Source of the DNA: Lautropia sp.
GTDB taxonomy: Bacteria; Pseudomonadota; Gammaproteobacteria; Burkholderiales; Burkholderiaceae_E
NCBI GenBank assembly: GCA_030527825.1
Contig: JAUNAC010000001.1
Coordinates: forward strand, 1,447,891 to 1,511,890
Direction of reading: 5' to 3'
DNA length: 64,000 nucleotides
In this document: piece by piece, positions 1-64,000 of the stretch
How positions within the stretch are numbered: the first letter of the stretch is position 1
Layout: every line of letters starts with the position of its first letter
Notes under the pieces: generated by a model
Told to the model about the DNA's origin: nothing
Databases searched by the model: none
The model's input: the letters and a program-made list of their open reading frames with translations, nothing else
Position numbers and translations under genes: made by a program

Positions 1-440
1 ACACCCGGGATGGAGGTTTGGTCGTGGATGAGCAGGGAAATATACGGACGCGGCGTGGTCAGACATTGCTGGGCGATGGTGGCCCGATCAGTGTGCCGGT
101 CGGGGCAGACATCCAGATCGCAGATGATGGCAGTGTCATGGTCCGGGTTGGTCAGCAAAAGCCCAGTCAGGCGGGGCGAATCAAGCTGGTCGATCCGGAT
201 TTGAAGGATATGAAAAAAGGTGATGATGGCTTGATGCGGATGAAGGATGGCAGTGATGTATCTGCATCCGATAGCGTTCGCATCGTGCAGGGGGCGCTGG
301 AAGGCAGTAATGTCAATGTAGTCGAATCGATGGTCGGGATGATCGAGGTGTCCAGACAGTTCGAGATGCAGATGAAGTTGCTGCAATCGGCAGAAAGTAA
401 CGATCAGCGAGCCAGTCAGATTCTGGCACTGCATAGTTGA
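1..440 (+). CDS. flgF: FlgF, flagellar proximal rod protein (5' truncated)
   Basis: This is the C-terminal part of the proximal-rod protein FlgF; the gene begins upstream of the window and the first complete codon is at position 3. The visible start reads TRDGG-LVVDEQGN, the typical YTRDG repeat of FlgE/F/G proteins. The end carries the conserved SNVNVVESMVGMIEVSRQFE segment of the C-terminal helix, which packs into the rod coiled coil. A tail of FlgF type (LLQSAESNDQRASQIL) follows. flgG starts 52 bases downstream in the same direction, as in a standard flgBCDEFGHIJKL operon. Confidence 0.93.
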   Translation, partial: TRDGGLVVDEQGNIRTRRGQTLLGDGGPISVPVGADIQIADDGSVMVRVGQQKPSQAGRIKLVDPDLKDMKKGDDGLMRMKDGSDVSASDSVRIVQGALEGSNVNVVESMVGMIEVSRQFEMQMKLLQSAESNDQRASQILALHS

Positions 441-492
441 TGGACATTACAGGTCATGTTGTACAAAGGTAGGCATGAGGAGGTTTTAGAAA

Positions 493-1275
493 ATGATTAG
501 ATCATTGTGGATTGCAAAGACGGGCCTGGATGCGCAGCAGACCCAGATGGACGTGATATCCCATAACCTGGCAAACGTCAGCACCAATGGATACAAGCGC
601 TCTCAGGCGGTCTTTGAGGATCTGATTTATCAGAACATGCGTCAGGTAGGGGCCCAGTCCTCTGCGGACACCCAGCTGCCCACCGGGTTGCAGCTTGGTA
701 CCGGGGTCAGGCCGGTGGCGACTTCACGTCTGTTTACTCAGGGCAATTTGCAGCAGACCAGCAATAGCTTTGATCTGGCTATCAGCGGTCATGGGTTTTT
801 TCAGTTGCAGATGCCTGATGGGACAACCGGCTATACCCGCGATGGCTCCTTTCATCCGGATGCTCAGGGACAACTGGTGAATTCCAACGGGGTGCCGCTG
901 TCGCCCCCGATCAGCATTCCGCCGGGTACCAAGGAAGTGACCGTTGGCAATGATGGCACTGTTTCTGTTGCGGTAGCCGGTCAGGAGGGAGTCACCGAGA
1001 TTGGTCAGATCCAGCTGGCCATTTTCCAGAACGCAGCTGGTCTTGACCCTCAAGGGCAGAATGTCTTTAAGGAAAGTGATGCGTCGGGCTCCCCGACGTC
1101 TGCAACGCCTGGGGTCAATGGCGCGGGTATGCTGCAGCAGGGATATCTGGAGACATCCAACGTCAATGTCGTTGAAGAGCTGGTTTCGATGATTCAGACG
1201 CAGCGGGCGTATGAAATCAATTCGAAAGCCATTCAGACTTCTGATCAGATGCTGGCCAGAATTTCACAGCTTTAA
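493..1275 (+). CDS. flgG: FlgG, flagellar distal rod protein
   Basis: FlgG forms the distal rod that passes through the peptidoglycan and outer-membrane rings. The 260-residue length is that of the family. The N-terminus ([16 protein letters not shown], then [12 protein letters not shown]) is the rod/hook signature. The C-terminus has [20 protein letters not shown], the second signature helix. An AGGAGG-like ribosome site (aggaggtttt) precedes the ATG. It sits between flgF and flgH in the usual operon order. Confidence 0.97.
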
Positions 1276-1306
1276 ACCGGACAAGACAACGGTGAAGGGG
1301 ATGGTC

Positions 1307-2005
1307 ATGCCTAGAATCTTGGCAGTTTGCATGAGAAGTGCATTCATGTGCATTCTGATGGGGACGGGCGCCTGTTCCTCGATTTTGCCGCCCGCGGCGA
1401 ATATCGAGACACCAATGGTTGATCATAATCGCCTGGCATCATTGCGTTCGGTGCCTCAGAAGGAGGCAAACGGGTCAATTTTCCAGGCCGGGGGTCAGCG
1501 CAACATGTTTGAGGACAGGCGCGCGCGGCAGCCCGGCGATATGCTCACTGTTTTGATACAGGAGCGGCTGGTAGCCAAACAGAGCTCAAACAGTGCGCTG
1601 GACCGCAAGGGAGGGGGGGCGGCCAAATTTGGTGCCATTCCTTTCCTGAAAGGGGAAAACCTGGGAAAACTTGGTCTGGATGCAACGACCAGCAACAGCT
1701 TCGAAGGCAAGGGAACTGCCGGCAATGAAAATCAGTTTGCCGGAACCATTACGGTGACGGTAGTGGAGGTGTTGCCGAACGGTAACCTGGTGGTGAGTGG
1801 TGAGAAGCAGGTTGGCATCAACCAGGGGGTGGAAACGCTGAAGTTTGCCGGGGTAGTCGATCCGCTGACGATCATGCCGGGCAATACCGTCAGCTCGACG
1901 CAAGTGGCGGATGCCCGTATGCAGGTACGGGATGGGGGTGATATTGATCACGTGCAGACTACCGGCTGGCTGACCCGGTTTTTCCTGTCCTTCATGCCTA
2001 TTTAA
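1307..2005 (+). CDS. flgH: FlgH, flagellar L-ring lipoprotein
   Basis: FlgH makes the outer-membrane L-ring around the flagellar rod. I chose the ATG at 1307 because GAAGGGG lies just upstream and it gives a normal lipoprotein signal: a short hydrophobic stretch ending in the lipobox TGAC, with Cys at about residue 23. An in-frame ATG lies six bases upstream. The protein is about 232 residues, normal for the family. It contains the conserved FEDRRARQPGDMLTVLI region and ends in the ring-domain pattern WLTRFFLSFMPI. Confidence 0.95.
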   Translation: MPRILAVCMRSAFMCILMGTGACSSILPPAANIETPMVDHNRLASLRSVPQKEANGSIFQAGGQRNMFEDRRARQPGDMLTVLIQERLVAKQSSNSALDRKGGGAAKFGAIPFLKGENLGKLGLDATTSNSFEGKGTAGNENQFAGTITVTVVEVLPNGNLVVSGEKQVGINQGVETLKFAGVVDPLTIMPGNTVSSTQVADARMQVRDGGDIDHVQTTGWLTRFFLSFMPI

Positions 2006-2165
2006 CGGATGGCCTGGCAGCTGTTCCGGCGCCATCGGGGACAATGGTGTTGTCGGTTGTTTTGAATAGGGCGGCTTTTTTTCAGCTCATCCGCAGATGA
2101 TGGTCCTCGGTATTCTGGTTTCATTCAGGTGGTGGTATCCACGAATCCAGAAAGGACCTCAGTCG

Positions 2166-3326
2166 ATGAGAAGATTGCAAGGAAAGCGCTTCAGTCAACG
2201 TATGCTGGCGGGCTGGATGGCAGGGAGCTTTGGCCTGGCCATGTTGTTCTGTACGGCGCCTGCCAGTGCGGAAAGGCTCAAGGAAGTTGCCAGCATACAA
2301 GGGGTCAGAGCAAATCAGTTGCTCGGATATGGCTTGATGGTGGGCCTGGATGGGACCGGGGATCAGACCACTCAGGCACCATTCACTGCCCAGAGCATGC
2401 GGTCGTTGCTGCAGCAGCTGGGCATCCAGCTGCCCGCGGGTGTGACGCCACAGCTCAAGAACTCCGCCGCGGTCATTGTGACTGCACAGCTGCCGGCTTT
2501 CGCGCAGCCGGGCCAGCAGATTGACGTGACTGTTTCGTCCGTCGGCAATGCAAAAAGTCTTCGGGGCGGTACGCTGCTATTGACTCCGCTGCGTGGTGTC
2601 GATGGCGAGATTTATGCGATGGCGCAAGGTAATGCCGTGGTGGGAGGGGCAGGCGCATCCGCGGGCGGCAGCAAGGTGCAGATAAATCACCTGAGCGCCG
2701 GACGTATTCCGGGGGGGGCCACTGTGGAGCGTGTGGTACCCAACCAGATCATGTCGGGAGACTCGATTCGTATCGAGTTGAACCGGACTGATTTTTCAGA
2801 TGTCCGGCTGGTCACGGACGCCATTAACCAGAAGATTCGCAGCCGGTTGGGCGGTGATGGCCGGCAGGCAGTGGCGATGGATGCGCGGGCAGTGCAGGTG
2901 CCATTGCCCAGGGATCCGGCCATGCGGGTGGGATTTCTGGCAGAGCTGGAGTCCATGGAGGTGTCGCTGAGCGCCGCTCCGGCAAAAGTGATTGTCAATG
3001 CCAGAACGGGATCTGTGGTGATGAATCAATCAGTGACGCTCCTCCCGAGTGCGGTGGCACACGGCAACCTGTCTGTGACGGTGTCTTCAACACCAGTGGT
3101 CAGTCAGCCAGGATCGTTTTCTGGTGGCCAGACGGTCGCCGGACAGGTGTCGGATATTACGGTTCGACAGGAGGGCGGAGCGGTGAGAATGTTGCCGAAA
3201 TCCGCACAGCTGAAGGATTTGGTGAGGACCCTGAACTCGTTGGGCGCGACCCCGCAGGACCTCATTGCAATTCTTCAAGCCTTGCAGGCGGCAGGAAGCC
3301 TCAAGGCCGAGCTGGAGATCATCTGA
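2166..3326 (+). CDS. flgI: FlgI, flagellar P-ring protein
   Basis: FlgI assembles the periplasmic P-ring. The chosen ATG at 2166 follows an AAAGGA site and yields a Sec signal peptide ending APASA before ERLKEVASIQGVR, the highly conserved mature start. About 386 residues. The GYGLMVGLDGTGDQT motif and the C-terminal SLGATPQDLIAILQALQAAG are typical. The open frame extends 69 bases further upstream, but that part is not conserved-looking. Downstream, flgJ starts 16 bases after the stop. Confidence 0.96.
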   Translation: MRRLQGKRFSQRMLAGWMAGSFGLAMLFCTAPASAERLKEVASIQGVRANQLLGYGLMVGLDGTGDQTTQAPFTAQSMRSLLQQLGIQLPAGVTPQLKNSAAVIVTAQLPAFAQPGQQIDVTVSSVGNAKSLRGGTLLLTPLRGVDGEIYAMAQGNAVVGGAGASAGGSKVQINHLSAGRIPGGATVERVVPNQIMSGDSIRIELNRTDFSDVRLVTDAINQKIRSRLGGDGRQAVAMDARAVQVPLPRDPAMRVGFLAELESMEVSLSAAPAKVIVNARTGSVVMNQSVTLLPSAVAHGNLSVTVSSTPVVSQPGSFSGGQTVAGQVSDITVRQEGGAVRMLPKSAQLKDLVRTLNSLGATPQDLIAILQALQAAGSLKAELEII

Positions 3327-3342
3327 CCCAGCCAGGAGATCA

Positions 3343-4320
3343 ATGGTGTCTGTTGATGATTCGTCACTGATTGCAAGACGGGCTGACCCTGTCACTGATG
3401 GCCTTGCGTTCGATGGCCATGCACTGGATAGCCTGCGACATAGATCTTCTCAGGACCGGCAGGCCATTCGTGAGGTGGCCAGGCAGTTCGAGGCGCTGTT
3501 CATGCGTCAGTTGCTCAAGGAAATGCGGAATACGATCCCGAGAAGCGGATTGTTTGAAGGAGACGGCAGCGATACGTTCATGAGCATGCTGGATAGCCAG
3601 TTGTCCGGTCTGGCTGCCGGGCAGACTGGCGGTCTGAGCGAAATGATTGAACGGCAGCTGACTGGCGGCAGCCAGGCCGGGATCGACATGCATCAGGCCG
3701 GACAAGCTGCAGGTGGGGGGATGCCTGCTTCGGTTGTTGTCGGGCATGTGCCTGGCCATGTGTCTGCTGCGAGGGACGGCATCGGGGCGGCGGCTGGTTC
3801 GGATGAGATGGCTCAGCCACGGGACGAGCACAGCGCGACGCTCGGGCCGGTACAGGAGGCATTTGTCAAACGGATGTGGCCCCATGCACTGCAGGCGCAG
3901 CGCGTTACCGGTCTTCCGGCAGCGTGGGTCGTTGGTCAGGCGGCATTGGAGTCTGGTTGGGGTCAGCGCGATATACGTGATGAGGCAGGTTTGCCCAGCC
4001 ACAACCTGTTTGGCATTAAGGCCGGCAAGGGATGGAAGGGAAAGACGGTTGCCGCGGTTACGACCGAGTACGTCGATGGGGTGGCGAGAAAGTCGGTTGA
4101 ACTGTTCAGGCGCTACGGAAGTTATGTCGAAGCGTTTGCGGACTGGGGAAATCTGCTGGCAAATAATCCGCGTTTCAGGCAGGCATTGAATGCCGCAGAT
4201 GCGGGTGCGTTTGCAGAGGGACTGGAGAAGGGAGGGTACGCTACCGACCCTTCGTATGGCAGGAAGCTGAAGCAGACCATCAGTAACCTGGTACTTGCAG
4301 TTGCTGGGTGGACGAAATAA
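3343..4320 (+). CDS. flgJ: FlgJ, rod-cap protein with peptidoglycan hydrolase domain
   Basis: This is the two-domain form of FlgJ found in beta- and gammaproteobacteria. Residues about 45-105 are the rod-binding cap domain (VARQFEALFMRQLLKEMR). Residues about 165-320 are a glucosaminidase-type muramidase domain containing ALESGWGQ, whose Glu is the expected catalytic acid, and SHNLFGIKAGKGW. It locally opens the murein so the rod can pass. The ATG at 3343 follows CAGGAGATCA, a good ribosome site; the frame opens earlier inside flgI. Confidence 0.95.
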   Translation: MVSVDDSSLIARRADPVTDGLAFDGHALDSLRHRSSQDRQAIREVARQFEALFMRQLLKEMRNTIPRSGLFEGDGSDTFMSMLDSQLSGLAAGQTGGLSEMIERQLTGGSQAGIDMHQAGQAAGGGMPASVVVGHVPGHVSAARDGIGAAAGSDEMAQPRDEHSATLGPVQEAFVKRMWPHALQAQRVTGLPAAWVVGQAALESGWGQRDIRDEAGLPSHNLFGIKAGKGWKGKTVAAVTTEYVDGVARKSVELFRRYGSYVEAFADWGNLLANNPRFRQALNAADAGAFAEGLEKGGYATDPSYGRKLKQTISNLVLAVAGWTK

Positions 4321-4339
4321 CCGAAAGGGAACGAGCATT

Positions 4340-6220
4340 ATGGCGGGGCTAATCCAGATTGGTCAGAGTGCGCTGGCAGCAGCCTATGCACAACTGCAGA
4401 CAGGTGGGCACAACATTGCAAATGTGCATACGCCAGGTTATGTCCGTCAGGAAGTGCAACTTGCAACAGCTGGCGGTCAATATCATGGTCACGGCTATAT
4501 TGGCAATGGCGTTGAGGTGCAGGACGTCAGGCGTGCATATGACCGTTTCATGTCCGATGAGGTGACCCGGACGACCTCGCTTGCCGGAGCGGATGCAGTT
4601 CGGGCGCAGCAAATGAGTCAGGTGGATAATCTGCTGGCAGATACAGAGACGGGTATTGGCGCAGCCATGGACGAATTCCGCGCCGCTATTGGGGATATGG
4701 TGAATCACCCGGCGGACGCCAGCGCCAGGGCGGTGGTTGTTTCGCGGGCTGACTCGGTGGCGCGCCGTATTTCGGATACAGCACTTCGGCTGGAAACCAT
4801 GGTTGCCGATGCCGGCAAGCGCATGGAGGAAGCGTCAGAATACGTGAATGTACGGCTCGATCAGGTTGCATCGCTGAATGGGAAAATCAGTGAGGCGATG
4901 GCCAATGGTCACCAGCCAAACGATTTGAAAGATCAGCGAGATGTTTTGATCAACGAGCTGGCGGCAAAAATCCAGTTGACCAGAGATGACCAGCTCGATG
5001 GCTCCGTCAATCTGTATTCCGCGAATGGACATTCCCTGGTGCTTTCCGATCGTGCGGCTGCGTTGAAGGTGGCGCCCGGAAATGCAGACTCCGCCAGGAG
5101 TCGCCTGCTATTGGACATCACGGGCAAGCAGGTGGAGTTGACGGAAAGTACGCTTGGATCCGGTGAAATCGCTGGCCTGATGCGCTTCCGGGATCAGGAT
5201 CTGCTTGCCGTGCAGTCATCCCTGGGCAGGTTGGCTGCAGCTTTTGCAGGTGCATATAATCAACAGCAGGCCAAGGGCCTGGACGAACAGGGGAACCGGG
5301 GTGGGCCGATGTTCGAGGTCGGGAGCCCTCTGGTGCAATCGGGTGAGAAAAATACCGGGAATGCACAGTTTAGCGCACGTATTGAGGATCCGTCGAAACT
5401 CAAGGCAAGCGATTATCGTCTGACTTATGACGGGTCTGTCTACCAGCTGGAGGATGTTGTCACCAAGAATCGACGGGAGTTCACTCAGGTACCGATCAGT
5501 GTTGATGGCCTGCGGATCGAGCAAACCGCTGGCAATATGGCTGCCGGTGATTCCATGTTCATTCAGGCCGGCACGGTATATGCGGGACGCATGCGTTCAC
5601 TACTACATGATGGAAAGGATATTGCTGCTGCGGATCCGATGTCTTATAAAAAAGGAGTGCTCAACAGAGGAAGCGTCCAGGTCGCAGATCTTGTAGAAGA
5701 AACGACTGGTATGGGAAGGATAGATCCGATACGGATTACATTTACGGCAGCGGACCGTTATTCCGTATCAGTCAATGGAAATGTCGTCGCAGCGGATCAG
5801 CGCTATGTTCCGGGTGCCAGTGTATCTGTCAATGGCTGGAAGGTCAGTCTTGAAGGGCAGGCGGTAACGGGTGACACAATAGATCTGGAAAAACGGAAAT
5901 TTCCGAAGATGGATAACGGAAATGTCCACAATATGGTTCTCCTGGCAGATGAGCGTACCGTGGATGGAGAAACTTTCAATCAGTCATTTGAGTCTCTTTT
6001 ATCGGATGTCGGTAGCCGTTCATTGTTGAGCAAGACGGCAGAGAAAGCATCCAGCAGGATGCTAGACGGAGCAAAGGCTACTCTGGCGAATCGCAGCGGT
6101 GTAAATCTTGATGAAGAAGCGGCGCGATTGTTGCAGTACCGTCAGGCATATCAGGCGGCTGCAAAGGTGATTCAGACAGCGGATGAAATGTTCAATTCGA
6201 TTCTGGCTATAGCAAGGTGA
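4340..6220 (+). CDS. flgK: FlgK, hook-filament junction protein 1
   Basis: FlgK (HAP1) joins the hook to FlgL and the filament. The 626-residue protein has the N-terminal signature GHNIANVHTPGYVRQ and the C-terminal NLDEEAARLLQYRQAYQAAAKVIQ, which form the conserved D0/D1 coiled-coil ends. The start ATG at 4340 follows AAAGGGA. The stop codon is six bases before the preferred flgL start, so the two are probably translationally coupled. Confidence 0.96.
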   Translation: MAGLIQIGQSALAAAYAQLQTGGHNIANVHTPGYVRQEVQLATAGGQYHGHGYIGNGVEVQDVRRAYDRFMSDEVTRTTSLAGADAVRAQQMSQVDNLLADTETGIGAAMDEFRAAIGDMVNHPADASARAVVVSRADSVARRISDTALRLETMVADAGKRMEEASEYVNVRLDQVASLNGKISEAMANGHQPNDLKDQRDVLINELAAKIQLTRDDQLDGSVNLYSANGHSLVLSDRAAALKVAPGNADSARSRLLLDITGKQVELTESTLGSGEIAGLMRFRDQDLLAVQSSLGRLAAAFAGAYNQQQAKGLDEQGNRGGPMFEVGSPLVQSGEKNTGNAQFSARIEDPSKLKASDYRLTYDGSVYQLEDVVTKNRREFTQVPISVDGLRIEQTAGNMAAGDSMFIQAGTVYAGRMRSLLHDGKDIAAADPMSYKKGVLNRGSVQVADLVEETTGMGRIDPIRITFTAADRYSVSVNGNVVAADQRYVPGASVSVNGWKVSLEGQAVTGDTIDLEKRKFPKMDNGNVHNMVLLADERTVDGETFNQSFESLLSDVGSRSLLSKTAEKASSRMLDGAKATLANRSGVNLDEEAARLLQYRQAYQAAAKVIQTADEMFNSILAIAR

Positions 6221-6225
6221 TCATG

Positions 6226-7125
6226 ATGCGGGTGGCAACGAGTCAATTCCGAAACCAGGCAATTACAAATATTTCTGAACAGCAGTCAACTATTGCCAGA
6301 CTTCAGCAGCAGGCATCTTCTGGTCAGAAAGTGAACCGGCCAAGTGATGATCCGCTGGCGATGGCAGAGGCTGAACGGCTTAGATCAGAGATGGCACGAA
6401 ATCAGATCGAAAGAAGAATGATGTCTTATGCCAAGAGCCAGATGGCGCAGTCTGAGAGTCTGATCAGTAGTGGCATTGATATATTACAGCGTGCACGTGA
6501 TCTAATGATTAGTGCACGAAACGGAACGATGAGTGATCAAGACCGTTTTACAATCGCCAACCAGCTTCGCCAGTACCGTATAGAGCTGTGGGATCTGGCT
6601 GGACAGCGCAGTCAGGATGGCAGCTACGTATTCGGTGGTAAGGGAAGTGAGGATGAACCATTTTGGCCAGAAGATGCGCCTCGTTTTATCGGCGAGCCCG
6701 GAATACGTCAGACGGGATTATCAATTCCGTATCCTATGACTGTTGACGGTTCGCGAATCATGCAAGGGTTTGGTGCCGATGGCAACGCTAGTATTTTCGA
6801 AGAGCTTGACGCTGTTGTTCAGGGTTTGAGTCGTGGTGGGCCTTATGCCGATCAGGCACTTCAAAAGGGCATGTATTCCGTAGATATGACTTTAGGCTTG
6901 ATGAGTGAGCAGAGAAGCCTATTGGGAGAACAGATGCATGTGGTAGACGCTCGTGAACGCCTGTTGGATTCTGGTGATCTGAATGCCAAGCAGAGACGAT
7001 CGGATTTGATGGACACTGATTATGCGGAAGTCTTGTCTGGAATTCAGTCCCGTAATACTGCATTGCAGGCCGCGATGCAGACCTATTCACAGATCTCCCA
7101 GCTGTCCATGTTTAATTACCTCTGA
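6226..7125 (+). CDS. flgL: FlgL, hook-filament junction protein 3
   Basis: FlgL (HAP3) is the second hook-filament adaptor and is flagellin-like at its ends. It starts MRVATSQFRNQAITNISEQQ and has the Q-x-x-S-G-x-K-V-x-x-P-S-D-D-P element, then ends ALQAAMQTYSQISQLSMFNYL. About 299 residues. I chose the ATG at 6226, which is preceded by AAGGTG; a GTG at 6217 overlaps the flgK stop and an ATG lies at 6223. It is the last gene of the flagellar structural operon. Confidence 0.95.
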   Translation: MRVATSQFRNQAITNISEQQSTIARLQQQASSGQKVNRPSDDPLAMAEAERLRSEMARNQIERRMMSYAKSQMAQSESLISSGIDILQRARDLMISARNGTMSDQDRFTIANQLRQYRIELWDLAGQRSQDGSYVFGGKGSEDEPFWPEDAPRFIGEPGIRQTGLSIPYPMTVDGSRIMQGFGADGNASIFEELDAVVQGLSRGGPYADQALQKGMYSVDMTLGLMSEQRSLLGEQMHVVDARERLLDSGDLNAKQRRSDLMDTDYAEVLSGIQSRNTALQAAMQTYSQISQLSMFNYL

Positions 7126-7202
7126 TCCACTGGTACGTTGAGTCGATCTCTTTCCCGGGGTAGGCTGGGATATTGATCTTGCGAACACGGGGAAGCGTTT
7201 TG

Positions 7203-8387
7203 ATGTCACTATCGGAACTGTTGATCGGGTATCGACCTGTTATTGATCGTGACCGGCGTATCATGGCATTGCAGGTTCGTCTGGCCTCTCTGGGGGAGGG
7301 GCCTCTGTTGTTTTCAACACTTTATCATCTGGTGGCTGGTGATCGGCCGTTGCAGTCTCACACGCTTTTGTTATCGGCTCCGACAGCAGAGTTTGATGCC
7401 GGATTGTTGGAAGTGGATCCAACCCCCGGACTGTGGCTGGAGGTTCCTGCCCGAGTGGCGCAGGATCCGGATCATCAACAGATGCTGCTTCTGTTGCATG
7501 AGAAGGGTATGGGCATGGTACTGGAGGGGATGCCAGATGTGCAGTTGCCAGATGATCTTTTAGCGGTGTTTCGCCTGGCTATGGTAGACATGGAGGCTGA
7601 GCGCCGTGGCAAGGAAAATGAAGTTGATACGGGCATGATCCGCCCACGGGCGCGCCGGAACAAGGCTGTGGTTCAGGTGGGAGTGAATGATTTGGTATCC
7701 ATGGAACAGGCTTTTTCAATGGGAGCATATGCAGTGTGCGGCTGGCAGGTTCCTCCGCTGGCCCGCTCTGATGAGGCCGTCGGGAGTGCTGACTATTTAG
7801 GCGTGGTCAGACTCCTGTCCATGGTTGACCGAGATGCTTCATTGCGGGAAATTGAGGCCGTGATTCGGCAAGAGCCAGAAATTGCTTTCCGGTTACTGCA
7901 GCACATTGACTCGTTAGGATTCGGTTTGTCGGTACCTGTGCAGAATTTTCAGCACGCGGTTATGTTCATGGGATACCAGGGGTTGAGACGCTGGCTGTCT
8001 CTAATGCTGGTCAGTGTTAGTGCAGATGACAGTCGCAGACCATTGATGCTTGCTTCGTTTCGGCGGGGGCTTATTCTCGAACGCCTGGCTGGAAACGGTG
8101 CAGATGGGGATATACGTGAAGAAATGTTCTTGTTAGGGGTATTTTCTCTGCTGGATCGTGCTTTGGGTCAACCCTTTTCCATATTGCTGGCCAAGGTTCG
8201 CGTGTCTGATGCGGTACGTCAGGCGCTGGTGGATGGACAGGGACCATATGCGCCTTTACTGCAGTTAGTAGCAGCGATCGAACAGGGGCCATCACCCTCT
8301 CTTTTGTCCTGTCTGGAGGATTGTCATGTGTCACTGGAGTCCTGTAACAGGGCAGTTCTTGCGACCTTGCGTGTTGTCGAGGTCTGA
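7203..8387 (+). CDS. HDOD-domain protein with degenerate EAL-like N-terminal half
   Basis: About 394 residues in the YuxH-like arrangement: residues 1-180 resemble an EAL phosphodiesterase fold, with the opening GYRPVIDRDRRIMALQV. It lacks the EAL motif and the metal-binding acidic residues. Residues about 190-390 are an HDOD domain (IEAVIRQEPEIAFRLLQHIDS, FMGYQGLRRWLSLML). It is therefore probably a non-catalytic signalling or scaffolding protein, perhaps sensing cyclic di-GMP. It lies 77 bases after flgL in the same direction, so a link to motility is likely but inferred. The start ATG follows GGGGAAG. Confidence 0.8.
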   Translation: MSLSELLIGYRPVIDRDRRIMALQVRLASLGEGPLLFSTLYHLVAGDRPLQSHTLLLSAPTAEFDAGLLEVDPTPGLWLEVPARVAQDPDHQQMLLLLHEKGMGMVLEGMPDVQLPDDLLAVFRLAMVDMEAERRGKENEVDTGMIRPRARRNKAVVQVGVNDLVSMEQAFSMGAYAVCGWQVPPLARSDEAVGSADYLGVVRLLSMVDRDASLREIEAVIRQEPEIAFRLLQHIDSLGFGLSVPVQNFQHAVMFMGYQGLRRWLSLMLVSVSADDSRRPLMLASFRRGLILERLAGNGADGDIREEMFLLGVFSLLDRALGQPFSILLAKVRVSDAVRQALVDGQGPYAPLLQLVAAIEQGPSPSLLSCLEDCHVSLESCNRAVLATLRVVEV

Positions 8388-8490
8388 AGAATAAATATTT
8401 ATAAAGGTGATATTTCAGGCTGTCCCCGTGATGGCCCGGTATTATGAGTTTAGCTGGATGTAGAATAACGGCCATTTGTCCGGAGAGATC

Positions 8491-10329
8491 ATGCCCAAAC
8501 TACGTTCAGCAACCAGTACCCAAGGACGGAATATGGCGGGTGCCCGTGCGCTGTGGCGCGCGACGGGTATGAAGGAGACTGATTTTGGCAAGCCGATTAT
8601 TGCCGTCGTGAACTCGTTCACACAGTTCGTGCCCGGGCATGTGCATTTGCGTGATATGGGCCGGCTCGTGGCAACTCAGATCGAGGCTGCTGGTGCTGTT
8701 GCCAAGGAGTTCAATACTATCGCAGTCGATGACGGGATTGCCATGGGACATGGGGGGATGCTGTATTCGCTCCCGTCGCGTGATCTGATTGCCGATTCTG
8801 TCGAATATATGGTGAATGCGCATTGTGCAGACGCCATGGTCTGTATTTCAAATTGTGACAAAATTACACCTGGGATGCTGATGGCTGCGTTGCGTCTGAA
8901 CATTCCTGCTATCTTCGTCTCTGGTGGCCCCATGGAAGCGGGCAAGACGAAACTCTCGTCGAACCGGGTGATCAAGCTGGATCTGGTGGATGCCATGATT
9001 GAGGGGGCGAATCCTGAAACCAGTGATATGGACAGTGATTTGATCGAACGATCCGCCTGCCCGACCTGTGGTTCATGTTCCGGTATGTTTACAGCCAACT
9101 CCATGAACTGTCTGACTGAAGCGTTGGGTTTGAGCCTGCCTGGTAACGGTTCATGCTTGGCTACTCACGTGGATCGGAAGCAGCTCTTCTTGCAGGCTGG
9201 TAAGCAGGTGGTTGAGCTGTGCCGCCGCTATTATCAGGAGAACGATGCGTCAGTCCTGCCGCGAAGCATCGCGACCAAGGCAGCGTTCGAGAATGCAATG
9301 AGCCTGGATATCGCCATGGGGGGCTCGACCAATACGGTATTGCATCTTCTGGCGGCAGCTCAAGAGGCCGAGGTGGATTTCAACATGGGGGATATTGACC
9401 GGCTATCGCGTATTGTTCCCTGTCTGAGCAAGGTGGCTCCCAACACTGCCAAATATCATATGGAAGACGTTCATCGCGCCGGTGGTGTGATGGCCATTCT
9501 AGGTGAGCTGGACAGGGCTGGTTTGTTACACAATGATACTCGTACGGTTCTTGGGCATTCGATGGCGACGCAGCTTGCCCAGTACGACATCATGCAGACC
9601 CAAGATGAAGATGTGCGTACTTTTTTCCGCGCCGGGCCAGCTGGTATTCGCACGACAGAGGCTTTTTCGCAGGACTATCGTTGGGACACGCTGGATGATG
9701 ACAGAGCCGAAGGCTGTATTCGGGACAAGGCTCACGCGTACAGCCAGGATGGCGGTTTGGCCATGCTGTCTGGCAACCTGGCGGAGAATGGTTGCATTGT
9801 GAAGACCGCGGGGGTGGATGAGAGCATTCTGCGGTTTACGGGCAAGGCCAAGGTGTATGAAAGTCAGGAAGATGCGGTCAGCGCTATCTTGGGGGGTCAG
9901 GTCGTGGCGGGCGATGTGGTTGTGATCCGTTACGAAGGTCCCAAGGGAGGGCCAGGAATGCAGGAGATGTTGTATCCCACCAGTTATCTCAAGTCGATGG
10001 GTTTGGGTAAATCCTGTGCGCTGTTGACAGATGGGCGTTTTTCCGGAGGTACGTCTGGCCTGTCTATCGGGCACGTATCGCCCGAAGCGGCCTCCGGAGG
10101 ACTGATCGGACTGGTTGAAGACGGCGATACGATCACTATTGATATTCCTGGGCGGCGGATTCAGCTGGAGGTGCCGGAAGATGTGCTGACGAAACGCCGG
10201 CAGGTGATGGATGCCCGTGGCTGGCACCCTGTTAACCGGAAGCGGACCGTGTCGTTTGCCTTGAAAGTGTTCGGACATTTTGCGACATCTGCCGATAAAG
10301 GGGCCGTGAGAGACAAGACGATGCTCTAG
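8491..10329 (+). CDS. ilvD: Dihydroxy-acid dehydratase
   Basis: IlvD dehydrates 2,3-dihydroxy-isovalerate and its isoleucine homologue, the third common step of branched-chain amino-acid synthesis. The 612-residue protein carries the Fe-S cluster cysteines in [12 protein letters not shown] and in [18 protein letters not shown], plus the C-terminal [21 protein letters not shown] motif. The ATG at 8491 is preceded by CGGAGAG; the frame opens at a TTG 15 bases earlier. It is a single gene with about 100 bases upstream in which I see no clear consensus promoter. Confidence 0.97.
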
Positions 10330-10385
10330 TCGTTTGCATGGCGGTGGGCTTTCTGGCAATGAGCGGGGTGGTTGCCTTAAATTTG

Positions 10386-10421
10386 ATATGTGTGTTGTAT
10401 CCAATATGTGTGTTGTATCCA
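10386..10421 (+). repeat. Perfect 18-bp tandem repeat (two copies) after ilvD
   Basis: Two identical adjacent 18-base units (atatgtgtgttgtatcca) lie in the 318-base gap between ilvD and the endopeptidase gene. A third unit begins (tat) but breaks off. The rest of the gap holds a short hairpin near 10450 (cgccc-tgaa-gggcg) and the promoter listed next. I see no convincing gene: an 81-codon frame at 10334 is glycine/arginine-rich and simply reads through the repeat. Confidence 0.9.
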
Positions 10422-10583
10422 TATTGAAGGGAGGGGGTTCGGCTGTCGCCCTGAAGGGCGCGTTTGTCTGGAGAGCACTCTGTATGGGCAGCTGGATCCA
10501 GTACAGACGGCCTTTTCCGGGGGGTGGGTGGTTCCGGAGGAGGGGGAACTTTAGGAGAAGCTTCAGTCTGTTCAGATAAGGCA

Positions 10584-10613
10584 TTGAAAATCAAATAATT
10601 TAATCTGTAGAAT
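10584..10613 (+). promoter_or_regulatory. Predicted sigma-70 promoter of the PBP7-type gene
   Basis: A -35 hexamer TTGAAA (10584-10589) and a -10 hexamer TAGAAT (10608-10613) are separated by 18 bases of AT-rich spacer. Transcription would begin near 10620, giving a leader of under 30 bases before the ATG at 10648. Confidence 0.55.
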
Positions 10614-10647
10614 CGGGGGATTGGTTTTGGTTCTGGCGGATTGAATA

Positions 10648-12030
10648 ATGGCTCGCTTGCGTACTGTGTCGTGGATGACCCGATTATTGATAGGTGGGTT
10701 GCTGATGGCGGGGGCTGTGCAGGGTGCGCAGGCAGGCACGCTGGAGCGCTCTGGCGGGCATAAGGTGAGTGTGCTCGCGCATGCGGGCAAGCGGGGGATG
10801 GTGCGCTCTCATGAGGTGTCTGTTTCCCGTACGCACGCTGCGATGGGGCGGAGTCGGAAAGGACAGGTCGCAGCCGCAGAAGGGCGGCCTGGTCACGTGA
10901 AGGATCGGCAGGGCGCCTCTCATCACAGACCCTCTGCGGTGGGACGGGGCAAAACCGTGTCTGCCGCGCGGTCGGACGCAGCCCGTCGGCATGGCAAGGT
11001 CGCTGGACGGCGTGGAGTGTCTGGTCTGAAAGCGTCGGCAGCGACCGGAGGGCGGGTGCACGCCGTCCCTGCCCGGGCTGTCGGGATGGGCAAAAGTGCC
11101 GTACTAAAAAAGGCCGAAAATCGGCACCATTACCGTGCCCGCCAGCAGCTGTCGCTCTCCAGTCGTGTTTCCGCAGGTGTCCAGCAGGTGACATTCAGGG
11201 CGCAGACGCATTTGACGCAGGCCGCGAGTGTGGATCTTCCCGCTGTGGCACCCAATGGTTCGCTGGGAGAGGCGGCAGGCTTGAATCGCATCCCTGATCC
11301 GCTGGCGTTACGTTCCAGCGTGGCATTGGTGGTGGATCCGGTAACGGGCAGGATTCTGTACGACAAGAATTCGTCGGCGGTTTTGCCCATTGCGTCCCTA
11401 ACCAAGCTTATGACGGCCATGGTGGTGCTGGATGGTGGGCAACCGCTGGATGAAAAGATTCGCATCGAGCGTGAGGATCGGGATACCGAGCGTTACAGCA
11501 CATCGCATCTGCCTGTGGGAACCGAGCTTACGCGTGCGCAGGCCATGCAGCTGGCTCTGATGTCGTCGGAAAATCGGGCCGCTCATGCGTTGGCGCGTAA
11601 TTATCCTGGGGGTGTGGTTGCGTTTGTTGCTGCAGCGAACCGTAAGGCGCGTGACATCGGTATGTGGGACTCGGTTTTTCTGGATCCGACGGGCCTCTCG
11701 GCATCGAATGTGTCAACAGCGCGCGATCTTGCGCTATTAGTGGCGCGCGCGGCGCATTATCCCGAGATCCGTCGCTTTTCGGTGGCAAGTCAGTTGCAGG
11801 TGCGGACTGTCAACGGGACAAGGGTCTTTCATACTACCAATCCTTTGGTCGGCAACGAGCATTGGGGGTTGACGGTGCAGAAGACCGGTTTCATCAATGA
11901 GGCAGGTAATTGCGTTGTGATGCAGGCACGTGTCAATGGCAAGCAAATGATCATTGTGCTGCTTGATTCGCAGGGGCGCTATTCAAGGGTTGCCGACGCC
12001 AACCGTATTCGTCGCTTTCTGGAAGGGTAG
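10648..12030 (+). CDS. pbpG: D-alanyl-D-alanine endopeptidase, PBP7/S11 family
   Basis: A periplasmic penicillin-binding protein of the S11 family that cuts peptide cross-links in murein. After a signal segment ending near GAVQGAQAG (residue about 30), residues 30-175 are a strongly basic, His/Arg/Gly/Ser-rich stretch with no recognisable domain. The catalytic domain (residues about 215-460) has the SxxK motif SLTK, the second motif SEN and the KTG motif. It ends without an obvious amphipathic C-terminal membrane anchor, which fits an endopeptidase better than PBP5. The 460-residue length exceeds the usual ~310 because of the basic linker. Confidence 0.88.
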   Translation: MARLRTVSWMTRLLIGGLLMAGAVQGAQAGTLERSGGHKVSVLAHAGKRGMVRSHEVSVSRTHAAMGRSRKGQVAAAEGRPGHVKDRQGASHHRPSAVGRGKTVSAARSDAARRHGKVAGRRGVSGLKASAATGGRVHAVPARAVGMGKSAVLKKAENRHHYRARQQLSLSSRVSAGVQQVTFRAQTHLTQAASVDLPAVAPNGSLGEAAGLNRIPDPLALRSSVALVVDPVTGRILYDKNSSAVLPIASLTKLMTAMVVLDGGQPLDEKIRIEREDRDTERYSTSHLPVGTELTRAQAMQLALMSSENRAAHALARNYPGGVVAFVAAANRKARDIGMWDSVFLDPTGLSASNVSTARDLALLVARAAHYPEIRRFSVASQLQVRTVNGTRVFHTTNPLVGNEHWGLTVQKTGFINEAGNCVVMQARVNGKQMIIVLLDSQGRYSRVADANRIRRFLEG

Positions 12031-12206
12031 GCACTTTGTCTTTGTCTGCCTGCCGCGTCGACGCACGTTGAGGTCACTGCTCGGCCGCAAATGGTGGTTT
12101 GGGAGTCTTCAGGCAGCCGATGGCCCGGTGAATGTTTTTCCGGACAGGCCGCTTAATTGTCTCGCTGTCGGGGGGCGATGTGCCAGGGGACTGACGTTTC
12201 CGGTCG

Positions 12207-13064
12207 TTACTGGCTAACGCCTGGCTCGTTTGCGTCGTAGCCGAGTGAGGCGGAGATTTGGGCCGCTGTACGGCAAAGCTGGTCAACCCAGCCATTCTGC
12301 AGGAAGTCGGCAGGCGCTGAGATCGACAGACCCGCGATCAGTTCGCCAGAGTCGTCACGGATACCTGCGGCGATGCAGCGTACACCGAGTTCCAGTTCTT
12401 CATTGTCGTGGGCAAAGCCGCGCGCCCGTACCTGGGCAAGCTCATTCTCCAGGCGAAGTGGGTCGGTTAGGCTGTTGCTAGTGTGACCAGCCAGCCCGGT
12501 GCGGCTTATGTAGCCTCGGAGTGCCCGATGGTTTTCGCCAGCCAGGAACAGTTTTCCTACGGAGGTGAGGTGCAGTGGAGCCCGGCCACCTACTGCCCGA
12601 ACCACCTGCATTCCGCTGCGTTCGGAAAGGGCGCGCTCTATGTAGACGATCTCATCTCCCTGGCGGATGGAGAGGTTGATGGGCTGGCCTGTGATTCGAT
12701 GAAGCTCCCGCATCGGGCCCATGGCCGCATCACGGACATTGAGCCTGGCCTTGACCAGGTTCCCGAGTTCCAGAAGTCTGAGGCCGAGTTGGTAGCTGCC
12801 CGTGTCGACCCTGTCGACGATGCGCGCCGTCACGAGATCGTTGAGAATACGGTGGGCAGTGGATGGGTGTAGTGAGGTGCGACTGGAGAGTTCTTTCAGG
12901 CTGACGGCGCGGGGCTGTTGGGCGAGCGCGTCCAGCAGGTAGACCATGCGCTCGAGGACCTGAATGGTGGTCTTGATGCCTGCTGCCCCCTGGCGCGGCG
13001 TGGCGGTGGGCGCCTCGCCGCGGGATGAAGGACGGGGTTCTGGGGAAATCGTGTCTGGCATCAT
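12207..13064 (-). CDS. IclR-family transcriptional regulator
   Basis: A 285-residue regulator with an N-terminal winged helix-turn-helix (residues about 35-95, VSLKELSSRTSLHPSTAHRI) and a C-terminal IclR effector-binding domain (INLSIRQGDEIVYIERA, LHLTSVGKLFLA, GVRCIAAGIRD, LSISAPADF). The first 30 residues are a Pro/Ala-rich tail. Two consecutive ATGs exist; AAGGTC lies just upstream. It is convergent with the PBP7-type gene, and the 176-base gap between them shows no clear terminator. The target genes cannot be deduced from its neighbours. Confidence 0.9.
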   Translation of the reverse strand: MMPDTISPEPRPSSRGEAPTATPRQGAAGIKTTIQVLERMVYLLDALAQQPRAVSLKELSSRTSLHPSTAHRILNDLVTARIVDRVDTGSYQLGLRLLELGNLVKARLNVRDAAMGPMRELHRITGQPINLSIRQGDEIVYIERALSERSGMQVVRAVGGRAPLHLTSVGKLFLAGENHRALRGYISRTGLAGHTSNSLTDPLRLENELAQVRARGFAHDNEELELGVRCIAAGIRDDSGELIAGLSISAPADFLQNGWVDQLCRTAAQISASLGYDANEPGVSQ

Positions 13065-13140
13065 GACCTTGTATGGGCGCTTGGGATGAGGGCCCTGTTT
13101 AGGCCCCTTTCGGTGAGTGCATACCTACGGATTGGTGATT

Positions 13141-14247
13141 CTAGCGTATCGTTCTATTATGCTGATGAATAGCCCGAGCGGCTGCGGGGATCAGAGCCGG
13201 CCCTGCATAGACGAGTCCGCTGTAGATCTGGACGAGATCCGCTCCTGCTTCGATCTTGGCGACTGCGTCCTGGGCCGACATGATGCCGCCCACCCCGATG
13301 ATGGGGTACCCGGCTGGGAGCCCTGCGCGCAGGTTGCGGATGATCCGATTTGATGCCTCGAACACTGGGCGTCCCGACAGTCCGCCTGCCTCCGAGGCAT
13401 GGGGCAGGCCCTGGACGTCGCTGCGTGACAGCGTGGTGTTGGTGGCGATGACCCCGTCGATGTGATGACGCTGCAGAGCGTCGATGATGACAGAAACCTG
13501 GTCGTCATCCAGGTCGGGCGCGATCTTGAGCAGGAGGGGGGGATTGCGATTCAGGGTGGCGGACAGCTGGCGACGTTCGCGGTCCAGGGCGCCAAGGAGG
13601 TCGTCCAGCTCGCTGCCGCCCTGCAGCTTGCGCAGGTTGGCGGTGTTGGGCGAGGAGATGTTGATGGCGACGTAGTCCGCCAGGGGCATGACCCGGGCCA
13701 ATCCGGTCAGGTAGTCACGCGTGGCCGATTCCAGGGGGGTGATGGCATTTTTGCCGATGTTGAGCCCCAGTATGGGCGGGGTATCAGGCCCGCAGGGGGT
13801 GTCTGGTGTCAGTGCCGTGCGTCCTTGCCAGGTGCGTGACTGCTGCACATGGTGCACAAAGGCGTCGAGTCCTTCATTGTTGAAGCCGAAGCGGTTGATG
13901 AGGGCACCGGCTTCGGGCAGGCGAAAGATGCGTGGCTTCGGGTTGCCTGGCTGTGCCAGGGGGGTAACGGTTCCCAGCTCCAGGAAGCCGAAGCCCAGGG
14001 AGGCGAGGGCGTCAATGTGGCTGCCGTTTTTGTCCAGCCCGGCAGCAACGCCGACGCGGTTGGGGAAGGTGAGTCCCAGCAGCTGGACGGGGTCGTGTAC
14101 GCGCGGCGGGCGCAGGCAGGCGGGTACCCGGGCCAGCAGATCCATCACGCGCAGGCCGGTGTGATGGGCGAGCTCGGGATCCTGCAGGAACAGCAGAGGG
14201 CGCAATAGCCGGTAACCCAGTGCGCTCAGTCTTTCAGAAGTGTCCAT
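13141..14247 (-). CDS. pyrD: Dihydroorotate dehydrogenase (quinone), class 2
   Basis: Membrane-associated FMN enzyme that oxidises dihydroorotate to orotate with quinone, in pyrimidine synthesis. The 368-residue protein begins with the short membrane-binding helices of class 2 enzymes ([18 protein letters not shown]). It then has [18 protein letters not shown], the active-site segment [11 protein letters not shown] with the catalytic Ser, and [20 protein letters not shown] at the phosphate-binding end. Its start overlaps the 3' end of the arginyltransferase gene by 22 bases, indicating coupling with bpt/aat. Confidence 0.96.
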
Positions 14248-14954
14248 GTTCCGTCTATCTGTTGTTCAAGCGGGCGGAAGTTGCTCTTGTAGCGCATCGA
14301 AGGCGCTTCGTTGATCCAGTAGCCCAGGTACAGGTAGCTGAGTCCCAGGATCTGGCACATTCGAACCTGCCAGAGGATGCCATAGGTGCCGAGGCTGCTT
14401 CCTGTCATATTAGGTTCGAAGAATGTATACACTGCCGATAGGCCGTCGTCGAGTACATCGATGATGGAGACCATCAGCAGGGTTGAGTCGGCTGCGCGGA
14501 ACTCGACCAGCCGGGTATCGACGCGGGATTGGAGTAGGTATTCGCGATACTGTTCCTCGTCATCCTGATGCATATCGCTGCCATTGTGTCGAGCCTGCTG
14601 ATAGCGGATGTACAGGGCATAGTGTTCATCGCGGAAGGCCAGCGGCAGGTTGCGGCTGATCAGATCACTATGGCGCCGTGCTGCACGACGCTGGCTGCGG
14701 TTAGGACGAAACTGGTTCACCGGAATGCGTACCGGGATGCAGGCCCGGCAGTTGTCACAGCGTGGCCGATAGGTGAATCTGCCGCTGCGCCTGAATCCGG
14801 CGCGCACGAGTTCGCCATAGTTGTCTGCATTGATGGCCACGGCGGGTTCGGCTACCTGGGAACGGGCAAAGCGCTCAGGCAGGTAGCTGCAGGTGAAGGC
14901 TGCCGTTACATACAGCCGGATGAAGCGCTGGGTGGGAGGATGGGTGTCACTCAT
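14226..14954 (-). CDS. bpt: Aspartate/glutamate leucyltransferase (Bpt/Ate family)
   Basis: Transfers an amino acid (Leu in the bacterial Bpt type) from tRNA to N-terminal Asp/Glu, creating an N-degron. The N-terminal ATE domain contains the Cys cluster [14 protein letters not shown]. The C-terminal half has [19 protein letters not shown] and [20 protein letters not shown], typical of the family. About 242 residues from the ATG at 14954, which overlaps the aat stop in an ATGA. Operon order aat-bpt-pyrD. It would act upstream of ClpS/ClpA, encoded near 61 kb. Confidence 0.93.
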
Positions 14955-15694
14955 GCGCTGAAATCCGGCCAGGCAATGCCGCGGGCCAGTGCATGCCAAT
15001 CGGCAGGAGGCATTGCCAGCAGGGGGCGGATACGGCCCAGAAACTCGGCGCGGGTGATGTCGCGACCACCAAGGCTACCAAGGTGATCCGTGGACTGCTG
15101 GCAGTCCACCATGGGGAAGCCTTGGCTGGCGAGCAGCTGGACCAGGGCGGCAAAGGCGCATTTGGATGCATTGGCGCGACGGGTGAACATTGATTCACCG
15201 AAGAACATGCGGCCGATGGCGACGCCGTAAAGGCCGGCGATGAGTTCGCCGTTTTCCCGGACTTCAAGTGAATGGGCCAGGCCCCGATGATGGAGCTCTG
15301 TGTAAGCAGTCAGGATGGCGGGGGTGATCCAGGTGCCTACCTGCCCGCGGCGCGGCGCGGCACAGGCATGCATTACATCGGTAAAGGCCGTATTCAGGGT
15401 GATTTGCCATGGGCAGCCCGCCGAGGGGTGTTCAGTGGATGATAGTCGCCTTAGCAGGCGTCGCAGTGACCGCGATGGACTGAATTCGTCAACGAAGACC
15501 ACCATACGCGGGTCCGGAGACCACCATAGGACGGGTTGGCCATCGCTGTACCAAGGGAACATGCCGTGGGTATAGGCTTCCACCAGACGGTCTGCGCCCA
15601 GGTCAGCGCCCAGCGCGATCAATCCGGGATGGCCGGGTATATCCCGGTCGGCGGCGGGCAGGGGCATGTGGGCTTCGACCCAGTGGCGAATCAT
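14951..15694 (-). CDS. aat: Leucyl/phenylalanyl-tRNA-protein transferase
   Basis: Adds Leu or Phe from charged tRNA to N-terminal Lys/Arg, producing ClpS-recognised N-degrons. The 247-residue protein has the hallmark stretch GLIALGADL, then AYTHGMFPWYSDGQPVLWWS and PDPRMVV, and in the catalytic part GLYGVAIGRMFFGESMF. It ends close to bpt with a four-base overlap. The Nudix gene lies 23 bases upstream on the same strand. Confidence 0.96.
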   Translation of the reverse strand: MIRHWVEAHMPLPAADRDIPGHPGLIALGADLGADRLVEAYTHGMFPWYSDGQPVLWWSPDPRMVVFVDEFSPSRSLRRLLRRLSSTEHPSAGCPWQITLNTAFTDVMHACAAPRRGQVGTWITPAILTAYTELHHRGLAHSLEVRENGELIAGLYGVAIGRMFFGESMFTRRANASKCAFAALVQLLASQGFPMVDCQQSTDHLGSLGGRDITRAEFLGRIRPLLAMPPADWHALARGIAWPDFSA

Positions 15695-15717
15695 GGCGTC
15701 GGTTTTTCAGGGGGGCG

Positions 15718-16341
15718 TCAGGAAGCGTGGGTGTGGCTTGTGCCGGGGAGAGGGTCAGTGGGCGTGCCGGCGCTCTCCAGGCGGGGGTTCGAGGGCTGCT
15801 GTCCTGTCGGTTTGGGAATAGTGCTCTCGTGCAGATAAAAGCGCCCCTGTTCGCGATCCGCGAGGAACCAGCGCAGGGATGTCTCTACCGTACTGAAGGC
15901 GATTTCATCCCATGGAATATCCTGCGCTTCGAACAGGCGGGCCTCAAGGCTTTCTTCACCGGGTGCCAGTGCTGGTGAGACGAGGCGGGCACGGTAGAAG
16001 ACATGCACCTGTTCTGCGTGTGGAACGTCCAGCACGGCAAACAGGGATCCATCGATTTCTGCCTGGGCACCGGATTCCTCACGTGTTTCGCGCAGGGCGC
16101 CGGCGGCCATGGTTTCGCCGATCTCCATGAAGCCGGCAGGCAGTGTCCACTTGCCACGGCGGGGTTCGATGGCCCTACGGCATAGCAGGACTCGGCCCTC
16201 CCAGGTGCAGATCGCCCCGGTAACGATGCGGGGGTTCACGTAGTGAACGGTATGGCAGCTGGTGCAGACATTTCGTGGACGGTTGTCACCATCGGGAACG
16301 ATGTGCCGGGTGGGACTACCGCAATGGGAACAATATTTCAT
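15718..16341 (-). CDS. Zinc-ribbon Nudix hydrolase
   Basis: Nucleoside-diphosphate-X hydrolase, substrate unknown. Residues 1-30 form a zinc ribbon (Cys4, Cys7, Cys26, Cys29). A complete Nudix box spans residues 70-92, with all signature positions present (G70, E76, R84-E85, E88-E89, G91). The last 35 residues are a low-complexity Pro/Ser/Thr tail. At 207 residues it is slightly longer than related YfcD/ADP-ribose-type proteins. It shares the tRNA-fMet side as a divergent promoter region and is probably first in the nudix-aat-bpt-pyrD unit. Confidence 0.88.
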   Translation of the reverse strand: MKYCSHCGSPTRHIVPDGDNRPRNVCTSCHTVHYVNPRIVTGAICTWEGRVLLCRRAIEPRRGKWTLPAGFMEIGETMAAGALRETREESGAQAEIDGSLFAVLDVPHAEQVHVFYRARLVSPALAPGEESLEARLFEAQDIPWDEIAFSTVETSLRWFLADREQGRFYLHESTIPKPTGQQPSNPRLESAGTPTDPLPGTSHTHAS

Positions 16342-16370
16342 GGGAGGAATTTACGGCCAAGTGGGGGGAC

Positions 16371-16399
16371 TTGCAAACAGAATCCAGTATGGCTATACT
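16371..16399 (+). promoter_or_regulatory. Promoter of the initiator tRNA gene
   Basis: TTGCAA (16371-16376) and TATACT (16394-16399) are spaced by 17 bases. The expected start point coincides with the first base of the mature tRNA at about 16406, so little or no 5' leader would be made. Confidence 0.8.
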
Positions 16400-16405
16400 T
16401 CTTTT

Positions 16406-16482
16406 CGCGGGGTGGAGCAGTCTGGCAGCTCGTCGGGCTCATAACCCGAAGGTCGGAGGTTCAAATCCTTCCCCCGCAACCA
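16406..16482 (+). tRNA. metY: Initiator tRNA-fMet (anticodon CAU)
   Basis: A 77-base cloverleaf with encoded CCA. It has the initiator hallmarks: an unpaired C1-A72 at the acceptor end and three consecutive G-C pairs at the base of the anticodon stem (GGG-ctcataa-CCC). The T-arm reads GGAGG-TTCAAAT-CCTTC with one G-T pair. The sequence is very close to Escherichia coli tRNA-fMet. It stands alone with its own promoter and terminator. Confidence 0.97.
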
Positions 16483-16495
16483 ACGCATTCGACAG

Positions 16496-16533
16496 CCCCT
16501 GAGATCTTATTGATTTGCTCAGGGGTTTTTTTT
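16496..16533 (+). terminator. Rho-independent terminator after tRNA-fMet
   Basis: An 8-bp perfect stem (CCCCTGAG at 16496 and CTCAGGGG at 16518) with a 14-base loop is followed by eight T residues. Confidence 0.92.
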
Positions 16534-16941
16534 GCCTGTCGGTTCCGGGTGAGAATAACGGCATGCGCTCCGGTATAGGACTTTTTTTATCTGGTCTTGA
16601 GCCTGGAGATGATAGGGCCGACCCAGGCGGATCAGTTTGGCGCTGTACTGTCGAATTGAGGATCAGGTGAGAATCCGGTCTGCATTGCCGGGAGCCTGGC
16701 GCCAAGGCCGGGCGTTTGGGACGGATTGGTCGATCGTACTCTGTTGTCGCCCAGTCTGTGGGAGCAGGCCAGTGTGTCCACGGGAGGCAGACGTTGTTGT
16801 CTGCTTGCTGACTGTTGTGGTGTCGCTACGGCCATTTTCCTTTGATCAGGCCGGGCGCGTATGTGGTGCTGATGTCATTGAAGCGATCCGTGCAGAAATG
16901 GCACCATCGCCATTTTCCGGAGCCGGGGGAGGGCACGGGAG
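16534..16941. other. Intergenic region before the mechanosensitive channel gene
   Basis: About 400 bases between the tRNA terminator and the channel gene. A 123-codon frame (from 16637) runs into the channel gene in another frame, but it has no recognisable domain, so I treat it as chance. I see no strong promoter or hairpin. The promoter of the channel gene must lie here or be weak. Confidence 0.5.
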
Positions 16942-18267
16942 ATGGACGAGATCTTGCTTGGGGAAATCCGGCATCTGTTTGAAAAGTACATCTGGCTGGA
17001 AGGGTTGATTGGCTCGGTTGTACTGTTGCTGGTGATGCTCCTGGTGAAAGTGGTGTCAGGTTATGTCACACGCAAGGTCATTGCCTGGGTTCACAAGCAT
17101 TTTGCCGAAGGTCCGCGCCATAGCCTGTTTATGGATGCCGAGTTGCTGGCACGGACGGCTCAGATGTTGCCGGCTCTGGTGGCCCAGGCGGGGATACGCT
17201 GGATACCGGGCCTGAACAGTACACTGGCGACGATTGCGTACAACGTGGCTGTGGCCATGACGGTATTTCGGGCTGTTCGGGTACTCGATGCGATGCTGTC
17301 TGCTTATCTGACGGCGCGCCAGCGTCGCGGCAAACCCGGCCGTTCACTGAAAAGCTCCGTACAGCTGGCCAAGCTGCTAATTTATTGCCTGGGCACCGTA
17401 TTGATCATTGCCGTACTGACAGATCAGTCGCCGCTGATCCTGCTGTCCGGTCTGGGTGCGATGTCGGCGGTATTGCTGTTGGTGTTCAAGGATACGTTGC
17501 TGAGCTTTACCGCGGGATTGCAGCTGACTTCATCCGATACATTACGCGTCGGGGACTGGATTGAGATGCCCCAGGTCGGGGCGGATGGAGATGTCATCGA
17601 CATCGCCCTGCATACCGTGAAGGTGCAGAACTGGGACAAGACGATCACGATGATCCCGACGTGGCGGTTGATGGCTGAGAGTTTTCGCAACTGGCGGGGG
17701 ATGCAGGAATCGGGCGGTCGGCGTATCAAGCGTACATTGCGTCTTGACATGAATTCGGTGCGTTTCCTGGATACTGGCGATATTGGACGTCTGGCCGAGA
17801 TCGAATTGCTGGCAGATTATATGACCCGCAAGACCCAGGAGCTGGATGTCAGCAATCAGGAACGACGTTCCCGCTTGGGGGTTCGGGCAGAACAGTTGGC
17901 AAATCAGCGACGATTGACCAATATCGGTACCTTTCGCGCCTATGTGCTTGCATACTTGCGGTCTCATCCTGGCATTCATCAGAACATGTCACTGATGGTG
18001 CGCCTGATGGAGCCCACGCCGGAGGGTGTGCCGCTTGAGTTGTACTGTTTTACGAATACTACGGCCTGGGCGGTCTATGAAGGAATCCAGTCCGACATTT
18101 TTGATCATTTGTTGGCTATTTTGCCCGTTTTTGGCTTGAGTCTCTATCAGCAGCCTGCGGGTGGGGACATGCGTGCGGCATTCCGTATGATGGGGCGTAC
18201 TGTGCGGGATGAGCAGGCAGATGGGGAGGATGGTGGGAGCAACGCACAGAGGAAAGTCGCCGGGTAA
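16942..18267 (+). CDS. YbdG-like small-conductance mechanosensitive channel (MscS superfamily)
   Basis: A 441-residue inner-membrane protein with several N-terminal membrane helices (first near residues 22-42). The conserved pore-lining/beta-domain junction is at LLSGLGAMSAVLLLVFKDTL and the MscS beta domain at DTLRVGDWIEMPQVGADGDV. The long cytoplasmic part (RTLRLDMNSVRFLD, IHQNMSLMVRLMEP) resembles E. coli YbdG/MscM rather than MscS itself. It would release solutes upon hypo-osmotic shock. Its 3' end overlaps the start region of the lipid A deacylase-like gene. Confidence 0.9.
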   Translation: MDEILLGEIRHLFEKYIWLEGLIGSVVLLLVMLLVKVVSGYVTRKVIAWVHKHFAEGPRHSLFMDAELLARTAQMLPALVAQAGIRWIPGLNSTLATIAYNVAVAMTVFRAVRVLDAMLSAYLTARQRRGKPGRSLKSSVQLAKLLIYCLGTVLIIAVLTDQSPLILLSGLGAMSAVLLLVFKDTLLSFTAGLQLTSSDTLRVGDWIEMPQVGADGDVIDIALHTVKVQNWDKTITMIPTWRLMAESFRNWRGMQESGGRRIKRTLRLDMNSVRFLDTGDIGRLAEIELLADYMTRKTQELDVSNQERRSRLGVRAEQLANQRRLTNIGTFRAYVLAYLRSHPGIHQNMSLMVRLMEPTPEGVPLELYCFTNTTAWAVYEGIQSDIFDHLLAILPVFGLSLYQQPAGGDMRAAFRMMGRTVRDEQADGEDGGSNAQRKVAG

Positions 18268-19429
18268 GTCTAGAAGATGGCATCCGGGCCTGCTTGGGCT
18301 GATGGTGCTAGGGCTTGCTACGACAGTGCAGGCTCAGGATTCTGCCGGATTCTGGCATGATCCGGACAAGGCCATGCCGGGAGAGGCGCTCTTTGGCCGG
18401 ACCGACGTCGTATCTCCCGCCGCGTGGACGGGGCCATCAGCACAGCCTGAGCTGATGGCTGGCCGTTCGTTCACCACTCCGTCCTGGGGTTGTCAGGCAG
18501 CGGCCGCCATGCGGACCCGGCTTAAAGTAGATAATGACCTTGCTTCGGGGGTGGATTATGGCTACAGCAGCGGCGTGATGCTGGAGGTGTCTGCCCGGAC
18601 TGCCGCCCATGATGGCTGGGAGGCGTTCGGGGGTGAAGGATGGCTCTGCCCGCTCTGGCGTATCCTGGGGGCAGGTGCTGTTCCCTCCGAGTATCTCAGT
18701 GTTCGTCTGGATCAGGCCATTTATACGCCGGAAAACAGTCGGGCTATTGGGCTATTGCCGCGTGACCGGCCCTATGCGGCAACGTTGATGATCAGTTTTG
18801 CAGCAGGCTTGTGGGTTGATGGTCAGCATGTACGCCAGGAGCTGCGCCTGGGGTGGGTTGGACCTTCTGTTAGAGGGGAGTCGTTGCAGAATTCGGTACA
18901 TCGGGTAATCAATGCGCCCCGGTTCAGAGGTTGGGCGAACCAGTTGCACGATGAACCCTTGCTGGAGGTGGCGCAGTATCGCGTACGTCGCTGGCAGCCC
19001 GGTGGAAGGGGTATGGATGTGTTGGGACATTGGGGAGGGCGCCTCGGAAACTTGCAGACCAGCGTTTTTGCGGGTCTGGAATGGCGGTTCGGGCATGATT
19101 TGCAGGATGACGGTGGCTCGGCCCCGCTGCGCCCGGGATCAAATGAGCCTGGCGAGTCGGGGTGGGGAGCCGGGCGTGAGGTTCGCCTGACCGGGTTCCT
19201 GACGGCGGGTGCCAGGGTCGCAGCACATGATCTGACCCTGGATGGCAATACCCGGCACGATAGCCATCGTGTCAAGCGCCGTCCGGTGGTGCTGGATGTG
19301 GGTATTGGTTTGAGTGGACAGGTTGGAGCGTGGAGGCTGCAACTGATGTGGGTGGCGCGCACGCGTGAGTTTCGTGGCCAGCGTCAGGCGCCTTCCTTTG
19401 GTTCTATGCAGCTGACCTACGCATTTTGA
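18209..19429 (+). CDS. lpxR: LpxR-type lipid A 3'-O-deacylase (DUF2219 family)
   Basis: An outer-membrane beta-barrel lipase family that removes the 3'-acyloxyacyl chain of lipid A. A long basic n-region leads into a signal peptide ending TVQAQ. The mature part has the family landmarks: VDNDL, matching the Asn-Asp pair of the active site; DRPYAA; NSVHRVI with the expected catalytic His; and WANQLHDEPLLE. The ending DGNTRHDSHRVKRRP and a final aromatic residue are also family-like. Length is normal for the mature domain. The start is uncertain: candidates at 18209, 18221 and 18230 all overlap the channel gene, and none has a good ribosome site. The activity is inferred from family resemblance. 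Confidence 0.8.
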   Translation: MSRQMGRMVGATHRGKSPGKSRRWHPGLLGLMVLGLATTVQAQDSAGFWHDPDKAMPGEALFGRTDVVSPAAWTGPSAQPELMAGRSFTTPSWGCQAAAAMRTRLKVDNDLASGVDYGYSSGVMLEVSARTAAHDGWEAFGGEGWLCPLWRILGAGAVPSEYLSVRLDQAIYTPENSRAIGLLPRDRPYAATLMISFAAGLWVDGQHVRQELRLGWVGPSVRGESLQNSVHRVINAPRFRGWANQLHDEPLLEVAQYRVRRWQPGGRGMDVLGHWGGRLGNLQTSVFAGLEWRFGHDLQDDGGSAPLRPGSNEPGESGWGAGREVRLTGFLTAGARVAAHDLTLDGNTRHDSHRVKRRPVVLDVGIGLSGQVGAWRLQLMWVARTREFRGQRQAPSFGSMQLTYAF

Positions 19430-19869
19430 CTGCTGGGTGTCGTTAATGCGAGGTCATTGCACCGTCTTTCTGCTCTTAGGGTAGAATGGCCAGAAGCGGC
19501 GGTTTGATTGGCCGTATTTATCTGGCCGGTGATGGACTGGATAGGGGTGGGGACTATCAGGCGCCGCAATAGCAGTTGCTGCGTCTGGGTATGTTCCGGC
19601 TCTATCTGACGGTACAGAAAGACCGGTGGCCGGTTTGGGGCTGTGGCTTATGGCACGGTACCCAGTGCCGGCGCCAGGGCCTTCGCTACAGAAGGCTATC
19701 CGCCAACTTTCCAGTTGCCTGTTGCCCCCGTTCGTGATGTAGATGGGGAACACATTAATGAGCGTCGCCGTCCTGGCTGCGCGCCGGGCAGAAGGGGGTA
19801 CTGTGGTCCACGCCGCTGCCCCATGCCCATGGATTCAGGCCATGAGCCGATATTTTTGCTAGCAGGTTG
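19430..19869. other. Intergenic region upstream of scpB
   Basis: A 440-base gap with no convincing gene. A possible promoter is TTGCAC (19457) and TAGAAT (19482) with a longish 19-base spacer; it would give a leader of about 380 bases before scpB. Short open frames here lack recognisable domains and ribosome sites. I see no terminator-like hairpin with a T-tract. Confidence 0.45.
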
Positions 19870-20598
19870 ATGAATACCGCAGAGGTCAAGAGAGTCATCG
19901 AGGGAGCATTGCTGTGCGCTGCCAAGCCATTGTCGGTTTCCGACTTGCGTCAGCTGTTTGCGGGCGACGCTGAGGTGGGAGCGGATACGGTGCGTGATGT
20001 ACTGGATGCTCTTCGTAGTGACTGGATCGATGGTTCACTGAATCTGGTGGCATTGGCTTCGGGGTGGCGCTTTCAGAGTGCTCCGGATATTGCACGTTTC
20101 GTGACTCGGCTGAATCCGGAAAAACCGCCCCGCTATTCGCGGGCAGTGCTGGAGACGCTGGCGATCATTGCTTATCGTCAGCCTGTGACCCGGGGAGATA
20201 TTGAGGAAATCCGGGGAGTTACCGTTTCATCAAATATCATCAAGACACTGGAAGATCGGGGGTGGATTGATCAGATCGGGGTCAAGGATGTGGTGGGCAG
20301 ACCCGCCCTGTTCGGGACGACCAGGCAGTTTCTGGATGATCTGAATCTGAAGTCTCTGACCGATCTGCCTGCACTTGATGATGACGCCCTGCCGAGCGAC
20401 GTGCTGGACGCGCTGGCGCTGCAGACGGCCGCAGCGGCGGCTGGTAGTGGGCAGGGGCCGGGTGACGAACGTTCGGTCGAGCCCGAAACGAATGACGCAA
20501 GCATGGCGGCTATGGGAGCACAGAGTGCTCCCGTTCCGGGCTCGGTCGTGAACAATGAAACAGCTGCTGCGAAAGATATGGCAGACCATACCCTGTGA
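19870..20598 (+). CDS. scpB: Segregation and condensation protein B
   Basis: ScpB is the winged-helix (kleisin-binding) subunit of the SMC-ScpAB complex. The core at residues about 5-180 has [46 protein letters not shown] and [10 protein letters not shown], all typical. The last 60 residues are an Ala/Ser/acidic tail. The ATG at 19870 follows AGCAGG; the frame opens at TTG three bases earlier. No scpA is nearby in the window. rluB starts 12 bases after the stop, so the two are cotranscribed. Confidence 0.95.
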
Positions 20599-20610
20599 TG
20601 TGACCATCGC

Positions 20611-23166
20611 ATGAATACCACTCAGAACGAAGAAGATATACCTGGCAGCTCATTGCATGATGAGCAGGCTGCTGCCACTCCGTCGGCCCCCGTGGAGGCC
20701 GGTGGTTTGGCCGCTGCTGACGATGTGAAGCCAGTGAGAAAGCGGCGGGCGACTACCCGGAAAAAAGACCTCCCGGTTGCCGTGGAGGCGAGGGATGCCG
20801 CCGAAGCAAGCGATTTGCCGGCCCCTCCGGCGGCTTCCCGAGCGCGACGCAGTCGCAAGACAGCGCCGATGGACGCTCAGCCGACCCGCCCTGCCGGGAC
20901 AGGAGAGGAGGTATCGGCAGATGCGCCTCCGGTTGCTATGGGTGATGCTACAGACGATCCTCCGGTGAAACGGAAGGGGGGGCGCATACGTCAGCGGCGA
21001 ACCGCTGAGCCAGGGCTATCGCCATCGGCAGTAGCGGATTTTTCCGAAACCGGGGCGAGCGCGTCTGCAGCTGCCAGTACGGTTTCTCACGTGGATCCGG
21101 AGAGTTCGGCGCCCGGGAATGATGCCGCGCCATCGCCGGAGGGAAGCGCAGATCTCCCGTTTGATGTTGCTGGACCGGATGTCGGCCATGATGAAGACGC
21201 GGGTTTCCATGATGGGTTTGACGATCATGATGGTGATACCCAGGATTTTGATGGCGACGGGGTAGCCGGAGAGCCTGTGCCTTTTTTCGCACGCCAGGCG
21301 GCCATCGGTCTGCAGGAAGACGGGCGCGGTGCCCGGCGCTCGGCAGGGCTGGATGCAGAAAAGCTGCACAAAATACTTGCCGATGCCGGGATTGGTTCGC
21401 GTCGGGACATGGAAGAGCTCATTGTGGCGGGACGGGTCTCGGTCAACGGCCTGCCGGCGCATGTGGGGCAGCGGGTGGGGTCGGAGGATGTTATCCGCGT
21501 CAATGGTAAGCCCCTGGCGCGTAAACGTAGCCCGTCTGCGCGAGTGCCGCAGGTACTCCTCTATCACAAGCCAACGGGAGAACTGGTTACGCGTGATGAT
21601 CCTGCGGCGCGCCCCAAGGTCTTTGACCGTCTGCCGCGATTGCGGGGGGCGCGCTGGATAGCGGTAGGGCGGCTGGATCTGAACAGCGAAGGACTGCTGA
21701 TTTTCACCACCTCTGGCGACATGGCAAATCGCTTGATGCACCCACGTTATGGCTGGGAGCGCGAATATGCCGTGCGCGTGCTGGGGCGTGTGGATGACGA
21801 GATCCGGCAGCGCCTGCTGACCGGCGTGATGCTGGAGGATGGGCCCGCTACCGTACAGTCCATTGAGGATATCGGAGGTGACGGGGCCAATCACTGGTAC
21901 CGCGTTGTCATTCTGGAGGGGCGCAATCGGGAGGTTCGTCGGCTTTTTGATGCGGTAGGACTGACCGTGTCCCGGCTGGTGCGTATCCGTTTCGGCCCGA
22001 TTGCGCTGCCGCCCCGGTTGCAGCGGGGACGCCTACAGGCATTGACCGAGGCCGAGGTACGTCAGCTTCAGCAACAATTGCGACGTCATGGCCATGATGC
22101 TGCCAAGGCGCCTGGGCGGGATGGGGAAGTCTCAGGGGGGCACCCGGACAGCGGTGCGTCCGCAGAAGGGGGTAGCCTGTCGCGGCGGGGGGGGCGTCGC
22201 CGAAACGCAGGCTCGTCAGTGGCTCAGGACGGAACATCGGCAACTCCTGGCGGCAGCAGACATCCGGCGCGACGCCGGCTGCTGCGAGGTGGCCGTGGGC
22301 GTGCCCAGAAAGGGGCAGGGGAGCCTCTGGTATCGGGGGGCGTTGACGGTGCCCCTGAGGGGGTCATACAGCCAGCGGGGCGGCCGCCTGCGGGTCCGCG
22401 CAACCGTGCCGAAGGGCGTTGGGGGTTGGGCGAAGGAGGTGAGGAAGGACGTCCGCCTCGCCGGACACGGCGTGGCGGGGGCAGGCATCGGTCGGCTGTT
22501 GATCGGGTAACGGCGGATCAGCCTGGCGATGAGTCGAACGGCAGGAGATCGGCACAAGGCAAACGTTCGCCGGCGCGTGGCCCCCGGGCTGGAGCAAACC
22601 GGAAGCAGCCGCTGACAGCACAGGCTGAAGCGCAGAAGATGGTGTCCGTCAAGACACTGGAGCCTACCGCCGAGAAAAAGACATTGACAGTCAGTGAGCG
22701 TCGCGGCTGGACAGAGACCCGCTATCTGCCCCAGGCGGTGTCTTACAGCGGTGATACGGACTGGTCAAAGGTGGCGCGGGAAACGGTGCTGCCTGATCGC
22801 CGTCCGCGACGGGTGAAGGAACGCAATGGCAACGTGGCGCCCCGAAATGGCAATGTGGCGCCTCGTGGACGCGCTGCAGCTGCTGCTTCCCGCCATATCA
22901 ACTATGATGATGACAACTGGCAGCCTACGTCGGATTCTGCGCACATGGAAGGGATCACGCGCTCGATGAAGCGTGATGGACGCCAGCAGCGCTGGGGAAG
23001 TACGCCCGGGTTCGCTGCCAGGTTGGGTCAGCCCTTTGACGCCCAGTCCGGCCAGCGTGTGCCAGGCAATGGTGGGGCCGGTTTTGCTGCGCGAGGCAAG
23101 CGGGCAGGTGGTGGCAATGGCGGCACCCAGCCGCGCCCACGGCGTAAGGGGTTTAAGGCCCGCTGA
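20611..23166 (+). CDS. rluB: RluB-type 23S rRNA pseudouridine synthase with very long disordered tails
   Basis: RluB modifies U2605 (E. coli numbering) of 23S rRNA. The enzyme core occupies only residues about 250-490: an S4 RNA-binding domain ([20 protein letters not shown]) and a RsuA-family catalytic domain, with the catalytic Asp in [14 protein letters not shown] and the [15 protein letters not shown] motif. Residues 1-249 are acidic/Ala/Pro-rich. Residues about 495-851 are Arg/Gly-rich and include a duplicated peptide, [16 protein letters not shown]. 851 residues is far longer than the ~290 of E. coli RluB. Long tails are known in Bordetella-like relatives, but their function is unclear. 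Confidence 0.92.
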
Positions 23167-23252
23167 AGAGGAAGGCAAGAGAAAAGCGCTTTCGCACCAC
23201 GCTATCACAGAGACGGTGAGGTGGGGACAGGTTCCGGGATGCGGTAATTTCC

Positions 23253-23281
23253 TTGAATTCTGGCCATTCGTCGGCTATAAT
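23253..23281 (+). promoter_or_regulatory. Strong sigma-70 promoter of the rimP-nusA-infB operon
   Basis: TTGAAT (23253-23258) and a perfect TATAAT (23276-23281) are spaced by 17 bases. It is the best-matching promoter I find in the window. It lies about 330 bases before rimP, with a structured leader and a terminator in between. Confidence 0.85.
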
Positions 23282-23287
23282 CAACCG

Positions 23288-23505
23288 TCTTGCAGGATGC
23301 GTTTCCCTGACTACGCAGTAGATGGGGTGAAGTGTCCTGCTGGTTCCGGCGCCCCGCGCAGGGCGCTGGCCTTAGCAGTTGTGTGGATAGCACGGACAGG
23401 TCAGCGTTTTGCCGATTCTGGCGGGCGCGTGGCGCGGGTGGGTGCTCGGTATGGGCCGAACCTGCGCCGTGAGTACGGAATGGGCTGGCCAGCCCATTTT
23501 TTTTT
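23288..23505 (+). ncRNA. Structured leader or small RNA upstream of rimP
   Basis: The stretch from the predicted start (about 23288) to the terminator (23505) is about 218 bases and noncoding. It can form a long hairpin at 23336-23379 (CTGCT/AGCAG closing, then CCGGCGCC/GGCGCTGG, with one G-T pair). A second at about 23431-23468 pairs GGCGCGGG with CCTGCGCC and has an inner TCGG/CCGA. The third is the terminator itself. This arrangement suits an attenuator controlling rimP-nusA-infB. An Rfam family called rimP-leader is known upstream of the same operon in gammaproteobacteria; whether this is homologous I cannot tell. A free-standing small RNA is the alternative. Confidence 0.6.
23480..23505 (+). 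terminator. Intrinsic terminator inside the rimP leader
   Basis: A perfect 7-bp stem, ATGGGCT/AGCCCAT, with a GGCC loop (23480-23497) is followed by nine T residues. It lies 110 bases before rimP and downstream of the strong promoter, so it must be read through, or conditionally open, for the operon to be expressed from that promoter. Confidence 0.88.
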
Positions 23506-23616
23506 ATCCACCGCAGAATCAGGTGGATCAGGATGGTTTTCAGTGCGTGATCGGGTGGCGTGATCAGGCAGTCGTTATGGCGGATCCGTCAGTAAATGCG
23601 GCAGGGTGAACAGGTA

Positions 23617-24282
23617 GTGGCAAGCATTCCGGCAACAGTCAGTGGCGTTGAGTCAATGGTCGATCCCGTCGTGTCGGGCATGGGCTATGAAGTGGTGGAT
23701 GTGGAGTTTGCCGCTGGTGGGGTACTGCGCATCACCATTGAGCGTGCCAATCATGAGCAGCCCATCACGCTGGATGATTGCGAGCGGGTCAGCGAACAGC
23801 TTTCGCATCTGTTTTTAGTGGAAGATGTGGACTATGACCGCCTGGAGATTTCATCTCCGGGTCTGGATCGGCGTTTGCGCAGACCGGCGGACTTTGTCCG
23901 TTTTGCCGGAGATGAGGTCAAGTTGTGGCTGCGTCTGCCGCAGGATGGCCGTCGGGTGTTTGAAGGCGTGCTGCTGCCTGCCCAGGCGTCGCTGGCGCGT
24001 GTCCGGGCGCTGTTGGGGCCCGATGCGAAATTGCCAGCCGTGGTCCAGGCCGGTGGTGCGCCTGCGGACGATGCCGACTGGCTGCTTGCCTGGCGTGACC
24101 GCCCGGCCGGCACTCCCAGGGCGGGGCGAGACCGGGGTGTTCCCGGGCGCCGTCCTCCGCGGGCCAAGCCCCTGTCCGCCGACCCGGTGGAGGCGGCGCT
24201 GCAGACGGCCGGGGTTCAGTGGCTGCGTTTTGGATTTGAGCAGGTGGATCGGGCTCGGTTGATTCCGAAGCCGGTTTTCTAG
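23617..24282 (+). CDS. rimP: Ribosome maturation factor RimP
   Basis: RimP assists 30S subunit assembly. The N-terminal domain has [22 protein letters not shown] and the C-terminal SH3-like domain follows [20 protein letters not shown]. Residues about 150-190 hold a Pro/Arg/Ala-rich insertion absent from short RimP proteins, and the protein ends [15 protein letters not shown]. The start is uncertain. I prefer GTG at 23617, preceded by AGGGTGAA, over the in-frame ATG at 23596, which lacks a ribosome site. nusA follows 9 bases later. Confidence 0.9.
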
Positions 24283-24291
24283 GGAGTCGTT

Positions 24292-25782
24292 ATGCAGGGA
24301 CGTGAATTGTTGCTGATGGTTGATGCGCTGGCGCGCGAGAAGAATGTTCCGCGCGACGTCGTGTTTGCCGCACTGGAAAGTGCGCTCGCGTCGGCAATGA
24401 AAAAGCGTTACAAGGATGAAGTGGATATCCGGGTCGCCATCAGCCACGATGATGGCAGCTATCGCGGCTTCCGTCGCTGGAAAGTGGTGCCCGATGGTGA
24501 GCTGGACGACCATGATCTGGAGATCATCCTGAGCGAGGCCCGCAAGCAGATGCCCGACATCCAGCTTGCGGATTACATCGAGGAAGAGCTGGAAGACATT
24601 GAGTTCGGCCGCATTGGTGCGCAGGCCGCCAAACAGGTCATCCTGCAGAAAATCCGCGATGCCGAGCGTGAACAGATCATCAATGATTTTCTTTCCCGCG
24701 GAGATTCCCTGCTGTCGGGCACCATCAAGCGTGTCGACCGCGAGGGAGCCATTGTCGAATCCGGGCGTATCGAGGCCCGCTTGCCACGTGACCAGATGAT
24801 CCCCAAGGAAAATCTGCGCAACGGCGACCGGGTGCGTGCCTGGGTGTCCCGCATCAATCGCGAGGGCCGGGGGCCGCAGCTCTTTCTGTCGAGGACGGCA
24901 CCCGAGTTCATCATGAAGCTGTTCGAGCTTGAGGTTCCCGAGATCGAACAGGGGTTGCTGCAGATCCGGGCGGCGGCACGTGATCCTGGCGTGCGCGCCA
25001 AGATCGCCGTATTCACCTCCGACAGCCGGGTCGATCCCATTGGCACCTGTGTTGGCGTGCGCGGTTCGCGTGTGCAGGCAGTGACGCAGGAACTGGCCGG
25101 TGAGCGGGTCGACATCGTGCTGTGGTCCGAGGATCCTGCGCAATTCGTGATTGGTGCGCTGGCGCCCGCCAACGTTTCGTCGATCCTGGTCGATGAAGAG
25201 CGTCACCTGATGGACGTGGTGGTCGATGAGGACAACCTGGCACTGGCGATCGGTGCAGGGGGGCGCAACGTGCGGCTGGCCTCCGAGCTGACTGGGTGGC
25301 AGATCAATCTGATGTCGGCAGAGGAAAGCGAGAAAAAACAGGAAGATGAACGGGCAGCCATCCGCTCGGTCTTCATGGCGCGTCTGGACGTGGATGCGGA
25401 AGTGGCAGACATTCTGATTGATGAGGGTTTCACCAGTCTGGAAGAGATTGCTTATGTGCCGCTCAACGAAATGCTCGAAATCGAGGCGTTTGATGAGGAC
25501 ACGGTCAATGAGCTGCGTGAGCGGGCACGCAATGCCCTGCTGACCCAGGCCATTGCCACGGAAGAGAAGTTGCATGAAATCGCCGAAGACCTGCTGTCGC
25601 TGGAGGGCATGGATCGGGAGCTGGCTGTGAAGCTGGCCGAGTCCAATGTCCGGACGCGTGACGATCTGGCCGAGCTGGCGGTGGATGAGTTGATCGAAAT
25701 CACTGAACTGGATGAAGAACGGGCCAAAGAACTGATCATGAAGGCCCGTGAGCATTGGTTCGTCGAGAATGACGGTGCGTGA
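24292..25782 (+). CDS. nusA: Transcription termination/antitermination factor NusA
   Basis: NusA binds RNA polymerase and nascent RNA to modulate pausing, termination and antitermination. The 496-residue protein has the N-terminal polymerase-binding domain ([21 protein letters not shown]), an S1 domain with [16 protein letters not shown], two KH domains ([36 protein letters not shown]) and two C-terminal acidic repeats (about 365-495) typical of proteobacteria. The ribosome site AGGGAG precedes the ATG. NusA could itself act on the terminator in the leader of this operon (inference from family behaviour). Confidence 0.98.
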
Positions 25783-25869
25783 TGTCGACGTATCCCCCGG
25801 ATCACGCGTCGGTCGGGGGTAAATATCGAAGGTGACGCACACACTGAATCGGTAGTAGCGGAAGGACAC

Positions 25870-28800
25870 ATGGCCAGTACGAACGTTGAGACATTTGCGG
25901 CGGAATTGCGGGTACCTGCAGAGGTATTGCTGGAACAATTGCGTGCAGCAGGTGTCGACAAAAAAAGCCCTTCGGATCCGTTGTCAGAGGCGGATAAGGA
26001 GCGTCTGCTGTCGGCTTTGCGGGCATCGCATGGCAACGCTGCGGACAATCCGCGACGGCAGAAGATCACGGTGGTGCGCAAGCAGACTTCCGAGATCAAG
26101 CAGGCCGATGCCACGGGCAAGGCGCGCACCATCCAGGTGGAAGTGCGGCGCAAGCGCACGTTCGTCAAGCGTGACGGATCGGCGACGACACCCGCTGTCT
26201 CCCAGCCTTCGGCGCCTGCTGCCGCAGAGCCCCCGGCGCCGACGGCTGCAGTGACGGCACCCGTGGCGGTGCCTCCGCCCCCGGTTCAGTCTGCAAACTC
26301 GGTGATTGACGAGGAGCAGCGTCGGCGGCGTGAGGAAGAGGCCCGCCGGCAGAAGGAACTGATGGAGCGTCAGGCGCGCGAGTTGCGCGAAAAGACTGCC
26401 CGGCTGGAGCGGGATCGTCAGCGTGAAAACGAAGCGCTGGCTGAAGCGACCCGCCGGGAGGAGGCTGCCCGTGCAGAACAGGAGCGTCTGGCGAAGATGC
26501 AGGCTGATGCCGAACGCGAAACTGAGGCGGCTCGCGCCATGCAGCGCAAGATGCGGGAGGAGGCAGGTGCTACGGCGGCCGCCAATGCCATGGCCCGTGA
26601 GCAGGAGCGTCGGCAGGCCGAGGAAAAGGCGGCGGCTGATGCAGCCGAACGTGCCGCCAAACAGGAGGCAGCGCGGGTAGCTGCTGAGCAGGCAGCTGCA
26701 GCTGCCAGAAAAGCCAAGGAAGAGGCAGATGCCACCGCGGCGGCGCGTCGCAGGGCCGAAGCCGAGGTGGCGGCCATCAACCGTCTGCTGGAAGCCAGCC
26801 GGCGCCCACCCCCACCACCGCCCCCACCACCGCCTGCTGCAGCCCCTGCTGTTGCACAGACTGAAAAAGGTGCCCGCCGGGGCGGAACCCTGCATCGCCC
26901 ATCTGCGCAGGCTGGCAACGCACCTGCGCCCGCTGAGAGCACGACAGGTGCTGGCGGCCGGAACAAGCATGTGAAGTCTGAAAAGCTCTCGTCTTCATGG
27001 CAGGACGACGCTGCACGCAAGCGGCGTACGACCAAAGGCGGGCGCAACGACAGCAACGGTGCTGGCACCAATACGGGTTGGAGGACGCGGGGGCCGCGTC
27101 GGGGTAATGACCGGGATGCGCGTCGGGGAGGATATGCCCAGGCACAGCAGGCCGAAGCGCCCATTGTGCGTGAAGTGCATGTTCCCGAAACCATCACGGT
27201 TGCCGATCTGGCGCACAAAATGTCCGTCAAGGCGACCGAGGTGATCAAGCAGCTGATGAAACTGGGTCAGATGGTGACCATCAATCAGGTGCTGGATCAG
27301 GAAACGGCGATGATTCTGGTGGAGGAAATGGGCCATACGGCCATTGCCGCCAAGCTGGATGATCCGGAGGCGATGCTGGATGAAGTTTCGGGCGAGGACG
27401 TCGGTCCCGCGGTGGCGCGGCCTCCGGTTGTCACGGTCATGGGTCACGTGGATCACGGCAAGACCTCCTTGCTGGACTACATCCGTCGCACGAAGGTGGC
27501 CTCCGGCGAGGCGGGGGGGATTACCCAGCACATTGGCGCCTATCACGTGAAAACGCCGCGGGGCGTCATCACCTTCCTTGATACACCGGGCCACGCAGCC
27601 TTCACGGCGATGCGGGCACGTGGTGCGAAGGCCACCGACATCGTGATCCTGGTCGTGGCAGCGGACGATGGGGTGATGCCGCAGACGATCGAGGCGATTT
27701 CGCATGCCCGGGCGGCCGAGGTGCCACTGGTTGTGGCAATTACCAAGGTCGACAAGCCCGAGGCGAATCTGGACAAGGTGCGTCAGGAGCTGGTGGCACA
27801 GAGCGTTGTGCCCGAAGAGTATGGTGGCGACGTTCCCTTCGTGGGCGTTTCGGCCAAGTCTGGCGAGGGAATCGACGATCTGCTGGAGAATGTCCTGCTG
27901 CAGGCCGAGATTCTGGAGTTGCGTGCGCCTGAAAAGGCGCCGGCACGTGGCCTGGTGATCGAGGCACGTCTAGACAAGGGTCGTGGTCCGGTGGCCACAG
28001 TGCTGGTTCAGTCTGGCACCCTGACACGGGGTGACACCGTGCTGGTGGGGTCGACCTGGGGTCGGGTACGGGCCATGGTGGACGAGGCGGGTAAAAACGC
28101 TGCGTCGGCAACGCCGTCGATTCCGGTGGAAATTCAGGGTCTGAACGATGTGCCGCAGGCTGGTGAGGACCTGATGGCGCTGGCGGACGAGCGCAAGGCG
28201 CGCGAGATTGCTCTCTTCAGACAGGGTAAATTCCGTGATGTGAAGTTGGCACGCCAACAGGCCGCAAAACTGGAAAATATGTTCGACCAGATTGGTGAGG
28301 GCGAGGTTCAGACCTTGCCGCTGATCATCAAGGCCGATGTACAGGGTTCCCAGGAAGCGCTGGCGCACGCACTGCTCAAGCTTAGCAATGCCGAGATCAA
28401 GGTTCAGATCGTGCATGCACAGGTAGGCGGCATTACCGAGAGCGACATCAACCTGGCCATTGCGTCCAAGGCGGTGGTCATTGGTTTCAATGTCCGGGCA
28501 GATCAGCCGGCGCGACGGATGGCGGAATCCAACGGGGTCGATCTGCGCTACTACAACATCATCTATGATGCAGTAGATGATGTGAAGTCAGCCATGGAGG
28601 GCATGCTGTCGCCCGAGAAACGCGAAACGATCATCGGCATGGTGGAGATCCGCCAGGTGTTCCGGGTCACCAAGGTGGGCACGGTGGCCGGTTGCTACGT
28701 GACCGAAGGTATGGTCAGGCGCGATGCCGAAGTGCGTTTGCTGCGTGATTCCACGGTGATCTGGTCTGGACGGATCGACTCGCTCAAGCGCTTCAAGGAC

Positions 28801-28950
28801 GATGCCAAGGAAGTCAAGGCTGGTTTCGAATGCGGTATCACTCTGCACAATTACAGTGATATCCAGGAAGGCGATCAGCTGGAGGTGTTCGAAGTCAAGG
28901 AAGTGGCACGGACCCTGGCCTCCGCGGCCAGTACCCCGTCAGCTGGCTGA
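25870..28950 (+). CDS. infB: Translation initiation factor IF-2
   Basis: GTPase that places fMet-tRNA on the 30S subunit. The 1026-residue form has a small N-terminal IF2 domain (residues 1-55) and a long charged coiled-coil-like region rich in Arg/Glu/Ala (about 140-305). Next come ten consecutive prolines near residue 315, a basic linker, and a second IF2_N domain near 440. The G domain starts at about 525, with [13 protein letters not shown] and the guanine-specificity motif as TKVD; domains II-IV follow. AAGGA precedes the ATG. The polyproline run predicts dependence on EF-P during its own synthesis. Confidence 0.98.
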
Positions 28951-28956
28951 TACATC

Positions 28957-29400
28957 ATGAAGCGAAAACCAGGAGCAACGCCCGGACGGGCGTTGCGGGT
29001 CGCAGAGCTGTTGCACCAGGAAATTGCCGAGTTGATCCGTACGGAAGTCAAGGATCCGCGGCTGGGTCTGGTCACGGTAACCGGGGTTGATCTGACGCCC
29101 GACTACGCGCATGCCACGGTTCATTTTTCGGTTCTTCCCGATGATGATGAGCATGTGGCCCAGACATTGCAGGGGCTGCGGGCTGCCGCTGGATTCATGC
29201 GCTCGCTGATCGGTCGGCGGGTGCGGATTCACACCACGCCCGAGCTGCATTTTGTGCATGATGTTTCCACTCGGCGTGGCATCGAGATGGGACGCCTGAT
29301 TGATGAGGCCAATGCACGTCGGGCTGCTGATGATGGACAGGAAGAAACATCCTCTTCTGCGCCGGATATTGATGACCGCGATCATCATGACGGTGCCTGA
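28957..29400 (+). CDS. rbfA: Ribosome-binding factor A
   Basis: RbfA is a KH-fold factor for late maturation of the 30S subunit. The 147-residue protein has RALRVAELLHQEIAELIRTEVKDPRLG, followed by VTVTGVDLTPDYAHATV and IHTTPELHFVHDVSTRRG. It ends in an acidic/His tail longer than the family core. It starts six bases after infB, consistent with coupled translation. Confidence 0.96.
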   Translation: MKRKPGATPGRALRVAELLHQEIAELIRTEVKDPRLGLVTVTGVDLTPDYAHATVHFSVLPDDDEHVAQTLQGLRAAAGFMRSLIGRRVRIHTTPELHFVHDVSTRRGIEMGRLIDEANARRAADDGQEETSSSAPDIDDRDHHDGA

Positions 29401-29415
29401 TCGGGCGGTTCACGG

Positions 29416-30348
29416 TTGAAGATTCACGGCCTGCTGCTGCTTGACAAGCCCTTGGGGTTGTCATCGAACGCCGCGCTTCAGAAGGTTCGGCGCCTGTTGT
29501 CGGCCGACAAGGCTGGACATGGGGGCACGCTGGATCCCATGGCGACTGGTGTGCTGCCGTTAATGTTCGGGGAAGCCTGTAAACTGGCCGGCGCTGCGCT
29601 GACACACGACAAGGCATACGAGGCAGTGGTTCGTTTTGGCATCCGTACGACGACGGATGATGTGGAGGGCGAAGTCATTCGCCGCTCGGCACTGCGTCCA
29701 TCTGCAGCACGGTTGACCGCGGCGCTGCCCCGTTTTGTGGGGCGCATTCAGCAGGTGCCGCCTGTTTATTCCGCGCTGAAAGTGGGGGGCAAGGCGATGT
29801 ACCGGCATGCTCGGGAAGGGGCGCCGGTCCAAGCGGCACCCCGCGAGGTGCGGGTGGATGCGATTGAGCTGCTCGATTTCGATGGTGAGCAGGCCCGGTT
29901 GAGCATCGCGTGTGGCAGTGGTACCTATATCCGCTCGATTGCCCGGGATCTGGGTGAAGCCTTGGAATGTGGCGCGCATTTGAGCGGATTGCGTCGAACC
30001 CGGGTGGGGCAGTACCAGGTGAAGGATGCCGTGCCGCTGGATTCCTTGCTGGCAGTCGGGCCAGAGGCGGCACTGAAGCATCTGCACGGATTGTGCCGGT
30101 TGGTGGACGGCTGGCCCCGGGCGGAGCTGGATGCTGAACAGGCACAGTGTTTTTTTCAGGGGCAGGCCGTGGTGGCAGCTGTGTCTGCTTCGATGCCACG
30201 CGCCACCACGGCTGGACCAGCAGTTTCTCCCGCCCAAGACCGGGTAGCGGTGCTGCATGCCGGACGCCTGGCGGGTTTAGCCCGGCCAGTTCCGTTGCCG
30301 GACGGCGGGGTTCAGTTGCTGCCTGTGCGGGTGATGCTGCCTGACTGA
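29416..30348 (+). CDS. truB: tRNA pseudouridine-55 synthase
   Basis: Makes pseudouridine 55 in the T-loop of tRNAs. The catalytic Asp lies in GGTLDPMATGVLPL; other family elements are GLLLLDKPLGLSSN, QVPPVYSALKVGGKAMYRHAREG and CGSGTYIRSIARDLG. A PUA-like C-terminal part follows. A stop codon in this frame at 29398 leaves TTG 29416 as the only sensible start, 15 bases after rbfA. This start is rare and has only a weak ribosome site, so truB translation may depend on rbfA. Confidence 0.95.
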   Translation: MKIHGLLLLDKPLGLSSNAALQKVRRLLSADKAGHGGTLDPMATGVLPLMFGEACKLAGAALTHDKAYEAVVRFGIRTTTDDVEGEVIRRSALRPSAARLTAALPRFVGRIQQVPPVYSALKVGGKAMYRHAREGAPVQAAPREVRVDAIELLDFDGEQARLSIACGSGTYIRSIARDLGEALECGAHLSGLRRTRVGQYQVKDAVPLDSLLAVGPEAALKHLHGLCRLVDGWPRAELDAEQAQCFFQGQAVVAAVSASMPRATTAGPAVSPAQDRVAVLHAGRLAGLARPVPLPDGGVQLLPVRVMLPD

Positions 30349-30357
30349 TTTTTGTAC

Positions 30358-30380
30358 GCAACCCTAGGTTGCCCTCTTTT
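30358..30380 (+). terminator. Possible weak terminator between truB and typA
   Basis: A 6-bp stem (GCAACC/GGTTGC) with a CTA loop is followed by cctcttttg. The short stem and interrupted T-tract suggest partial termination at most. Confidence 0.4.
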
Positions 30381-30400
30381 GATCCGATTTGAGACTGAGC

Positions 30401-32266
30401 GTGTCTGACTCCAATAATTCTTCGGCTACCCAGCCGATTCGCAATATCGCGATTATCGCGCACGTTGACCATGGCAAAACCACGCTGGTCGATCAGCTGT
30501 TACGGCAGTCCGGCACGTTCCGGGCCAATCAGCAGGTCAATGAGCGGGTGATGGATTCCAATGATCTGGAACGTGAGCGTGGCATCACCATTCTGGCCAA
30601 AAATTGTGCCGTGGAGTATCAGGGCACACGGATCAACATTGTGGATACGCCGGGCCACGCGGACTTTGGTGGTGAGGTGGAGCGCGCGCTGTCGATGGTG
30701 GATGGGGTGCTGCTGCTGGTCGATGCCATGGATGGCCCGATGCCGCAGACGCGGTTCGTGACCCGCAAGGCTCTGGCGCTGGGCTTGCGGCCGATCGTGG
30801 TGGTTAACAAGATCGACCGGCCGGGGGCCCGGCCGCACTGGGTGGTGGATCAGACCTTCGATCTGTTTGACCGCTTGGGTGCGACCGAGGAACAGCTGGA
30901 TTTCCCGGTGGTGTATGCATCGGCGCTGGCGGGGTACGCGGTTCTTGAGCCGGAGGCCGCCGAGGCGGCAGCGAAGGCCGCCGAGCCGAGTATGGCACCG
31001 CTGTTTGACACGATTCTTGCCCGTGTGCCCGCGCGCGCAGACGATCCCCAGGGACCGCTGCAGTTTCAGATTTCGGCTCTGGATTATTCCAGCTACGTCG
31101 GCCGGATCGGGATTGGCCGGATCAATCGGGGCACTGTACGCGGCGGTGAATCCGTGCTGCTCGTGCACGGTGACGAGAAGCCTCCCGTGACAGTGAAAGT
31201 CAACCAGGTGCTGCGTTTTCGGGGCCTGGAGCGTGAGGTGGTGCCTTACGCCGAAGCTGGTGACATTGTGGCCATCAACGGGATTGAGAACATCGATATC
31301 GGCTCGACCTTGTGCCGCCTGGGGCACCCGGATCCGCTGCCGCTGCTGCGCATTGATGAGCCGACCCTCACCATGGAGTTTCTGGTCAACACTTCCCCGC
31401 TGGCGGGCCGTGAAGGCAAATATGTGACCAGTCGCCAGATTCGTGAACGCCTGGAGCGGGAATTGCAGGCCAACGTGGCGCTGCGGGTTGATTTCACCGA
31501 GGACTCGGACACCTTTGTGGTGTCGGGCCGTGGGCAGTTGCATCTGACCATTTTGCTGGAGAACATGCGTCGGGAAGGCTATGAGCTGGCGGTGTCAAGG
31601 CCGAAGCCACGCCTGCAGGTCGTCGACGGCGAGCGGCAGGAGCCCTATGAGCAGCTGACGATGGATCTGGAAGAAGATCACCAGGGCCCCGTGATGGAGG
31701 CGCTGGGCCGCCGGCGCGGCGAGCTGCAGAATATGGAACCTGATGGCAAGGGCAGGGTTCGTCTGGAATACCGCGTGCCGGCCCGGGGGCTGATTGGCTT
31801 TCAGAATGAGTTCCTGAACATGACGCGCGGTTCCGGCATCATGAGCCACGTCTTCGAGGATTACGACGCATGGGCTGGCGATATCGAAGGGCGGCGGCAG
31901 GGGGTGTTGATTTCCCAGGACGACGGTGCAGCAGTGGCCTATGCGCTCTGGAAATTACAGGATCGGGGACGCATGTTCGTCAGACCCAATGACGCACTGT
32001 ACGAGGGCATGATCATCGGGATTCATACCCGGGATAATGATTTGGTGGTGAATCCGATCCGGGAAAAGAAACTGACCAACGTTCGTGCGTCTGGCAAGGA
32101 TGAGGCCATCAATCTGACCCCGCCCATTGAGCTGACGCTTGAAAAGGCGGTGGAGTTCATCGCCGATGATGAGCTGGTCGAGATCACGCCCAAGAGCATC
32201 CGGCTGCGCAAGCGTTTTCTGAAGGAGCATGAACGCCGCCGTGCCAGTCGTGACGGGGAAGTCTGA
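30401..32266 (+). CDS. typA: Ribosome-associated GTPase TypA/BipA
   Basis: Translational GTPase of the EF-G type that aids 50S assembly and stress adaptation. It has the G motifs [21 protein letters not shown] and [10 protein letters not shown]. It then has the EF-G-like domains and the TypA-specific C-terminus ([40 protein letters not shown]). About 621 residues. The start is uncertain between GTG 30401 and TTG 30389; neither has a strong ribosome site. It is the last gene of the block and faces a convergent gene six bases away. Confidence 0.95.
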
Positions 32267-32272
32267 ATCGAC

Positions 32273-34627
32273 TCACTGACCGTTACCGGCCTGGCGCACA
32301 TAAGCGGCCAGGCTGTTGACTTCCTCCGCGGTCAGGATGGCTGAACGGTGTGCCTGGATGGCGGCCTCCAGTGTTGCCGCCGAGCCATCATGCAAATAGG
32401 GGGCGGTGTACCACGCATCGCGCAGACCAGGCGTGACGATGCCGGTCAACGGCCGGTTCTGTACCGTGCCGCTGGATGGCTTCAGGGTACCGATATCTGT
32501 CAGCGTCAGGCCGTCACTGCCCAGATCGGCGTCCTGGTGACAGGTGGTGCAACCTTTGCTGGCAAAGAGGCGTGCACCAGTCTGGGCCAGGTTGGTCAGG
32601 CTGCGGTCGCTGTTGCGGTACGGACTCGGCGCATAGCGGGAAAGACTGTTTACATAGGCAGCCAGCGCATCAAGATCGGCAGACTCTCCCGCCTTGGGCG
32701 TTCCCAATGGCAGACGGTGGCCGTTCTGTTCGAAACTGCCGGGTGGCATGAGACCGCTGCCGCCCCCGAGGACGCGTATCTGCTGCTCGAAATCCTGAAC
32801 CTCGTCGAAGTTGCCCGTCCAGTGCAGCCGTTTTTTCTTGCCGCCATGGCCGCGCAGCGAGATGGTTCTGCGCAGGCCCTCGCCCAGATTGCTCATGTCC
32901 CAGATCCTGCCGTCATCGTACCCTTCGCTGTGGCAGACGCTGCAGCTGATATAGCTGTCATGGGCCAGCCGGGTATCCCGAGCGTCGTGGAAAATCTGTT
33001 TGCCACGCAGGGTCTGTGCGGGTAGCCGGTCAGGGCCAGCCAGAGTGCGAACCGACTCGGGCGGCAGAATATGACGAGGCTCATGGTTGGCAAGGGGGGT
33101 AATATCGAAAATGCTGATGGTTCGCGACATCACGTTGCTGACTGCTGCCTGGGTGCCGTCGGGTGAGATAGCGACGCCCTGGGGAGCGCGCTGCACATTC
33201 ACCCGGTTTTCCTGAACCCCCGTTGCCGCGTTGATGATGCTCAGTTCCCGCGAGCTTTCGAGGGCGACCAATATATAGTTGCCATCCGGGGTGTAGGTGG
33301 CTGCGCTGGCGATGCCGCTGTTGTCCAGGTCGTAGCGCCGCTCGATCTGTTCCGCGGGCCGGTCTGACTGCAATTGCACGCGGGACAGGATGGCCCGCAC
33401 GGTGTTCTGAAAATCGAGGGGCCGCCCATCACGCTGCTGGCCGCGCTGGATGTTGTCCTGTTTGGAGGGTATCCAGGCAGCGCTGCCATCGGGGGCGATA
33501 GCGGCTGCCCCGAGGTAGTTGGGCAAGCCCCGCCCCTGGATGGCCGTGTCCGCCAGGGTACTGACGCCCAGCGAAATCGTGCGCAGCAATGTGCCTCGGG
33601 CCGGATCAATGAGCAGCACTTCCGCACCACGTACCCCTGGCCCGCTGATCTGCGGGGTCAGCGTGTCTTCGCCAGGCAATGGTGGAGAAATGAAACGGCT
33701 GGCGAGCAGCACCCGGCTATCGGCGCTGATGGCCAGATGACGGATATTGTCGCCAACCGCGATGCGTCGACGCAGCTGGCGGCTGACGGGGTCGAATTGC
33801 AGGACTTCCTGTGAGCCCAGTGTACTGACCCAGATGCCGCTGCCGTCTGGTGCCGCGACGATGCCATAGGGCTGAACCGCTGCGCCTAACTGGATATGGG
33901 TCACGACCTGAAGTGTCAGGGGGTGGATGATGCTGATGCTGCCGCTGTACTGGTTGGTCACCCAGACATAGCCGGCATTGTCGATGGCCAGCGTGCGAGG
34001 GCCATGTTCCGTCTCGGGCGAAGGGGCTGACGCGGTGTCATCCACAGGGGGGAGCGGGACCTCACGCAGCAGTTGCCGGCTCTGGCTGCTCAGCACGCTG
34101 ACGCTGTCCTGATCGGGGTTGACCACCCAGATGCGTGGCGGGGTCTGCCGATCATAGGCGATGATGCCCGAACTTTGTGGCAAGGGCTGACGAACAGGCT
34201 GGGCAGCAGCTGGCAGGCCCAGTATTTCACCTGTGATCGAGATCCGGGCTGCGGTGGGAGACTGCGATAGCGGATCGGCATCCTGGACTGGCGGTGACGG
34301 CTGTCCGGTTGCGGGAGGCGACGCTGGAGGCGTGACGATGGGATGGACTGGCGAAGTAGGCGTGCTGTCGGCGGCACCAGGCGTCAGGCCGTCTGCTTCG
34401 GGCTGATGATTCGGGGGCGTCGTGGTGTTGACGGAGGGGTCAGGCGCGTTGCCGGGGTCTGCAAGGTTGTCGTCACCACCTCCGCCACCGCAGCCGGTGA
34501 GCACCCCGCAGAGCAGGAGCGCCATGAGTGGATATCGACGCCAGGGGCGCCGGCCAGCACGCATGAGAGGGACAAGGCTGTGTGTCCCGACAAAAGCGGC
34601 CGGGGTGGTGTGACGGACTGGCTGCAC
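32273..34627 (-). CDS. Di-haem c-type cytochrome / beta-propeller lipoprotein
   Basis: A 784-residue secreted protein. The signal region ends in the lipobox LTGC followed by five glycines, suggesting lipid anchoring; a Pro/Thr-rich linker (about 50-130) follows. Residues about 150-530 form YVTN-type beta-propeller repeats (IDNAGYVWVTNQYSGSISII, VAISPDGTQAAVSNVMSRTISIFD). Two haem c sites are CSVCH (residues 562-566) and CTTCH (693-697), as in the di-haem peroxidase/MauG-like superfamily. I do not recognise the substrate. GTG at 34627 has a good AGGAA site but gives a long n-region; ATG 34564 is an alternative start. Confidence 0.78.
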   Translation of the reverse strand: MQPVRHTTPAAFVGTHSLVPLMRAGRRPWRRYPLMALLLCGVLTGCGGGGGDDNLADPGNAPDPSVNTTTPPNHQPEADGLTPGAADSTPTSPVHPIVTPPASPPATGQPSPPVQDADPLSQSPTAARISITGEILGLPAAAQPVRQPLPQSSGIIAYDRQTPPRIWVVNPDQDSVSVLSSQSRQLLREVPLPPVDDTASAPSPETEHGPRTLAIDNAGYVWVTNQYSGSISIIHPLTLQVVTHIQLGAAVQPYGIVAAPDGSGIWVSTLGSQEVLQFDPVSRQLRRRIAVGDNIRHLAISADSRVLLASRFISPPLPGEDTLTPQISGPGVRGAEVLLIDPARGTLLRTISLGVSTLADTAIQGRGLPNYLGAAAIAPDGSAAWIPSKQDNIQRGQQRDGRPLDFQNTVRAILSRVQLQSDRPAEQIERRYDLDNSGIASAATYTPDGNYILVALESSRELSIINAATGVQENRVNVQRAPQGVAISPDGTQAAVSNVMSRTISIFDITPLANHEPRHILPPESVRTLAGPDRLPAQTLRGKQIFHDARDTRLAHDSYISCSVCHSEGYDDGRIWDMSNLGEGLRRTISLRGHGGKKKRLHWTGNFDEVQDFEQQIRVLGGGSGLMPPGSFEQNGHRLPLGTPKAGESADLDALAAYVNSLSRYAPSPYRNSDRSLTNLAQTGARLFASKGCTTCHQDADLGSDGLTLTDIGTLKPSSGTVQNRPLTGIVTPGLRDAWYTAPYLHDGSAATLEAAIQAHRSAILTAEEVNSLAAYVRQAGNGQ

Positions 34628-34767
34628 CGAATGTTTTCCTGCTGAAACCGTTGTAAAGTCACAGTACTATGCATCAGGAAAACGACATGGCGTAGGAGTT
34701 ATGCCACAAACATGCCCAGCTTGTATGTGATGGGCATGTGTCCGACAGACGGTGTGGTGCGTGGGTC

Positions 34768-35619
34768 TTAAGCACTGCTTTGGCGCAGGCGACGGGCCGT
34801 ATCTTCCACCAGAGCGCGTGCGATGCTGATGCGAGCTGGTGGCAGGTCAGGCAGGTTTTCTGGTGCAAACCAGCGGGCGTCGCGGATTTCGGATGGGTCG
34901 ATGCGTATGTCGCCGGACAGCCATTCTGCGGTAAAGGCGATCATCAGGGAATGGGGGAAGGCCCAGCTCTGGCTGCCAAAGTAGCGTAGCCGATGTACCC
35001 GCAATCCGACTTCTTCGGCCACTTCCCGGTGAAGCGCTGCCTCGGCGGATTCTCCTGCTTCCAGAAAGCCGGCCAGTGCACTGTAGCGTCCCGGTGGAAA
35101 CTGCACGTTGCTGGCCAGGAGAAGCTCCCGGCCACGGGTTATGAGCACCATCATGGCCGGGGATATGCGGGGGTAGGTGCGAAGGCCGCACTGGGGACAC
35201 TGCATGGCGCGCTCACCGGCGATGCGTTCGGTGGGAGAGCCACATGCGCCGCACCAGCGATGGGTTCGTGACCATTGCAGCAGCTGGTTGGCGCGCATGG
35301 CCAGGGCGGCAAGGTCGTCCGGAAGCTGGCCGAACCACTGTCGGATGTTTCGGGCTTCCCAACCGGGGGGCAGAGGCTGGGGCAGATCTGGCAGCAGAAT
35401 GGCCAGACAGGGTCTGCTGTGGTAGCTGCCGATGGTTTCACAGGCGATCCAGTAGCGCAGCAGGTCGCCATAGTCCCCGGGAGTCAGGGCCAGCGGGCTG
35501 GCCGTACGTTGTATGAGTTGCTGCCCGGCGAACAGAAAAACCAGGGCCCGGTCATGATCCAGCCCGACCGCCTGATGTGTGTCCAGACTCGTATCGAAGC
35601 CAGGAGGAAGTTGTAACAT
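34768..35619 (-). CDS. nudC: NAD(+) diphosphatase / RNA de-NADding enzyme NudC
   Basis: Hydrolyses NAD(H), and in the E. coli family removes NAD caps from RNA. The 283-residue protein has the NudC zinc ribbon (Cys123, Cys126, Cys141, Cys144). The complete Nudix box is at residues 184-206 (G184, E190, R198-E199, E202-E203). The NADH-specific SQPWPFP motif appears as SQSWAFP at 216-222, with Pro219 replaced by Ser and Trp-Ala for Trp-Pro reading shifted. The KTSC gene lies 35 bases upstream on the same strand. Confidence 0.9.
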   Translation of the reverse strand: MLQLPPGFDTSLDTHQAVGLDHDRALVFLFAGQQLIQRTASPLALTPGDYGDLLRYWIACETIGSYHSRPCLAILLPDLPQPLPPGWEARNIRQWFGQLPDDLAALAMRANQLLQWSRTHRWCGACGSPTERIAGERAMQCPQCGLRTYPRISPAMMVLITRGRELLLASNVQFPPGRYSALAGFLEAGESAEAALHREVAEEVGLRVHRLRYFGSQSWAFPHSLMIAFTAEWLSGDIRIDPSEIRDARWFAPENLPDLPPARISIARALVEDTARRLRQSSA

Positions 35620-35654
35620 CTACGGAGGAGATTGCAGGGAGGATATGTGGTGAA

Positions 35655-35972
35655 TCAGGAATCTTTCGGTGAGCGAAAGAGCTGATTCAGCTGCTGCAGG
35701 GCGGCATTGCTATTTGGATGGCCTTCCATCAGAGGAGGAAGTGTCTCCATGCGTGTCTGAATCATGGGGTACTCTTCCGCAATGCGATCCTCCCAGAAAC
35801 TGGCCGGGTTCTGGGTCGCAAAGAATCGGCGTGCCACATCGGCGGGCAGACAACGGTAACTACGGAGCATGCCATCTCGAAAGGCGATCTCCAGTATCTG
35901 CCGGTGTTCGTCATAGGCGGCCGACCGGATTGTGCTGGTGTTCAGGGCGCGGTGTGGCTGCTGGTACTTCAT
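35655..35972 (-). CDS. KTSC-domain small protein
   Basis: A 105-residue protein whose first 70 residues match the KTSC domain pattern: STIRSAAYDEHRQILEIAF, a turn, then SYRCLPADVARRFF. The KTSC domain is found alone or at the end of lysyl-tRNA synthetases and RNA-linked proteins; its role is not well defined. The C-terminal 35 residues are not distinctive. It is placed just before nudC and probably cotranscribed with it; the divergent amidase gene starts 82 bases away. Confidence 0.75.
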   Translation of the reverse strand: MKYQQPHRALNTSTIRSAAYDEHRQILEIAFRDGMLRSYRCLPADVARRFFATQNPASFWEDRIAEEYPMIQTRMETLPPLMEGHPNSNAALQQLNQLFRSPKDS

Positions 35973-36054
35973 TGATCAAGATCCTTGAAAACAGCCTTCA
36001 TAATAGCGCCACTGTCTGGTAAGTGTCCGCAATGAGGGAGTTTGTCTGCACATG

Positions 36055-37476
36055 ATGTCTGATCTGGATCCATTGACATGGACGCTGCGGCAACAGGCCG
36101 CGGCCTGTCTGTCCGGCGGCCGTTCGCTGGAGGCGGAGCTGGATGCATTGCGGGCACGTGCCGACGCGGTGGCATCCCTGCGATCGCTGGCCTGGGTGGA
36201 TTGGGATCGCGCTGCCCAGGAAGTGGCAAACCTGTCGGCCCACATCAGGCGGGCACCTGGCTACGCCGCACAGCAGCCGTTGCTGGGTACCTGGATCACG
36301 GTCAAGGATCTCTTTCAGCTCGCAGGGGCGCCGATGCAGGCCGGCACGCGCGCGCAGCTGCCAGATTTGCCGCCCGGATCCAGTGAGGTGGTGAAGCGTT
36401 TGCAGGCGGCAGGTGCACTGGTCTTTGCCAAGACCAACATGCATGAAATCGCATTGGGTGCCACCGGCGAGAACCCGTGGACAGGTGATGTATGCAATCC
36501 GCATGATCCTGCACGGCAGGCGGGGGGGTCATCCAGCGGCTCTGGCGTGGCGGTAGCCGCAGGTCTAGGCAGTGCGTCCATCGGCAGTGACACCGGCGGT
36601 TCCATCCGCATTCCGGCAGCATTCTGTGGTGTCGTGGGTTTCAAGCCCACGTTGGGCAGTGTGTCCCTGGCCGGGGCGCTGCCACTGTCCTGGAGCTGTG
36701 ACCATGCCGGCCCATTGGCACGGTGTGTCGAGGATGCGGCGCTGTTGCATCAGATATTGTCGGGGCGGAGCCTGTCACATGCGCGTGTTGCCCGACGGCC
36801 CCGTCTGGGGGTGCCGCATGCATGGTTGAAGGGACGGCTGGATGAGGCGACCAGGGAACATTTCTCGAAGTTGCTGGCCCGGCTGGAAGAACAGGCGGAT
36901 CTTCTGGACATGCAGCCTGATGGCATGCACCTGCCCTGGGAACACTATACGCCGATCGTACGGGCGGAGGCTGCCCGTGTGCACCATGCCGCCCTGGCAG
37001 CGGGAGGCACCGGCTTTTCGGCAGGTGTGCTGGCACCGCTGCGGGCAGGGGCCGATCTTCCGGCTCAGGTCTATCTGGCCGCCCTGCAGGCGCGCAGCCA
37101 GTTCATCAACGGCCTGGATGCCGTACTTGACGATGTCGATGCGCTGGTGCTGCCCACGTCAGCTATTGCAACACCAAGGCGCGGCCAGACCGAGGCAGCC
37201 GTGCAGGGCGGCCCGATGAGTGTGCGTGAGGCGGTGCTTGGGCAAACGCTGCCATTTTCCTTTGCAGGTGTTCCGGCCATCAGCCTGCCCGCGGGACATG
37301 TGTGGCTGACTGCAGGCGAACAGCCCCATTCGGGGGAGATGATGGCAGGCAATGCCGCGATGCCATTCGGCCTTCAGCTGGTGGCTCGCCGTGGCGGCGA
37401 TGCCCACCTGCTGGCGCTGGCCGCCTGGTTGGAGGGGTACCTGGGCCGGTCGGCGGCGATCGAGACAGGCGCCTGA
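36055..37476 (+). CDS. Amidase-signature family hydrolase
   Basis: An amidase of the GatA/AtzF superfamily, 473 residues. The Ser-cisSer-Lys triad is visible: Lys in ITVKDLFQL, cis-Ser in GGSSSGSGVAVAAGLG, and the nucleophile Ser in SDTGGSIRIPAAFCG. It lacks gatB/gatC neighbours and so is not obviously the tRNA amidotransferase subunit. It ends near adk, which is convergent. The natural amide substrate cannot be told. ATG 36055 is the second of two adjacent ATGs. Confidence 0.88.
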   Translation: MSDLDPLTWTLRQQAAACLSGGRSLEAELDALRARADAVASLRSLAWVDWDRAAQEVANLSAHIRRAPGYAAQQPLLGTWITVKDLFQLAGAPMQAGTRAQLPDLPPGSSEVVKRLQAAGALVFAKTNMHEIALGATGENPWTGDVCNPHDPARQAGGSSSGSGVAVAAGLGSASIGSDTGGSIRIPAAFCGVVGFKPTLGSVSLAGALPLSWSCDHAGPLARCVEDAALLHQILSGRSLSHARVARRPRLGVPHAWLKGRLDEATREHFSKLLARLEEQADLLDMQPDGMHLPWEHYTPIVRAEAARVHHAALAAGGTGFSAGVLAPLRAGADLPAQVYLAALQARSQFINGLDAVLDDVDALVLPTSAIATPRRGQTEAAVQGGPMSVREAVLGQTLPFSFAGVPAISLPAGHVWLTAGEQPHSGEMMAGNAAMPFGLQLVARRGGDAHLLALAAWLEGYLGRSAAIETGA

Positions 37477-37518
37477 GCGCGCAGGAGGGGCTGGCGGTCA
37501 GGGGGAGCAGGCAGAGGA

Positions 37519-38175
37519 TCAGGCCGACAGAACGGCCTGGATGCGCGCCTGGATTTCATCGACCGAGCCGACGCCTGACAGGGCGTGATAGCGTGGCGCC
37601 AGAGGATCGCCGCTGCGGGCCCATGTCTGGTAGTAATCAACCAGGGGGCGGGTCTGCTGCTGGTAGACATCCAGGCGTTTCTTCACCACATCCTCGCGAT
37701 CATCATCGCGTTGGGAGAGCGGTTCGCCAGTCACGTCGTCCTTGCCGGGCACCTTGGGCGGATTGAAACGGAGATGATAGCTGCGGCCGCTGGGCTGATG
37801 CACGCGACGGCCGCTCATGCGTTCGATGATATCGGCGTTGGGTACCTGCAGCTCGACGATGTGTTCCAGACGGATGCCGGACTCACGTAGCGCTTCCGCC
37901 TGAGGAATCGTGCGCGGGAAGCCGTCGAACAGATAGCCTTTCTGGCAGTCCGGCTGCTTCAGGCGCTCCTGCACCAGACCGATAATGATCTCGTCGGATA
38001 CCAGTCCGCCCTGATCCATCACACGCTTGGCCGCCAGGCCCAGATCCGTCCCCGCCTTGATGGCTGCACGTAGCATGTCGCCGGTGGAAATCTGGGGGAT
38101 GTTGAAACGGGCAGTAATGAAATTGGCCTGTGTACCCTTGCCGGCTCCGGGTGGGCCGAGAAGAATCAGTCGCAT
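37519..38175 (-). CDS. adk: Adenylate kinase
   Basis: Interconverts ATP + AMP and 2 ADP. The 218-residue long-lid form has the P-loop [10 protein letters not shown], the AMP-binding STGDMLR and GFPRT, and the lid segment [20 protein letters not shown] without zinc cysteines. The ATG at 38175 follows an AGGA site; the frame extends 60 bases upstream but would add unrelated residues. It is last in the exbB-exbD-lpxK-trm112-kdsB-adk string. Confidence 0.97.
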
Positions 38176-38268
38176 GGTTAGTCCTGTGTGAGTCAATAGG
38201 GATGGCCCCGATTGTAGCGTCGCCGGGGGGCACATCTGGATGGTGCTATCCCCGAGAAGGCAGCGCTG

Positions 38269-39093
38269 TCAGGCCCTGGAGGCCAGGCGGGTACGTACGG
38301 CTTCCAAATCAGCAGGGGTATCCACACCAGCAGGAGGCGCACTGGCCGTTCTCAGCAGCTTGATGCGGTAGCCATGATGAAGGACGCGCAACTGTTCCAG
38401 TGCCTCGATTTCTTCCAGTGCGCAGGGTTCTAACTGGGCGTAGCGCGTTAGAAAACGGCTGCGATAGGCATAGATGCCGATGTGTCGCAGGGGGCGGGTC
38501 GTCTCGAAGGCAGCCAGTACGTCAGCGCTGCCAGCTTCCGCGCCCCAGCTCAGGTAACGGCGGGCCCAGGGCAGGGGGGCACGCGAAAACAGCAGGGCGC
38601 GGTCATCGGCATCTGCGATGACCTTGACGACATTCGGATTCAGCCAGTCCGCAGCCGATTGAACCGGATGCACCGCGGTGGCCATGGGGCACTCCGGATC
38701 CCCGGCGAGGCAGCTTGCCAGCGCGTCAATCAGCTCGGGCGGAATTTCCGGTTCATCTCCCTGCACGTTGACGACGATGGTGTCCTCAGCCAGTTCCATC
38801 AGCGTGATGGCTTCTGCCAGACGCTCGGTGCCGGACGTGTGCTCGGCGTGGGTCATGATGACCTCGTGGTCGTGCGCGCGGGCAACATCGGCAATATCGG
38901 TACTGTCAGTCGCAATAGCTACCCGGATGGCATGTGAGCGCATGGCCTGCCGGGCAACCCGGACGACCATGGGGACGCCAGCAATATCGGCCAGCGGCTT
39001 GTTGGGCAGTCGGGTGGACGACAGCCGGGCCGGAATCAGCACAACAAAGGCGGGAGGCACATCGGCGCAGGCAACGGTGTCGGACTTGGACAT
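38269..39093 (-). CDS. kdsB: 3-deoxy-manno-octulosonate cytidylyltransferase
   Basis: Activates Kdo to CMP-Kdo for lipopolysaccharide core synthesis. The protein (about 274 residues) has the nucleotide-binding start [21 protein letters not shown], then VNVQGDEPEIPPELID and RHIGIYAYRSRFL. I prefer ATG 39093 to a GTG at 39129 that overlaps the preceding gene; neither has a clear ribosome site. It is in operon with lpxK, consistent with an envelope-assembly unit. Confidence 0.96.
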   Translation of the reverse strand: MSKSDTVACADVPPAFVVLIPARLSSTRLPNKPLADIAGVPMVVRVARQAMRSHAIRVAIATDSTDIADVARAHDHEVIMTHAEHTSGTERLAEAITLMELAEDTIVVNVQGDEPEIPPELIDALASCLAGDPECPMATAVHPVQSAADWLNPNVVKVIADADDRALLFSRAPLPWARRYLSWGAEAGSADVLAAFETTRPLRHIGIYAYRSRFLTRYAQLEPCALEEIEALEQLRVLHHGYRIKLLRTASAPPAGVDTPADLEAVRTRLASRA

Positions 39094-39115
39094 AAACGGT
39101 TGCAATCGTGCCCGT

Positions 39116-39319
39116 TCAGGCGTTGGCACGGCTTGAGTCTGCCGGCTCGGTGTCTCCCTCTGCCGCCAGCTGTCGTGCTTCTTCTACGATCATCACCGGC
39201 ACCCCGTCCCGAATGGGAAACACCAGCCGGTCGGCCTTGCAGGTCAGCGTCTGTTGATGGCGGTCATAGACAAGTGGCCCCTTGCACAGCGGACAGACGA
39301 GAATGTCGAGAGGCATCAT
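39116..39319 (-). CDS. ycaR: Trm112-like zinc-binding small protein (YcaR family)
   Basis: A 67-residue protein with the Trm112p/UPF0434 pattern: [20 protein letters not shown], a Cys in [20 protein letters not shown], then an acidic tail. These proteins occur between lpxK and kdsB in many proteobacteria; their cellular role is not established. Start at the first of two ATGs (39319), just after the lpxK stop; the frame is open further upstream into lpxK. Confidence 0.88.
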
Positions 39320-39323
39320 GATG

Positions 39324-40424
39324 TCAGTGGTGAGCGGATGGGAAAATGTGCCGGGCGCCATGGACAGTATCCAAACGACCGGCCAGCCATTCTAGCAGGG
39401 CTGCCTCGGGCACAGCCTGGATTTCGAGCACATGACAGCGTCTTTTGACACTATCTGGTAGTGCAGCACATTTCACCGCATCTTTGGCGGTCATGATGAT
39501 CTGGGCCTGCGGCAGCACGGCCAGCCACGCCGGGTCTAGCCGCGCGTGGTCCGGCAGTGGATAGGGCTGAATGGTCAGTCCCTGCCCACGCAACGTATTG
39601 AAGAAGCGTTCTGGCCGGGAAATACCTGCGACGGCTGCCAGAGTCTGGCCTGCCATGGCCTGCCTGAAGTCGGCGGGTGAGCAGCGTGTCTGGCCATCCA
39701 GCGTGCGTACACCAACCACTTCGGTCCGGATGCGGAATTGTGGCGGCTGGGCCGCGTGTCCCGCCGACAACCCTGCCTCGGGCAACGGGCTCGAAGGCAG
39801 CGTGCCTTCATGTTCCAGGGTGGGGGAAGCGGGCAGCAGCAGCGCATCTACATGCTTCAGCCGTTCGGGTGGCTCGCGCAATGGCCCTGCGGGTAGACAC
39901 CGCCCATTGCCCAGCCCAAGCGGATGCATGAGTACCAGCTCCAGGTGCCTGGGCAGCGCGACATGCTGCAACCCGTCGTCGGAAATCACGACATCCAGTT
40001 CTGGATAATGCTGTATCAGCAGTGCCAGTGCTGCCTGGCGATGGAGTCCCACCGCCAGGGGCAGGCCCGTTTCGGACGCGAGGAGCAGTGCCTCATCGCC
40101 AGCCTGTTCGATCGGGGTATTCCGGTCCACCAGGATGGGTATGGCGCTGTGAGCGCGGTAGCCACGCGCAAGCAGGCCAACAGACAGACCGCGATCCTGC
40201 AGCGCCCGGGCCAGCGCGGCGACCAGCGGGGTTTTGCCAGCTCCCCCGACCACCACATTACCGATGACAATGACGACGGGATGCCCGCTCCTACTGTGCT
40301 GTATCTGGCGGGCCCGGCGCAGCGCCAGAGAGGCCACCAGCCATGACAACGGCAGGCCAATCGGCGCCAGCAGGGCGGCCAGCAGACGGTCAGAGCCCCG
40401 TGGCTGACAGAACCAGATCCGCAT
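39324..40424 (-). CDS. lpxK: Tetraacyldisaccharide 4'-kinase
   Basis: Phosphorylates the 4' position of the lipid A precursor. It has an N-terminal membrane-associated helix ([20 protein letters not shown]) and the P-loop [12 protein letters not shown]. It also has the LARGY motif, [19 protein letters not shown] and the C-terminal AKDAVKC. I prefer ATG 40424, after GGTGGAAG, which matches the family start; the frame is open to a TTG at 40496. An inner-membrane enzyme between exbD and the Trm112-like gene. Confidence 0.95.
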
Positions 40425-40514
40425 GAGCCAGGCTTCCACCTGGCGACGCAAGTGCTCGATAATCAAACGTGCATCCGTTGCCGGTGAGACCGTCAATTCA
40501 TGGTGCAGGGGTCG

Positions 40515-40937
40515 TCAATCGCGCTGCCGGGTCTTGGTAGCGAAGCTGACGCGGGGCAGGCCGGCGATGCGGGCCCCTTCCAGGACATTGACCACGGACT
40601 GATGTGATGCTGCCGCATCGGCGTGAATCACGATAATCGGATTTTCACGGTGATCTGCGGCGCGGCCCAGCAGATTGGCCAGCAGATTAGCGTCAGCATG
40701 CCCAACGACGTCACTGTCGATCCGGTACTGTCCGTCCGCGGTCACGGCCACCATGATCTGCACGGGTGCTTCCGGCGTCGGTTTGCCGGCAGCGGAGGGC
40801 AGATCCACCGCCAGATCACGGTAACGGTTATAGGTTGTCGTGACCATCAGGAAAATGAGGATCACCAGCAGCAGGTCGATTAGCGGGATGAAATTGATTT
40901 CCGGCTCATCACGCCGGATCGAGCGGCGGAAGTTCAA
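40515..40937 (-). CDS. exbD: ExbD/TolR-family energy-transducing protein
   Basis: Periplasmic-domain partner of ExbB using the proton gradient. The 140-residue protein has a single membrane helix (residues about 18-38) with the essential Asp in FIPLIDLLLVILIFLMV, followed by the TolR-like periplasmic domain. Its start overlaps the exbB stop by four bases. No tonB or tolA is nearby, so the partner protein is encoded elsewhere. Confidence 0.94.
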   Translation of the reverse strand: MNFRRSIRRDEPEINFIPLIDLLLVILIFLMVTTTYNRYRDLAVDLPSAAGKPTPEAPVQIMVAVTADGQYRIDSDVVGHADANLLANLLGRAADHRENPIIVIHADAAASHQSVVNVLEGARIAGLPRVSFATKTRQRD

Positions 40938-41545
40938 TGTCGACCTCCAATGCCTTTGATGACATCCACCAGCCGCAGGGATTGCTGCTCCATTTCCATC
41001 AGGAAATCATCGACTCGGCTGCGAAAGGCCCGATAAGCCACGAGCGAGGGAATCGCAACGCCAATACCGAAGGCCGTGTTGTAGAGCGCTACTGAAATGC
41101 CGTATGCCAGTTTGGTCGGATCGTTGCCGCCAGGAGCCTGCGAGCCGAAAATTTCGATCATGCCGATGACGGTGCCGAACAGTCCGAGCAGAGGGGCGAC
41201 TGTTGCCAGCGTGCCCAGGGTGGGCAGGAAGCGTTCCAGATCATGCGCGACAGCACGGCCTGTTTCTTCCATCGCATCCTTGATCATCTCACGTGATTCG
41301 AATTCATGTCGCAGCCCGGTGGCCAGGACACGACCCAGTGGGGAGGATCGTTCCACTCTCGTCACCATTTCTGCATTGAGCTGTCGGTTGCGGTGCAAGG
41401 TGACCACTTCCTCCAGCATGCCGGGAGGAAGAATCTTGCGGCGCTGCAGGGTAATGGCCCGTTCGACGATCAGGGCGACCGTGATGATCGAGGCAAGAAT
41501 CAGAAACCAGATGGGCCAGCCAGCGGCCTGGATGATGGAGAACAA
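40934..41545 (-). CDS. exbB: ExbB/TolQ/MotA-family proton-channel protein
   Basis: A 203-residue inner-membrane protein. A first helix (residues about 8-28) is followed by a cytoplasmic loop and two further helices, around LGTLATVAPLLGLFGTVIGMI and LYNTAFGIGVAIPSLVAYR, the conserved channel core. It pairs with ExbD. It is the first gene of the lpxK-kdsB-adk unit; promoter elements must lie in the divergent region shared with xseA. Confidence 0.94.
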   Translation of the reverse strand: MFSIIQAAGWPIWFLILASIITVALIVERAITLQRRKILPPGMLEEVVTLHRNRQLNAEMVTRVERSSPLGRVLATGLRHEFESREMIKDAMEETGRAVAHDLERFLPTLGTLATVAPLLGLFGTVIGMIEIFGSQAPGGNDPTKLAYGISVALYNTAFGIGVAIPSLVAYRAFRSRVDDFLMEMEQQSLRLVDVIKGIGGRH

Positions 41546-41660
41546 GGGTACTCACTCCGGAAGGTAGAACTTTCGCGGGACGCGAACGCTCGGATTGTCG
41601 GTTTTTTTGATCAGTATCGGCAAGTGTGGCATGCAACCCATTGATGGTTGTGCAATATCC

Positions 41661-41669
41661 TGTGGATAA
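41661..41669 (-). promoter_or_regulatory. Perfect DnaA box 1
   Basis: On the minus strand this reads TTATCCACA, the consensus high-affinity DnaA box. A second identical box lies 187 bases away in the same orientation, on the other side of an AT-rich stretch. Confidence 0.6.
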
Positions 41670-41847
41670 GTCTGTGGGCATCAGTCAGTGGTTTGGTTGT
41701 GTCAGCCGGATTAATCGGATCATTCTGGTACGACGCAGATCTGCCATACAGATAATTTCTTTATTATTCAACAAGTTAATTAATTAATAAAGCACCTCCT
41801 ACTATCATTTGGTAGGCTGTAACATCTACAGAAAGCGTTGGTTTTTG

Positions 41848-41856
41848 TGTGGATAA
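41848..41856 (-). promoter_or_regulatory. Perfect DnaA box 2, just before xseA
   Basis: TTATCCACA on the minus strand, nine bases before the preferred xseA ATG. Binding here would be expected to block xseA transcription or translation initiation, but this is inference. Confidence 0.6.
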
Positions 41857-41864
41857 AAGTACCG

Positions 41865-43238
41865 ATGAAACAACAGGAAAGCGTTTTTACAGCCACGATG
41901 CCGGCTTTTACGACCGATTTGCTTCTGACAGTCGGCCAGCTTAACCGGATGGCTGGCCGTCTTTTGCAGGAGACGTTTGGCAGTATCCGGGTCGTGGGTG
42001 AGCTCTCCAATGTCACTCAGGCTGCCAGCGGACATTGGTACTTCACCCTGAAGGAAGGCGGAGCGGCGGTGCGTGCCGTGATGTTCCGGTCCGCAGCTCG
42101 GAGTATGGATTTCCAGCCAAAGGCAGGGGATCGTGTCGAGGTGCAGGCTCGCGTCGGGCTGTATGAAGCGCGCGGTGATTTTCAGTTAACCATCGAATGC
42201 ATGCAGATTTCCGGTTCAGGGGATGTCTGGCAGCGTTTTGCACGTCTGAAGGAGAAGCTCGCGTCAGAAGGGCTTTTCGACGCTGCCCGCAAGCAGCTTC
42301 TGCCCCCGGCTGTGTATACCGTAGGTATCATCAGCTCCCTGAAGGCGGCGGCATTGCAGGATGTGCTGACCACCTTGCGCCGGCGCGCACCCCAGCTGAA
42401 AGTCATCGTTTATCCCGCGAGCGTGCAGGGTCAGCAGGCGCCTTCAGACTTGCTGGCTGCGTTGCGGGCGGCCGATACCCGGCAGGAATGTGATGTACTG
42501 CTGATGGTCAGGGGCGGGGGATCCTTTGAAGATCTTGATGCCTTCAACGACGAGATGCTTGCGCGTTGCCTTGCCGCCTGCAGCCTGCCTGTCGTCACTG
42601 GCGTCGGGCACGAGTCTGATTTCACGATTTGTGATTTTGTGGCGGATATCCGCGCGCCCACGCCCACCGCTGCTGCAGAAATGGTCAGTACAGATCGACG
42701 CGAAATGCTGCAGTGGTTGCATCAGCGGCACGAGCAGCTGCAACGCGCCATGCAGCGACAGCTGGAGTGGTCAGGGCAGCGCCTGGACATGGCTGAACGC
42801 CTGCTGGTCGCGCCAACCCATCACCTGCAGCTGAAGGATCAGCACCTGAACCAGCTGGCGCAGCGGCTGCAGCGCAGCATGCATGCCTGTCTGTCGGGTG
42901 AGCGGATACGGTACCTGCGTGCCATTGACAACCTGCGGACACCGTCCCTGGCAGAGGCTGAATTCCGCCTGCAGCATTTCCGGCATCGTCTGCAGCAGGC
43001 GGCACAGCGCCAATGGCAACGGGCGACCGCACGCCTGGATGGTGCCGAGACGGCGCTCGGGCTGATCAGCCCACTGGCGGTGCTGAAACGTGGTTATGCC
43101 CTGGTACGGGACAACAAGGGCAGGTTGCTGGGTTCAGTGGAAAATGTGTCGACAGGCCAGGAGGTGACGGTGCATTTGCAGGACGGTCGCCTGGAAACAA
43201 CGGTCGATTTGATCGTTTCTAACACTTCTGACGGTTGA
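41865..43238 (+). CDS. xseA: Exodeoxyribonuclease VII large subunit
   Basis: The large subunit of the single-strand-specific exonuclease VII. An N-terminal OB-fold (VGQLNRMAGRLLQETFGSIRV, SGHWYFTLKE) and a central catalytic domain (GIISSLKAAALQDVL, VRGGGSFEDLDAFNDE, GVGHESDFTICDFVAD, APTPTAAAE) are followed by a long coiled coil and a C-terminal segment containing LKRGYALV. Possible starts are TTG 41838, ATG 41865 and ATG 41898; none has a strong ribosome site. xseB is not adjacent. Confidence 0.94.
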   Translation: MKQQESVFTATMPAFTTDLLLTVGQLNRMAGRLLQETFGSIRVVGELSNVTQAASGHWYFTLKEGGAAVRAVMFRSAARSMDFQPKAGDRVEVQARVGLYEARGDFQLTIECMQISGSGDVWQRFARLKEKLASEGLFDAARKQLLPPAVYTVGIISSLKAAALQDVLTTLRRRAPQLKVIVYPASVQGQQAPSDLLAALRAADTRQECDVLLMVRGGGSFEDLDAFNDEMLARCLAACSLPVVTGVGHESDFTICDFVADIRAPTPTAAAEMVSTDRREMLQWLHQRHEQLQRAMQRQLEWSGQRLDMAERLLVAPTHHLQLKDQHLNQLAQRLQRSMHACLSGERIRYLRAIDNLRTPSLAEAEFRLQHFRHRLQQAAQRQWQRATARLDGAETALGLISPLAVLKRGYALVRDNKGRLLGSVENVSTGQEVTVHLQDGRLETTVDLIVSNTSDG

Positions 43239-43338
43239 AGTGTGGCGGGTCGCTCATATGTGTGCAGAGTAGGTGGCAATGTCTGTCACCTCCAGTGGTC
43301 AGATACCTGGCCGTCATACACCAGAGGGAAACGACATC

Positions 43339-43590
43339 ATGCTAGCACTTGTCCAGATGTTTATCGTCGGCTTGGTTATAGGTCTCATTGCCCGGGCGCT
43401 GATGCCCGGTACGCAGAAGCTAGGCTGGATCATGACAGCCATTCTTGGTATCGTCGGCTCGGCGGTGGCCAATTTTGTCGGGGGGGCACTGAATTTTTAT
43501 CAACCCGGCCAGACAGCAGGCTGGATCGCGTCTGTCATTGGCGCAATCGTGGTTCTGTTTGTTTACATCAGATTTTTTGGAAGGCGCTGA
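43339..43590 (+). CDS. GlsB/YeaQ/YmgE-family membrane protein
   Basis: An 83-residue protein with three predicted membrane segments and the family pattern VGLVIGLIARALMPGTQKLGW, then ILGIVGSAVANFVGG. Members are stress-induced membrane proteins historically labelled transglycosylase-associated; no enzymatic activity is established. The ATG at 43339 follows AGAGGGAAAC. It is a monocistronic gene between xseA and the convergent DUF192 gene. Confidence 0.85.
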   Translation: MLALVQMFIVGLVIGLIARALMPGTQKLGWIMTAILGIVGSAVANFVGGALNFYQPGQTAGWIASVIGAIVVLFVYIRFFGRR

Positions 43591-43712
43591 TCGGCTGAAA
43601 GGGGCAGTAGCATCTGATTCAGATCAGGCGCTGCTGTAGGCTCATGCAACCGGTTTGACGTTGCCATGAGAGGGGCCTGATTGAGGCAGGCCCGTTCGCC
43701 AGTGTCGAGCGC

Positions 43713-44309
43713 TCACGGCTGCCGTATGGCCTCGCTCACTTTCTGGATCTGTGTGCCAGGTCGCACGTGGTGTGCAGCAAACCAGCCCCGGTTCATCTCC
43801 AGTGCCAGACGTACTGGTCGTTTGGGACAATGGCTGCGCTCGTCCCGCGGTTGCATGTCGGTCACATCTTCCACCCGGCCGTCGTCGTCCAGAAAGGCGA
43901 TGCTCAGCGGGATCAGCGTATCCTTCATCCAGAAGCAATATTGGGCAGGCCGATCGAAAACGAACAGCATGCCATGGTTGTCCGGCATGACAGTCCGATG
44001 CATCAGCCCTTGCTGTCTCGTTGTCTCATCGCGGGCAATTTCAGCCTCGATCTGTTGCCCGCCGCCCTCAAGCAGCATGGTTGGCAGCTTGTAGGGGGGC
44101 GCGGCCAGTGCTGCAGGGGCCATGGCCAGCCATGAAGCGAATGCCAGCCAGGGGGTGAATATCCGGACGGTGTTCAGTGCCGTTTTACAGGCGAAGGCTT
44201 CGGCTGCCTTCCCCGTCCGTATCGGCCGGATGCGGTTGAGAAAAGGGTGAATCGTATGTTGCGTGGTATTGTCAAATGGTGTTGTCTGGAAAGGGGGAAC
44301 GCGGGCCAT
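43713..44309 (-). CDS. DUF192 secreted protein
   Basis: A protein of about 198 residues. An N-terminal hydrophobic stretch ends in APAALA before APPYKLPTM, suggesting export. The DUF192 domain (about 80-190) has EIARDETTRQQGLMHRTVMP, GMLFVFDRPAQYCFWMKDT and RLALEMNRGWFAAHHVRPG. The function of DUF192 is unknown. The region before the hydrophobic stretch is unusually long (about 45 residues) because no start codon lies closer, so the true start is uncertain; TTG 44333 also exists. Divergent from icd, as in relatives. Confidence 0.78.
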   Translation of the reverse strand: MARVPPFQTTPFDNTTQHTIHPFLNRIRPIRTGKAAEAFACKTALNTVRIFTPWLAFASWLAMAPAALAAPPYKLPTMLLEGGGQQIEAEIARDETTRQQGLMHRTVMPDNHGMLFVFDRPAQYCFWMKDTLIPLSIAFLDDDGRVEDVTDMQPRDERSHCPKRPVRLALEMNRGWFAAHHVRPGTQIQKVSEAIRQP

Positions 44310-44533
44310 GATGCTGTCGTTGCGTGTTGTCAAGGGCAGTTGATCATACTCTGATCCCTAGTAATTTCCCTGAAAGCACTCTGACATGTCCGTTCCGAAG
44401 GCCAGGCTCTGACCATGCTGGATAGCAGGGCTGGCATAATCCACTCTCCCCGGGGCATTTGACGCCCGGTGTGACACCGTAGCACCATGTGTTGCGCTAC
44501 CCGGTGTTAATCCGCACTACAGGTTTACAGCCC

Positions 44534-45787
44534 ATGTACAAACATATCAAGGTCCCTGCCCAGGGTCAGAAGATTACCGTCAAGCAGGATTTCTCTCTCG
44601 ACGTGCCCGATAACCCGATCGTGCCGTACATCGAAGGAGATGGAACCGGTTTTGACATCACCCCAGTCATGCTGAAAGTGGTGGATGCCGCCGTGCAGAA
44701 AGCCTATGGCAGCAAGCGCAAGATCCACTGGATGGAGATCTATGCCGGCGAGAAGGCTACCAAAGTCTATGGTCCGGATGTCTGGCTGCCTGACGAGACG
44801 CTGGATGTCTTGCGAGATTACGTCGTTTCTATCAAGGGGCCTTTGACCACGCCAGTCGGGGGCGGAATTCGCTCGCTCAACGTCGCCTTGCGTCAGCAGC
44901 TTGACCTCTATGTCTGCCTGCGTCCCGTGCAGTATTTTGACGGTGTACCATCGCCGGTGCGCGAGCCCCAGAAGACCGACATGGTGATTTTCCGCGAAAA
45001 TTCCGAAGACATCTACGCCGGCATTGAGTATGAGGCAGAGTCGGATCAGGCGAAGAAGCTCATCAACTTCCTTCAAAAGGAACTTGGTGTCAACAAGATC
45101 CGCTTCCCCGAGACCTCCGGCATTGGTATCAAACCAGTCTCGAAGGAAGGTACCGAGCGCCTGGTTCGCAAGGCCATCCAGTATGCCATTGACAACGATA
45201 AGCCTTCTGTCACCCTGGTGCACAAGGGCAATATCATGAAATTCACCGAAGGTGGCTTCCGTGACTGGGGCTACGGGCTGGCGAAGAGGGAATTCGGCGC
45301 CGAACTGGTCGATGGTGGCCCGTGGATGAAGCTGAAGAATCCGAAGTCCGGCAAGGACATCATCGTCAAGGACGTCATCGCTGACGCCTTCCTGCAGCAG
45401 ATCCTGCTCCGGCCTGCCGAGTACTCGGTCATCGCCACATTAAACCTCAACGGTGACTATATATCCGACGCCCTTGCCGCCCAGGTCGGAGGCATTGGCA
45501 TTGCCCCGGGAGCGAACCTGTCGGATTCGGTGGCCATGTTCGAGGCCACCCATGGTACGGCACCCAAGTATGCGGGCAAAGATTATGTCAACCCGGGCTC
45601 CGAAATCCTCTCGGCCGAGATGATGCTACGTCATATGGGCTGGACTGAGGCCGCCGATCTGATCATTGCCTCGATGAAAAAGGCCATCGCCAGCAAGAAG
45701 GTGACCTATGACTTTGCCCGTCTCATGCCGGATGCCGAACAGGTTTCCTGTTCAGGTTTTGGCCAGGTGATGATCGACAACATGTAG
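44534..45787 (+). CDS. icd: Isocitrate dehydrogenase (NADP+)
   Basis: TCA-cycle enzyme of the E. coli Icd type, 417 residues. It has [13 protein letters not shown], the substrate- and phosphorylation-site Ser in [40 protein letters not shown] and [19 protein letters not shown] 44534 gives the standard N-terminus MYKHIKVPA; the frame opens 45 bases earlier. The Ser in the IRS motif suggests control by isocitrate dehydrogenase kinase if one is encoded elsewhere. Confidence 0.98.
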
Positions 45788-46003
45788 ATACCCTTACAGC
45801 GGGGGCAGCAAGAAGAGCTGCCCTTCGCTGACATCTGCTGCGCGCCCCATAGTTTTTAGCGTGTGTGTTTCGCTAGATCCTTGTTGCGCGCACTTGTCGT
45901 TCAGAGATCCTGAACAGTCTGGATGGGGTTTGTGGTGGGGCTGCTGCCACAATGTGCAGACCGGGTGTAATCTATGGCGGGTTTCTGACAAGGAGCGGTA
46001 TGG

Positions 46004-47266
46004 ATGAAGTTTCTCAAGAAACGTGTGGAGACGAGACTGGACAACCTGGCAGTCCCCGTGTCGTTGACGTTGCCTTCCGGGGAACAGCTTGGTCGCCCGG
46101 ACGCTGCGGTACGCCTATATCTGAACGATAATCGGCTGTTGGCGCCGCTGCTGGCAGGTCAGATGGGAGCATTGGGCGAAGCCGTGGTTGAAGGACGGTT
46201 GCGTATTGAAGGCAGTACGCGCGATGTGATGACTGTGGTTGCAGGTCTGGTGCCTGCTGGTCTGCTGGATCGCCGCCCAGGTTGGGGTCGTCAGCGTCAT
46301 CTACACTGGTTGTCTCGACGCCGTCATACCCAGGCGCGTGACGCAGAACAGATCCAGTTTCATTACGACGTTTCAGATGATTTTTATGCGCTGTGGCTGG
46401 ATCCGCGTCGAGTGTATTCCTGTGCCTATTATCGTGAGCCAGATTTCACGCTGGCTCAGGCGCAGGAAGCCAAGCTTGATCTTATCTGTCGAAAGCTGGC
46501 ATTGCAACCTGGCGAGCGCTTTCTGGATATCGGTGCAGGCTGGGGCGGCTTGTTGTTGTGGGCAGCGGAAAACTACGGGGTGGACGCCACGGGCATTACG
46601 TTGTCGAAGAACCAGTACGCATACGTGCAGCAGCTCATCGCCCAGAAGGGGCTCCAAGATCGGGTGCGTATCTATCTGAAGGATTATCGTGATCTGGATG
46701 GCGGCTTACCATATGACAAGATTGCTTCCATAGGCATGTTCGAGCATGTGGGGCGAGCCAATCTGCCTGGCTATTTCAAGACTTTGTATCGCCTGCTGAA
46801 ACCGGCCGGGCTGCTCATGAACCATGGCATTACGGCAGGGGGCGTGCACAATAGTCAGGTTGGTGCCGGTTTGGGCAGCTTCATCGGCAAATACATATTC
46901 CCTGGTGGCGAATTGGTGCACGTCAGTCAAGTGATGCACGACATGGCTAACAGTGGGCTGGAGGCCGTGGATGTCGAGAATCTGAGGCCACATTATGCCC
47001 GCACGTTGTGGGACTGGTCGGATGCGCTGGAGGCTAGCCAATCTGCTGCTGCGCGTGTATTGGAAGATTCAGCTGGTGCCGAGGCAGGCCAACGCATCCT
47101 GCGGGCTTACCGCTTGTACCTGGCAGGATGTGCACTAGCTTTTGAAAATGGCTGGGTGTCGTTGTATCAGCTGCTAGCAACCCGTCCCAGTGGCCGTCTT
47201 GATGAAGGCATTTTGCCCGGGGCCCAGTCTGTCTATCCTTACAATCGTTCCTACATATATTGTTGA
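46004..47266 (+). CDS. cfa: Cyclopropane-fatty-acyl-phospholipid synthase family
   Basis: SAM-dependent methyltransferase that adds a methylene across unsaturated acyl chains of membrane lipids. Of 420 residues, the N-terminal 110 form the lipid-binding domain. The C-terminal domain has the SAM motif FLDIGAGWGGLLLWAAE, HYDVSDDFYALWLDPRRVYSCAYY and a conserved Cys in RLYLAGCALAFENGW. AGGAG lies eight bases before the ATG. It is transcribed alone; such genes are usually induced on entry to stationary phase, but I see no diagnostic promoter. Confidence 0.93.
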   Translation: MKFLKKRVETRLDNLAVPVSLTLPSGEQLGRPDAAVRLYLNDNRLLAPLLAGQMGALGEAVVEGRLRIEGSTRDVMTVVAGLVPAGLLDRRPGWGRQRHLHWLSRRRHTQARDAEQIQFHYDVSDDFYALWLDPRRVYSCAYYREPDFTLAQAQEAKLDLICRKLALQPGERFLDIGAGWGGLLLWAAENYGVDATGITLSKNQYAYVQQLIAQKGLQDRVRIYLKDYRDLDGGLPYDKIASIGMFEHVGRANLPGYFKTLYRLLKPAGLLMNHGITAGGVHNSQVGAGLGSFIGKYIFPGGELVHVSQVMHDMANSGLEAVDVENLRPHYARTLWDWSDALEASQSAAARVLEDSAGAEAGQRILRAYRLYLAGCALAFENGWVSLYQLLATRPSGRLDEGILPGAQSVYPYNRSYIYC

Positions 47267-47417
47267 GCTGCCAGCATTAAAGGGCCGGAGGATAGGTGAT
47301 GCCAACCTGAATACCCGGCCCACGGCATAGCGGCTGGATCCTGCATTTCTCACGTAATGCGCGCTCACGGCCCTGCGTGCCTCATGCTTCATCTGTGAGG
47401 GATCGGCTGTTTGATGA

Positions 47418-47444
47418 TGGCCAAAATTGGCTTGCCAATGGCCA
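47418..47444. promoter_or_regulatory. Nested inverted repeat upstream of the MmgE/PrpD gene
   Basis: TGGCC (47418-47422) and TTGGC (47427-47431) pair with GCCAA (47434-47438) and GGCCA (47440-47444). It is a 27-base imperfect palindrome with a 2-base centre and no following T-tract, so more like an operator than a terminator. The rest of the 309-base gap upstream (47267-47417) shows nothing I can interpret. Confidence 0.5.
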
Positions 47445-47461
47445 CACTCATATTGTATTTA

Positions 47462-47492
47462 TTGATAATTATTTTGATTTATGTTCTATGAT
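47462..47492 (+). promoter_or_regulatory. Candidate promoter of the MmgE/PrpD-ComA unit
   Basis: TTGATA (47462-47467) and TATGAT (47487-47492), each five of six to consensus, spaced by a longish 19 bases. Transcription would begin near 47499. The Fur-box candidate overlaps this element. Confidence 0.45.
47463..47477 (+). promoter_or_regulatory. Candidate Fur box
   Basis: TGATAATTATTTTGA matches the 7-1-7 Fur consensus TGATAAT-N-ATTATCA at 12 of 14 fixed positions, with a perfect left half. It overlaps the predicted promoter of the downstream two-gene unit, the position expected for iron-dependent repression. Fur itself is encoded about 10 kb away at 57693. Confidence 0.5.
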
Positions 47493-47575
47493 TGCCACTG
47501 ACTTGCGGGTGCTATCCGCTTCACAGGATTCCTGCCTGCAGCTTTATCGGGTGTGTCATAAAAGGAGATCTATCC

Positions 47576-48970
47576 ATGGCGAGTGCAGCCCCTATTCCTT
47601 TTGAGCAGACAGAGGTCTATCAGCTGGCCAAATTTGTGGCGTCGGCCGATCAGAAACACATGTCTTCGGAAGCGCGCGAAGAATTGAAAAAACGCATCCT
47701 GGATAGCTTTGGTGTAGGTATTGGCGCGCTGGATGGTGAGCCCATTCGTTATATCCGTCAGCAGATTGACGATTTTGGCGGCCGCCCATTATCGACTTTG
47801 ATTGGCGGCGGCAAGACGGCGCCTGATCGGGCGGCTTTCTATAACGGCGCACTGGTACGCTATCTGGATTTTATGGACAGCTATCTGGCCAAAGGGGAGA
47901 CCTGCCATCAGAGTGACAATCTTGGCGCAGTGCTGGCTGCTGCGGAATATGCGAATGCCAGTGGTGCTACGCTTCTGAGCGCCATGGCGGTGGCATATCA
48001 GGTTCAGGGGCGACTATGTGATGTAGCGCCGGTACGCGCAAAAGGATTTGATCATACTGTGCAGGGTGCTTATGCCGTGGCTGCCGGGGTGTCGCGTGCC
48101 CTGGGGATGGACGCTGCCCATACAGCAAATGCTATCGCCATCAGTGGCACAGGAAACAACGCCCTGCGCGTGACACGCACGGGCGCGTTGTCACACTGGA
48201 AAGGACTGGCTTATCCGAACACCGCCTTCATTGGCACTCATTCAGCCTTTCTGGCCTACCGCGGCATTACCGGGCCTGCCGAGGTCTTCGAGGGCAACAA
48301 GGGGTTCAAGGAGGCCATTGCAGGAAAATTCAGCATTGACTGGAGCAAGGAGGATCTGGAGAACGTTCGAAAATCCATCATCAAGCGGTATAACGCTGAA
48401 ATTCACTCCCAGTCGAGCATTGAGGCAGCGCTGGATCTGCAGAAAGCCAAGGGCTTCAGGGCCAGCGACATAGAGAAACTGGAAATCGATATTTTTGATG
48501 TGGCTTTCCACATCATTGGCGGTGGGGAAGAAGGCGACAAGACCATCATCCGCACCAAGGAAGAGGCGGATCATTCCCTTCAGTACATGGTGGCAGTGGC
48601 ACTGCTTGATGGCAATGTTCTTCCCGCCCAGTACGAGGCCGACCGTATTGTCAAGGCGGATGTTCAGGATCTGCTCAAGCGGGTTGTCGTGCGGCCACGC
48701 CAGGAATACACCGATCGCTTCCCGCAGGAAGTGGTGACGACGCTGCGCTTCACCCTCAAAAATGGAACCACCCACGAAATCACCAAGACGGATTATGAGG
48801 GGTTCAACACACGGCCCATGAGCTGGGACACAGTGGTTGCCAAGTTCACTGGCCTGGCTACGCCGTTCACCAGTGAGAAAGTTCGCAGGAATCTGATTGA
48901 TGCCGTGCGCCATCTGGAGGACATCCAGGTGCGCGATCTGGTGGCGATCATTGCCGACCTGAAGGCCTGA
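47576..48970 (+). CDS. MmgE/PrpD-family protein (2-methylcitrate dehydratase / aconitate-decarboxylase fold)
   Basis: A 464-residue protein of the MmgE/PrpD superfamily, whose members dehydrate 2-methylcitrate or decarboxylate cis-aconitate without an Fe-S cluster. The N-terminal helical domain has KKRILDSFGVGIGALDGEP, GAFYN-type RAAFYNGALVRYLDFMDSY and HQSDNLGAVLAAAEYANASG. The C-terminal alpha/beta domain begins near residue 270. ATG 47576 is well placed after AAAGGAGATC. No prpB/prpC neighbours exist, so classical propionate catabolism is not indicated. The partner is the downstream ComA-like gene. The substrate is unknown. Confidence 0.85.
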   Translation: MASAAPIPFEQTEVYQLAKFVASADQKHMSSEAREELKKRILDSFGVGIGALDGEPIRYIRQQIDDFGGRPLSTLIGGGKTAPDRAAFYNGALVRYLDFMDSYLAKGETCHQSDNLGAVLAAAEYANASGATLLSAMAVAYQVQGRLCDVAPVRAKGFDHTVQGAYAVAAGVSRALGMDAAHTANAIAISGTGNNALRVTRTGALSHWKGLAYPNTAFIGTHSAFLAYRGITGPAEVFEGNKGFKEAIAGKFSIDWSKEDLENVRKSIIKRYNAEIHSQSSIEAALDLQKAKGFRASDIEKLEIDIFDVAFHIIGGGEEGDKTIIRTKEEADHSLQYMVAVALLDGNVLPAQYEADRIVKADVQDLLKRVVVRPRQEYTDRFPQEVVTTLRFTLKNGTTHEITKTDYEGFNTRPMSWDTVVAKFTGLATPFTSEKVRRNLIDAVRHLEDIQVRDLVAIIADLKA

Positions 48971-49000
48971 TCGAAGACCCAGCAGCGGTTCATGTGTTTT

Positions 49001-49033
49001 GCCTGCCGTGCGGCGCACCGCACGGCGGCAGGC
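49001..49033 (+). other. Stable hairpin between the MmgE/PrpD and ComA-like genes
   Basis: GCCTGCC-GTGCGG-cgca-CCGCAC-ggc-GGCAGGC: 13 paired bases with one 3-base bulge. No T-tract follows, so it is not a normal intrinsic terminator. It could stabilise the upstream mRNA 3' end or separate expression of the two genes, which are 179 bases apart. Confidence 0.6.
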
Positions 49034-49149
49034 ATGCAAGTGCCTGGCCGCCGGCGCAGGCCACGCAGCCGGGATCTATGGCTCCCTGGCTGGTTTAGTG
49101 GCCCTTTTTTGAAGGGGCATGCCGAAGCAATGACATCTGGAGAAATCTG

Positions 49150-49995
49150 ATGAGCAAGCAACAGTCCAAGATCTGGAAAAGCCGTTCCTTCCCCTATGTG
49201 CCGATGAACGAACGTGATCCGAAACCCAGGGACAGATCCATTACCGAAATTCGCGGCCCTTACTACGCCATGGTGACTCCGACCTATGTGAGCGAGTTGC
49301 TGGAAGGGGTGGGCGAACATGTGGATGGCTTCAAGTATGCAGGGGGATCGTTTTCCTTGATGCCTGCCGATTACATCCGGCGGATGAATCGTATTTGCCA
49401 CGACCACGGTGTGTATGTCTCAACCGGAGGATGGATCGAAAATGTGCTGGCTCGCGCCCCCGGCCATATCGACGACTATATCGCCGAGGTGAAGAAGCTT
49501 GATTTTGACATGATCGAGCTATCCACCGGTTTCATCCAGTTGCCTGTTCCCGATCTGCTGCGGCTGATCGAGAAGGTGAAAAAGGCGGGGCTGAAGCCGA
49601 AGCCTGAAATCGGCATTCAGTTCGGCGCGGGCGGCGACACCAGCCAGGCCGAGCTTGAAGCGGAAGGGACGCGTGACCCGCAGATTCTCATTGATACGGC
49701 CAACGAGTGCCTGAATGCGGGCGCCTCCATCATCATGATCGAATCCGAAGGCATCACGGAAAATGCCGATCCGTGGCGCACGGATGTGGCCGCCAAGATC
49801 ATGAAGAATGTGGGCATGGAGAACGTGATGTTCGAGGCGGCCGATCCCCAGGTGTTCAGCTGGTACATCAAGAACTACGGTATTGACGTGAACCTGTTTG
49901 TCGACCACAGCCAGATCGTGCAGCTGGAGTGTCTGCGGCGTGGCATTTGGGGCACGAAGAGCACCTTTGGACGCATCACCACGTATCGTCCGTAA
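49150..49995 (+). CDS. ComA-like (phosphosulfolactate synthase family) protein
   Basis: A 281-residue TIM-barrel protein of the ComA family (PF02679), whose archetype adds sulfite to phosphoenolpyruvate in coenzyme M synthesis. Family-like segments are VDGFKYAGGSFSL, VYVSTGGWIENV, FDMIELSTGFIQLP, PEIGIQFGAGGD, IIMIESEGITEN and VMFEAADPQVFSWYI. The usual E-A-R motif after the sixth strand appears here as E-S-E, so an Arg expected to bind an anionic group may be missing. This makes true phosphosulfolactate synthesis doubtful. No other coenzyme M genes are nearby. Confidence 0.8.
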   Translation: MSKQQSKIWKSRSFPYVPMNERDPKPRDRSITEIRGPYYAMVTPTYVSELLEGVGEHVDGFKYAGGSFSLMPADYIRRMNRICHDHGVYVSTGGWIENVLARAPGHIDDYIAEVKKLDFDMIELSTGFIQLPVPDLLRLIEKVKKAGLKPKPEIGIQFGAGGDTSQAELEAEGTRDPQILIDTANECLNAGASIIMIESEGITENADPWRTDVAAKIMKNVGMENVMFEAADPQVFSWYIKNYGIDVNLFVDHSQIVQLECLRRGIWGTKSTFGRITTYRP

Positions 49996-50000
49996 TATCG

Positions 50001-50038
50001 TGGGCCTGGGACCGATCTGTCTCAGGCCCAGTTCTTTT
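50001..50038 (+). terminator. Terminator after the ComA-like gene
   Basis: TGGGCCTG (50001) pairs with CAGGCCCA (50023), giving an 8-bp stem with a 14-base loop, followed by gttctttt. It overlaps the last codons of the convergent D-lactate dehydrogenase gene. Confidence 0.65.
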
Positions 50039-51719
50039 CCCGGGAAGTGTGGCCAATTCCCGGGTTGAAGCTGTTGGTGGGATCCAGTGAGCGGTAGAAG
50101 CGCTGTAGAGCCGGACGGGCATGATATAGATGACCGACATTGTGTTCCGCTGGATATTGTGCGCCACGGGCATCCAGCAGCGTCAGCATCTGCTGTTCCA
50201 GCGCGTGGCAATCATGTCCCTTTTTCACGATGTAGTCCTGGTGAAAGACGTGGCACATGAAATGTCCGTAGTACAGCTTGTGGCTGATCTGTTCGTCGAG
50301 GTTCTCTGGAAGTTTTTCGAACCAGTCCGGGTCGTTTCGCCGCAGGGCCACATCCAGGGCAACAATGTCTTCCACTTCCTGATCGTGCACCGCCCGATAA
50401 CGTACCGCCGCTGATGCCACAGCGAAACGGTGCAACATGGCTGCCTGGGTTTCCGTCGCGTTGCATTCAAAGAAAGCGCCCTGATCCGGGTCAGAAAAAT
50501 GGCTGTTCAGGTATTGGCGCGCCTCGTCCATGCCAGGGCCGCCCATTTTCAGGATCAGGTGATGTTCATACTGATCCCGGAATGACCGTAGACGAGGAGG
50601 CAGATGCTGGGGGAGCAGACCTGCCAGCCGCTGCAGCGCCTTGTCGGAAAAATGGCGCGGCAGAAAGCGCAATCGGCGAGCTGCCCGGTCGACCCATGTC
50701 TTGGCCTGGAACAAGGCAGGCAGGCGGTGCGTGCCCAGCAGGCGAATCATCCAGACAGTGTCCTTGCCATAGATGGCAGCGATATCGAATGCGTGGCGGT
50801 GGATGTATTCTCCCGAAATGGGCAGTGCCTGAAAGTTTGTCAGCATATGACGCCGCAGGCGGCTCAGAACTGCGGTGTCGTGTGTGCCGATGTAGAAAAC
50901 CGCTGTCTCCTTCTCCAGAGGGAAAGTGTCGAGGCGAACAGCAAATACTCCGAGCTTTCCGGCGCTGCCTGATGCTTCATAGTGTCTGGCGGGATCAGCA
51001 TTGAAGCGGGCCGGACTGTCGGCATCGACCTGGCGAACGTGGTGACAGTAGGCATGATCATGGCCTTTCCGGTTGACGGGCAGTACATCACGCGCTTCGT
51101 AGCGGGCTTGTTGCAGGTTCGTCAGAATTTCCTCGGGTGTGTGCCCCAGATGGATCCCCAGGTGGTTAATCAGCTGCAGCTCGCCATCGGCGGTGAGCTG
51201 GGCATATAGCGCCATTTCGGTATAGGCGGGACCTCGCTGAACCAGGGCACCACCGGAGTTATTGCAGATGCCGCCGATGACGGAGGCACCGATGCAGGAT
51301 GAACCAATGACCGAATGCGGTTCACGTCCGTGTTGTTTCAGCAGTGCTTCCAGCTCATTGAGTGTGGATCCGGGTAGGCACACCACCTGCTCAGCCTCTT
51401 GGATGAGTTGAATGCCATCCATGCGTCTGGTACTGATGATGACCAGATCGCGTGCGTAGTCACTGCCATCCGGCGTTGATCCGCCTGTCAGGCCCGTGTT
51501 GGCCGCCTGACTGATAATGATGACATCTGCGGCCACACAGGCTTTAAGCACTTCCCAGTATTCCAGCAGGGTACCGGGCAGAATGACCGCCAGCGCATTG
51601 CCCTGACCGAAGCGGTAGCCTGTCCGGAAGGGTTCGGTGCGGGCCGGGTCGGTCAGGACGTATCTGAGACCCACGATTGTTTGGAGCTGTGCAATGAGCT
51701 GGGGCTGCGTAGATGACAT
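50022..51719 (-). CDS. dld: Quinone-dependent D-lactate dehydrogenase (Dld type)
   Basis: A 565-residue FAD enzyme that oxidises D-lactate at the inner membrane and feeds electrons to quinones. The N-terminal FAD-binding domain has ISQAANTGLTGGSTPDG and VIGSSCIGASVIGGICNNSGG. The large C-terminal membrane-binding domain (about 300-560) has LRSFRDQYEHHLILKMGG, SHKLYYGHFMCHVFHQDYIV and EHNVGHLYHA, specific to the Dld family. It is convergent with the ComA-like gene. Regulation is not visible. Confidence 0.93.
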   Translation of the reverse strand: MSSTQPQLIAQLQTIVGLRYVLTDPARTEPFRTGYRFGQGNALAVILPGTLLEYWEVLKACVAADVIIISQAANTGLTGGSTPDGSDYARDLVIISTRRMDGIQLIQEAEQVVCLPGSTLNELEALLKQHGREPHSVIGSSCIGASVIGGICNNSGGALVQRGPAYTEMALYAQLTADGELQLINHLGIHLGHTPEEILTNLQQARYEARDVLPVNRKGHDHAYCHHVRQVDADSPARFNADPARHYEASGSAGKLGVFAVRLDTFPLEKETAVFYIGTHDTAVLSRLRRHMLTNFQALPISGEYIHRHAFDIAAIYGKDTVWMIRLLGTHRLPALFQAKTWVDRAARRLRFLPRHFSDKALQRLAGLLPQHLPPRLRSFRDQYEHHLILKMGGPGMDEARQYLNSHFSDPDQGAFFECNATETQAAMLHRFAVASAAVRYRAVHDQEVEDIVALDVALRRNDPDWFEKLPENLDEQISHKLYYGHFMCHVFHQDYIVKKGHDCHALEQQMLTLLDARGAQYPAEHNVGHLYHARPALQRFYRSLDPTNSFNPGIGHTSREKNWA

Positions 51720-51764
51720 ATCTTGAGTGCGTCGACGCTGCAGCAGATGATGCGGTTGCCAGCG

Positions 51765-52094
51765 TCAGCTGCGAGTGTCGGATTTGGGCCGGTGATGGTG
51801 GGTGCCGCGGCAGCGGATGATGACAATGAGGCCAAGATACACCAGCCAGGCGGAAAGGGACAGATGGGTTGTCCATGCCACCAGTCCCTGAGCAGTTCCC
51901 TGTGCTCTCAGTGCGCAGAGAAGTGCCATGCCCAATAGCAGGCCGGCGGTGAGGCGCAGCCTGCGGTTGGTCACCGGTGTCAGGGTACGATTCAGCAGAT
52001 CTTGCTGGTGACGTGTCATCGCCATGGCGAGCATGGCCATAGCCGGCCATGTGATGAGCAAGAGGCAGAGGTGATTCAGTGCAGTGCCCGTCAT
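51765..52094 (-). CDS. DUF3325 small membrane protein
   Basis: A 109-residue protein with three membrane segments (LCLLLITWPAMAMLAMAM; LTAGLLLGMALLCAL; LSAWLVYLGLIVII). DUF3325 proteins typically follow PepSY-type proteins and TonB-dependent siderophore receptors. It is the last gene of a three-gene minus-strand unit, 17 bases after the PepSY gene. Function unknown; a role in iron release or siderophore handling is inferred from the association. Confidence 0.75.
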   Translation of the reverse strand: MTGTALNHLCLLLITWPAMAMLAMAMTRHQQDLLNRTLTPVTNRRLRLTAGLLLGMALLCALRAQGTAQGLVAWTTHLSLSAWLVYLGLIVIIRCRGTHHHRPKSDTRS

Positions 52095-52111
52095 GGTGTC
52101 AGGGCTCGCTT

Positions 52112-53719
52112 TCAGGACGGGGGGATGGTGGCAAGGGGAGATGCGCCATGGGGGGGGCGCTTTCGGCTGGGGCCGGGCGGTTTTTTGGATGGGGGGCGTC
52201 GGGTTCGCCAGGCAATGGTGGCCATCAGCACGCCAAAGAGCAGCGTCGTCAGGTCAATCGAAACGAAGGTCCAGTCTCGTTGTGCCAGGCTGCTCAGTAT
52301 GCCCCGGGCGGTTGTCAGGGCATTGATCAACGGTGTGAGCATGATCCCGCAGTATGACAACAGTTCTGTCCAGGCCCGCCGGGTGGGGCGCAGTGTGGCG
52401 TAGCCTGCCGCTGTTGCCCAGACGCTGAAGAAGATGCTGACTTCGCAGTTGCTGCGTTGTACCAGTGCAAGCGGCAGCAGCCGGTTGGCCCAGAGGTAAG
52501 CCGTCATGGCCAGCGGTAGACCGACCAGCACCGCAATATTGAGCTTTTCTACCAGTATGAGCCCGAAGCCGGCTGACTGTCCGGATTTGAGTCGTGTCCA
52601 GCGCTTGATCGTCCAGAGCACCAAACCACTGGCCATCATGCCAGCGCCGCTTAAGCCAAGGAGGAAATAGAGCCACCTCAGCGGGGGCTGAGCATAGTGC
52701 CCCTTATGCAGTGCCAGCAGTACACCATAGGTGCCGGCAGCCGGGGCGGCCTGTTCGTGGGTTTGCAGCAGCTGGCCGTTATTGCCATCAAACAGCATGA
52801 ACTGCGGATGCGCGTTGACATCGCTGTCATCCCTGCGCAGAACCATCACCCGGGTACCCGTGTCGCCGGGATTGTTGACAAGTAGTCGGCCTATCCCCTG
52901 CTGACCCCAGCGCTGTTGAGCTTGCTGCATCATGGGAACAACGGAGGCAAGGGGCATGGGCCGGTGACTGGCGGGTTCGGGGGCGCGAGTGCCGCGAATC
53001 ATCTGCTGGAACTGCTGCTGTGCGGATGGTGTGCGAAATGCGGCTGTAACGCCCCAGGGCATGTACTGAAACATCATGGATACCAGACCGGTATAGGCGA
53101 TGATCAGATGGAATGGCAACCCGAGAACTGACATGCCGTTATGGGCATCCAGCCAGGAGCGTTGACCCTTGCCCCAGCGAAAAGTGAAAAAGTCAGTGAA
53201 GATTTTTTTGTGAATGATGATGCCGCTGAGAATGGCGACCAGCATGAACATGGTGGCAAGGCCAACAATCCAGCGCGCAGTCCGGGGCTGAAGGTGGTAA
53301 AGATTAAAATGAAAGAGATAAAAAAATTCTCCACCCAGCGTATTTCTGACCTGAAGGGGGGCTGCAGTCTGCGGATCCAGCAAGCGCTGGTGAATTTGGC
53401 GCTCACCAGCGAGCCAGTAAATCGAGGCGGTTGGCTGGCGCTGTGTGGGCAGGGAAACTCCCCACTGCAGCGCATGGGGGGCCTGCCGCTGCAGCGTGTC
53501 GAGCAGGTGGCGGGTAGTCTGCGTGGGGTTCGGGTGCGGTGTACTGAGCGGTATTTCGGGCCGCATCCACAGCGAGATTTCGTGCCGGAAACAGCTCATG
53601 CTGCCCATCAGGAAGATCGTGTACAACAGCCAGCCCATGAGGAGTCCGACCCAGGTGTGCAGGCTGGCCATGGCCTGGCGAAATCCGGGGGGACGGGTCG
53701 GCTGGGCGGGCATGGGCAT
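52112..53719 (-). CDS. PepSY-associated TM-helix protein (siderophore-reductase-like)
   Basis: A 535-residue inner-membrane protein of the PepSY_TM family, related to Pseudomonas FoxB-like proteins that reduce or process ferri-siderophores. The first helix is FRQAMASLHTWVGLLMGWLL with a conserved His. Further helices include WIVGLATMFMLVAILSGIII, LPFHLIIAYTGLVSMMF and LYFLLGLSGAGMMASGLVLW. A periplasmic PepSY-like region lies between. Its ATG overlaps the DUF3649 stop (TAATG), showing tight coupling. The frame runs further upstream but within DUF3649. Confidence 0.85.
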   Translation of the reverse strand: MPMPAQPTRPPGFRQAMASLHTWVGLLMGWLLYTIFLMGSMSCFRHEISLWMRPEIPLSTPHPNPTQTTRHLLDTLQRQAPHALQWGVSLPTQRQPTASIYWLAGERQIHQRLLDPQTAAPLQVRNTLGGEFFYLFHFNLYHLQPRTARWIVGLATMFMLVAILSGIIIHKKIFTDFFTFRWGKGQRSWLDAHNGMSVLGLPFHLIIAYTGLVSMMFQYMPWGVTAAFRTPSAQQQFQQMIRGTRAPEPASHRPMPLASVVPMMQQAQQRWGQQGIGRLLVNNPGDTGTRVMVLRRDDSDVNAHPQFMLFDGNNGQLLQTHEQAAPAAGTYGVLLALHKGHYAQPPLRWLYFLLGLSGAGMMASGLVLWTIKRWTRLKSGQSAGFGLILVEKLNIAVLVGLPLAMTAYLWANRLLPLALVQRSNCEVSIFFSVWATAAGYATLRPTRRAWTELLSYCGIMLTPLINALTTARGILSSLAQRDWTFVSIDLTTLLFGVLMATIAWRTRRPPSKKPPGPSRKRPPHGASPLATIPPS

Positions 53720-53997
53720 TACCACCAGAGGGTACTGTCCAGCGCCAGCAGAGCGGCGGACAGCAGTGTCAGACCTGTCCAGGCGCGGATGGCTGACCGA
53801 GCGCCAAACGCCCAGAGGGCGGCGCATGTGTAGACAGCGAAGCTGCCCATGGTTCCCCACAGTACGGCTTCCTGATGGTCAGTCATCAGGACGAGGGGCA
53901 GGATCGATACCAGTGCAGCCAAGACATAGCCGCCTACGATCGCGGCCAGACTACGCAGCAGCAGGGACCACAGCGTGACATTCGGGGATATTGGCAT
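53719..53997 (-). CDS. DUF3649 small membrane protein
   Basis: A 92-residue protein with three membrane segments (LWSLLLRSLAAIVGGYVLAALVSI is the first region). DUF3649 is a family found almost always with PepSY_TM and DUF3325 proteins next to TonB-dependent receptors. Here it is first in the unit, but no receptor gene is present in the window on either side. No Fur-like box is visible upstream (53998-54156). Confidence 0.8.
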   Translation of the reverse strand: MPISPNVTLWSLLLRSLAAIVGGYVLAALVSILPLVLMTDHQEAVLWGTMGSFAVYTCAALWAFGARSAIRAWTGLTLLSAALLALDSTLWW

Positions 53998-54156
53998 GAT
54001 CCACGATGGTAGCGAAGCAGGACAGTGTGTGCCAGGGCGTGCCTGTCGCGCGGAGGGGCTATGATCTGCTCTGGTCTAAAATAACCGGCTAGGGATATTG
54101 CAAGGTAGGGCGCCGCGGGCAGTATGAAGTGGCGGCCTTTGGGCAGAGAGGGATTC

Positions 54157-54357
54157 ATGACCGAGGAAGGCAGGGCGCTGGCCATTGTTCTGGGCTTGTT
54201 GATGGGCATGCTGGCGCTGGCGGTTGCGCTGGGGTTCTATACCTGGCGGGCACGACGGCTGGCTCGGTTGGCAGCTGCCGCCGAGGAGCAGGTGAAGGAC
54301 AGCGGCCCAAGGGGGGCAGCGCAGACCAGGCGGCATCCCCTCGGAAAGCGGCGCTGA
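54157..54357 (+). CDS. Small single-pass membrane protein, unknown
   Basis: A 66-residue protein starting MTEEGRALAIVLGLLMGMLA, with one membrane helix (about residues 6-28), then a basic Arg/Ala-rich tail. AGAGAGGG precedes the ATG at 54157; an in-frame ATG exists at 54124. It lies 69 bases before the HAD phosphatase gene and could be cotranscribed with it. I do not recognise a family. Confidence 0.5.
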   Translation: MTEEGRALAIVLGLLMGMLALAVALGFYTWRARRLARLAAAAEEQVKDSGPRGAAQTRRHPLGKRR

Positions 54358-54426
54358 ATTCAACAAGAATGTTCCCTGCGTCGGCAGTGGCCTGACGGGG
54401 AGTGATGTACACAGGACGTGCCTAGT

Positions 54427-55245
54427 ATGACGACTGCATTGAAGGATCGTATCCGGATTGTTTTTTTTGATATTGACGACACGCTCTACAGTAAGGAAAG
54501 CGGGCTTCTGTCATCAGGGGCCGAAAAGGCATTCACGGGTTTGCAGCAGCGGGGAGTGATTCCTGCCATTGCGACCGGACGGGCGCGTTACGTATTTCCG
54601 ATCCCACTGGAGACGGTCATCCAGCGGGTGGGCGTACGCCATTTCGTCACGATCAACGGCCAGCTCAATTTGTGTGGGGAGCAGGTGGTGACTGACTACC
54701 CCTTCGATCCGGACGATTTGAAGCGCATTACGGACTATTTTCTGGGCCGGGGCATACCGGTTGGTTATTCCGAGCGCGCCCATATGTCGATGCTGGGCAT
54801 GACACCTAGTTTCCGGGCTGCCCTCGCCCCGATTCTGCGTGATCATCCGATGGAATTGGGGCATGAGCCCGGCAGTCCTGTCTACCAGTTGATCGTGGGC
54901 TATGCGGCGGAGCTGCAGGCAAGTATCGAGGCATCCGGTGTATTGGATCAGGGCCGGTTCAGGACGGTGCGCTGGCATGAGGATGCCGTGGACCTGCTGG
55001 CGACGGCCGGTTCCAAGGTGCGCGGCATCCGGGATGTGATCGCGACACTGGACCTGTCACTGGAAAACGTTATGGTTTTTGGTGATTCCCTCAATGATAT
55101 CGAGATGCTTTCGGAGGCGGGTTTTGGGGTGGCCATGGCCAATGGGCATCCAGATGCCATTCGGTGTGCGGATCATGTGGCACCGCCCCAGGCCGAGGAC
55201 GGTGTGTATCGGGCGCTCGTGTCGCTGGGCATGATCCCCGGCTGA
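54427..55245 (+). CDS. Cof-type HAD-superfamily phosphatase
   Basis: A 272-residue HAD hydrolase. Motif I is FFDIDDTLYS (two catalytic Asp), motif II AIATGR, and motif IV FGDSLNDIEMLSEAGFGVAMANG. These place it in the Cof/IIB subfamily that acts on sugar phosphates, nucleotides or FMN. ATG 54427 follows AGGA; a GTG nine bases earlier is less well placed. Its stop directly abuts the stop of the convergent glycosyltransferase gene. Confidence 0.92.
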   Translation: MTTALKDRIRIVFFDIDDTLYSKESGLLSSGAEKAFTGLQQRGVIPAIATGRARYVFPIPLETVIQRVGVRHFVTINGQLNLCGEQVVTDYPFDPDDLKRITDYFLGRGIPVGYSERAHMSMLGMTPSFRAALAPILRDHPMELGHEPGSPVYQLIVGYAAELQASIEASGVLDQGRFRTVRWHEDAVDLLATAGSKVRGIRDVIATLDLSLENVMVFGDSLNDIEMLSEAGFGVAMANGHPDAIRCADHVAPPQAEDGVYRALVSLGMIPG

Positions 55246-56358
55246 CTAGGCGGGTATCTCGCTGGGCAAGGCCGCCGGGCACACGCGTCCGGCGTCTGCG
55301 GCCTCCTTGTATTCCGCATAGAGCTGTTTCTGCATGTCCTTGTAATGTGCGGCTTTCTCCTTGTCTTTGCGTGCATCGAACAGGGCCCAGAGCTGGCCAG
55401 CTGCCATGAAGCTGCCCCGGCCGCTGACATTGCCGGCCAGCTCGGGGTGTTCGCCGATGTGCAGCGCCTTCAGCCAGCTGTCCTCGATCATTGGGAGCAG
55501 TGATTCGCCCTGTTCGGGATGTTGCTGCATTTGATCCAGGAGCAGCGCGCCCACGACAAAATGGAAATCGGCCGAATGATCCCAATAGGGTATTTCGTCT
55601 GAAGCAAAGAGCATGGCCTGCTGGATCTGGTTGGTATGACGCAAGCATTCGATCATGCGGATGACCAGATCGTGGTACCAGGGGACATCGCGGTGCGTCA
55701 TCAGCTCCTTGGCACGGCGGTAGTATGGAATAGCTTCCGCATGCTGTAGCTGAATGTCATATTGCTTGGCCAGCTGGAAGTTGACGTAGGGTTCGTCGGG
55801 TGTTTCCGACAGTGATTTGAGCAGCAGCGCCATGTTGCGCCCCTGTTTGGTGTCGAGTTGCTCCTTCATGTAGCCGTCATGTCGTACGGTTACGGGGCTG
55901 TCGATCACAGGCAGGCGGTGGGCGGGCTGCTCATGGATACGGCCTTTGTAGCGTACGCCCCGGGGCAGGATGCGTGGAATGCGGTGACTGGAGATCAGTG
56001 TGTTGCTGCCGCTCCCCAAATCACTGTCGATGCGAATGTAGTGGATGGCCTGACGTGCATCATGGCGCAGTCCGGCCAGATATTCGCCGCCGGAGGTCAG
56101 CCATTCATCGGCATCCAGCACCAGATTCCAGTCGGCGTCGGAGCGGGCCAGGGCGGCATTGCGCGCCGCGGCAAAATCGTTGGTCCAGCGCCGTTCGTAA
56201 ACGGTGGCTCCATGTGCCTGGGCAATGGCGATGGTGTCGTCCGTCGATCCTGTATCGAGTACGATCATCTGATCGACCCAGGGGGCAACGCTGTCCAGAC
56301 AGCGGGCGATGCTGCGTGCCTCGTTTTTAACGATCATGGTCAGGGCAATCGTTTTCAT
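55246..56358 (-). CDS. Family 2 glycosyltransferase with TPR-like C-terminal half
   Basis: A 370-residue protein. The N-terminal GT2 domain has TMIVKNEARSIARCLDS, VLDTGSTDDTIAIA and VLDADEWLT, with the DxD-type Asp residues for nucleotide-sugar binding. Residues about 200-340 form helical repeats (LAKQYDIQLQHAEAIPYYRRA) like tetratricopeptides. It resembles the SunS/lgtE-like group of GT2 enzymes, for which the acceptor varies (LPS, protein or peptide). The ATG at 56358 follows GGAGA. The acceptor is unknown. Confidence 0.88.
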   Translation of the reverse strand: MKTIALTMIVKNEARSIARCLDSVAPWVDQMIVLDTGSTDDTIAIAQAHGATVYERRWTNDFAAARNAALARSDADWNLVLDADEWLTSGGEYLAGLRHDARQAIHYIRIDSDLGSGSNTLISSHRIPRILPRGVRYKGRIHEQPAHRLPVIDSPVTVRHDGYMKEQLDTKQGRNMALLLKSLSETPDEPYVNFQLAKQYDIQLQHAEAIPYYRRAKELMTHRDVPWYHDLVIRMIECLRHTNQIQQAMLFASDEIPYWDHSADFHFVVGALLLDQMQQHPEQGESLLPMIEDSWLKALHIGEHPELAGNVSGRGSFMAAGQLWALFDARKDKEKAAHYKDMQKQLYAEYKEAADAGRVCPAALPSEIPA

Positions 56359-56620
56359 GCAAGGTTCTCCGACGGATTGACGAGAGATTGTTCCCATCAT
56401 TCGCAGGGCGTGGTCTGTGAAACACCGTAGGTTCTCGCCGGGTTTTCGATATCAGGTGGTCAGGACGGTGTTGGATGCCGATAACAGATCTGTGGCCTGG
56501 ATGCTGATGCTCTGCCCGGGTTTGTCCGGGCGAGACGAAGCCGATTAATGAGAAGTAGAATCAATACTGGCGTATCCTGTATGCTTCTGTTGTCCGATTT
56601 TGCGAGCAGGTAAATGCAGG

Positions 56621-56660
56621 CGTTGCAGCTTGTTCGAGCCTGTTCGAAACTGTTGGAGTC
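56621..56660 (+). repeat. Four 10-bp phased repeats before the DUF2325 gene
   Basis: Four consecutive decamers share the pattern x-GTT-xx-A-xxx: CGTTGCAGCT, TGTTCGAGCC, TGTTCGAAAC, TGTTGGAGTC. The last contains the GGAG ribosome site of the next gene. The rest of the 308-base gap between the divergent glycosyltransferase and DUF2325 genes also holds a hairpin at 56514-56531 (GCCCGG/CCGGGC). No clear promoter was recognised. Confidence 0.6.
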
Positions 56661-56666
56661 CCTATC

Positions 56667-57536
56667 TTGAGATCAGACAAGCGCAGCCCTGAGGGGGTTT
56701 TGGCCGAGCTGAAAGCGTTGCAGCGCGCATACGGCGCCGCTCAGCGGCGCTGTACGCTTAGCCTCCAGCGTTTGCATGCCCGCAATCAGGCACTGGAAGC
56801 GGAAGTGCTGGAATTGCGCGCACAGCTGGCAACGCGGGATGCAGATCTGTTTCTGGAGGGACGCGCTGCTGTCCGGCTGGCGCCGCACAACGGCGAAAGA
56901 AGTAGCCGTTTGGCCTGGGGCGCCCGGATGGAGTTGCTCGCCCAGCGGCTGCTGGCGCTGTGGAAAAAGGGGGAGGTCCGTAGCCCCGTGCCAGAGGCTG
57001 AAGATGTACTGGATTGTCTGACTCCTGCTCATGGATGGGCGGGGCAAGCGGCGAAACGGCCTGCCGGAAATACAGTACAGGAGGGTTTGCCCAGGGAAGC
57101 GGCTGTGTCTCATCGTTGGGTTGATGTGGGCGAGCCGCTGGAGAGTTCGCCTGGCAGCCTGTCAACCGAGGATAAGCGAGGTGCGTTGCATGGTGAGGTT
57201 CCCGTTGATCATGGGACGGCCGAGAACTGTGCAGATCCATCGGATCTTGAGGAGCGATTGGTTGAGGCGGATTTGGTGATCTGCCAGACAGGTTGTCTCA
57301 GCCACCAGGATTACTGGCGGGTGCAGGATCACTGCCGGCGACATAACAAGCCGTGTGTATTGGTTGCCCAGCCAGAGGCGCTTCGTATTATCCGGATTCA
57401 TCAACGGGGTGACGTGGCAGGATCCTGGCCAGGTCTAACGCCGGCTGTACCCAGGAAATCAGGGACAGACGGGGGGTGCAGGCAGAATGTGCGGGCGCAG
57501 GAAAGGCATGAGGGGGTCGGTGCAGACGGGCGATAG
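56667..57536 (+). CDS. DUF2325 protein with N-terminal coiled coil
   Basis: A 289-residue protein starting at TTG, eight bases after GGAG. Residues about 5-60 form a coiled coil (LAELKALQRAYGAAQRRC..., ALEAEVLELRAQLATRD). The middle is low-complexity. Residues about 200-245 match DUF2325: EADLVICQTGCLSHQDYWRV, then HCRRHNKPCVLV. DUF2325 is a small, uncharacterised domain with a conserved Cys and Ser-His, found in proteins linked to metal or redox stress. The last 40 residues are not conserved-looking. It precedes fur in the same direction, 156 bases away. Confidence 0.72.
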   Translation: MRSDKRSPEGVLAELKALQRAYGAAQRRCTLSLQRLHARNQALEAEVLELRAQLATRDADLFLEGRAAVRLAPHNGERSSRLAWGARMELLAQRLLALWKKGEVRSPVPEAEDVLDCLTPAHGWAGQAAKRPAGNTVQEGLPREAAVSHRWVDVGEPLESSPGSLSTEDKRGALHGEVPVDHGTAENCADPSDLEERLVEADLVICQTGCLSHQDYWRVQDHCRRHNKPCVLVAQPEALRIIRIHQRGDVAGSWPGLTPAVPRKSGTDGGCRQNVRAQERHEGVGADGR

Positions 57537-57692
57537 GATGGGTCAGTGATGATGTACTTTGAGTAAAGCGGTATCACATGGTGAGTCATGGTCGCGCAAA
57601 TGGTTCATAATGCACGAATCAGGGGATGGATGCGTGGGCATGCATTCATTTGCCCGTATGCGATGAACCCAGTTTCTCTCTCAGGAAGGTCA

Positions 57693-58136
57693 ATGAGCAC
57701 GCAGGATCAGGAATTGCGCAGTGTCGGCTTGAAGGCGACACTGCCCAGAATCAAGGTACTTGAAATCATCCGGGGCAGTGATGAACGTCACCTGTCGGCC
57801 GAAGATGTATTTCGCCGCCTGTTGGAGCAAGGTCACGATGTGGGACTGGCGACCGTGTATCGCGTATTGTCCCAGCTGGAGGCCGCAGGCTTATTGAGCC
57901 GCAATGTATTCGACGGTGGGAAGGCGGTTTTCGAGATGAATGAGGGTGATCATCATGATCACCTGATCTGTGTCAGCTGTGGTCGGGTGGATGAGTTCAC
58001 CAGCCCGATTATTGAGAAGGTACAGTACGACGTGGCCAAGGCGCATGGCTATGAACTCTCGGAGCGGCGATTGGCACTTTACGGCGTCTGTTCTGTCTGC
58101 CAGAAAAATGCCGTGATGCCACGAGGCAGGAACTGA
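57693..58136 (+). CDS. fur: Ferric uptake regulator Fur
   Basis: A 147-residue Fe(II)-dependent repressor. The N-terminal winged helix ([34 protein letters not shown]) is followed by the metal-binding dimer domain, with [16 protein letters not shown] and the second Cys pair in CSVCQ. ATG 57693 follows AGGAAGG; the frame extends upstream but without conservation. A possible promoter has -10 CATAAT near 57609 with a poor -35. It is not next to the usual divergent bamE (omlA) gene. The nitroreductase gene starts four bases after its stop. Confidence 0.96.
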
Positions 58137-58140
58137 CTGA

Positions 58141-58734
58141 ATGGTCGAGCAGCCAGATATTTCATGCGTCGGCGACGTGGCGATCGCTGCCTTGATGGCC
58201 CGTTTTTCGTCCTGGCCGCTGCATGAGCCAGCGCCTTCGACAGCGGAGCTAGACGTAGCATTTGAGTTGGCCATGCGCGCGCCTGATCATGGCGGTATGC
58301 AGCCTTGGCGCTTTGTCACCATTCAGGGAACCGAGGCGAGGGCAGCGTTTGCCGATGTGCTGGTGGAGGCTGCACGTGCCAGAGGCCATGAGGATCCCGA
58401 GCGCTATCGCAGGAAAACGGCAGCGGCACCTTTGACCATCGTACCGGCTGTGCGTTTGGTGGAGTCTGTGAAAGTGCCTGTCATTGAGCAGTGGCTGGCA
58501 GCTGGTGCAGCTGTCATGAATCTCCTGAATGCTTTGTTTCTGCAGGGGTACGGTGCCATCTGGGTCAGCGGTCCCAACGCCTTCGATGATCAGGTGCGTG
58601 ACGCCCTCGGGTTTACTGCCGACGAGCGTTTGTTGGGATTCGTTCATGTTGGCACAGCCGAGGCCAGTGCTCGCAGTAAGGTGCGACCTGATCATACCGC
58701 CTTTGTGCGAGCGTGGCACGGTGTAGATCACTAA
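58141..58734 (+). CDS. YdjA-like nitroreductase
   Basis: A 197-residue FMN-dependent nitroreductase-fold protein. It has the family pattern FELAMRAPDHGGMQPWRFVTIQG, then VIEQWLAAGAAVMNLLNALFLQGYGAIWVSG, and VGTAEA near the end, very like E. coli YdjA. These small members reduce nitroaromatics or quinones in vitro; the physiological substrate is unknown. It follows fur closely enough for cotranscription. Confidence 0.88.
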   Translation: MVEQPDISCVGDVAIAALMARFSSWPLHEPAPSTAELDVAFELAMRAPDHGGMQPWRFVTIQGTEARAAFADVLVEAARARGHEDPERYRRKTAAAPLTIVPAVRLVESVKVPVIEQWLAAGAAVMNLLNALFLQGYGAIWVSGPNAFDDQVRDALGFTADERLLGFVHVGTAEASARSKVRPDHTAFVRAWHGVDH

Positions 58735-58870
58735 ATTTCTCCTTATATGATTGGTGCCTTCAGGTGCCTGTTCATGCCATGCGCATCACGCTCGGAAGAG
58801 GCGGGCGCGCTCAGGCGCATGGTGGTGTTTTGGGATGCCTCCCTTCTACCTTCATGGAGCAAAAATACTC

Positions 58871-59506
58871 ATGTGTGAGAGCGTTTTCCTCGCGTTGTCA
58901 TCTCGATTTGGTTTCACAGGTCGGCCTGTTAGACTGTGTGCCAGTTTGCTGACGGGTCTTTCTCTGTTTGGTGCTTGGCCTGCTATGGCCCATGAAGGAC
59001 ATCAACATCAGATGTCCAGTGTCAGTTCTGTCGAAAATGGTTCGCACACGCAAGCGCCTTCTAAGTCACCGACCGTGATCGCTCAGGGAGCCTATACGGC
59101 TGCCCCCCGACCAGGTGTTCCAAACCTGGCCATCTATATCTCACAAATTCGAAATCAGGGAGACACAGCCGATCAGCTGCTGTCTGCGAGTACTGATATT
59201 GCACGCACAACTGAGCTGCATGAAATGAAGATGGATGGCGAGATGATGCATATGCGTCAGGTGTCAGCTATCGACATTCCAGCGCGAAGCACGGTCGACA
59301 TGAGCAAGGGAGCCGGTTATCACTTAATGGTCATGGGTGTATCTCGACCACTTAAAGCTGGGGATTCATTTCCGGTCACGTTGGTCTTTCTCAGGGCAGG
59401 CAGGCAGGTCATTGATGTGCAGGTCAAGGACTTGTCGACAGCCGCAGGTGGGCATGTTCATCACCAGGGCCATGATATGCATATGGAACATCACCACGAA
59501 CAGTAA
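58871..59506 (+). CDS. PCuAC-family periplasmic copper chaperone
   Basis: A 211-residue exported protein: a signal peptide ending WPAMA, then a His-rich mature start (HEGHQHQ). The PCuAC domain has the Cu(I) motif H-x10-M...H-x-M, visible as HEMKMDGEMMHM followed 22 residues later by HLM. The C-terminus is His/Met-rich (HVHHQGHDMHMEHHHEQ), a second likely copper site. Such proteins deliver copper to cytochrome oxidase. ATG 58871 is preceded by GGAG at slightly long spacing. No Sco or oxidase gene is adjacent. Confidence 0.9.
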   Translation: MCESVFLALSSRFGFTGRPVRLCASLLTGLSLFGAWPAMAHEGHQHQMSSVSSVENGSHTQAPSKSPTVIAQGAYTAAPRPGVPNLAIYISQIRNQGDTADQLLSASTDIARTTELHEMKMDGEMMHMRQVSAIDIPARSTVDMSKGAGYHLMVMGVSRPLKAGDSFPVTLVFLRAGRQVIDVQVKDLSTAAGGHVHHQGHDMHMEHHHEQ

Positions 59507-59605
59507 GAGGGTGACAGTTTTTGCTCATTCATCTGTTTTGCAGCTTGGATTGATGTTGTACGTGATTGGGCTGCGGCGGATGTCTGGCAGTTGAGGCGGC
59601 ACGAG

Positions 59606-59637
59606 AAAAAGGCTGGTTGCTTTCGCAACCAGCCTTT
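59606..59637 (-). terminator. Rho-independent terminator of the cold-shock gene
   Basis: On the minus strand a 10-bp stem (GGCTGGTTGC/GCAACCAGCC) with a 4-base loop is followed by five T residues, 39 bases after the csp stop codon. Confidence 0.92.
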
Positions 59638-59675
59638 AGCAAGGTAAGGGCGCTAACGCCGTTTGAGCCGGTGAA

Positions 59676-59882
59676 TCAGGCCTCTGGACGGATGTTGGAC
59701 GCTTGCTTGCCTTTGGGGCCCTGAACTACATCAAACGATACTTTTTGGCCTTCTTTCAGGGTTTTGAAACCCTGCGACTGCACTGAACTGAAGTGAGCGA
59801 AAAGATCTTCGCCACCTTCATCCGGGGTAATGAAGCCGAAGCCTTTGGCGTCGTTAAACCATTTGACCGTACCCGTTGCCAT
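59676..59882 (-). CDS. cspA: CspA-family cold-shock protein
   Basis: A 68-residue single-stranded nucleic-acid-binding protein with both RNA-binding motifs, KGFGFI (RNP1) and DLFAHF (RNP2). The N-terminus [14 protein letters not shown] is typical. It acts as an RNA chaperone. The upstream gap (on the minus strand, up to about 60700) is long enough for the extended, temperature-responsive 5' leader known in this family, but I cannot define it. Divergent from clpS, as in Bordetella-like relatives. Confidence 0.96.
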
Positions 59883-60698
59883 ACTATGAAATTTCCTGCT
59901 TGTAAGGCCATGCGTTATGAGACTGAATGGAGGTGTTCGGGCGCGGGCCTTGAATTTACCCCGAAAACTTCTGGCTCTATTCTTCGGGAATTAGATGGAA
60001 ACAGTCAAGTTATATTGTGCGACTGGACTTGCTCAGGGCTGCAATAACTGTCCTTTTATGCTTTTGGGGCGACTTTAAACCTAGCGCATTCTCTTCGCTG
60101 GTTTGTTTAAGTCATTGTTTTATATGGAAAATAATTTGTTTTGCCATATTGTGATATTCTTCTCGGCCGTGGAAAAATGACTTTATACAGGCTGATCTGT
60201 CGTTTTAATGCCTGTGTGTAAAGCCACGACTGCTATGGTTTTGCGTATGACGCAATTCAACCCTTTTTTTCTGGCCGTTGGTCAGTTGGCTTCCGCCTGG
60301 CGGCTGCTCCTTAAGTCTGTTGCAACAGCGCGGTGGTGCGGGATGTAACCCTGACGAGTAAATATATTTATTTATGCATGATGGGCGTTCAGCCCGTTTG
60401 GCCTCTGGCGGGAAGATGCCTACCGCTGGACTGCAGATTCAGTAGATTGTTGGAGTAGGAGATTCAGCGTGCTGTCCCGAATGTCTGTCGTAGGGTTTTT
60501 GCCGATATGGGGGGCTGGATGCGGCAGAATCCCTTCGTCTGTCGATAGGAGCTTGAAATGTGGCCATGCAAGACGCATGTGCTGAAAGATACGTTTGGAG
60601 GATGTGAACAGGCCCCAGCCGGGGATCTATCCGGCAGGCCGCCTCATCCTTCCTGTGGTGGATGTCACTATGGCGGATGCCGGATATCGCCGGGTGAC
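59883..60698. other. Long csp-clpS divergent intergenic region
   Basis: About 815 bases without a credible gene. It has an AT-rich core (60100-60180), and a 43-base inverted repeat at 60181-60223 (CTTTA/TAAAG and ACAGGC/GCCTGT arms). A small perfect hairpin lies at 60241-60255 (TTGCGT-atg-ACGCAA), eight bases before a run of T. Another short hairpin is near 60384 (GGGC-gttca-GCCC). It could hold the csp leader on one side and an unannotated small RNA on the other. Confidence 0.5.
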
Positions 60699-60726
60699 TT
60701 GATTGGCTTGGATCAATCGCTAGAAT
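60699..60726 (+). promoter_or_regulatory. Promoter of clpS, predicting a leaderless mRNA
   Basis: TTGATT (60699-60704) and TAGAAT (60721-60726) with a 16-base spacer. The expected start is at about 60733, immediately before the clpS ATG at 60734, and no ribosome site is present between them. Confidence 0.55.
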
Positions 60727-60733
60727 CGGCCGG

Positions 60734-61042
60734 ATGACACTATCCAACGATCCTTCGGTTGTCCTTGAGCGGGAGCGGATTGCCTTGAAGCCGCCTCCCT
60801 TGTACAAGGTACTCCTGTTGAACGACGATTTCACGCCGATGGACTTCGTGGTAATTGCCCTGCAGAAATTTTTTGCCATGAGTCTGGAACAGGCGACGGT
60901 GGTGATGCTGCAGGTTCACCATGAGGGCCGAGGTGTCTGTGGCATGTTCCCACGGGATATCGCGTTGACGAAAGTCGAGCAGGTGAGTGGATTTGCCCGT
61001 CAGCATCAGCATCCGCTTCAGTGCGTGATGGAGGAAGCATGA
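60734..61042 (+). CDS. clpS: ClpS, N-degron adaptor for ClpA
   Basis: A 102-residue adaptor that binds N-terminal Leu/Phe/Trp/Tyr and hands substrates to ClpAP. The core has [21 protein letters not shown] (the NDD and adjacent residues line the pocket) and [16 protein letters not shown]. It ends four bases into clpA. No Shine-Dalgarno sequence precedes the ATG. With aat and bpt at 14-15.7 kb it completes the N-degron pathway. Confidence 0.96.
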
Positions 61043-63357
61043 TCGCCCAAGAGTTGGAAGTCAGTCTGCATATGGCCTTTGTCGAGGCCCGGCAGCAACG
61101 TCACGAGTTCATCACCGTCGAGCACCTGTTGCTGTCGCTGCTGGACAATCCTTCTGCATCGGAGGTACTTCGTGCCTGCGCAGCCAATATTGAGGATCTG
61201 CGCAAGAACCTGACGGGTTTTATCAAGGAAAACACCCCGGTAGTGCCGGGCACCGAGGAAATTGACACGCAACCTACGTTGGGCTTTCAGCGAGTTATTC
61301 AGCGGGCCATCATGCATGTCCAGTCGACGTCCAATGGGAAAAAGGAAGTCACGGGTGCAAATGTCTTGGTAGCCATTTTTGGTGAGAAAGATTCCCACGC
61401 GGTCTACTATCTGCATCAGCAGGGTATTACCCGGCTGGATGTGGTGAATTTCATTTCACATGGAATCGCCAAGACCCAGCAGCCTTCGGCAGGCAAGGAC
61501 GAGTCTCAGGAGGCTACGGCTGAAGCGGAACAGGGGGCAGGCAGCCCGCAGGGTGCACTGGAGCAATACACCACCAATCTCAATGTTGCGGCCCGGGAGG
61601 GGCGGATTGATCCGCTGATCGGGCGCGAAAGCGAGTTGGAGCGTGTCATTCAGGTGCTGGTACGACGGCGCAAGAACAATCCCCTACTGGTTGGTGAGGC
61701 TGGTGTAGGCAAGACCGCCATTGCGGAGGGGCTTGCCTGGCGCATTGTTCAGGGCGAGGCCCCCGAGGTGCTTCGCGAGGCCACCGTGTATTCGCTCGAC
61801 ATGGGCGCATTGCTCGCGGGCACCAAGTACCGTGGAGATTTTGAGCAGCGGCTCAAAACCGTGCTGAAACAGCTGCGGGCCGACAAGCACGCCATCCTGT
61901 TTATCGATGAGATCCATACGCTTATTGGCGCAGGATCAGCGTCGGGAGGAACGCTGGATGCCTCCAATCTGCTCAAGCCGGCATTGTCGTCGGGTGAGCT
62001 CAAGTGTATCGGCGCCACTACTTTCACTGAATATCGAGGCATTTTCGAAAAGGACCATGCCTTGTCGCGGCGTTTCCAGAAGATAGAGGTGAACGAGCCA
62101 ACCGTCGAGCAGACCGTGCTGATTTTGCGGGGACTGAAAAGCTATTTCGAGACCCATCATGGCATTCGATACACAGGGGCGGCACTGACCGCAGCTGCCG
62201 AGCTGTCGGCCAAATACATCACTGACCGCCATTTGCCGGACAAGGCCATTGATGTGATTGACGAGGCGGGTGCCGCGCAGCGGATATTGCCGCGCGATCA
62301 GGCCCGGGAGGTGATTGGCAAGGCCGATATCGAGGCCATTGTTTCCAAGATTGCCAGAATTCCGCCGACGTCGGTGAGTAGTGATGACCGCAGCAAGTTG
62401 CAGTACCTGGAACGTGATCTGAAGAACGTGGTGTTCGGCCAGGATTCTGCCATTGAGGCGCTGGCGGCGGCCATCAAGATGGCGCGTTCCGGGTTGGCGC
62501 GGCCTGAAAAGCCGATCGGTTCTTTCCTGTTTTCGGGGCCGACCGGGGTGGGCAAAACCGAGGTTGCCCGTCAGCTGGCTTTCACGCTGGGTATTGAGCT
62601 TGTGCGTTTTGATATGTCTGAGTACATGGAACGCCATGCTGTATCACGCCTGATCGGTGCGCCGCCCGGATATGTCGGCTTTGATCAGGGCGGGTTGCTG
62701 ACCGAGGCGATCACCAAGAAGCCGCATGCCGTGCTGTTGCTGGATGAAATCGAAAAGGCGCACCCGGACATTTTCAATATCCTGCTGCAGGTGATGGATC
62801 ATGGCACCTTGACGGACAATAACGGGCGCAAGACCGATTTCCGTAATGTCGTGCTGATCATGACCACCAATGCGGGTGCCGCTGACCTGCAGAAACGTTC
62901 AATTGGTTTTTCCGATACCCGTGAGCAGGGCGACGAAATGGCTGAGATCAAGCGGCTGTTCTCGCCGGAGTTCCGCAATCGCCTGGATGCCATCATCAGT
63001 TTCCGTTCGCTTGATGAGGACATCATCTTGCGTGTGGTGGACAAATTCCTGATGCAATTGGAAGAGACGCTGCATGAAAAACGGGTGGAAGTGATCTTTA
63101 CCGACGCCTTCCGTAAATATCTGGCTCGTGAGGGATTTGATCCGTTGATGGGAGCCCGGCCGATGCAACGATTAATACAGGATACTGTACGTAAGGCGCT
63201 GGCTGATGAGCTGCTCTTTGGTCGCCTGCAGCATGGTGGGCGCGTGACGGTGGATCTGGATGATGAAGGCAAGGTAGATCTGCAGTACCACGAGTCGTTT
63301 GAACCGCCTCCACCCGAGTCTGAGGGCGAAGAAGAGGTCGAAACTATCGAGAGCTGA
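61039..63357 (+). CDS. clpA: ClpA, ATP-dependent Clp protease ATP-binding subunit
   Basis: A 772-residue AAA+ unfoldase partner of ClpP. The N-terminal repeat domain (1-140) is followed by D1 with GEAGVGKT and D2 with GPTGVGKTE; Walker B residues lie in [13 protein letters not shown] and [12 protein letters not shown]. The IGL/IGF-type ClpP-binding loop is seen as KRSIGFSD. Start ATG 61039 overlaps the clpS stop by four bases; the frame opens at 61021. The C-terminal 25 residues are acidic. Confidence 0.97.
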
Positions 63358-63401
63358 CCCGGGCAGATGTCTCTGTCCATAAGTGTGGTCGCCTGGCCAG
63401 G

Positions 63402-63451
63402 CCGGTGATTGTCGGGATCGGATTGATCTGGACAGTTACCGGTTTTTTTTT
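63402..63451 (+). terminator. Likely terminator after clpA
   Basis: CCGGTGA (63402) can pair with TTACCGG (63436), with one G-T, across a 27-base loop that can fold further; nine T residues follow. The stem is short but the T-tract is strong. The remaining gap to the next gene (63452-63703) shows nothing else I can name. Confidence 0.5.
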
Positions 63452-63703
63452 GGGGGGTCATATTGCATAGGCTGCAGTCATGACTGATCTTGGCAGAATG
63501 GTCTGGGTTTGGGTGTTGTTTTTGGTGACCCATGAGGTCCTTGGCGGCCCCGTTCAATGTTGTCATTGAGGTACATCATGTAGTTTTATGCTGACAGGGG
63601 GCTTGCCGCTGATCCGCAGATGCTGCCCGGGTATCATGGTTCGGCGAGGGCCCTGCCGGACAAACGGGATCATGAGGTCTGCGATCGAAACGAGGCATGT
63701 TCG

Positions 63704-64000
63704 ATGTCGAGATACACCATTACCCAAGCAGCTGCCGAGCGTCTCCTGAAGGACCTCGACATTGCGGTTGTCAAAACGATGAGCCGTATTGTGGCGGATG
63801 CGCGTGAGCACCTGTGGCTGCTGGAAAGCATCTCTGTCGCCGATGTGCTGACGGACAGTGATTTTCAGCGGCGTTTTTGTCGCCACGTAGGCATGCGCGG
63901 CAAGCTGCGCATGCGCAGGGAAGAGTTGTTCGTGATTCTGGACGGCATTCGGCGAGTGCCTGCCCGTAATTATCCAGATGTGCTGATGCAGCTCAGCGAA
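63704..64000 (+). CDS. Unknown protein (3' truncated by the window end)
   Basis: An open frame of 99 codons that runs off the window. It starts MSRYTITQAAAERLLKDLDI after AAACGAGG. It looks helical and has a basic segment GMRGKLRMRREELF; no signal peptide or membrane helix is visible. I do not recognise the family. A second ATG at 63697 is in a different frame and closes early, so 63704 is preferred. The frame has codon usage like its neighbours. Confidence 0.65.
   Translation, partial: MSRYTITQAAAERLLKDLDIAVVKTMSRIVADAREHLWLLESISVADVLTDSDFQRRFCRHVGMRGKLRMRREELFVILDGIRRVPARNYPDVLMQLSE

Follow-up and report, generated by a model that had tools for sequence, protein, structure and literature searches.

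The gene pair and its surroundings

What reaction is carried out by an MmgE/PrpD-family protein and a ComA-like TIM-barrel protein whose genes stand together behind a Fur-box-like site? This question is raised by a locus in Lautropia sp., within the 64,000-nucleotide stretch of DNA that we analyzed (the window). The original prediction placed both genes here, and their Pfam matches and coordinates confirm them. The relevant features are:

44534..45787, + strand: NADP-isocitrate dehydrogenase gene (809 bits, cut-off 490), near the pair, not adjacent to it
47463..47477, + strand: Fur-box-like site TGATAATTATTTTGA, matching at 12/14 positions, 98 bases from the MmgE/PrpD ATG
47576..48970, + strand: MmgE/PrpD-family gene (464 aa; PF03972, 236.9 bits; PF19305, 146.4 bits), a proposed citrate dehydratase
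49150..49995, + strand: ComA-like TIM-barrel gene (281 aa; PF02679), a proposed aconitate hydratase (cis-aconitate to isocitrate)
50001..50030, + strand: terminator-like hairpin (12 pairs) after the MmgE/PrpD and ComA-like pair

The MmgE/PrpD start at 47576 is our choice, the ATG that follows AAAAGGAG; the mechanical ORF opens with TTG at 47492. The claim that no known pathway gene lies nearby is wrong: the NADP-isocitrate dehydrogenase gene is 1.8 kb upstream of the pair, separated from it by a gene for cyclopropane fatty acid synthase, and the dehydrogenase would be the enzyme to consume any isocitrate that the pair makes.

A conserved module of two genes

We checked whether the pair occurs elsewhere, and found that it is a conserved, mobile module. 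Both genes are on one strand in 57 of 67 loci from many phyla, and the intergenic gap is below 700 bases in all but one of these paired loci (56/57). Evolutionary distances between MmgE proteins correlate with those between ComA-like proteins (51 pairs, r = 0.77; 0 of 2000 permutations). Rows that were short, or that contained stops or unknown residues, were dropped from the alignments, which are without the MmgE proteins of loci L014, L015, L024, L038 and L043 and the ComA-like proteins of L036 and L066; the tree is without L036 (a stop), duplicates and fragments. The patchy distribution of the pair is a sign of transfer. Base composition gives no sign of recent transfer in the window, because the GC content of the pair genes (0.556 and 0.559) equals that of their two upstream neighbors (0.558 each).

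By all-against-all clustering of 765 mechanical ORFs from the 67 loci and the window stretch, we found no third gene recurring in more than 11 loci, and we therefore rejected the idea of a larger pathway around the pair. Balneolota loci contain genes resembling SufR and RIC, but these matches, like those to nitrite reductase, score below cut-off.

Association with citrate synthase and methylcitrate genes

Gene content in Aerococcus connects the pair to citrate. Citrate synthase is present in exactly four of 15 Aerococcus genomes, MmgE is present in the same four, and the ComA-like gene is present in the same four among the 11 genomes sampled for it (a sample without G616-G619, which the MmgE search did include). 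The three genes are consecutive on one strand in the order gltA-comA-mmgE (citrate synthase, ComA-like, MmgE). None of the 15 genomes shows an aconitase, and three of them have only a LeuC-size match (465-474 aa) near a LeuB-size gene. An isocitrate dehydrogenase-like gene is present in all four pair-bearing genomes (three scanned). Because these four genomes are 97-100% alike in the genes concerned, they represent one evolutionary event. An icd-like gene in this genus does not need the pair: G616 has citMHS-icd, yet no citrate synthase, MmgE or aconitase. Icd-like genes (63-64%) also occur in G397 and G509, again without these three.

A second association is seen in Nitrospirota, where prp genes accompany six of the 11 close ComA-like genes of near-full length, arranged as ComA-prpB-prpD (four genomes), ComA-prpB-prpC-prpD (one) or prpD-ComA (one); prp genes were scanned in five of the six. 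In all six the ComA-like gene is beside a canonical prpD, and the pair's own MmgE does not adjoin it. The NCBIfam model that best fits the Nitrospirota PrpD proteins carries the name bifunctional 2-methylcitrate dehydratase/aconitate hydratase; as a name, then, hydratase activity of PrpD has already been published. An excerpt of one paper states that PrpD stops at 2-methyl-cis-aconitate, with no rehydration to the iso form by the E. coli enzyme (PMC9468356), and an excerpt of another states that Fe-S aconitases rehydrate 2-methyl-cis-aconitate (PMC5690661). Going by these excerpts, methylaconitate hydration is an unfilled step in the Nitrospirota prp loci.

The prp linkage of the Nitrospirota ComA-like clade, together with the fact that the window MmgE is most like 2-methylcitrate dehydratases, would suit a pair that acts on 2-methylcitrate and supplies an Fe-S-free half of the methylcitrate cycle instead of the TCA cycle; methylaconitate hydratase would then be the role of the ComA-like protein. 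We regard this as unlikely, because PrpB is matched in none of the 57 loci that carry both MmgE and ComA-like genes (stretches up to ~12.8 kb, some shorter), and because the Aerococcus synthase, through which prpC was sought, passes the cut-off of a citrate synthase subfamily (NF010635; 628.3 bits, cut-off 426) but falls short of the one for methylcitrate/citrate synthase II (254.8 bits, cut-off 421.3). Citrate and methylcitrate may both be substrates of the pair.

Properties of the two proteins

The window MmgE/PrpD protein has both the N and C domains of its family by Pfam, and its best solved relative is the 2-methylcitrate dehydratase 5mux. It does not reach the curated PrpD equivalog models (154 of 950, 143.7 of 575 and 122.4 of 458 bits). 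The MmgE/PrpD family is heterogeneous, with cis-aconitate decarboxylase and iminodisuccinate epimerase among its members, and one PrpD model has the bifunctional name given above. A single protein might then interconvert citrate, cis-aconitate and isocitrate, or decarboxylate cis-aconitate, leaving the ComA-like protein as an isomerase or an accessory employed elsewhere. This seems to us distinctly improbable: the six Nitrospirota genomes keep a ComA-like gene by prpD where the pair MmgE does not adjoin, E. coli PrpD dehydrates with no rehydration to the iso form in the excerpt of PMC9468356, and the window protein matches 2-methylcitrate dehydratases narrowly ahead of decarboxylases (MmgE/PrpD relatives at 92.9-96.8 bits, human CAD just behind at 88.5 bits).

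The ComA-like protein belongs to PF02679 and is predicted to have the ComA TIM-barrel fold, but it scores only 82.6 bits against the phosphosulfolactate synthase model TIGR03849, whose cut-off is 280, and four of its relatives score 89.6-96.8 bits. Position 157 is Gln in all 77 subfamily members versus Lys in all 15 distant ComA homologs; L097 from Lactobacillales, a distant homolog without Gln157, is counted in the second group. In an alignment to the structure 1qwg, this Gln stands at the position of K137 of M. jannaschii ComA, which is presumably catalytic. Residues K62, E97, E123, S125, E153 and E229 are common to the subfamily and the distant homologs, and E33, R35, Y38, Y39, H84, D252 and W267 are specific to the subfamily.

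The original prediction also allowed for a sulfonated or phosphorylated product, which would arise if MmgE/PrpD made an unsaturated acid (itaconate or aconitate) and sulfite addition or a reaction with phosphoenolpyruvate (PEP) fell to the ComA-like protein; the ComA fold and Pfam family agree with this, and ComA-type chemistry would naturally suit such a Michael acceptor, but the low model score, the uniform replacement of Lys by Gln, the lack of an obvious sulfonate role within prp and gltA operons, and the failure to recognize by eye any sulfonate gene or ComB/ComC-like partner among the recurring neighbors make it very improbable. Coenzyme M or sulfolactate synthesis was rejected as the main reading on the same score, Gln157 and operon context.

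A candidate split aconitase

From gene content, conservation, linkage, residue differences and the predicted fold, we think it fairly likely that the two proteins together form an aconitase that is split and free of iron-sulfur clusters, converting citrate to isocitrate. This reading draws on the conserved pair, the gltA unit of Aerococcus, the prp linkage in Nitrospirota, Gln157, the iron and Fe-S context (Fur boxes, SufR-like and RIC-like genes), and the icd gene near the pair in the window. MmgE/PrpD would dehydrate citrate to cis-aconitate, a reaction that E. coli PrpD reportedly performs with a high Km for citrate. The ComA-like barrel, whose acidic active site probably binds a metal, would then hydrate cis-aconitate in the opposite orientation, yielding isocitrate. 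In ComA itself, sulfite goes onto the double bond of PEP; the analogous step here would place water on that of aconitate. The idea of an Fe-S-independent step on citrate-like acids under iron starvation, by a so far undescribed two-enzyme route, is supported by its context: the aconitase-less Aerococcus genomes, the prp loci and four Fur boxes.

Aconitase and Fur sites in pair-bearing genomes

We searched 65 genomes with a ComA-like gene for the Fe-S aconitase family (PF00330) and found matches in 61. By our own count 58 of the 65 carry an aconitase-size frame (at least 640 aa), so that in most genomes the pair would serve as a conditional back-up; an AcnA-size gene (901 aa) is present in the genome of the window too, and G655 and G650 also hold aconitase-family genes of 649-668 aa. 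No frame of at least 640 aa is seen in seven genomes: Aerococcus G318, and six possibly incomplete MAGs (G620, G621, G629, G637, G643 and G648). With an aconitase-size gene in 58/65 genomes, aconitase loss was rejected as a general rule. It is convincing only in Aerococcus, because most other genomes keep aconitase and the MAGs may be incomplete.

The predicted 12-of-14 Fur match upstream of the pair is found at its place in the window. By itself it is not significant, since 27 of 100 shuffles of the whole window give at least two Fur-like sites at up to three mismatches, as the window does; in the 340 bases that surround the start of the ORF its p value is about 0.01 (200 shuffles). The other Fur-like site (57947-57961) falls within fur itself and probably reflects chance. 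The promoter that was thought to overlap the Fur box did not appear: a sigma-70 consensus scan gave no sites in 47200-50100.

We tested 52 upstream regions for four patterns (uncorrected p values), taking the sequence ahead of whichever pair gene comes first; in Aerococcus L061 this is the sequence ahead of the ComA-like gene, not gltA. The 7-1-7 pattern reaches p ≤ 0.01 in only four of them. Besides the window, these are Psychrobacter L005 (14/14), Lampropedia L002 (12/14) and Veronia L048 (12/14, and 16/19 to a long consensus), each upstream of the same pair with p = 0.005, the floor of the shuffle test. The Veronia site is 228 bases before the MmgE frame and beside a divergent LysR gene, which it could serve instead. 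Among relatives, a candidate Fur box holds for these beta- and gammaproteobacteria and not for the alphaproteobacteria L004, L006 and L007, where it was not significant; alphaproteobacterial L003 is marginal (11/14, p = 0.02), and among the 52 regions those from other phyla have no upstream Fur site at p = 0.01. FNR or NsrR boxes were rejected as a general regulator, their matches in the 52 regions being only scattered, such as FNR-like 9/10 sites upstream of L012 (p = 0.09) and L013 (p = 0.04). In the window's organism, which has a normal AcnA-size gene besides, Fur probably represses the unit, which would be used when iron runs short.

Our wider proposal, to which we give slightly less weight than to the split aconitase itself while still thinking it probable, is of a mobile Fe-S-free two-protein aconitase common to bacteria and haloarchaea. 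It would stand in under iron starvation or Fe-S damage and be the only aconitase in some Aerococcus, its ComA-barrel half would be a new class of aconitate hydratase, and it would have been recruited as a methylaconitate hydratase in the Nitrospirota methylcitrate cycle.

Comparison with known systems

Aconitase is the textbook case of a central enzyme that fails under iron shortage or through cluster loss to nitric oxide or superoxide, and no iron-free stand-in for it appeared among the matches listed in our searches. If the proposal is true, it reveals a new way to sustain central metabolism under iron scarcity or Fe-S cluster damage, a widespread iron-free replacement that explains the continued supply of 2-oxoglutarate in some cells, a function for genes annotated 'phosphosulfolactate synthase' in many phyla, and a cluster-free citrate-to-isocitrate step for engineers.

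The proposed reaction, from citrate through cis-aconitate to isocitrate and on to isocitrate dehydrogenase, is that of the Fe-S aconitases AcnA and AcnB. The pair differs in using two unrelated proteins, one per half reaction, and in lacking PF00330: a Pfam scan (E = 0.001) matched only MmgE_PrpD_N/C and ComA in its proteins. An iron-free enzyme replacing an iron enzyme has parallels in the iron-sparing isozymes FumC (for FumA/B) and SodA (for SodB).

With PrpD/MmgE proteins (5mux, 1szq) the window protein shares both Pfam domains and the LDF/LDY-D-LA-E-H-SDNLG and AE-H-Q stretches, but it scores 122-154 bits against cut-offs of 458-950, and its partner is a ComA-like gene, prpB being in 0/57 loci searched. 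From phosphosulfolactate synthase ComA (1qwg, 1u83; TIGR03849) the barrel protein is set apart by its score and by Gln157 throughout the subfamily. The AcnD-PrpF system of the methylcitrate cycle, as described in an excerpt of PMC5690661, also uses two genes to supply part of such chemistry, but AcnD is an aconitase whose Fe/S center is reactivated, and PrpF isomerizes rather than hydrates.

Organization and spread of the gene pair

In the window, an MmgE/PrpD-family gene and a ComA-like gene (PF02679) lie on one strand, 179 bases apart, downstream of a Fur-box match, as in the unit originally predicted. The source is contig 2 of genome G000 (positions 1447891-1511890; 2.8 Mb genome, completeness 99.39%), and the features of the region are:

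44534-45787, same strand as the pair: NADP-isocitrate dehydrogenase gene, upstream
46004-47266, same strand as the pair: cyclopropane fatty acid synthase-family gene, upstream
47463-47477: Fur-box match (12/14), upstream of the pair
47576-48970, same strand as the ComA-like gene: MmgE/PrpD gene
49088-49103: weaker terminator-like site, between the two genes
49150-49995, same strand as the MmgE/PrpD gene: ComA-like gene
50001-50030: terminator-like hairpin, 3' of the pair
52112-53860, opposite strand: PepSY-TM protein gene, 2 kb beyond the pair
57588-58136: fur gene (168.3 bits; cut-off 146)

PepSY-TM proteins are frequently associated with iron uptake; no receptor gene was recognised beside this one. 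The fur gene starts 7.6 kb past the pair and contains a palindrome resembling a Fur box, TGATCATCATGATCA.

Using the ComA-like protein as a query against genome contigs, we found 67 loci, and in 57 of them an MmgE gene is also present on the same strand. MmgE comes first in 52 of these two-gene loci and the ComA-like gene in five, with a gap of <700 bases in 56 of the 57, and MmgE identity to the window protein is 54-84%. By record titles they include Pseudomonadota, Balneolota, Bacteroidota, Planctomycetota, Chloroflexota, Nitrospirota, Actinomycetota, Armatimonadota and Bacillota. Among the ten loci with no paired MmgE, L046 and L056 carry prp genes, and L063 and L068 start at a contig edge. 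Across 51 pairs, the distances of MmgE and of the ComA-like protein are correlated, and the co-occurrence of the genes exceeds chance.

There were 34 matching plasmid records, and in all six regions examined (from haloarchaea, Salinibacter and methanotrophs) an MmgE/PrpD gene accompanies the ComA-like gene. Other genes intervene on two Halorussus plasmids, both of which have a CGCGG-family rSAM-modified RiPP gene between the two (L118:2361-6819, L156:1880-6816). The pair on a Methylosinus trichosporium OB3b plasmid (L116:11744-13419) is near succinate dehydrogenase genes, amid transposases, and about 5 kb from a DUF488-type gene (14009-14377).

Among 300 genomes of the window's order, a close copy is found only in the window's own genome; 21 others have matches at just 25-30% identity, and the three same-genus genomes in this survey have none. 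The closest copies (77-93% identity) are in Lampropedia, a Rhodobacteraceae MAG, Rhizobium, Psychrobacter and Pseudochelatococcus. We take the pair to be a mobile module.

Regulatory sites and neighboring genes

Taken alone, the window Fur site is not above chance: 27 of 100 window shuffles hold at least that number of sites. When the 7-1-7 pattern was tested in 52 upstream regions, four had p <=0.01: the window, Lampropedia (L002), Psychrobacter (L005, 14/14) and Veronia (L048). Together these four account for the set's beta- and gammaproteobacteria, a grouping drawn post hoc, once the result was known, against the alphaproteobacteria. The proposed Fur box is present in some relatives but not in others, with p >0.01 in the alphaproteobacterial loci L004, L006 and L007 and a marginal match in L003 (11/14, p 0.02). 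Because L002, L005 and L048 also have one, the window site is probably real, a candidate for Fur binding.

Three alphaproteobacterial loci have a divergent ORF of about 146-162 aa ahead of the pair: L006 (3888-4364), L007 (3908-4345) and L004 (3856-4341). The first two ORFs fall in one cluster and the third is similar by eye; Pfam gave no match for the protein of L006. A LysR-type regulator gene adjoins the pair, or is one gene away, in L058, L060, L048, L049, L051 and L062 (Enterococcus, Veronia and Bacteroidota; confirmed by Pfam in L048, in the others by clustering or by eye). In Psychrobacter (L005:7280-11433), an apparent ABC transporter and two TenA-like thiamine precursor salvage genes, identified by eye, lie 3' of the pair.

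Ten Balneolota loci have in common a winged-helix gene (cluster 4) and a second gene (cluster 3). These are directly upstream of the pair in the six inspected loci where both adjoin it (L011, L016, L017, L018, L026, L029); a Crp-family gene and a DUF2249 gene take that position in L012. Two of the winged-helix proteins have SufR as their best match (74.8 and 74.6 bits, below the cut-off of 178.8), and one product of the second gene has a match to the RIC family of Fe-S repair proteins (54.8 bits, below 204.7). Downstream of the pair in L011 is a copper nitrite reductase-like gene (194.9 bits, below 296.3), and in Salinibacter the pair is followed by a Dps-type gene. These neighbors, which are sub-cut-off matches or single cases, fit iron and Fe-S stress. 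A DUF488-type gene accompanies the pair in 11 loci (L011, L012, L013, L015, L021, L023, L026, L027, L029, L035, L067; Pfam-checked in L011 alone).

A citrate synthase operon in Aerococcus

At the Aerococcus locus L061, the ComA-like and MmgE genes are immediately preceded by a citrate synthase gene. Exactly four of 15 Aerococcus genomes have citrate synthase, and the same four have the MmgE gene and the ComA-like gene (the latter sampled in 11 of the 15). A PF00330 (aconitase domain) search of these four gave no match; the remaining genomes have just three matches, of LeuC size (465-474 aa) and near LeuB-size genes. All four have an isocitrate dehydrogenase-family gene of a 335-aa type (best match isocitrate dehydrogenase in the three proteins scanned, 420-422 bits, below the cut-off of 510), preceded in each by a citMHS-type citrate symporter gene (partial match in G603; 416.1 bits against a cut-off of 259.7 in the one scanned). 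Aconitase is the sole enzyme missing on the path from citrate synthase to isocitrate dehydrogenase, and the pair is in that operon. Three points weigh against the argument: the four genomes hardly differ in these genes and so count as one event, G318 is itself a MAG, and G616 has citMHS-icd and lacks citrate synthase, MmgE and aconitase.

From gene context rather than biochemistry, we consider it likely that the pair is an iron-free aconitase split across two proteins, a confidence slightly lowered because the PrpD model carries a bifunctional name. Gene context favors the Fe-S-independent, citrate-type step of the original prediction; its sulfonate route was set aside, a split aconitase being the most likely reading. 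Our literature searches found nothing linking MmgE with phosphosulfolactate, pairing Fe-S-free aconitase phrases with aconitase, or treating Aerococcus with citrate synthase and aconitase, and, in the titles and abstract openings of the papers listed, no description of the pair or of an iron-free aconitase (bioRxiv preprints and most subscription papers being outside this scope).

Comparison with the methylcitrate cycle

The methylcitrate cycle runs from methylcitrate synthesis by PrpC, through dehydration by PrpD and hydration of the resulting compound by an aconitase, to cleavage by PrpB. Among 395 Nitrospirota genomes, 23 have a ComA-like match, near-full-length and with >=67% identity in 11. 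Six of these 11 have prp genes beside it, as ComA-prpB-prpD (G655, G1032, G978, G650), ComA-prpB-prpC-prpD (G753) or prpD-ComA (G1010). Curated cut-offs are exceeded by prpB and prpD of G655, G650, G753 and G1032 and by prpD of G1010; those of G978 were identified by tblastn only. The G753 synthase scores above the cut-off for 2-methylcitrate synthase/citrate synthase II (492 vs 421.3) and just below that for bifunctional methylcitrate synthase (542.7 vs 550). In G655, four bases separate the ComA-like stop from the prpB start, and prpB overlaps prpD. Two further genomes (G647, G649) have an MmgE-type pair, G843 and G863 have neither prp genes nor MmgE within 12.5 kb, and the G1000 contig stops a short way past the ComA-like gene. 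In the tree, the ComA-like protein of G1000 groups with the six prp-linked ones in a single clade within the subfamily (support 0.997).

Extracts of published work describe PrpD as acting 'without rehydration to 2-methylisocitrate', with citrate among its substrates (Km 66 mM; PMC9468356), and 2-methyl-cis-aconitate as rehydrated by AcnA/AcnB (PMC5690661). The G753 operon covers all methylcitrate steps except hydration of the PrpD product, plus the ComA-like gene. The G655 and G650 genomes have aconitase-family genes elsewhere, and there the ComA-like protein may therefore be a second enzyme for the hydration step.
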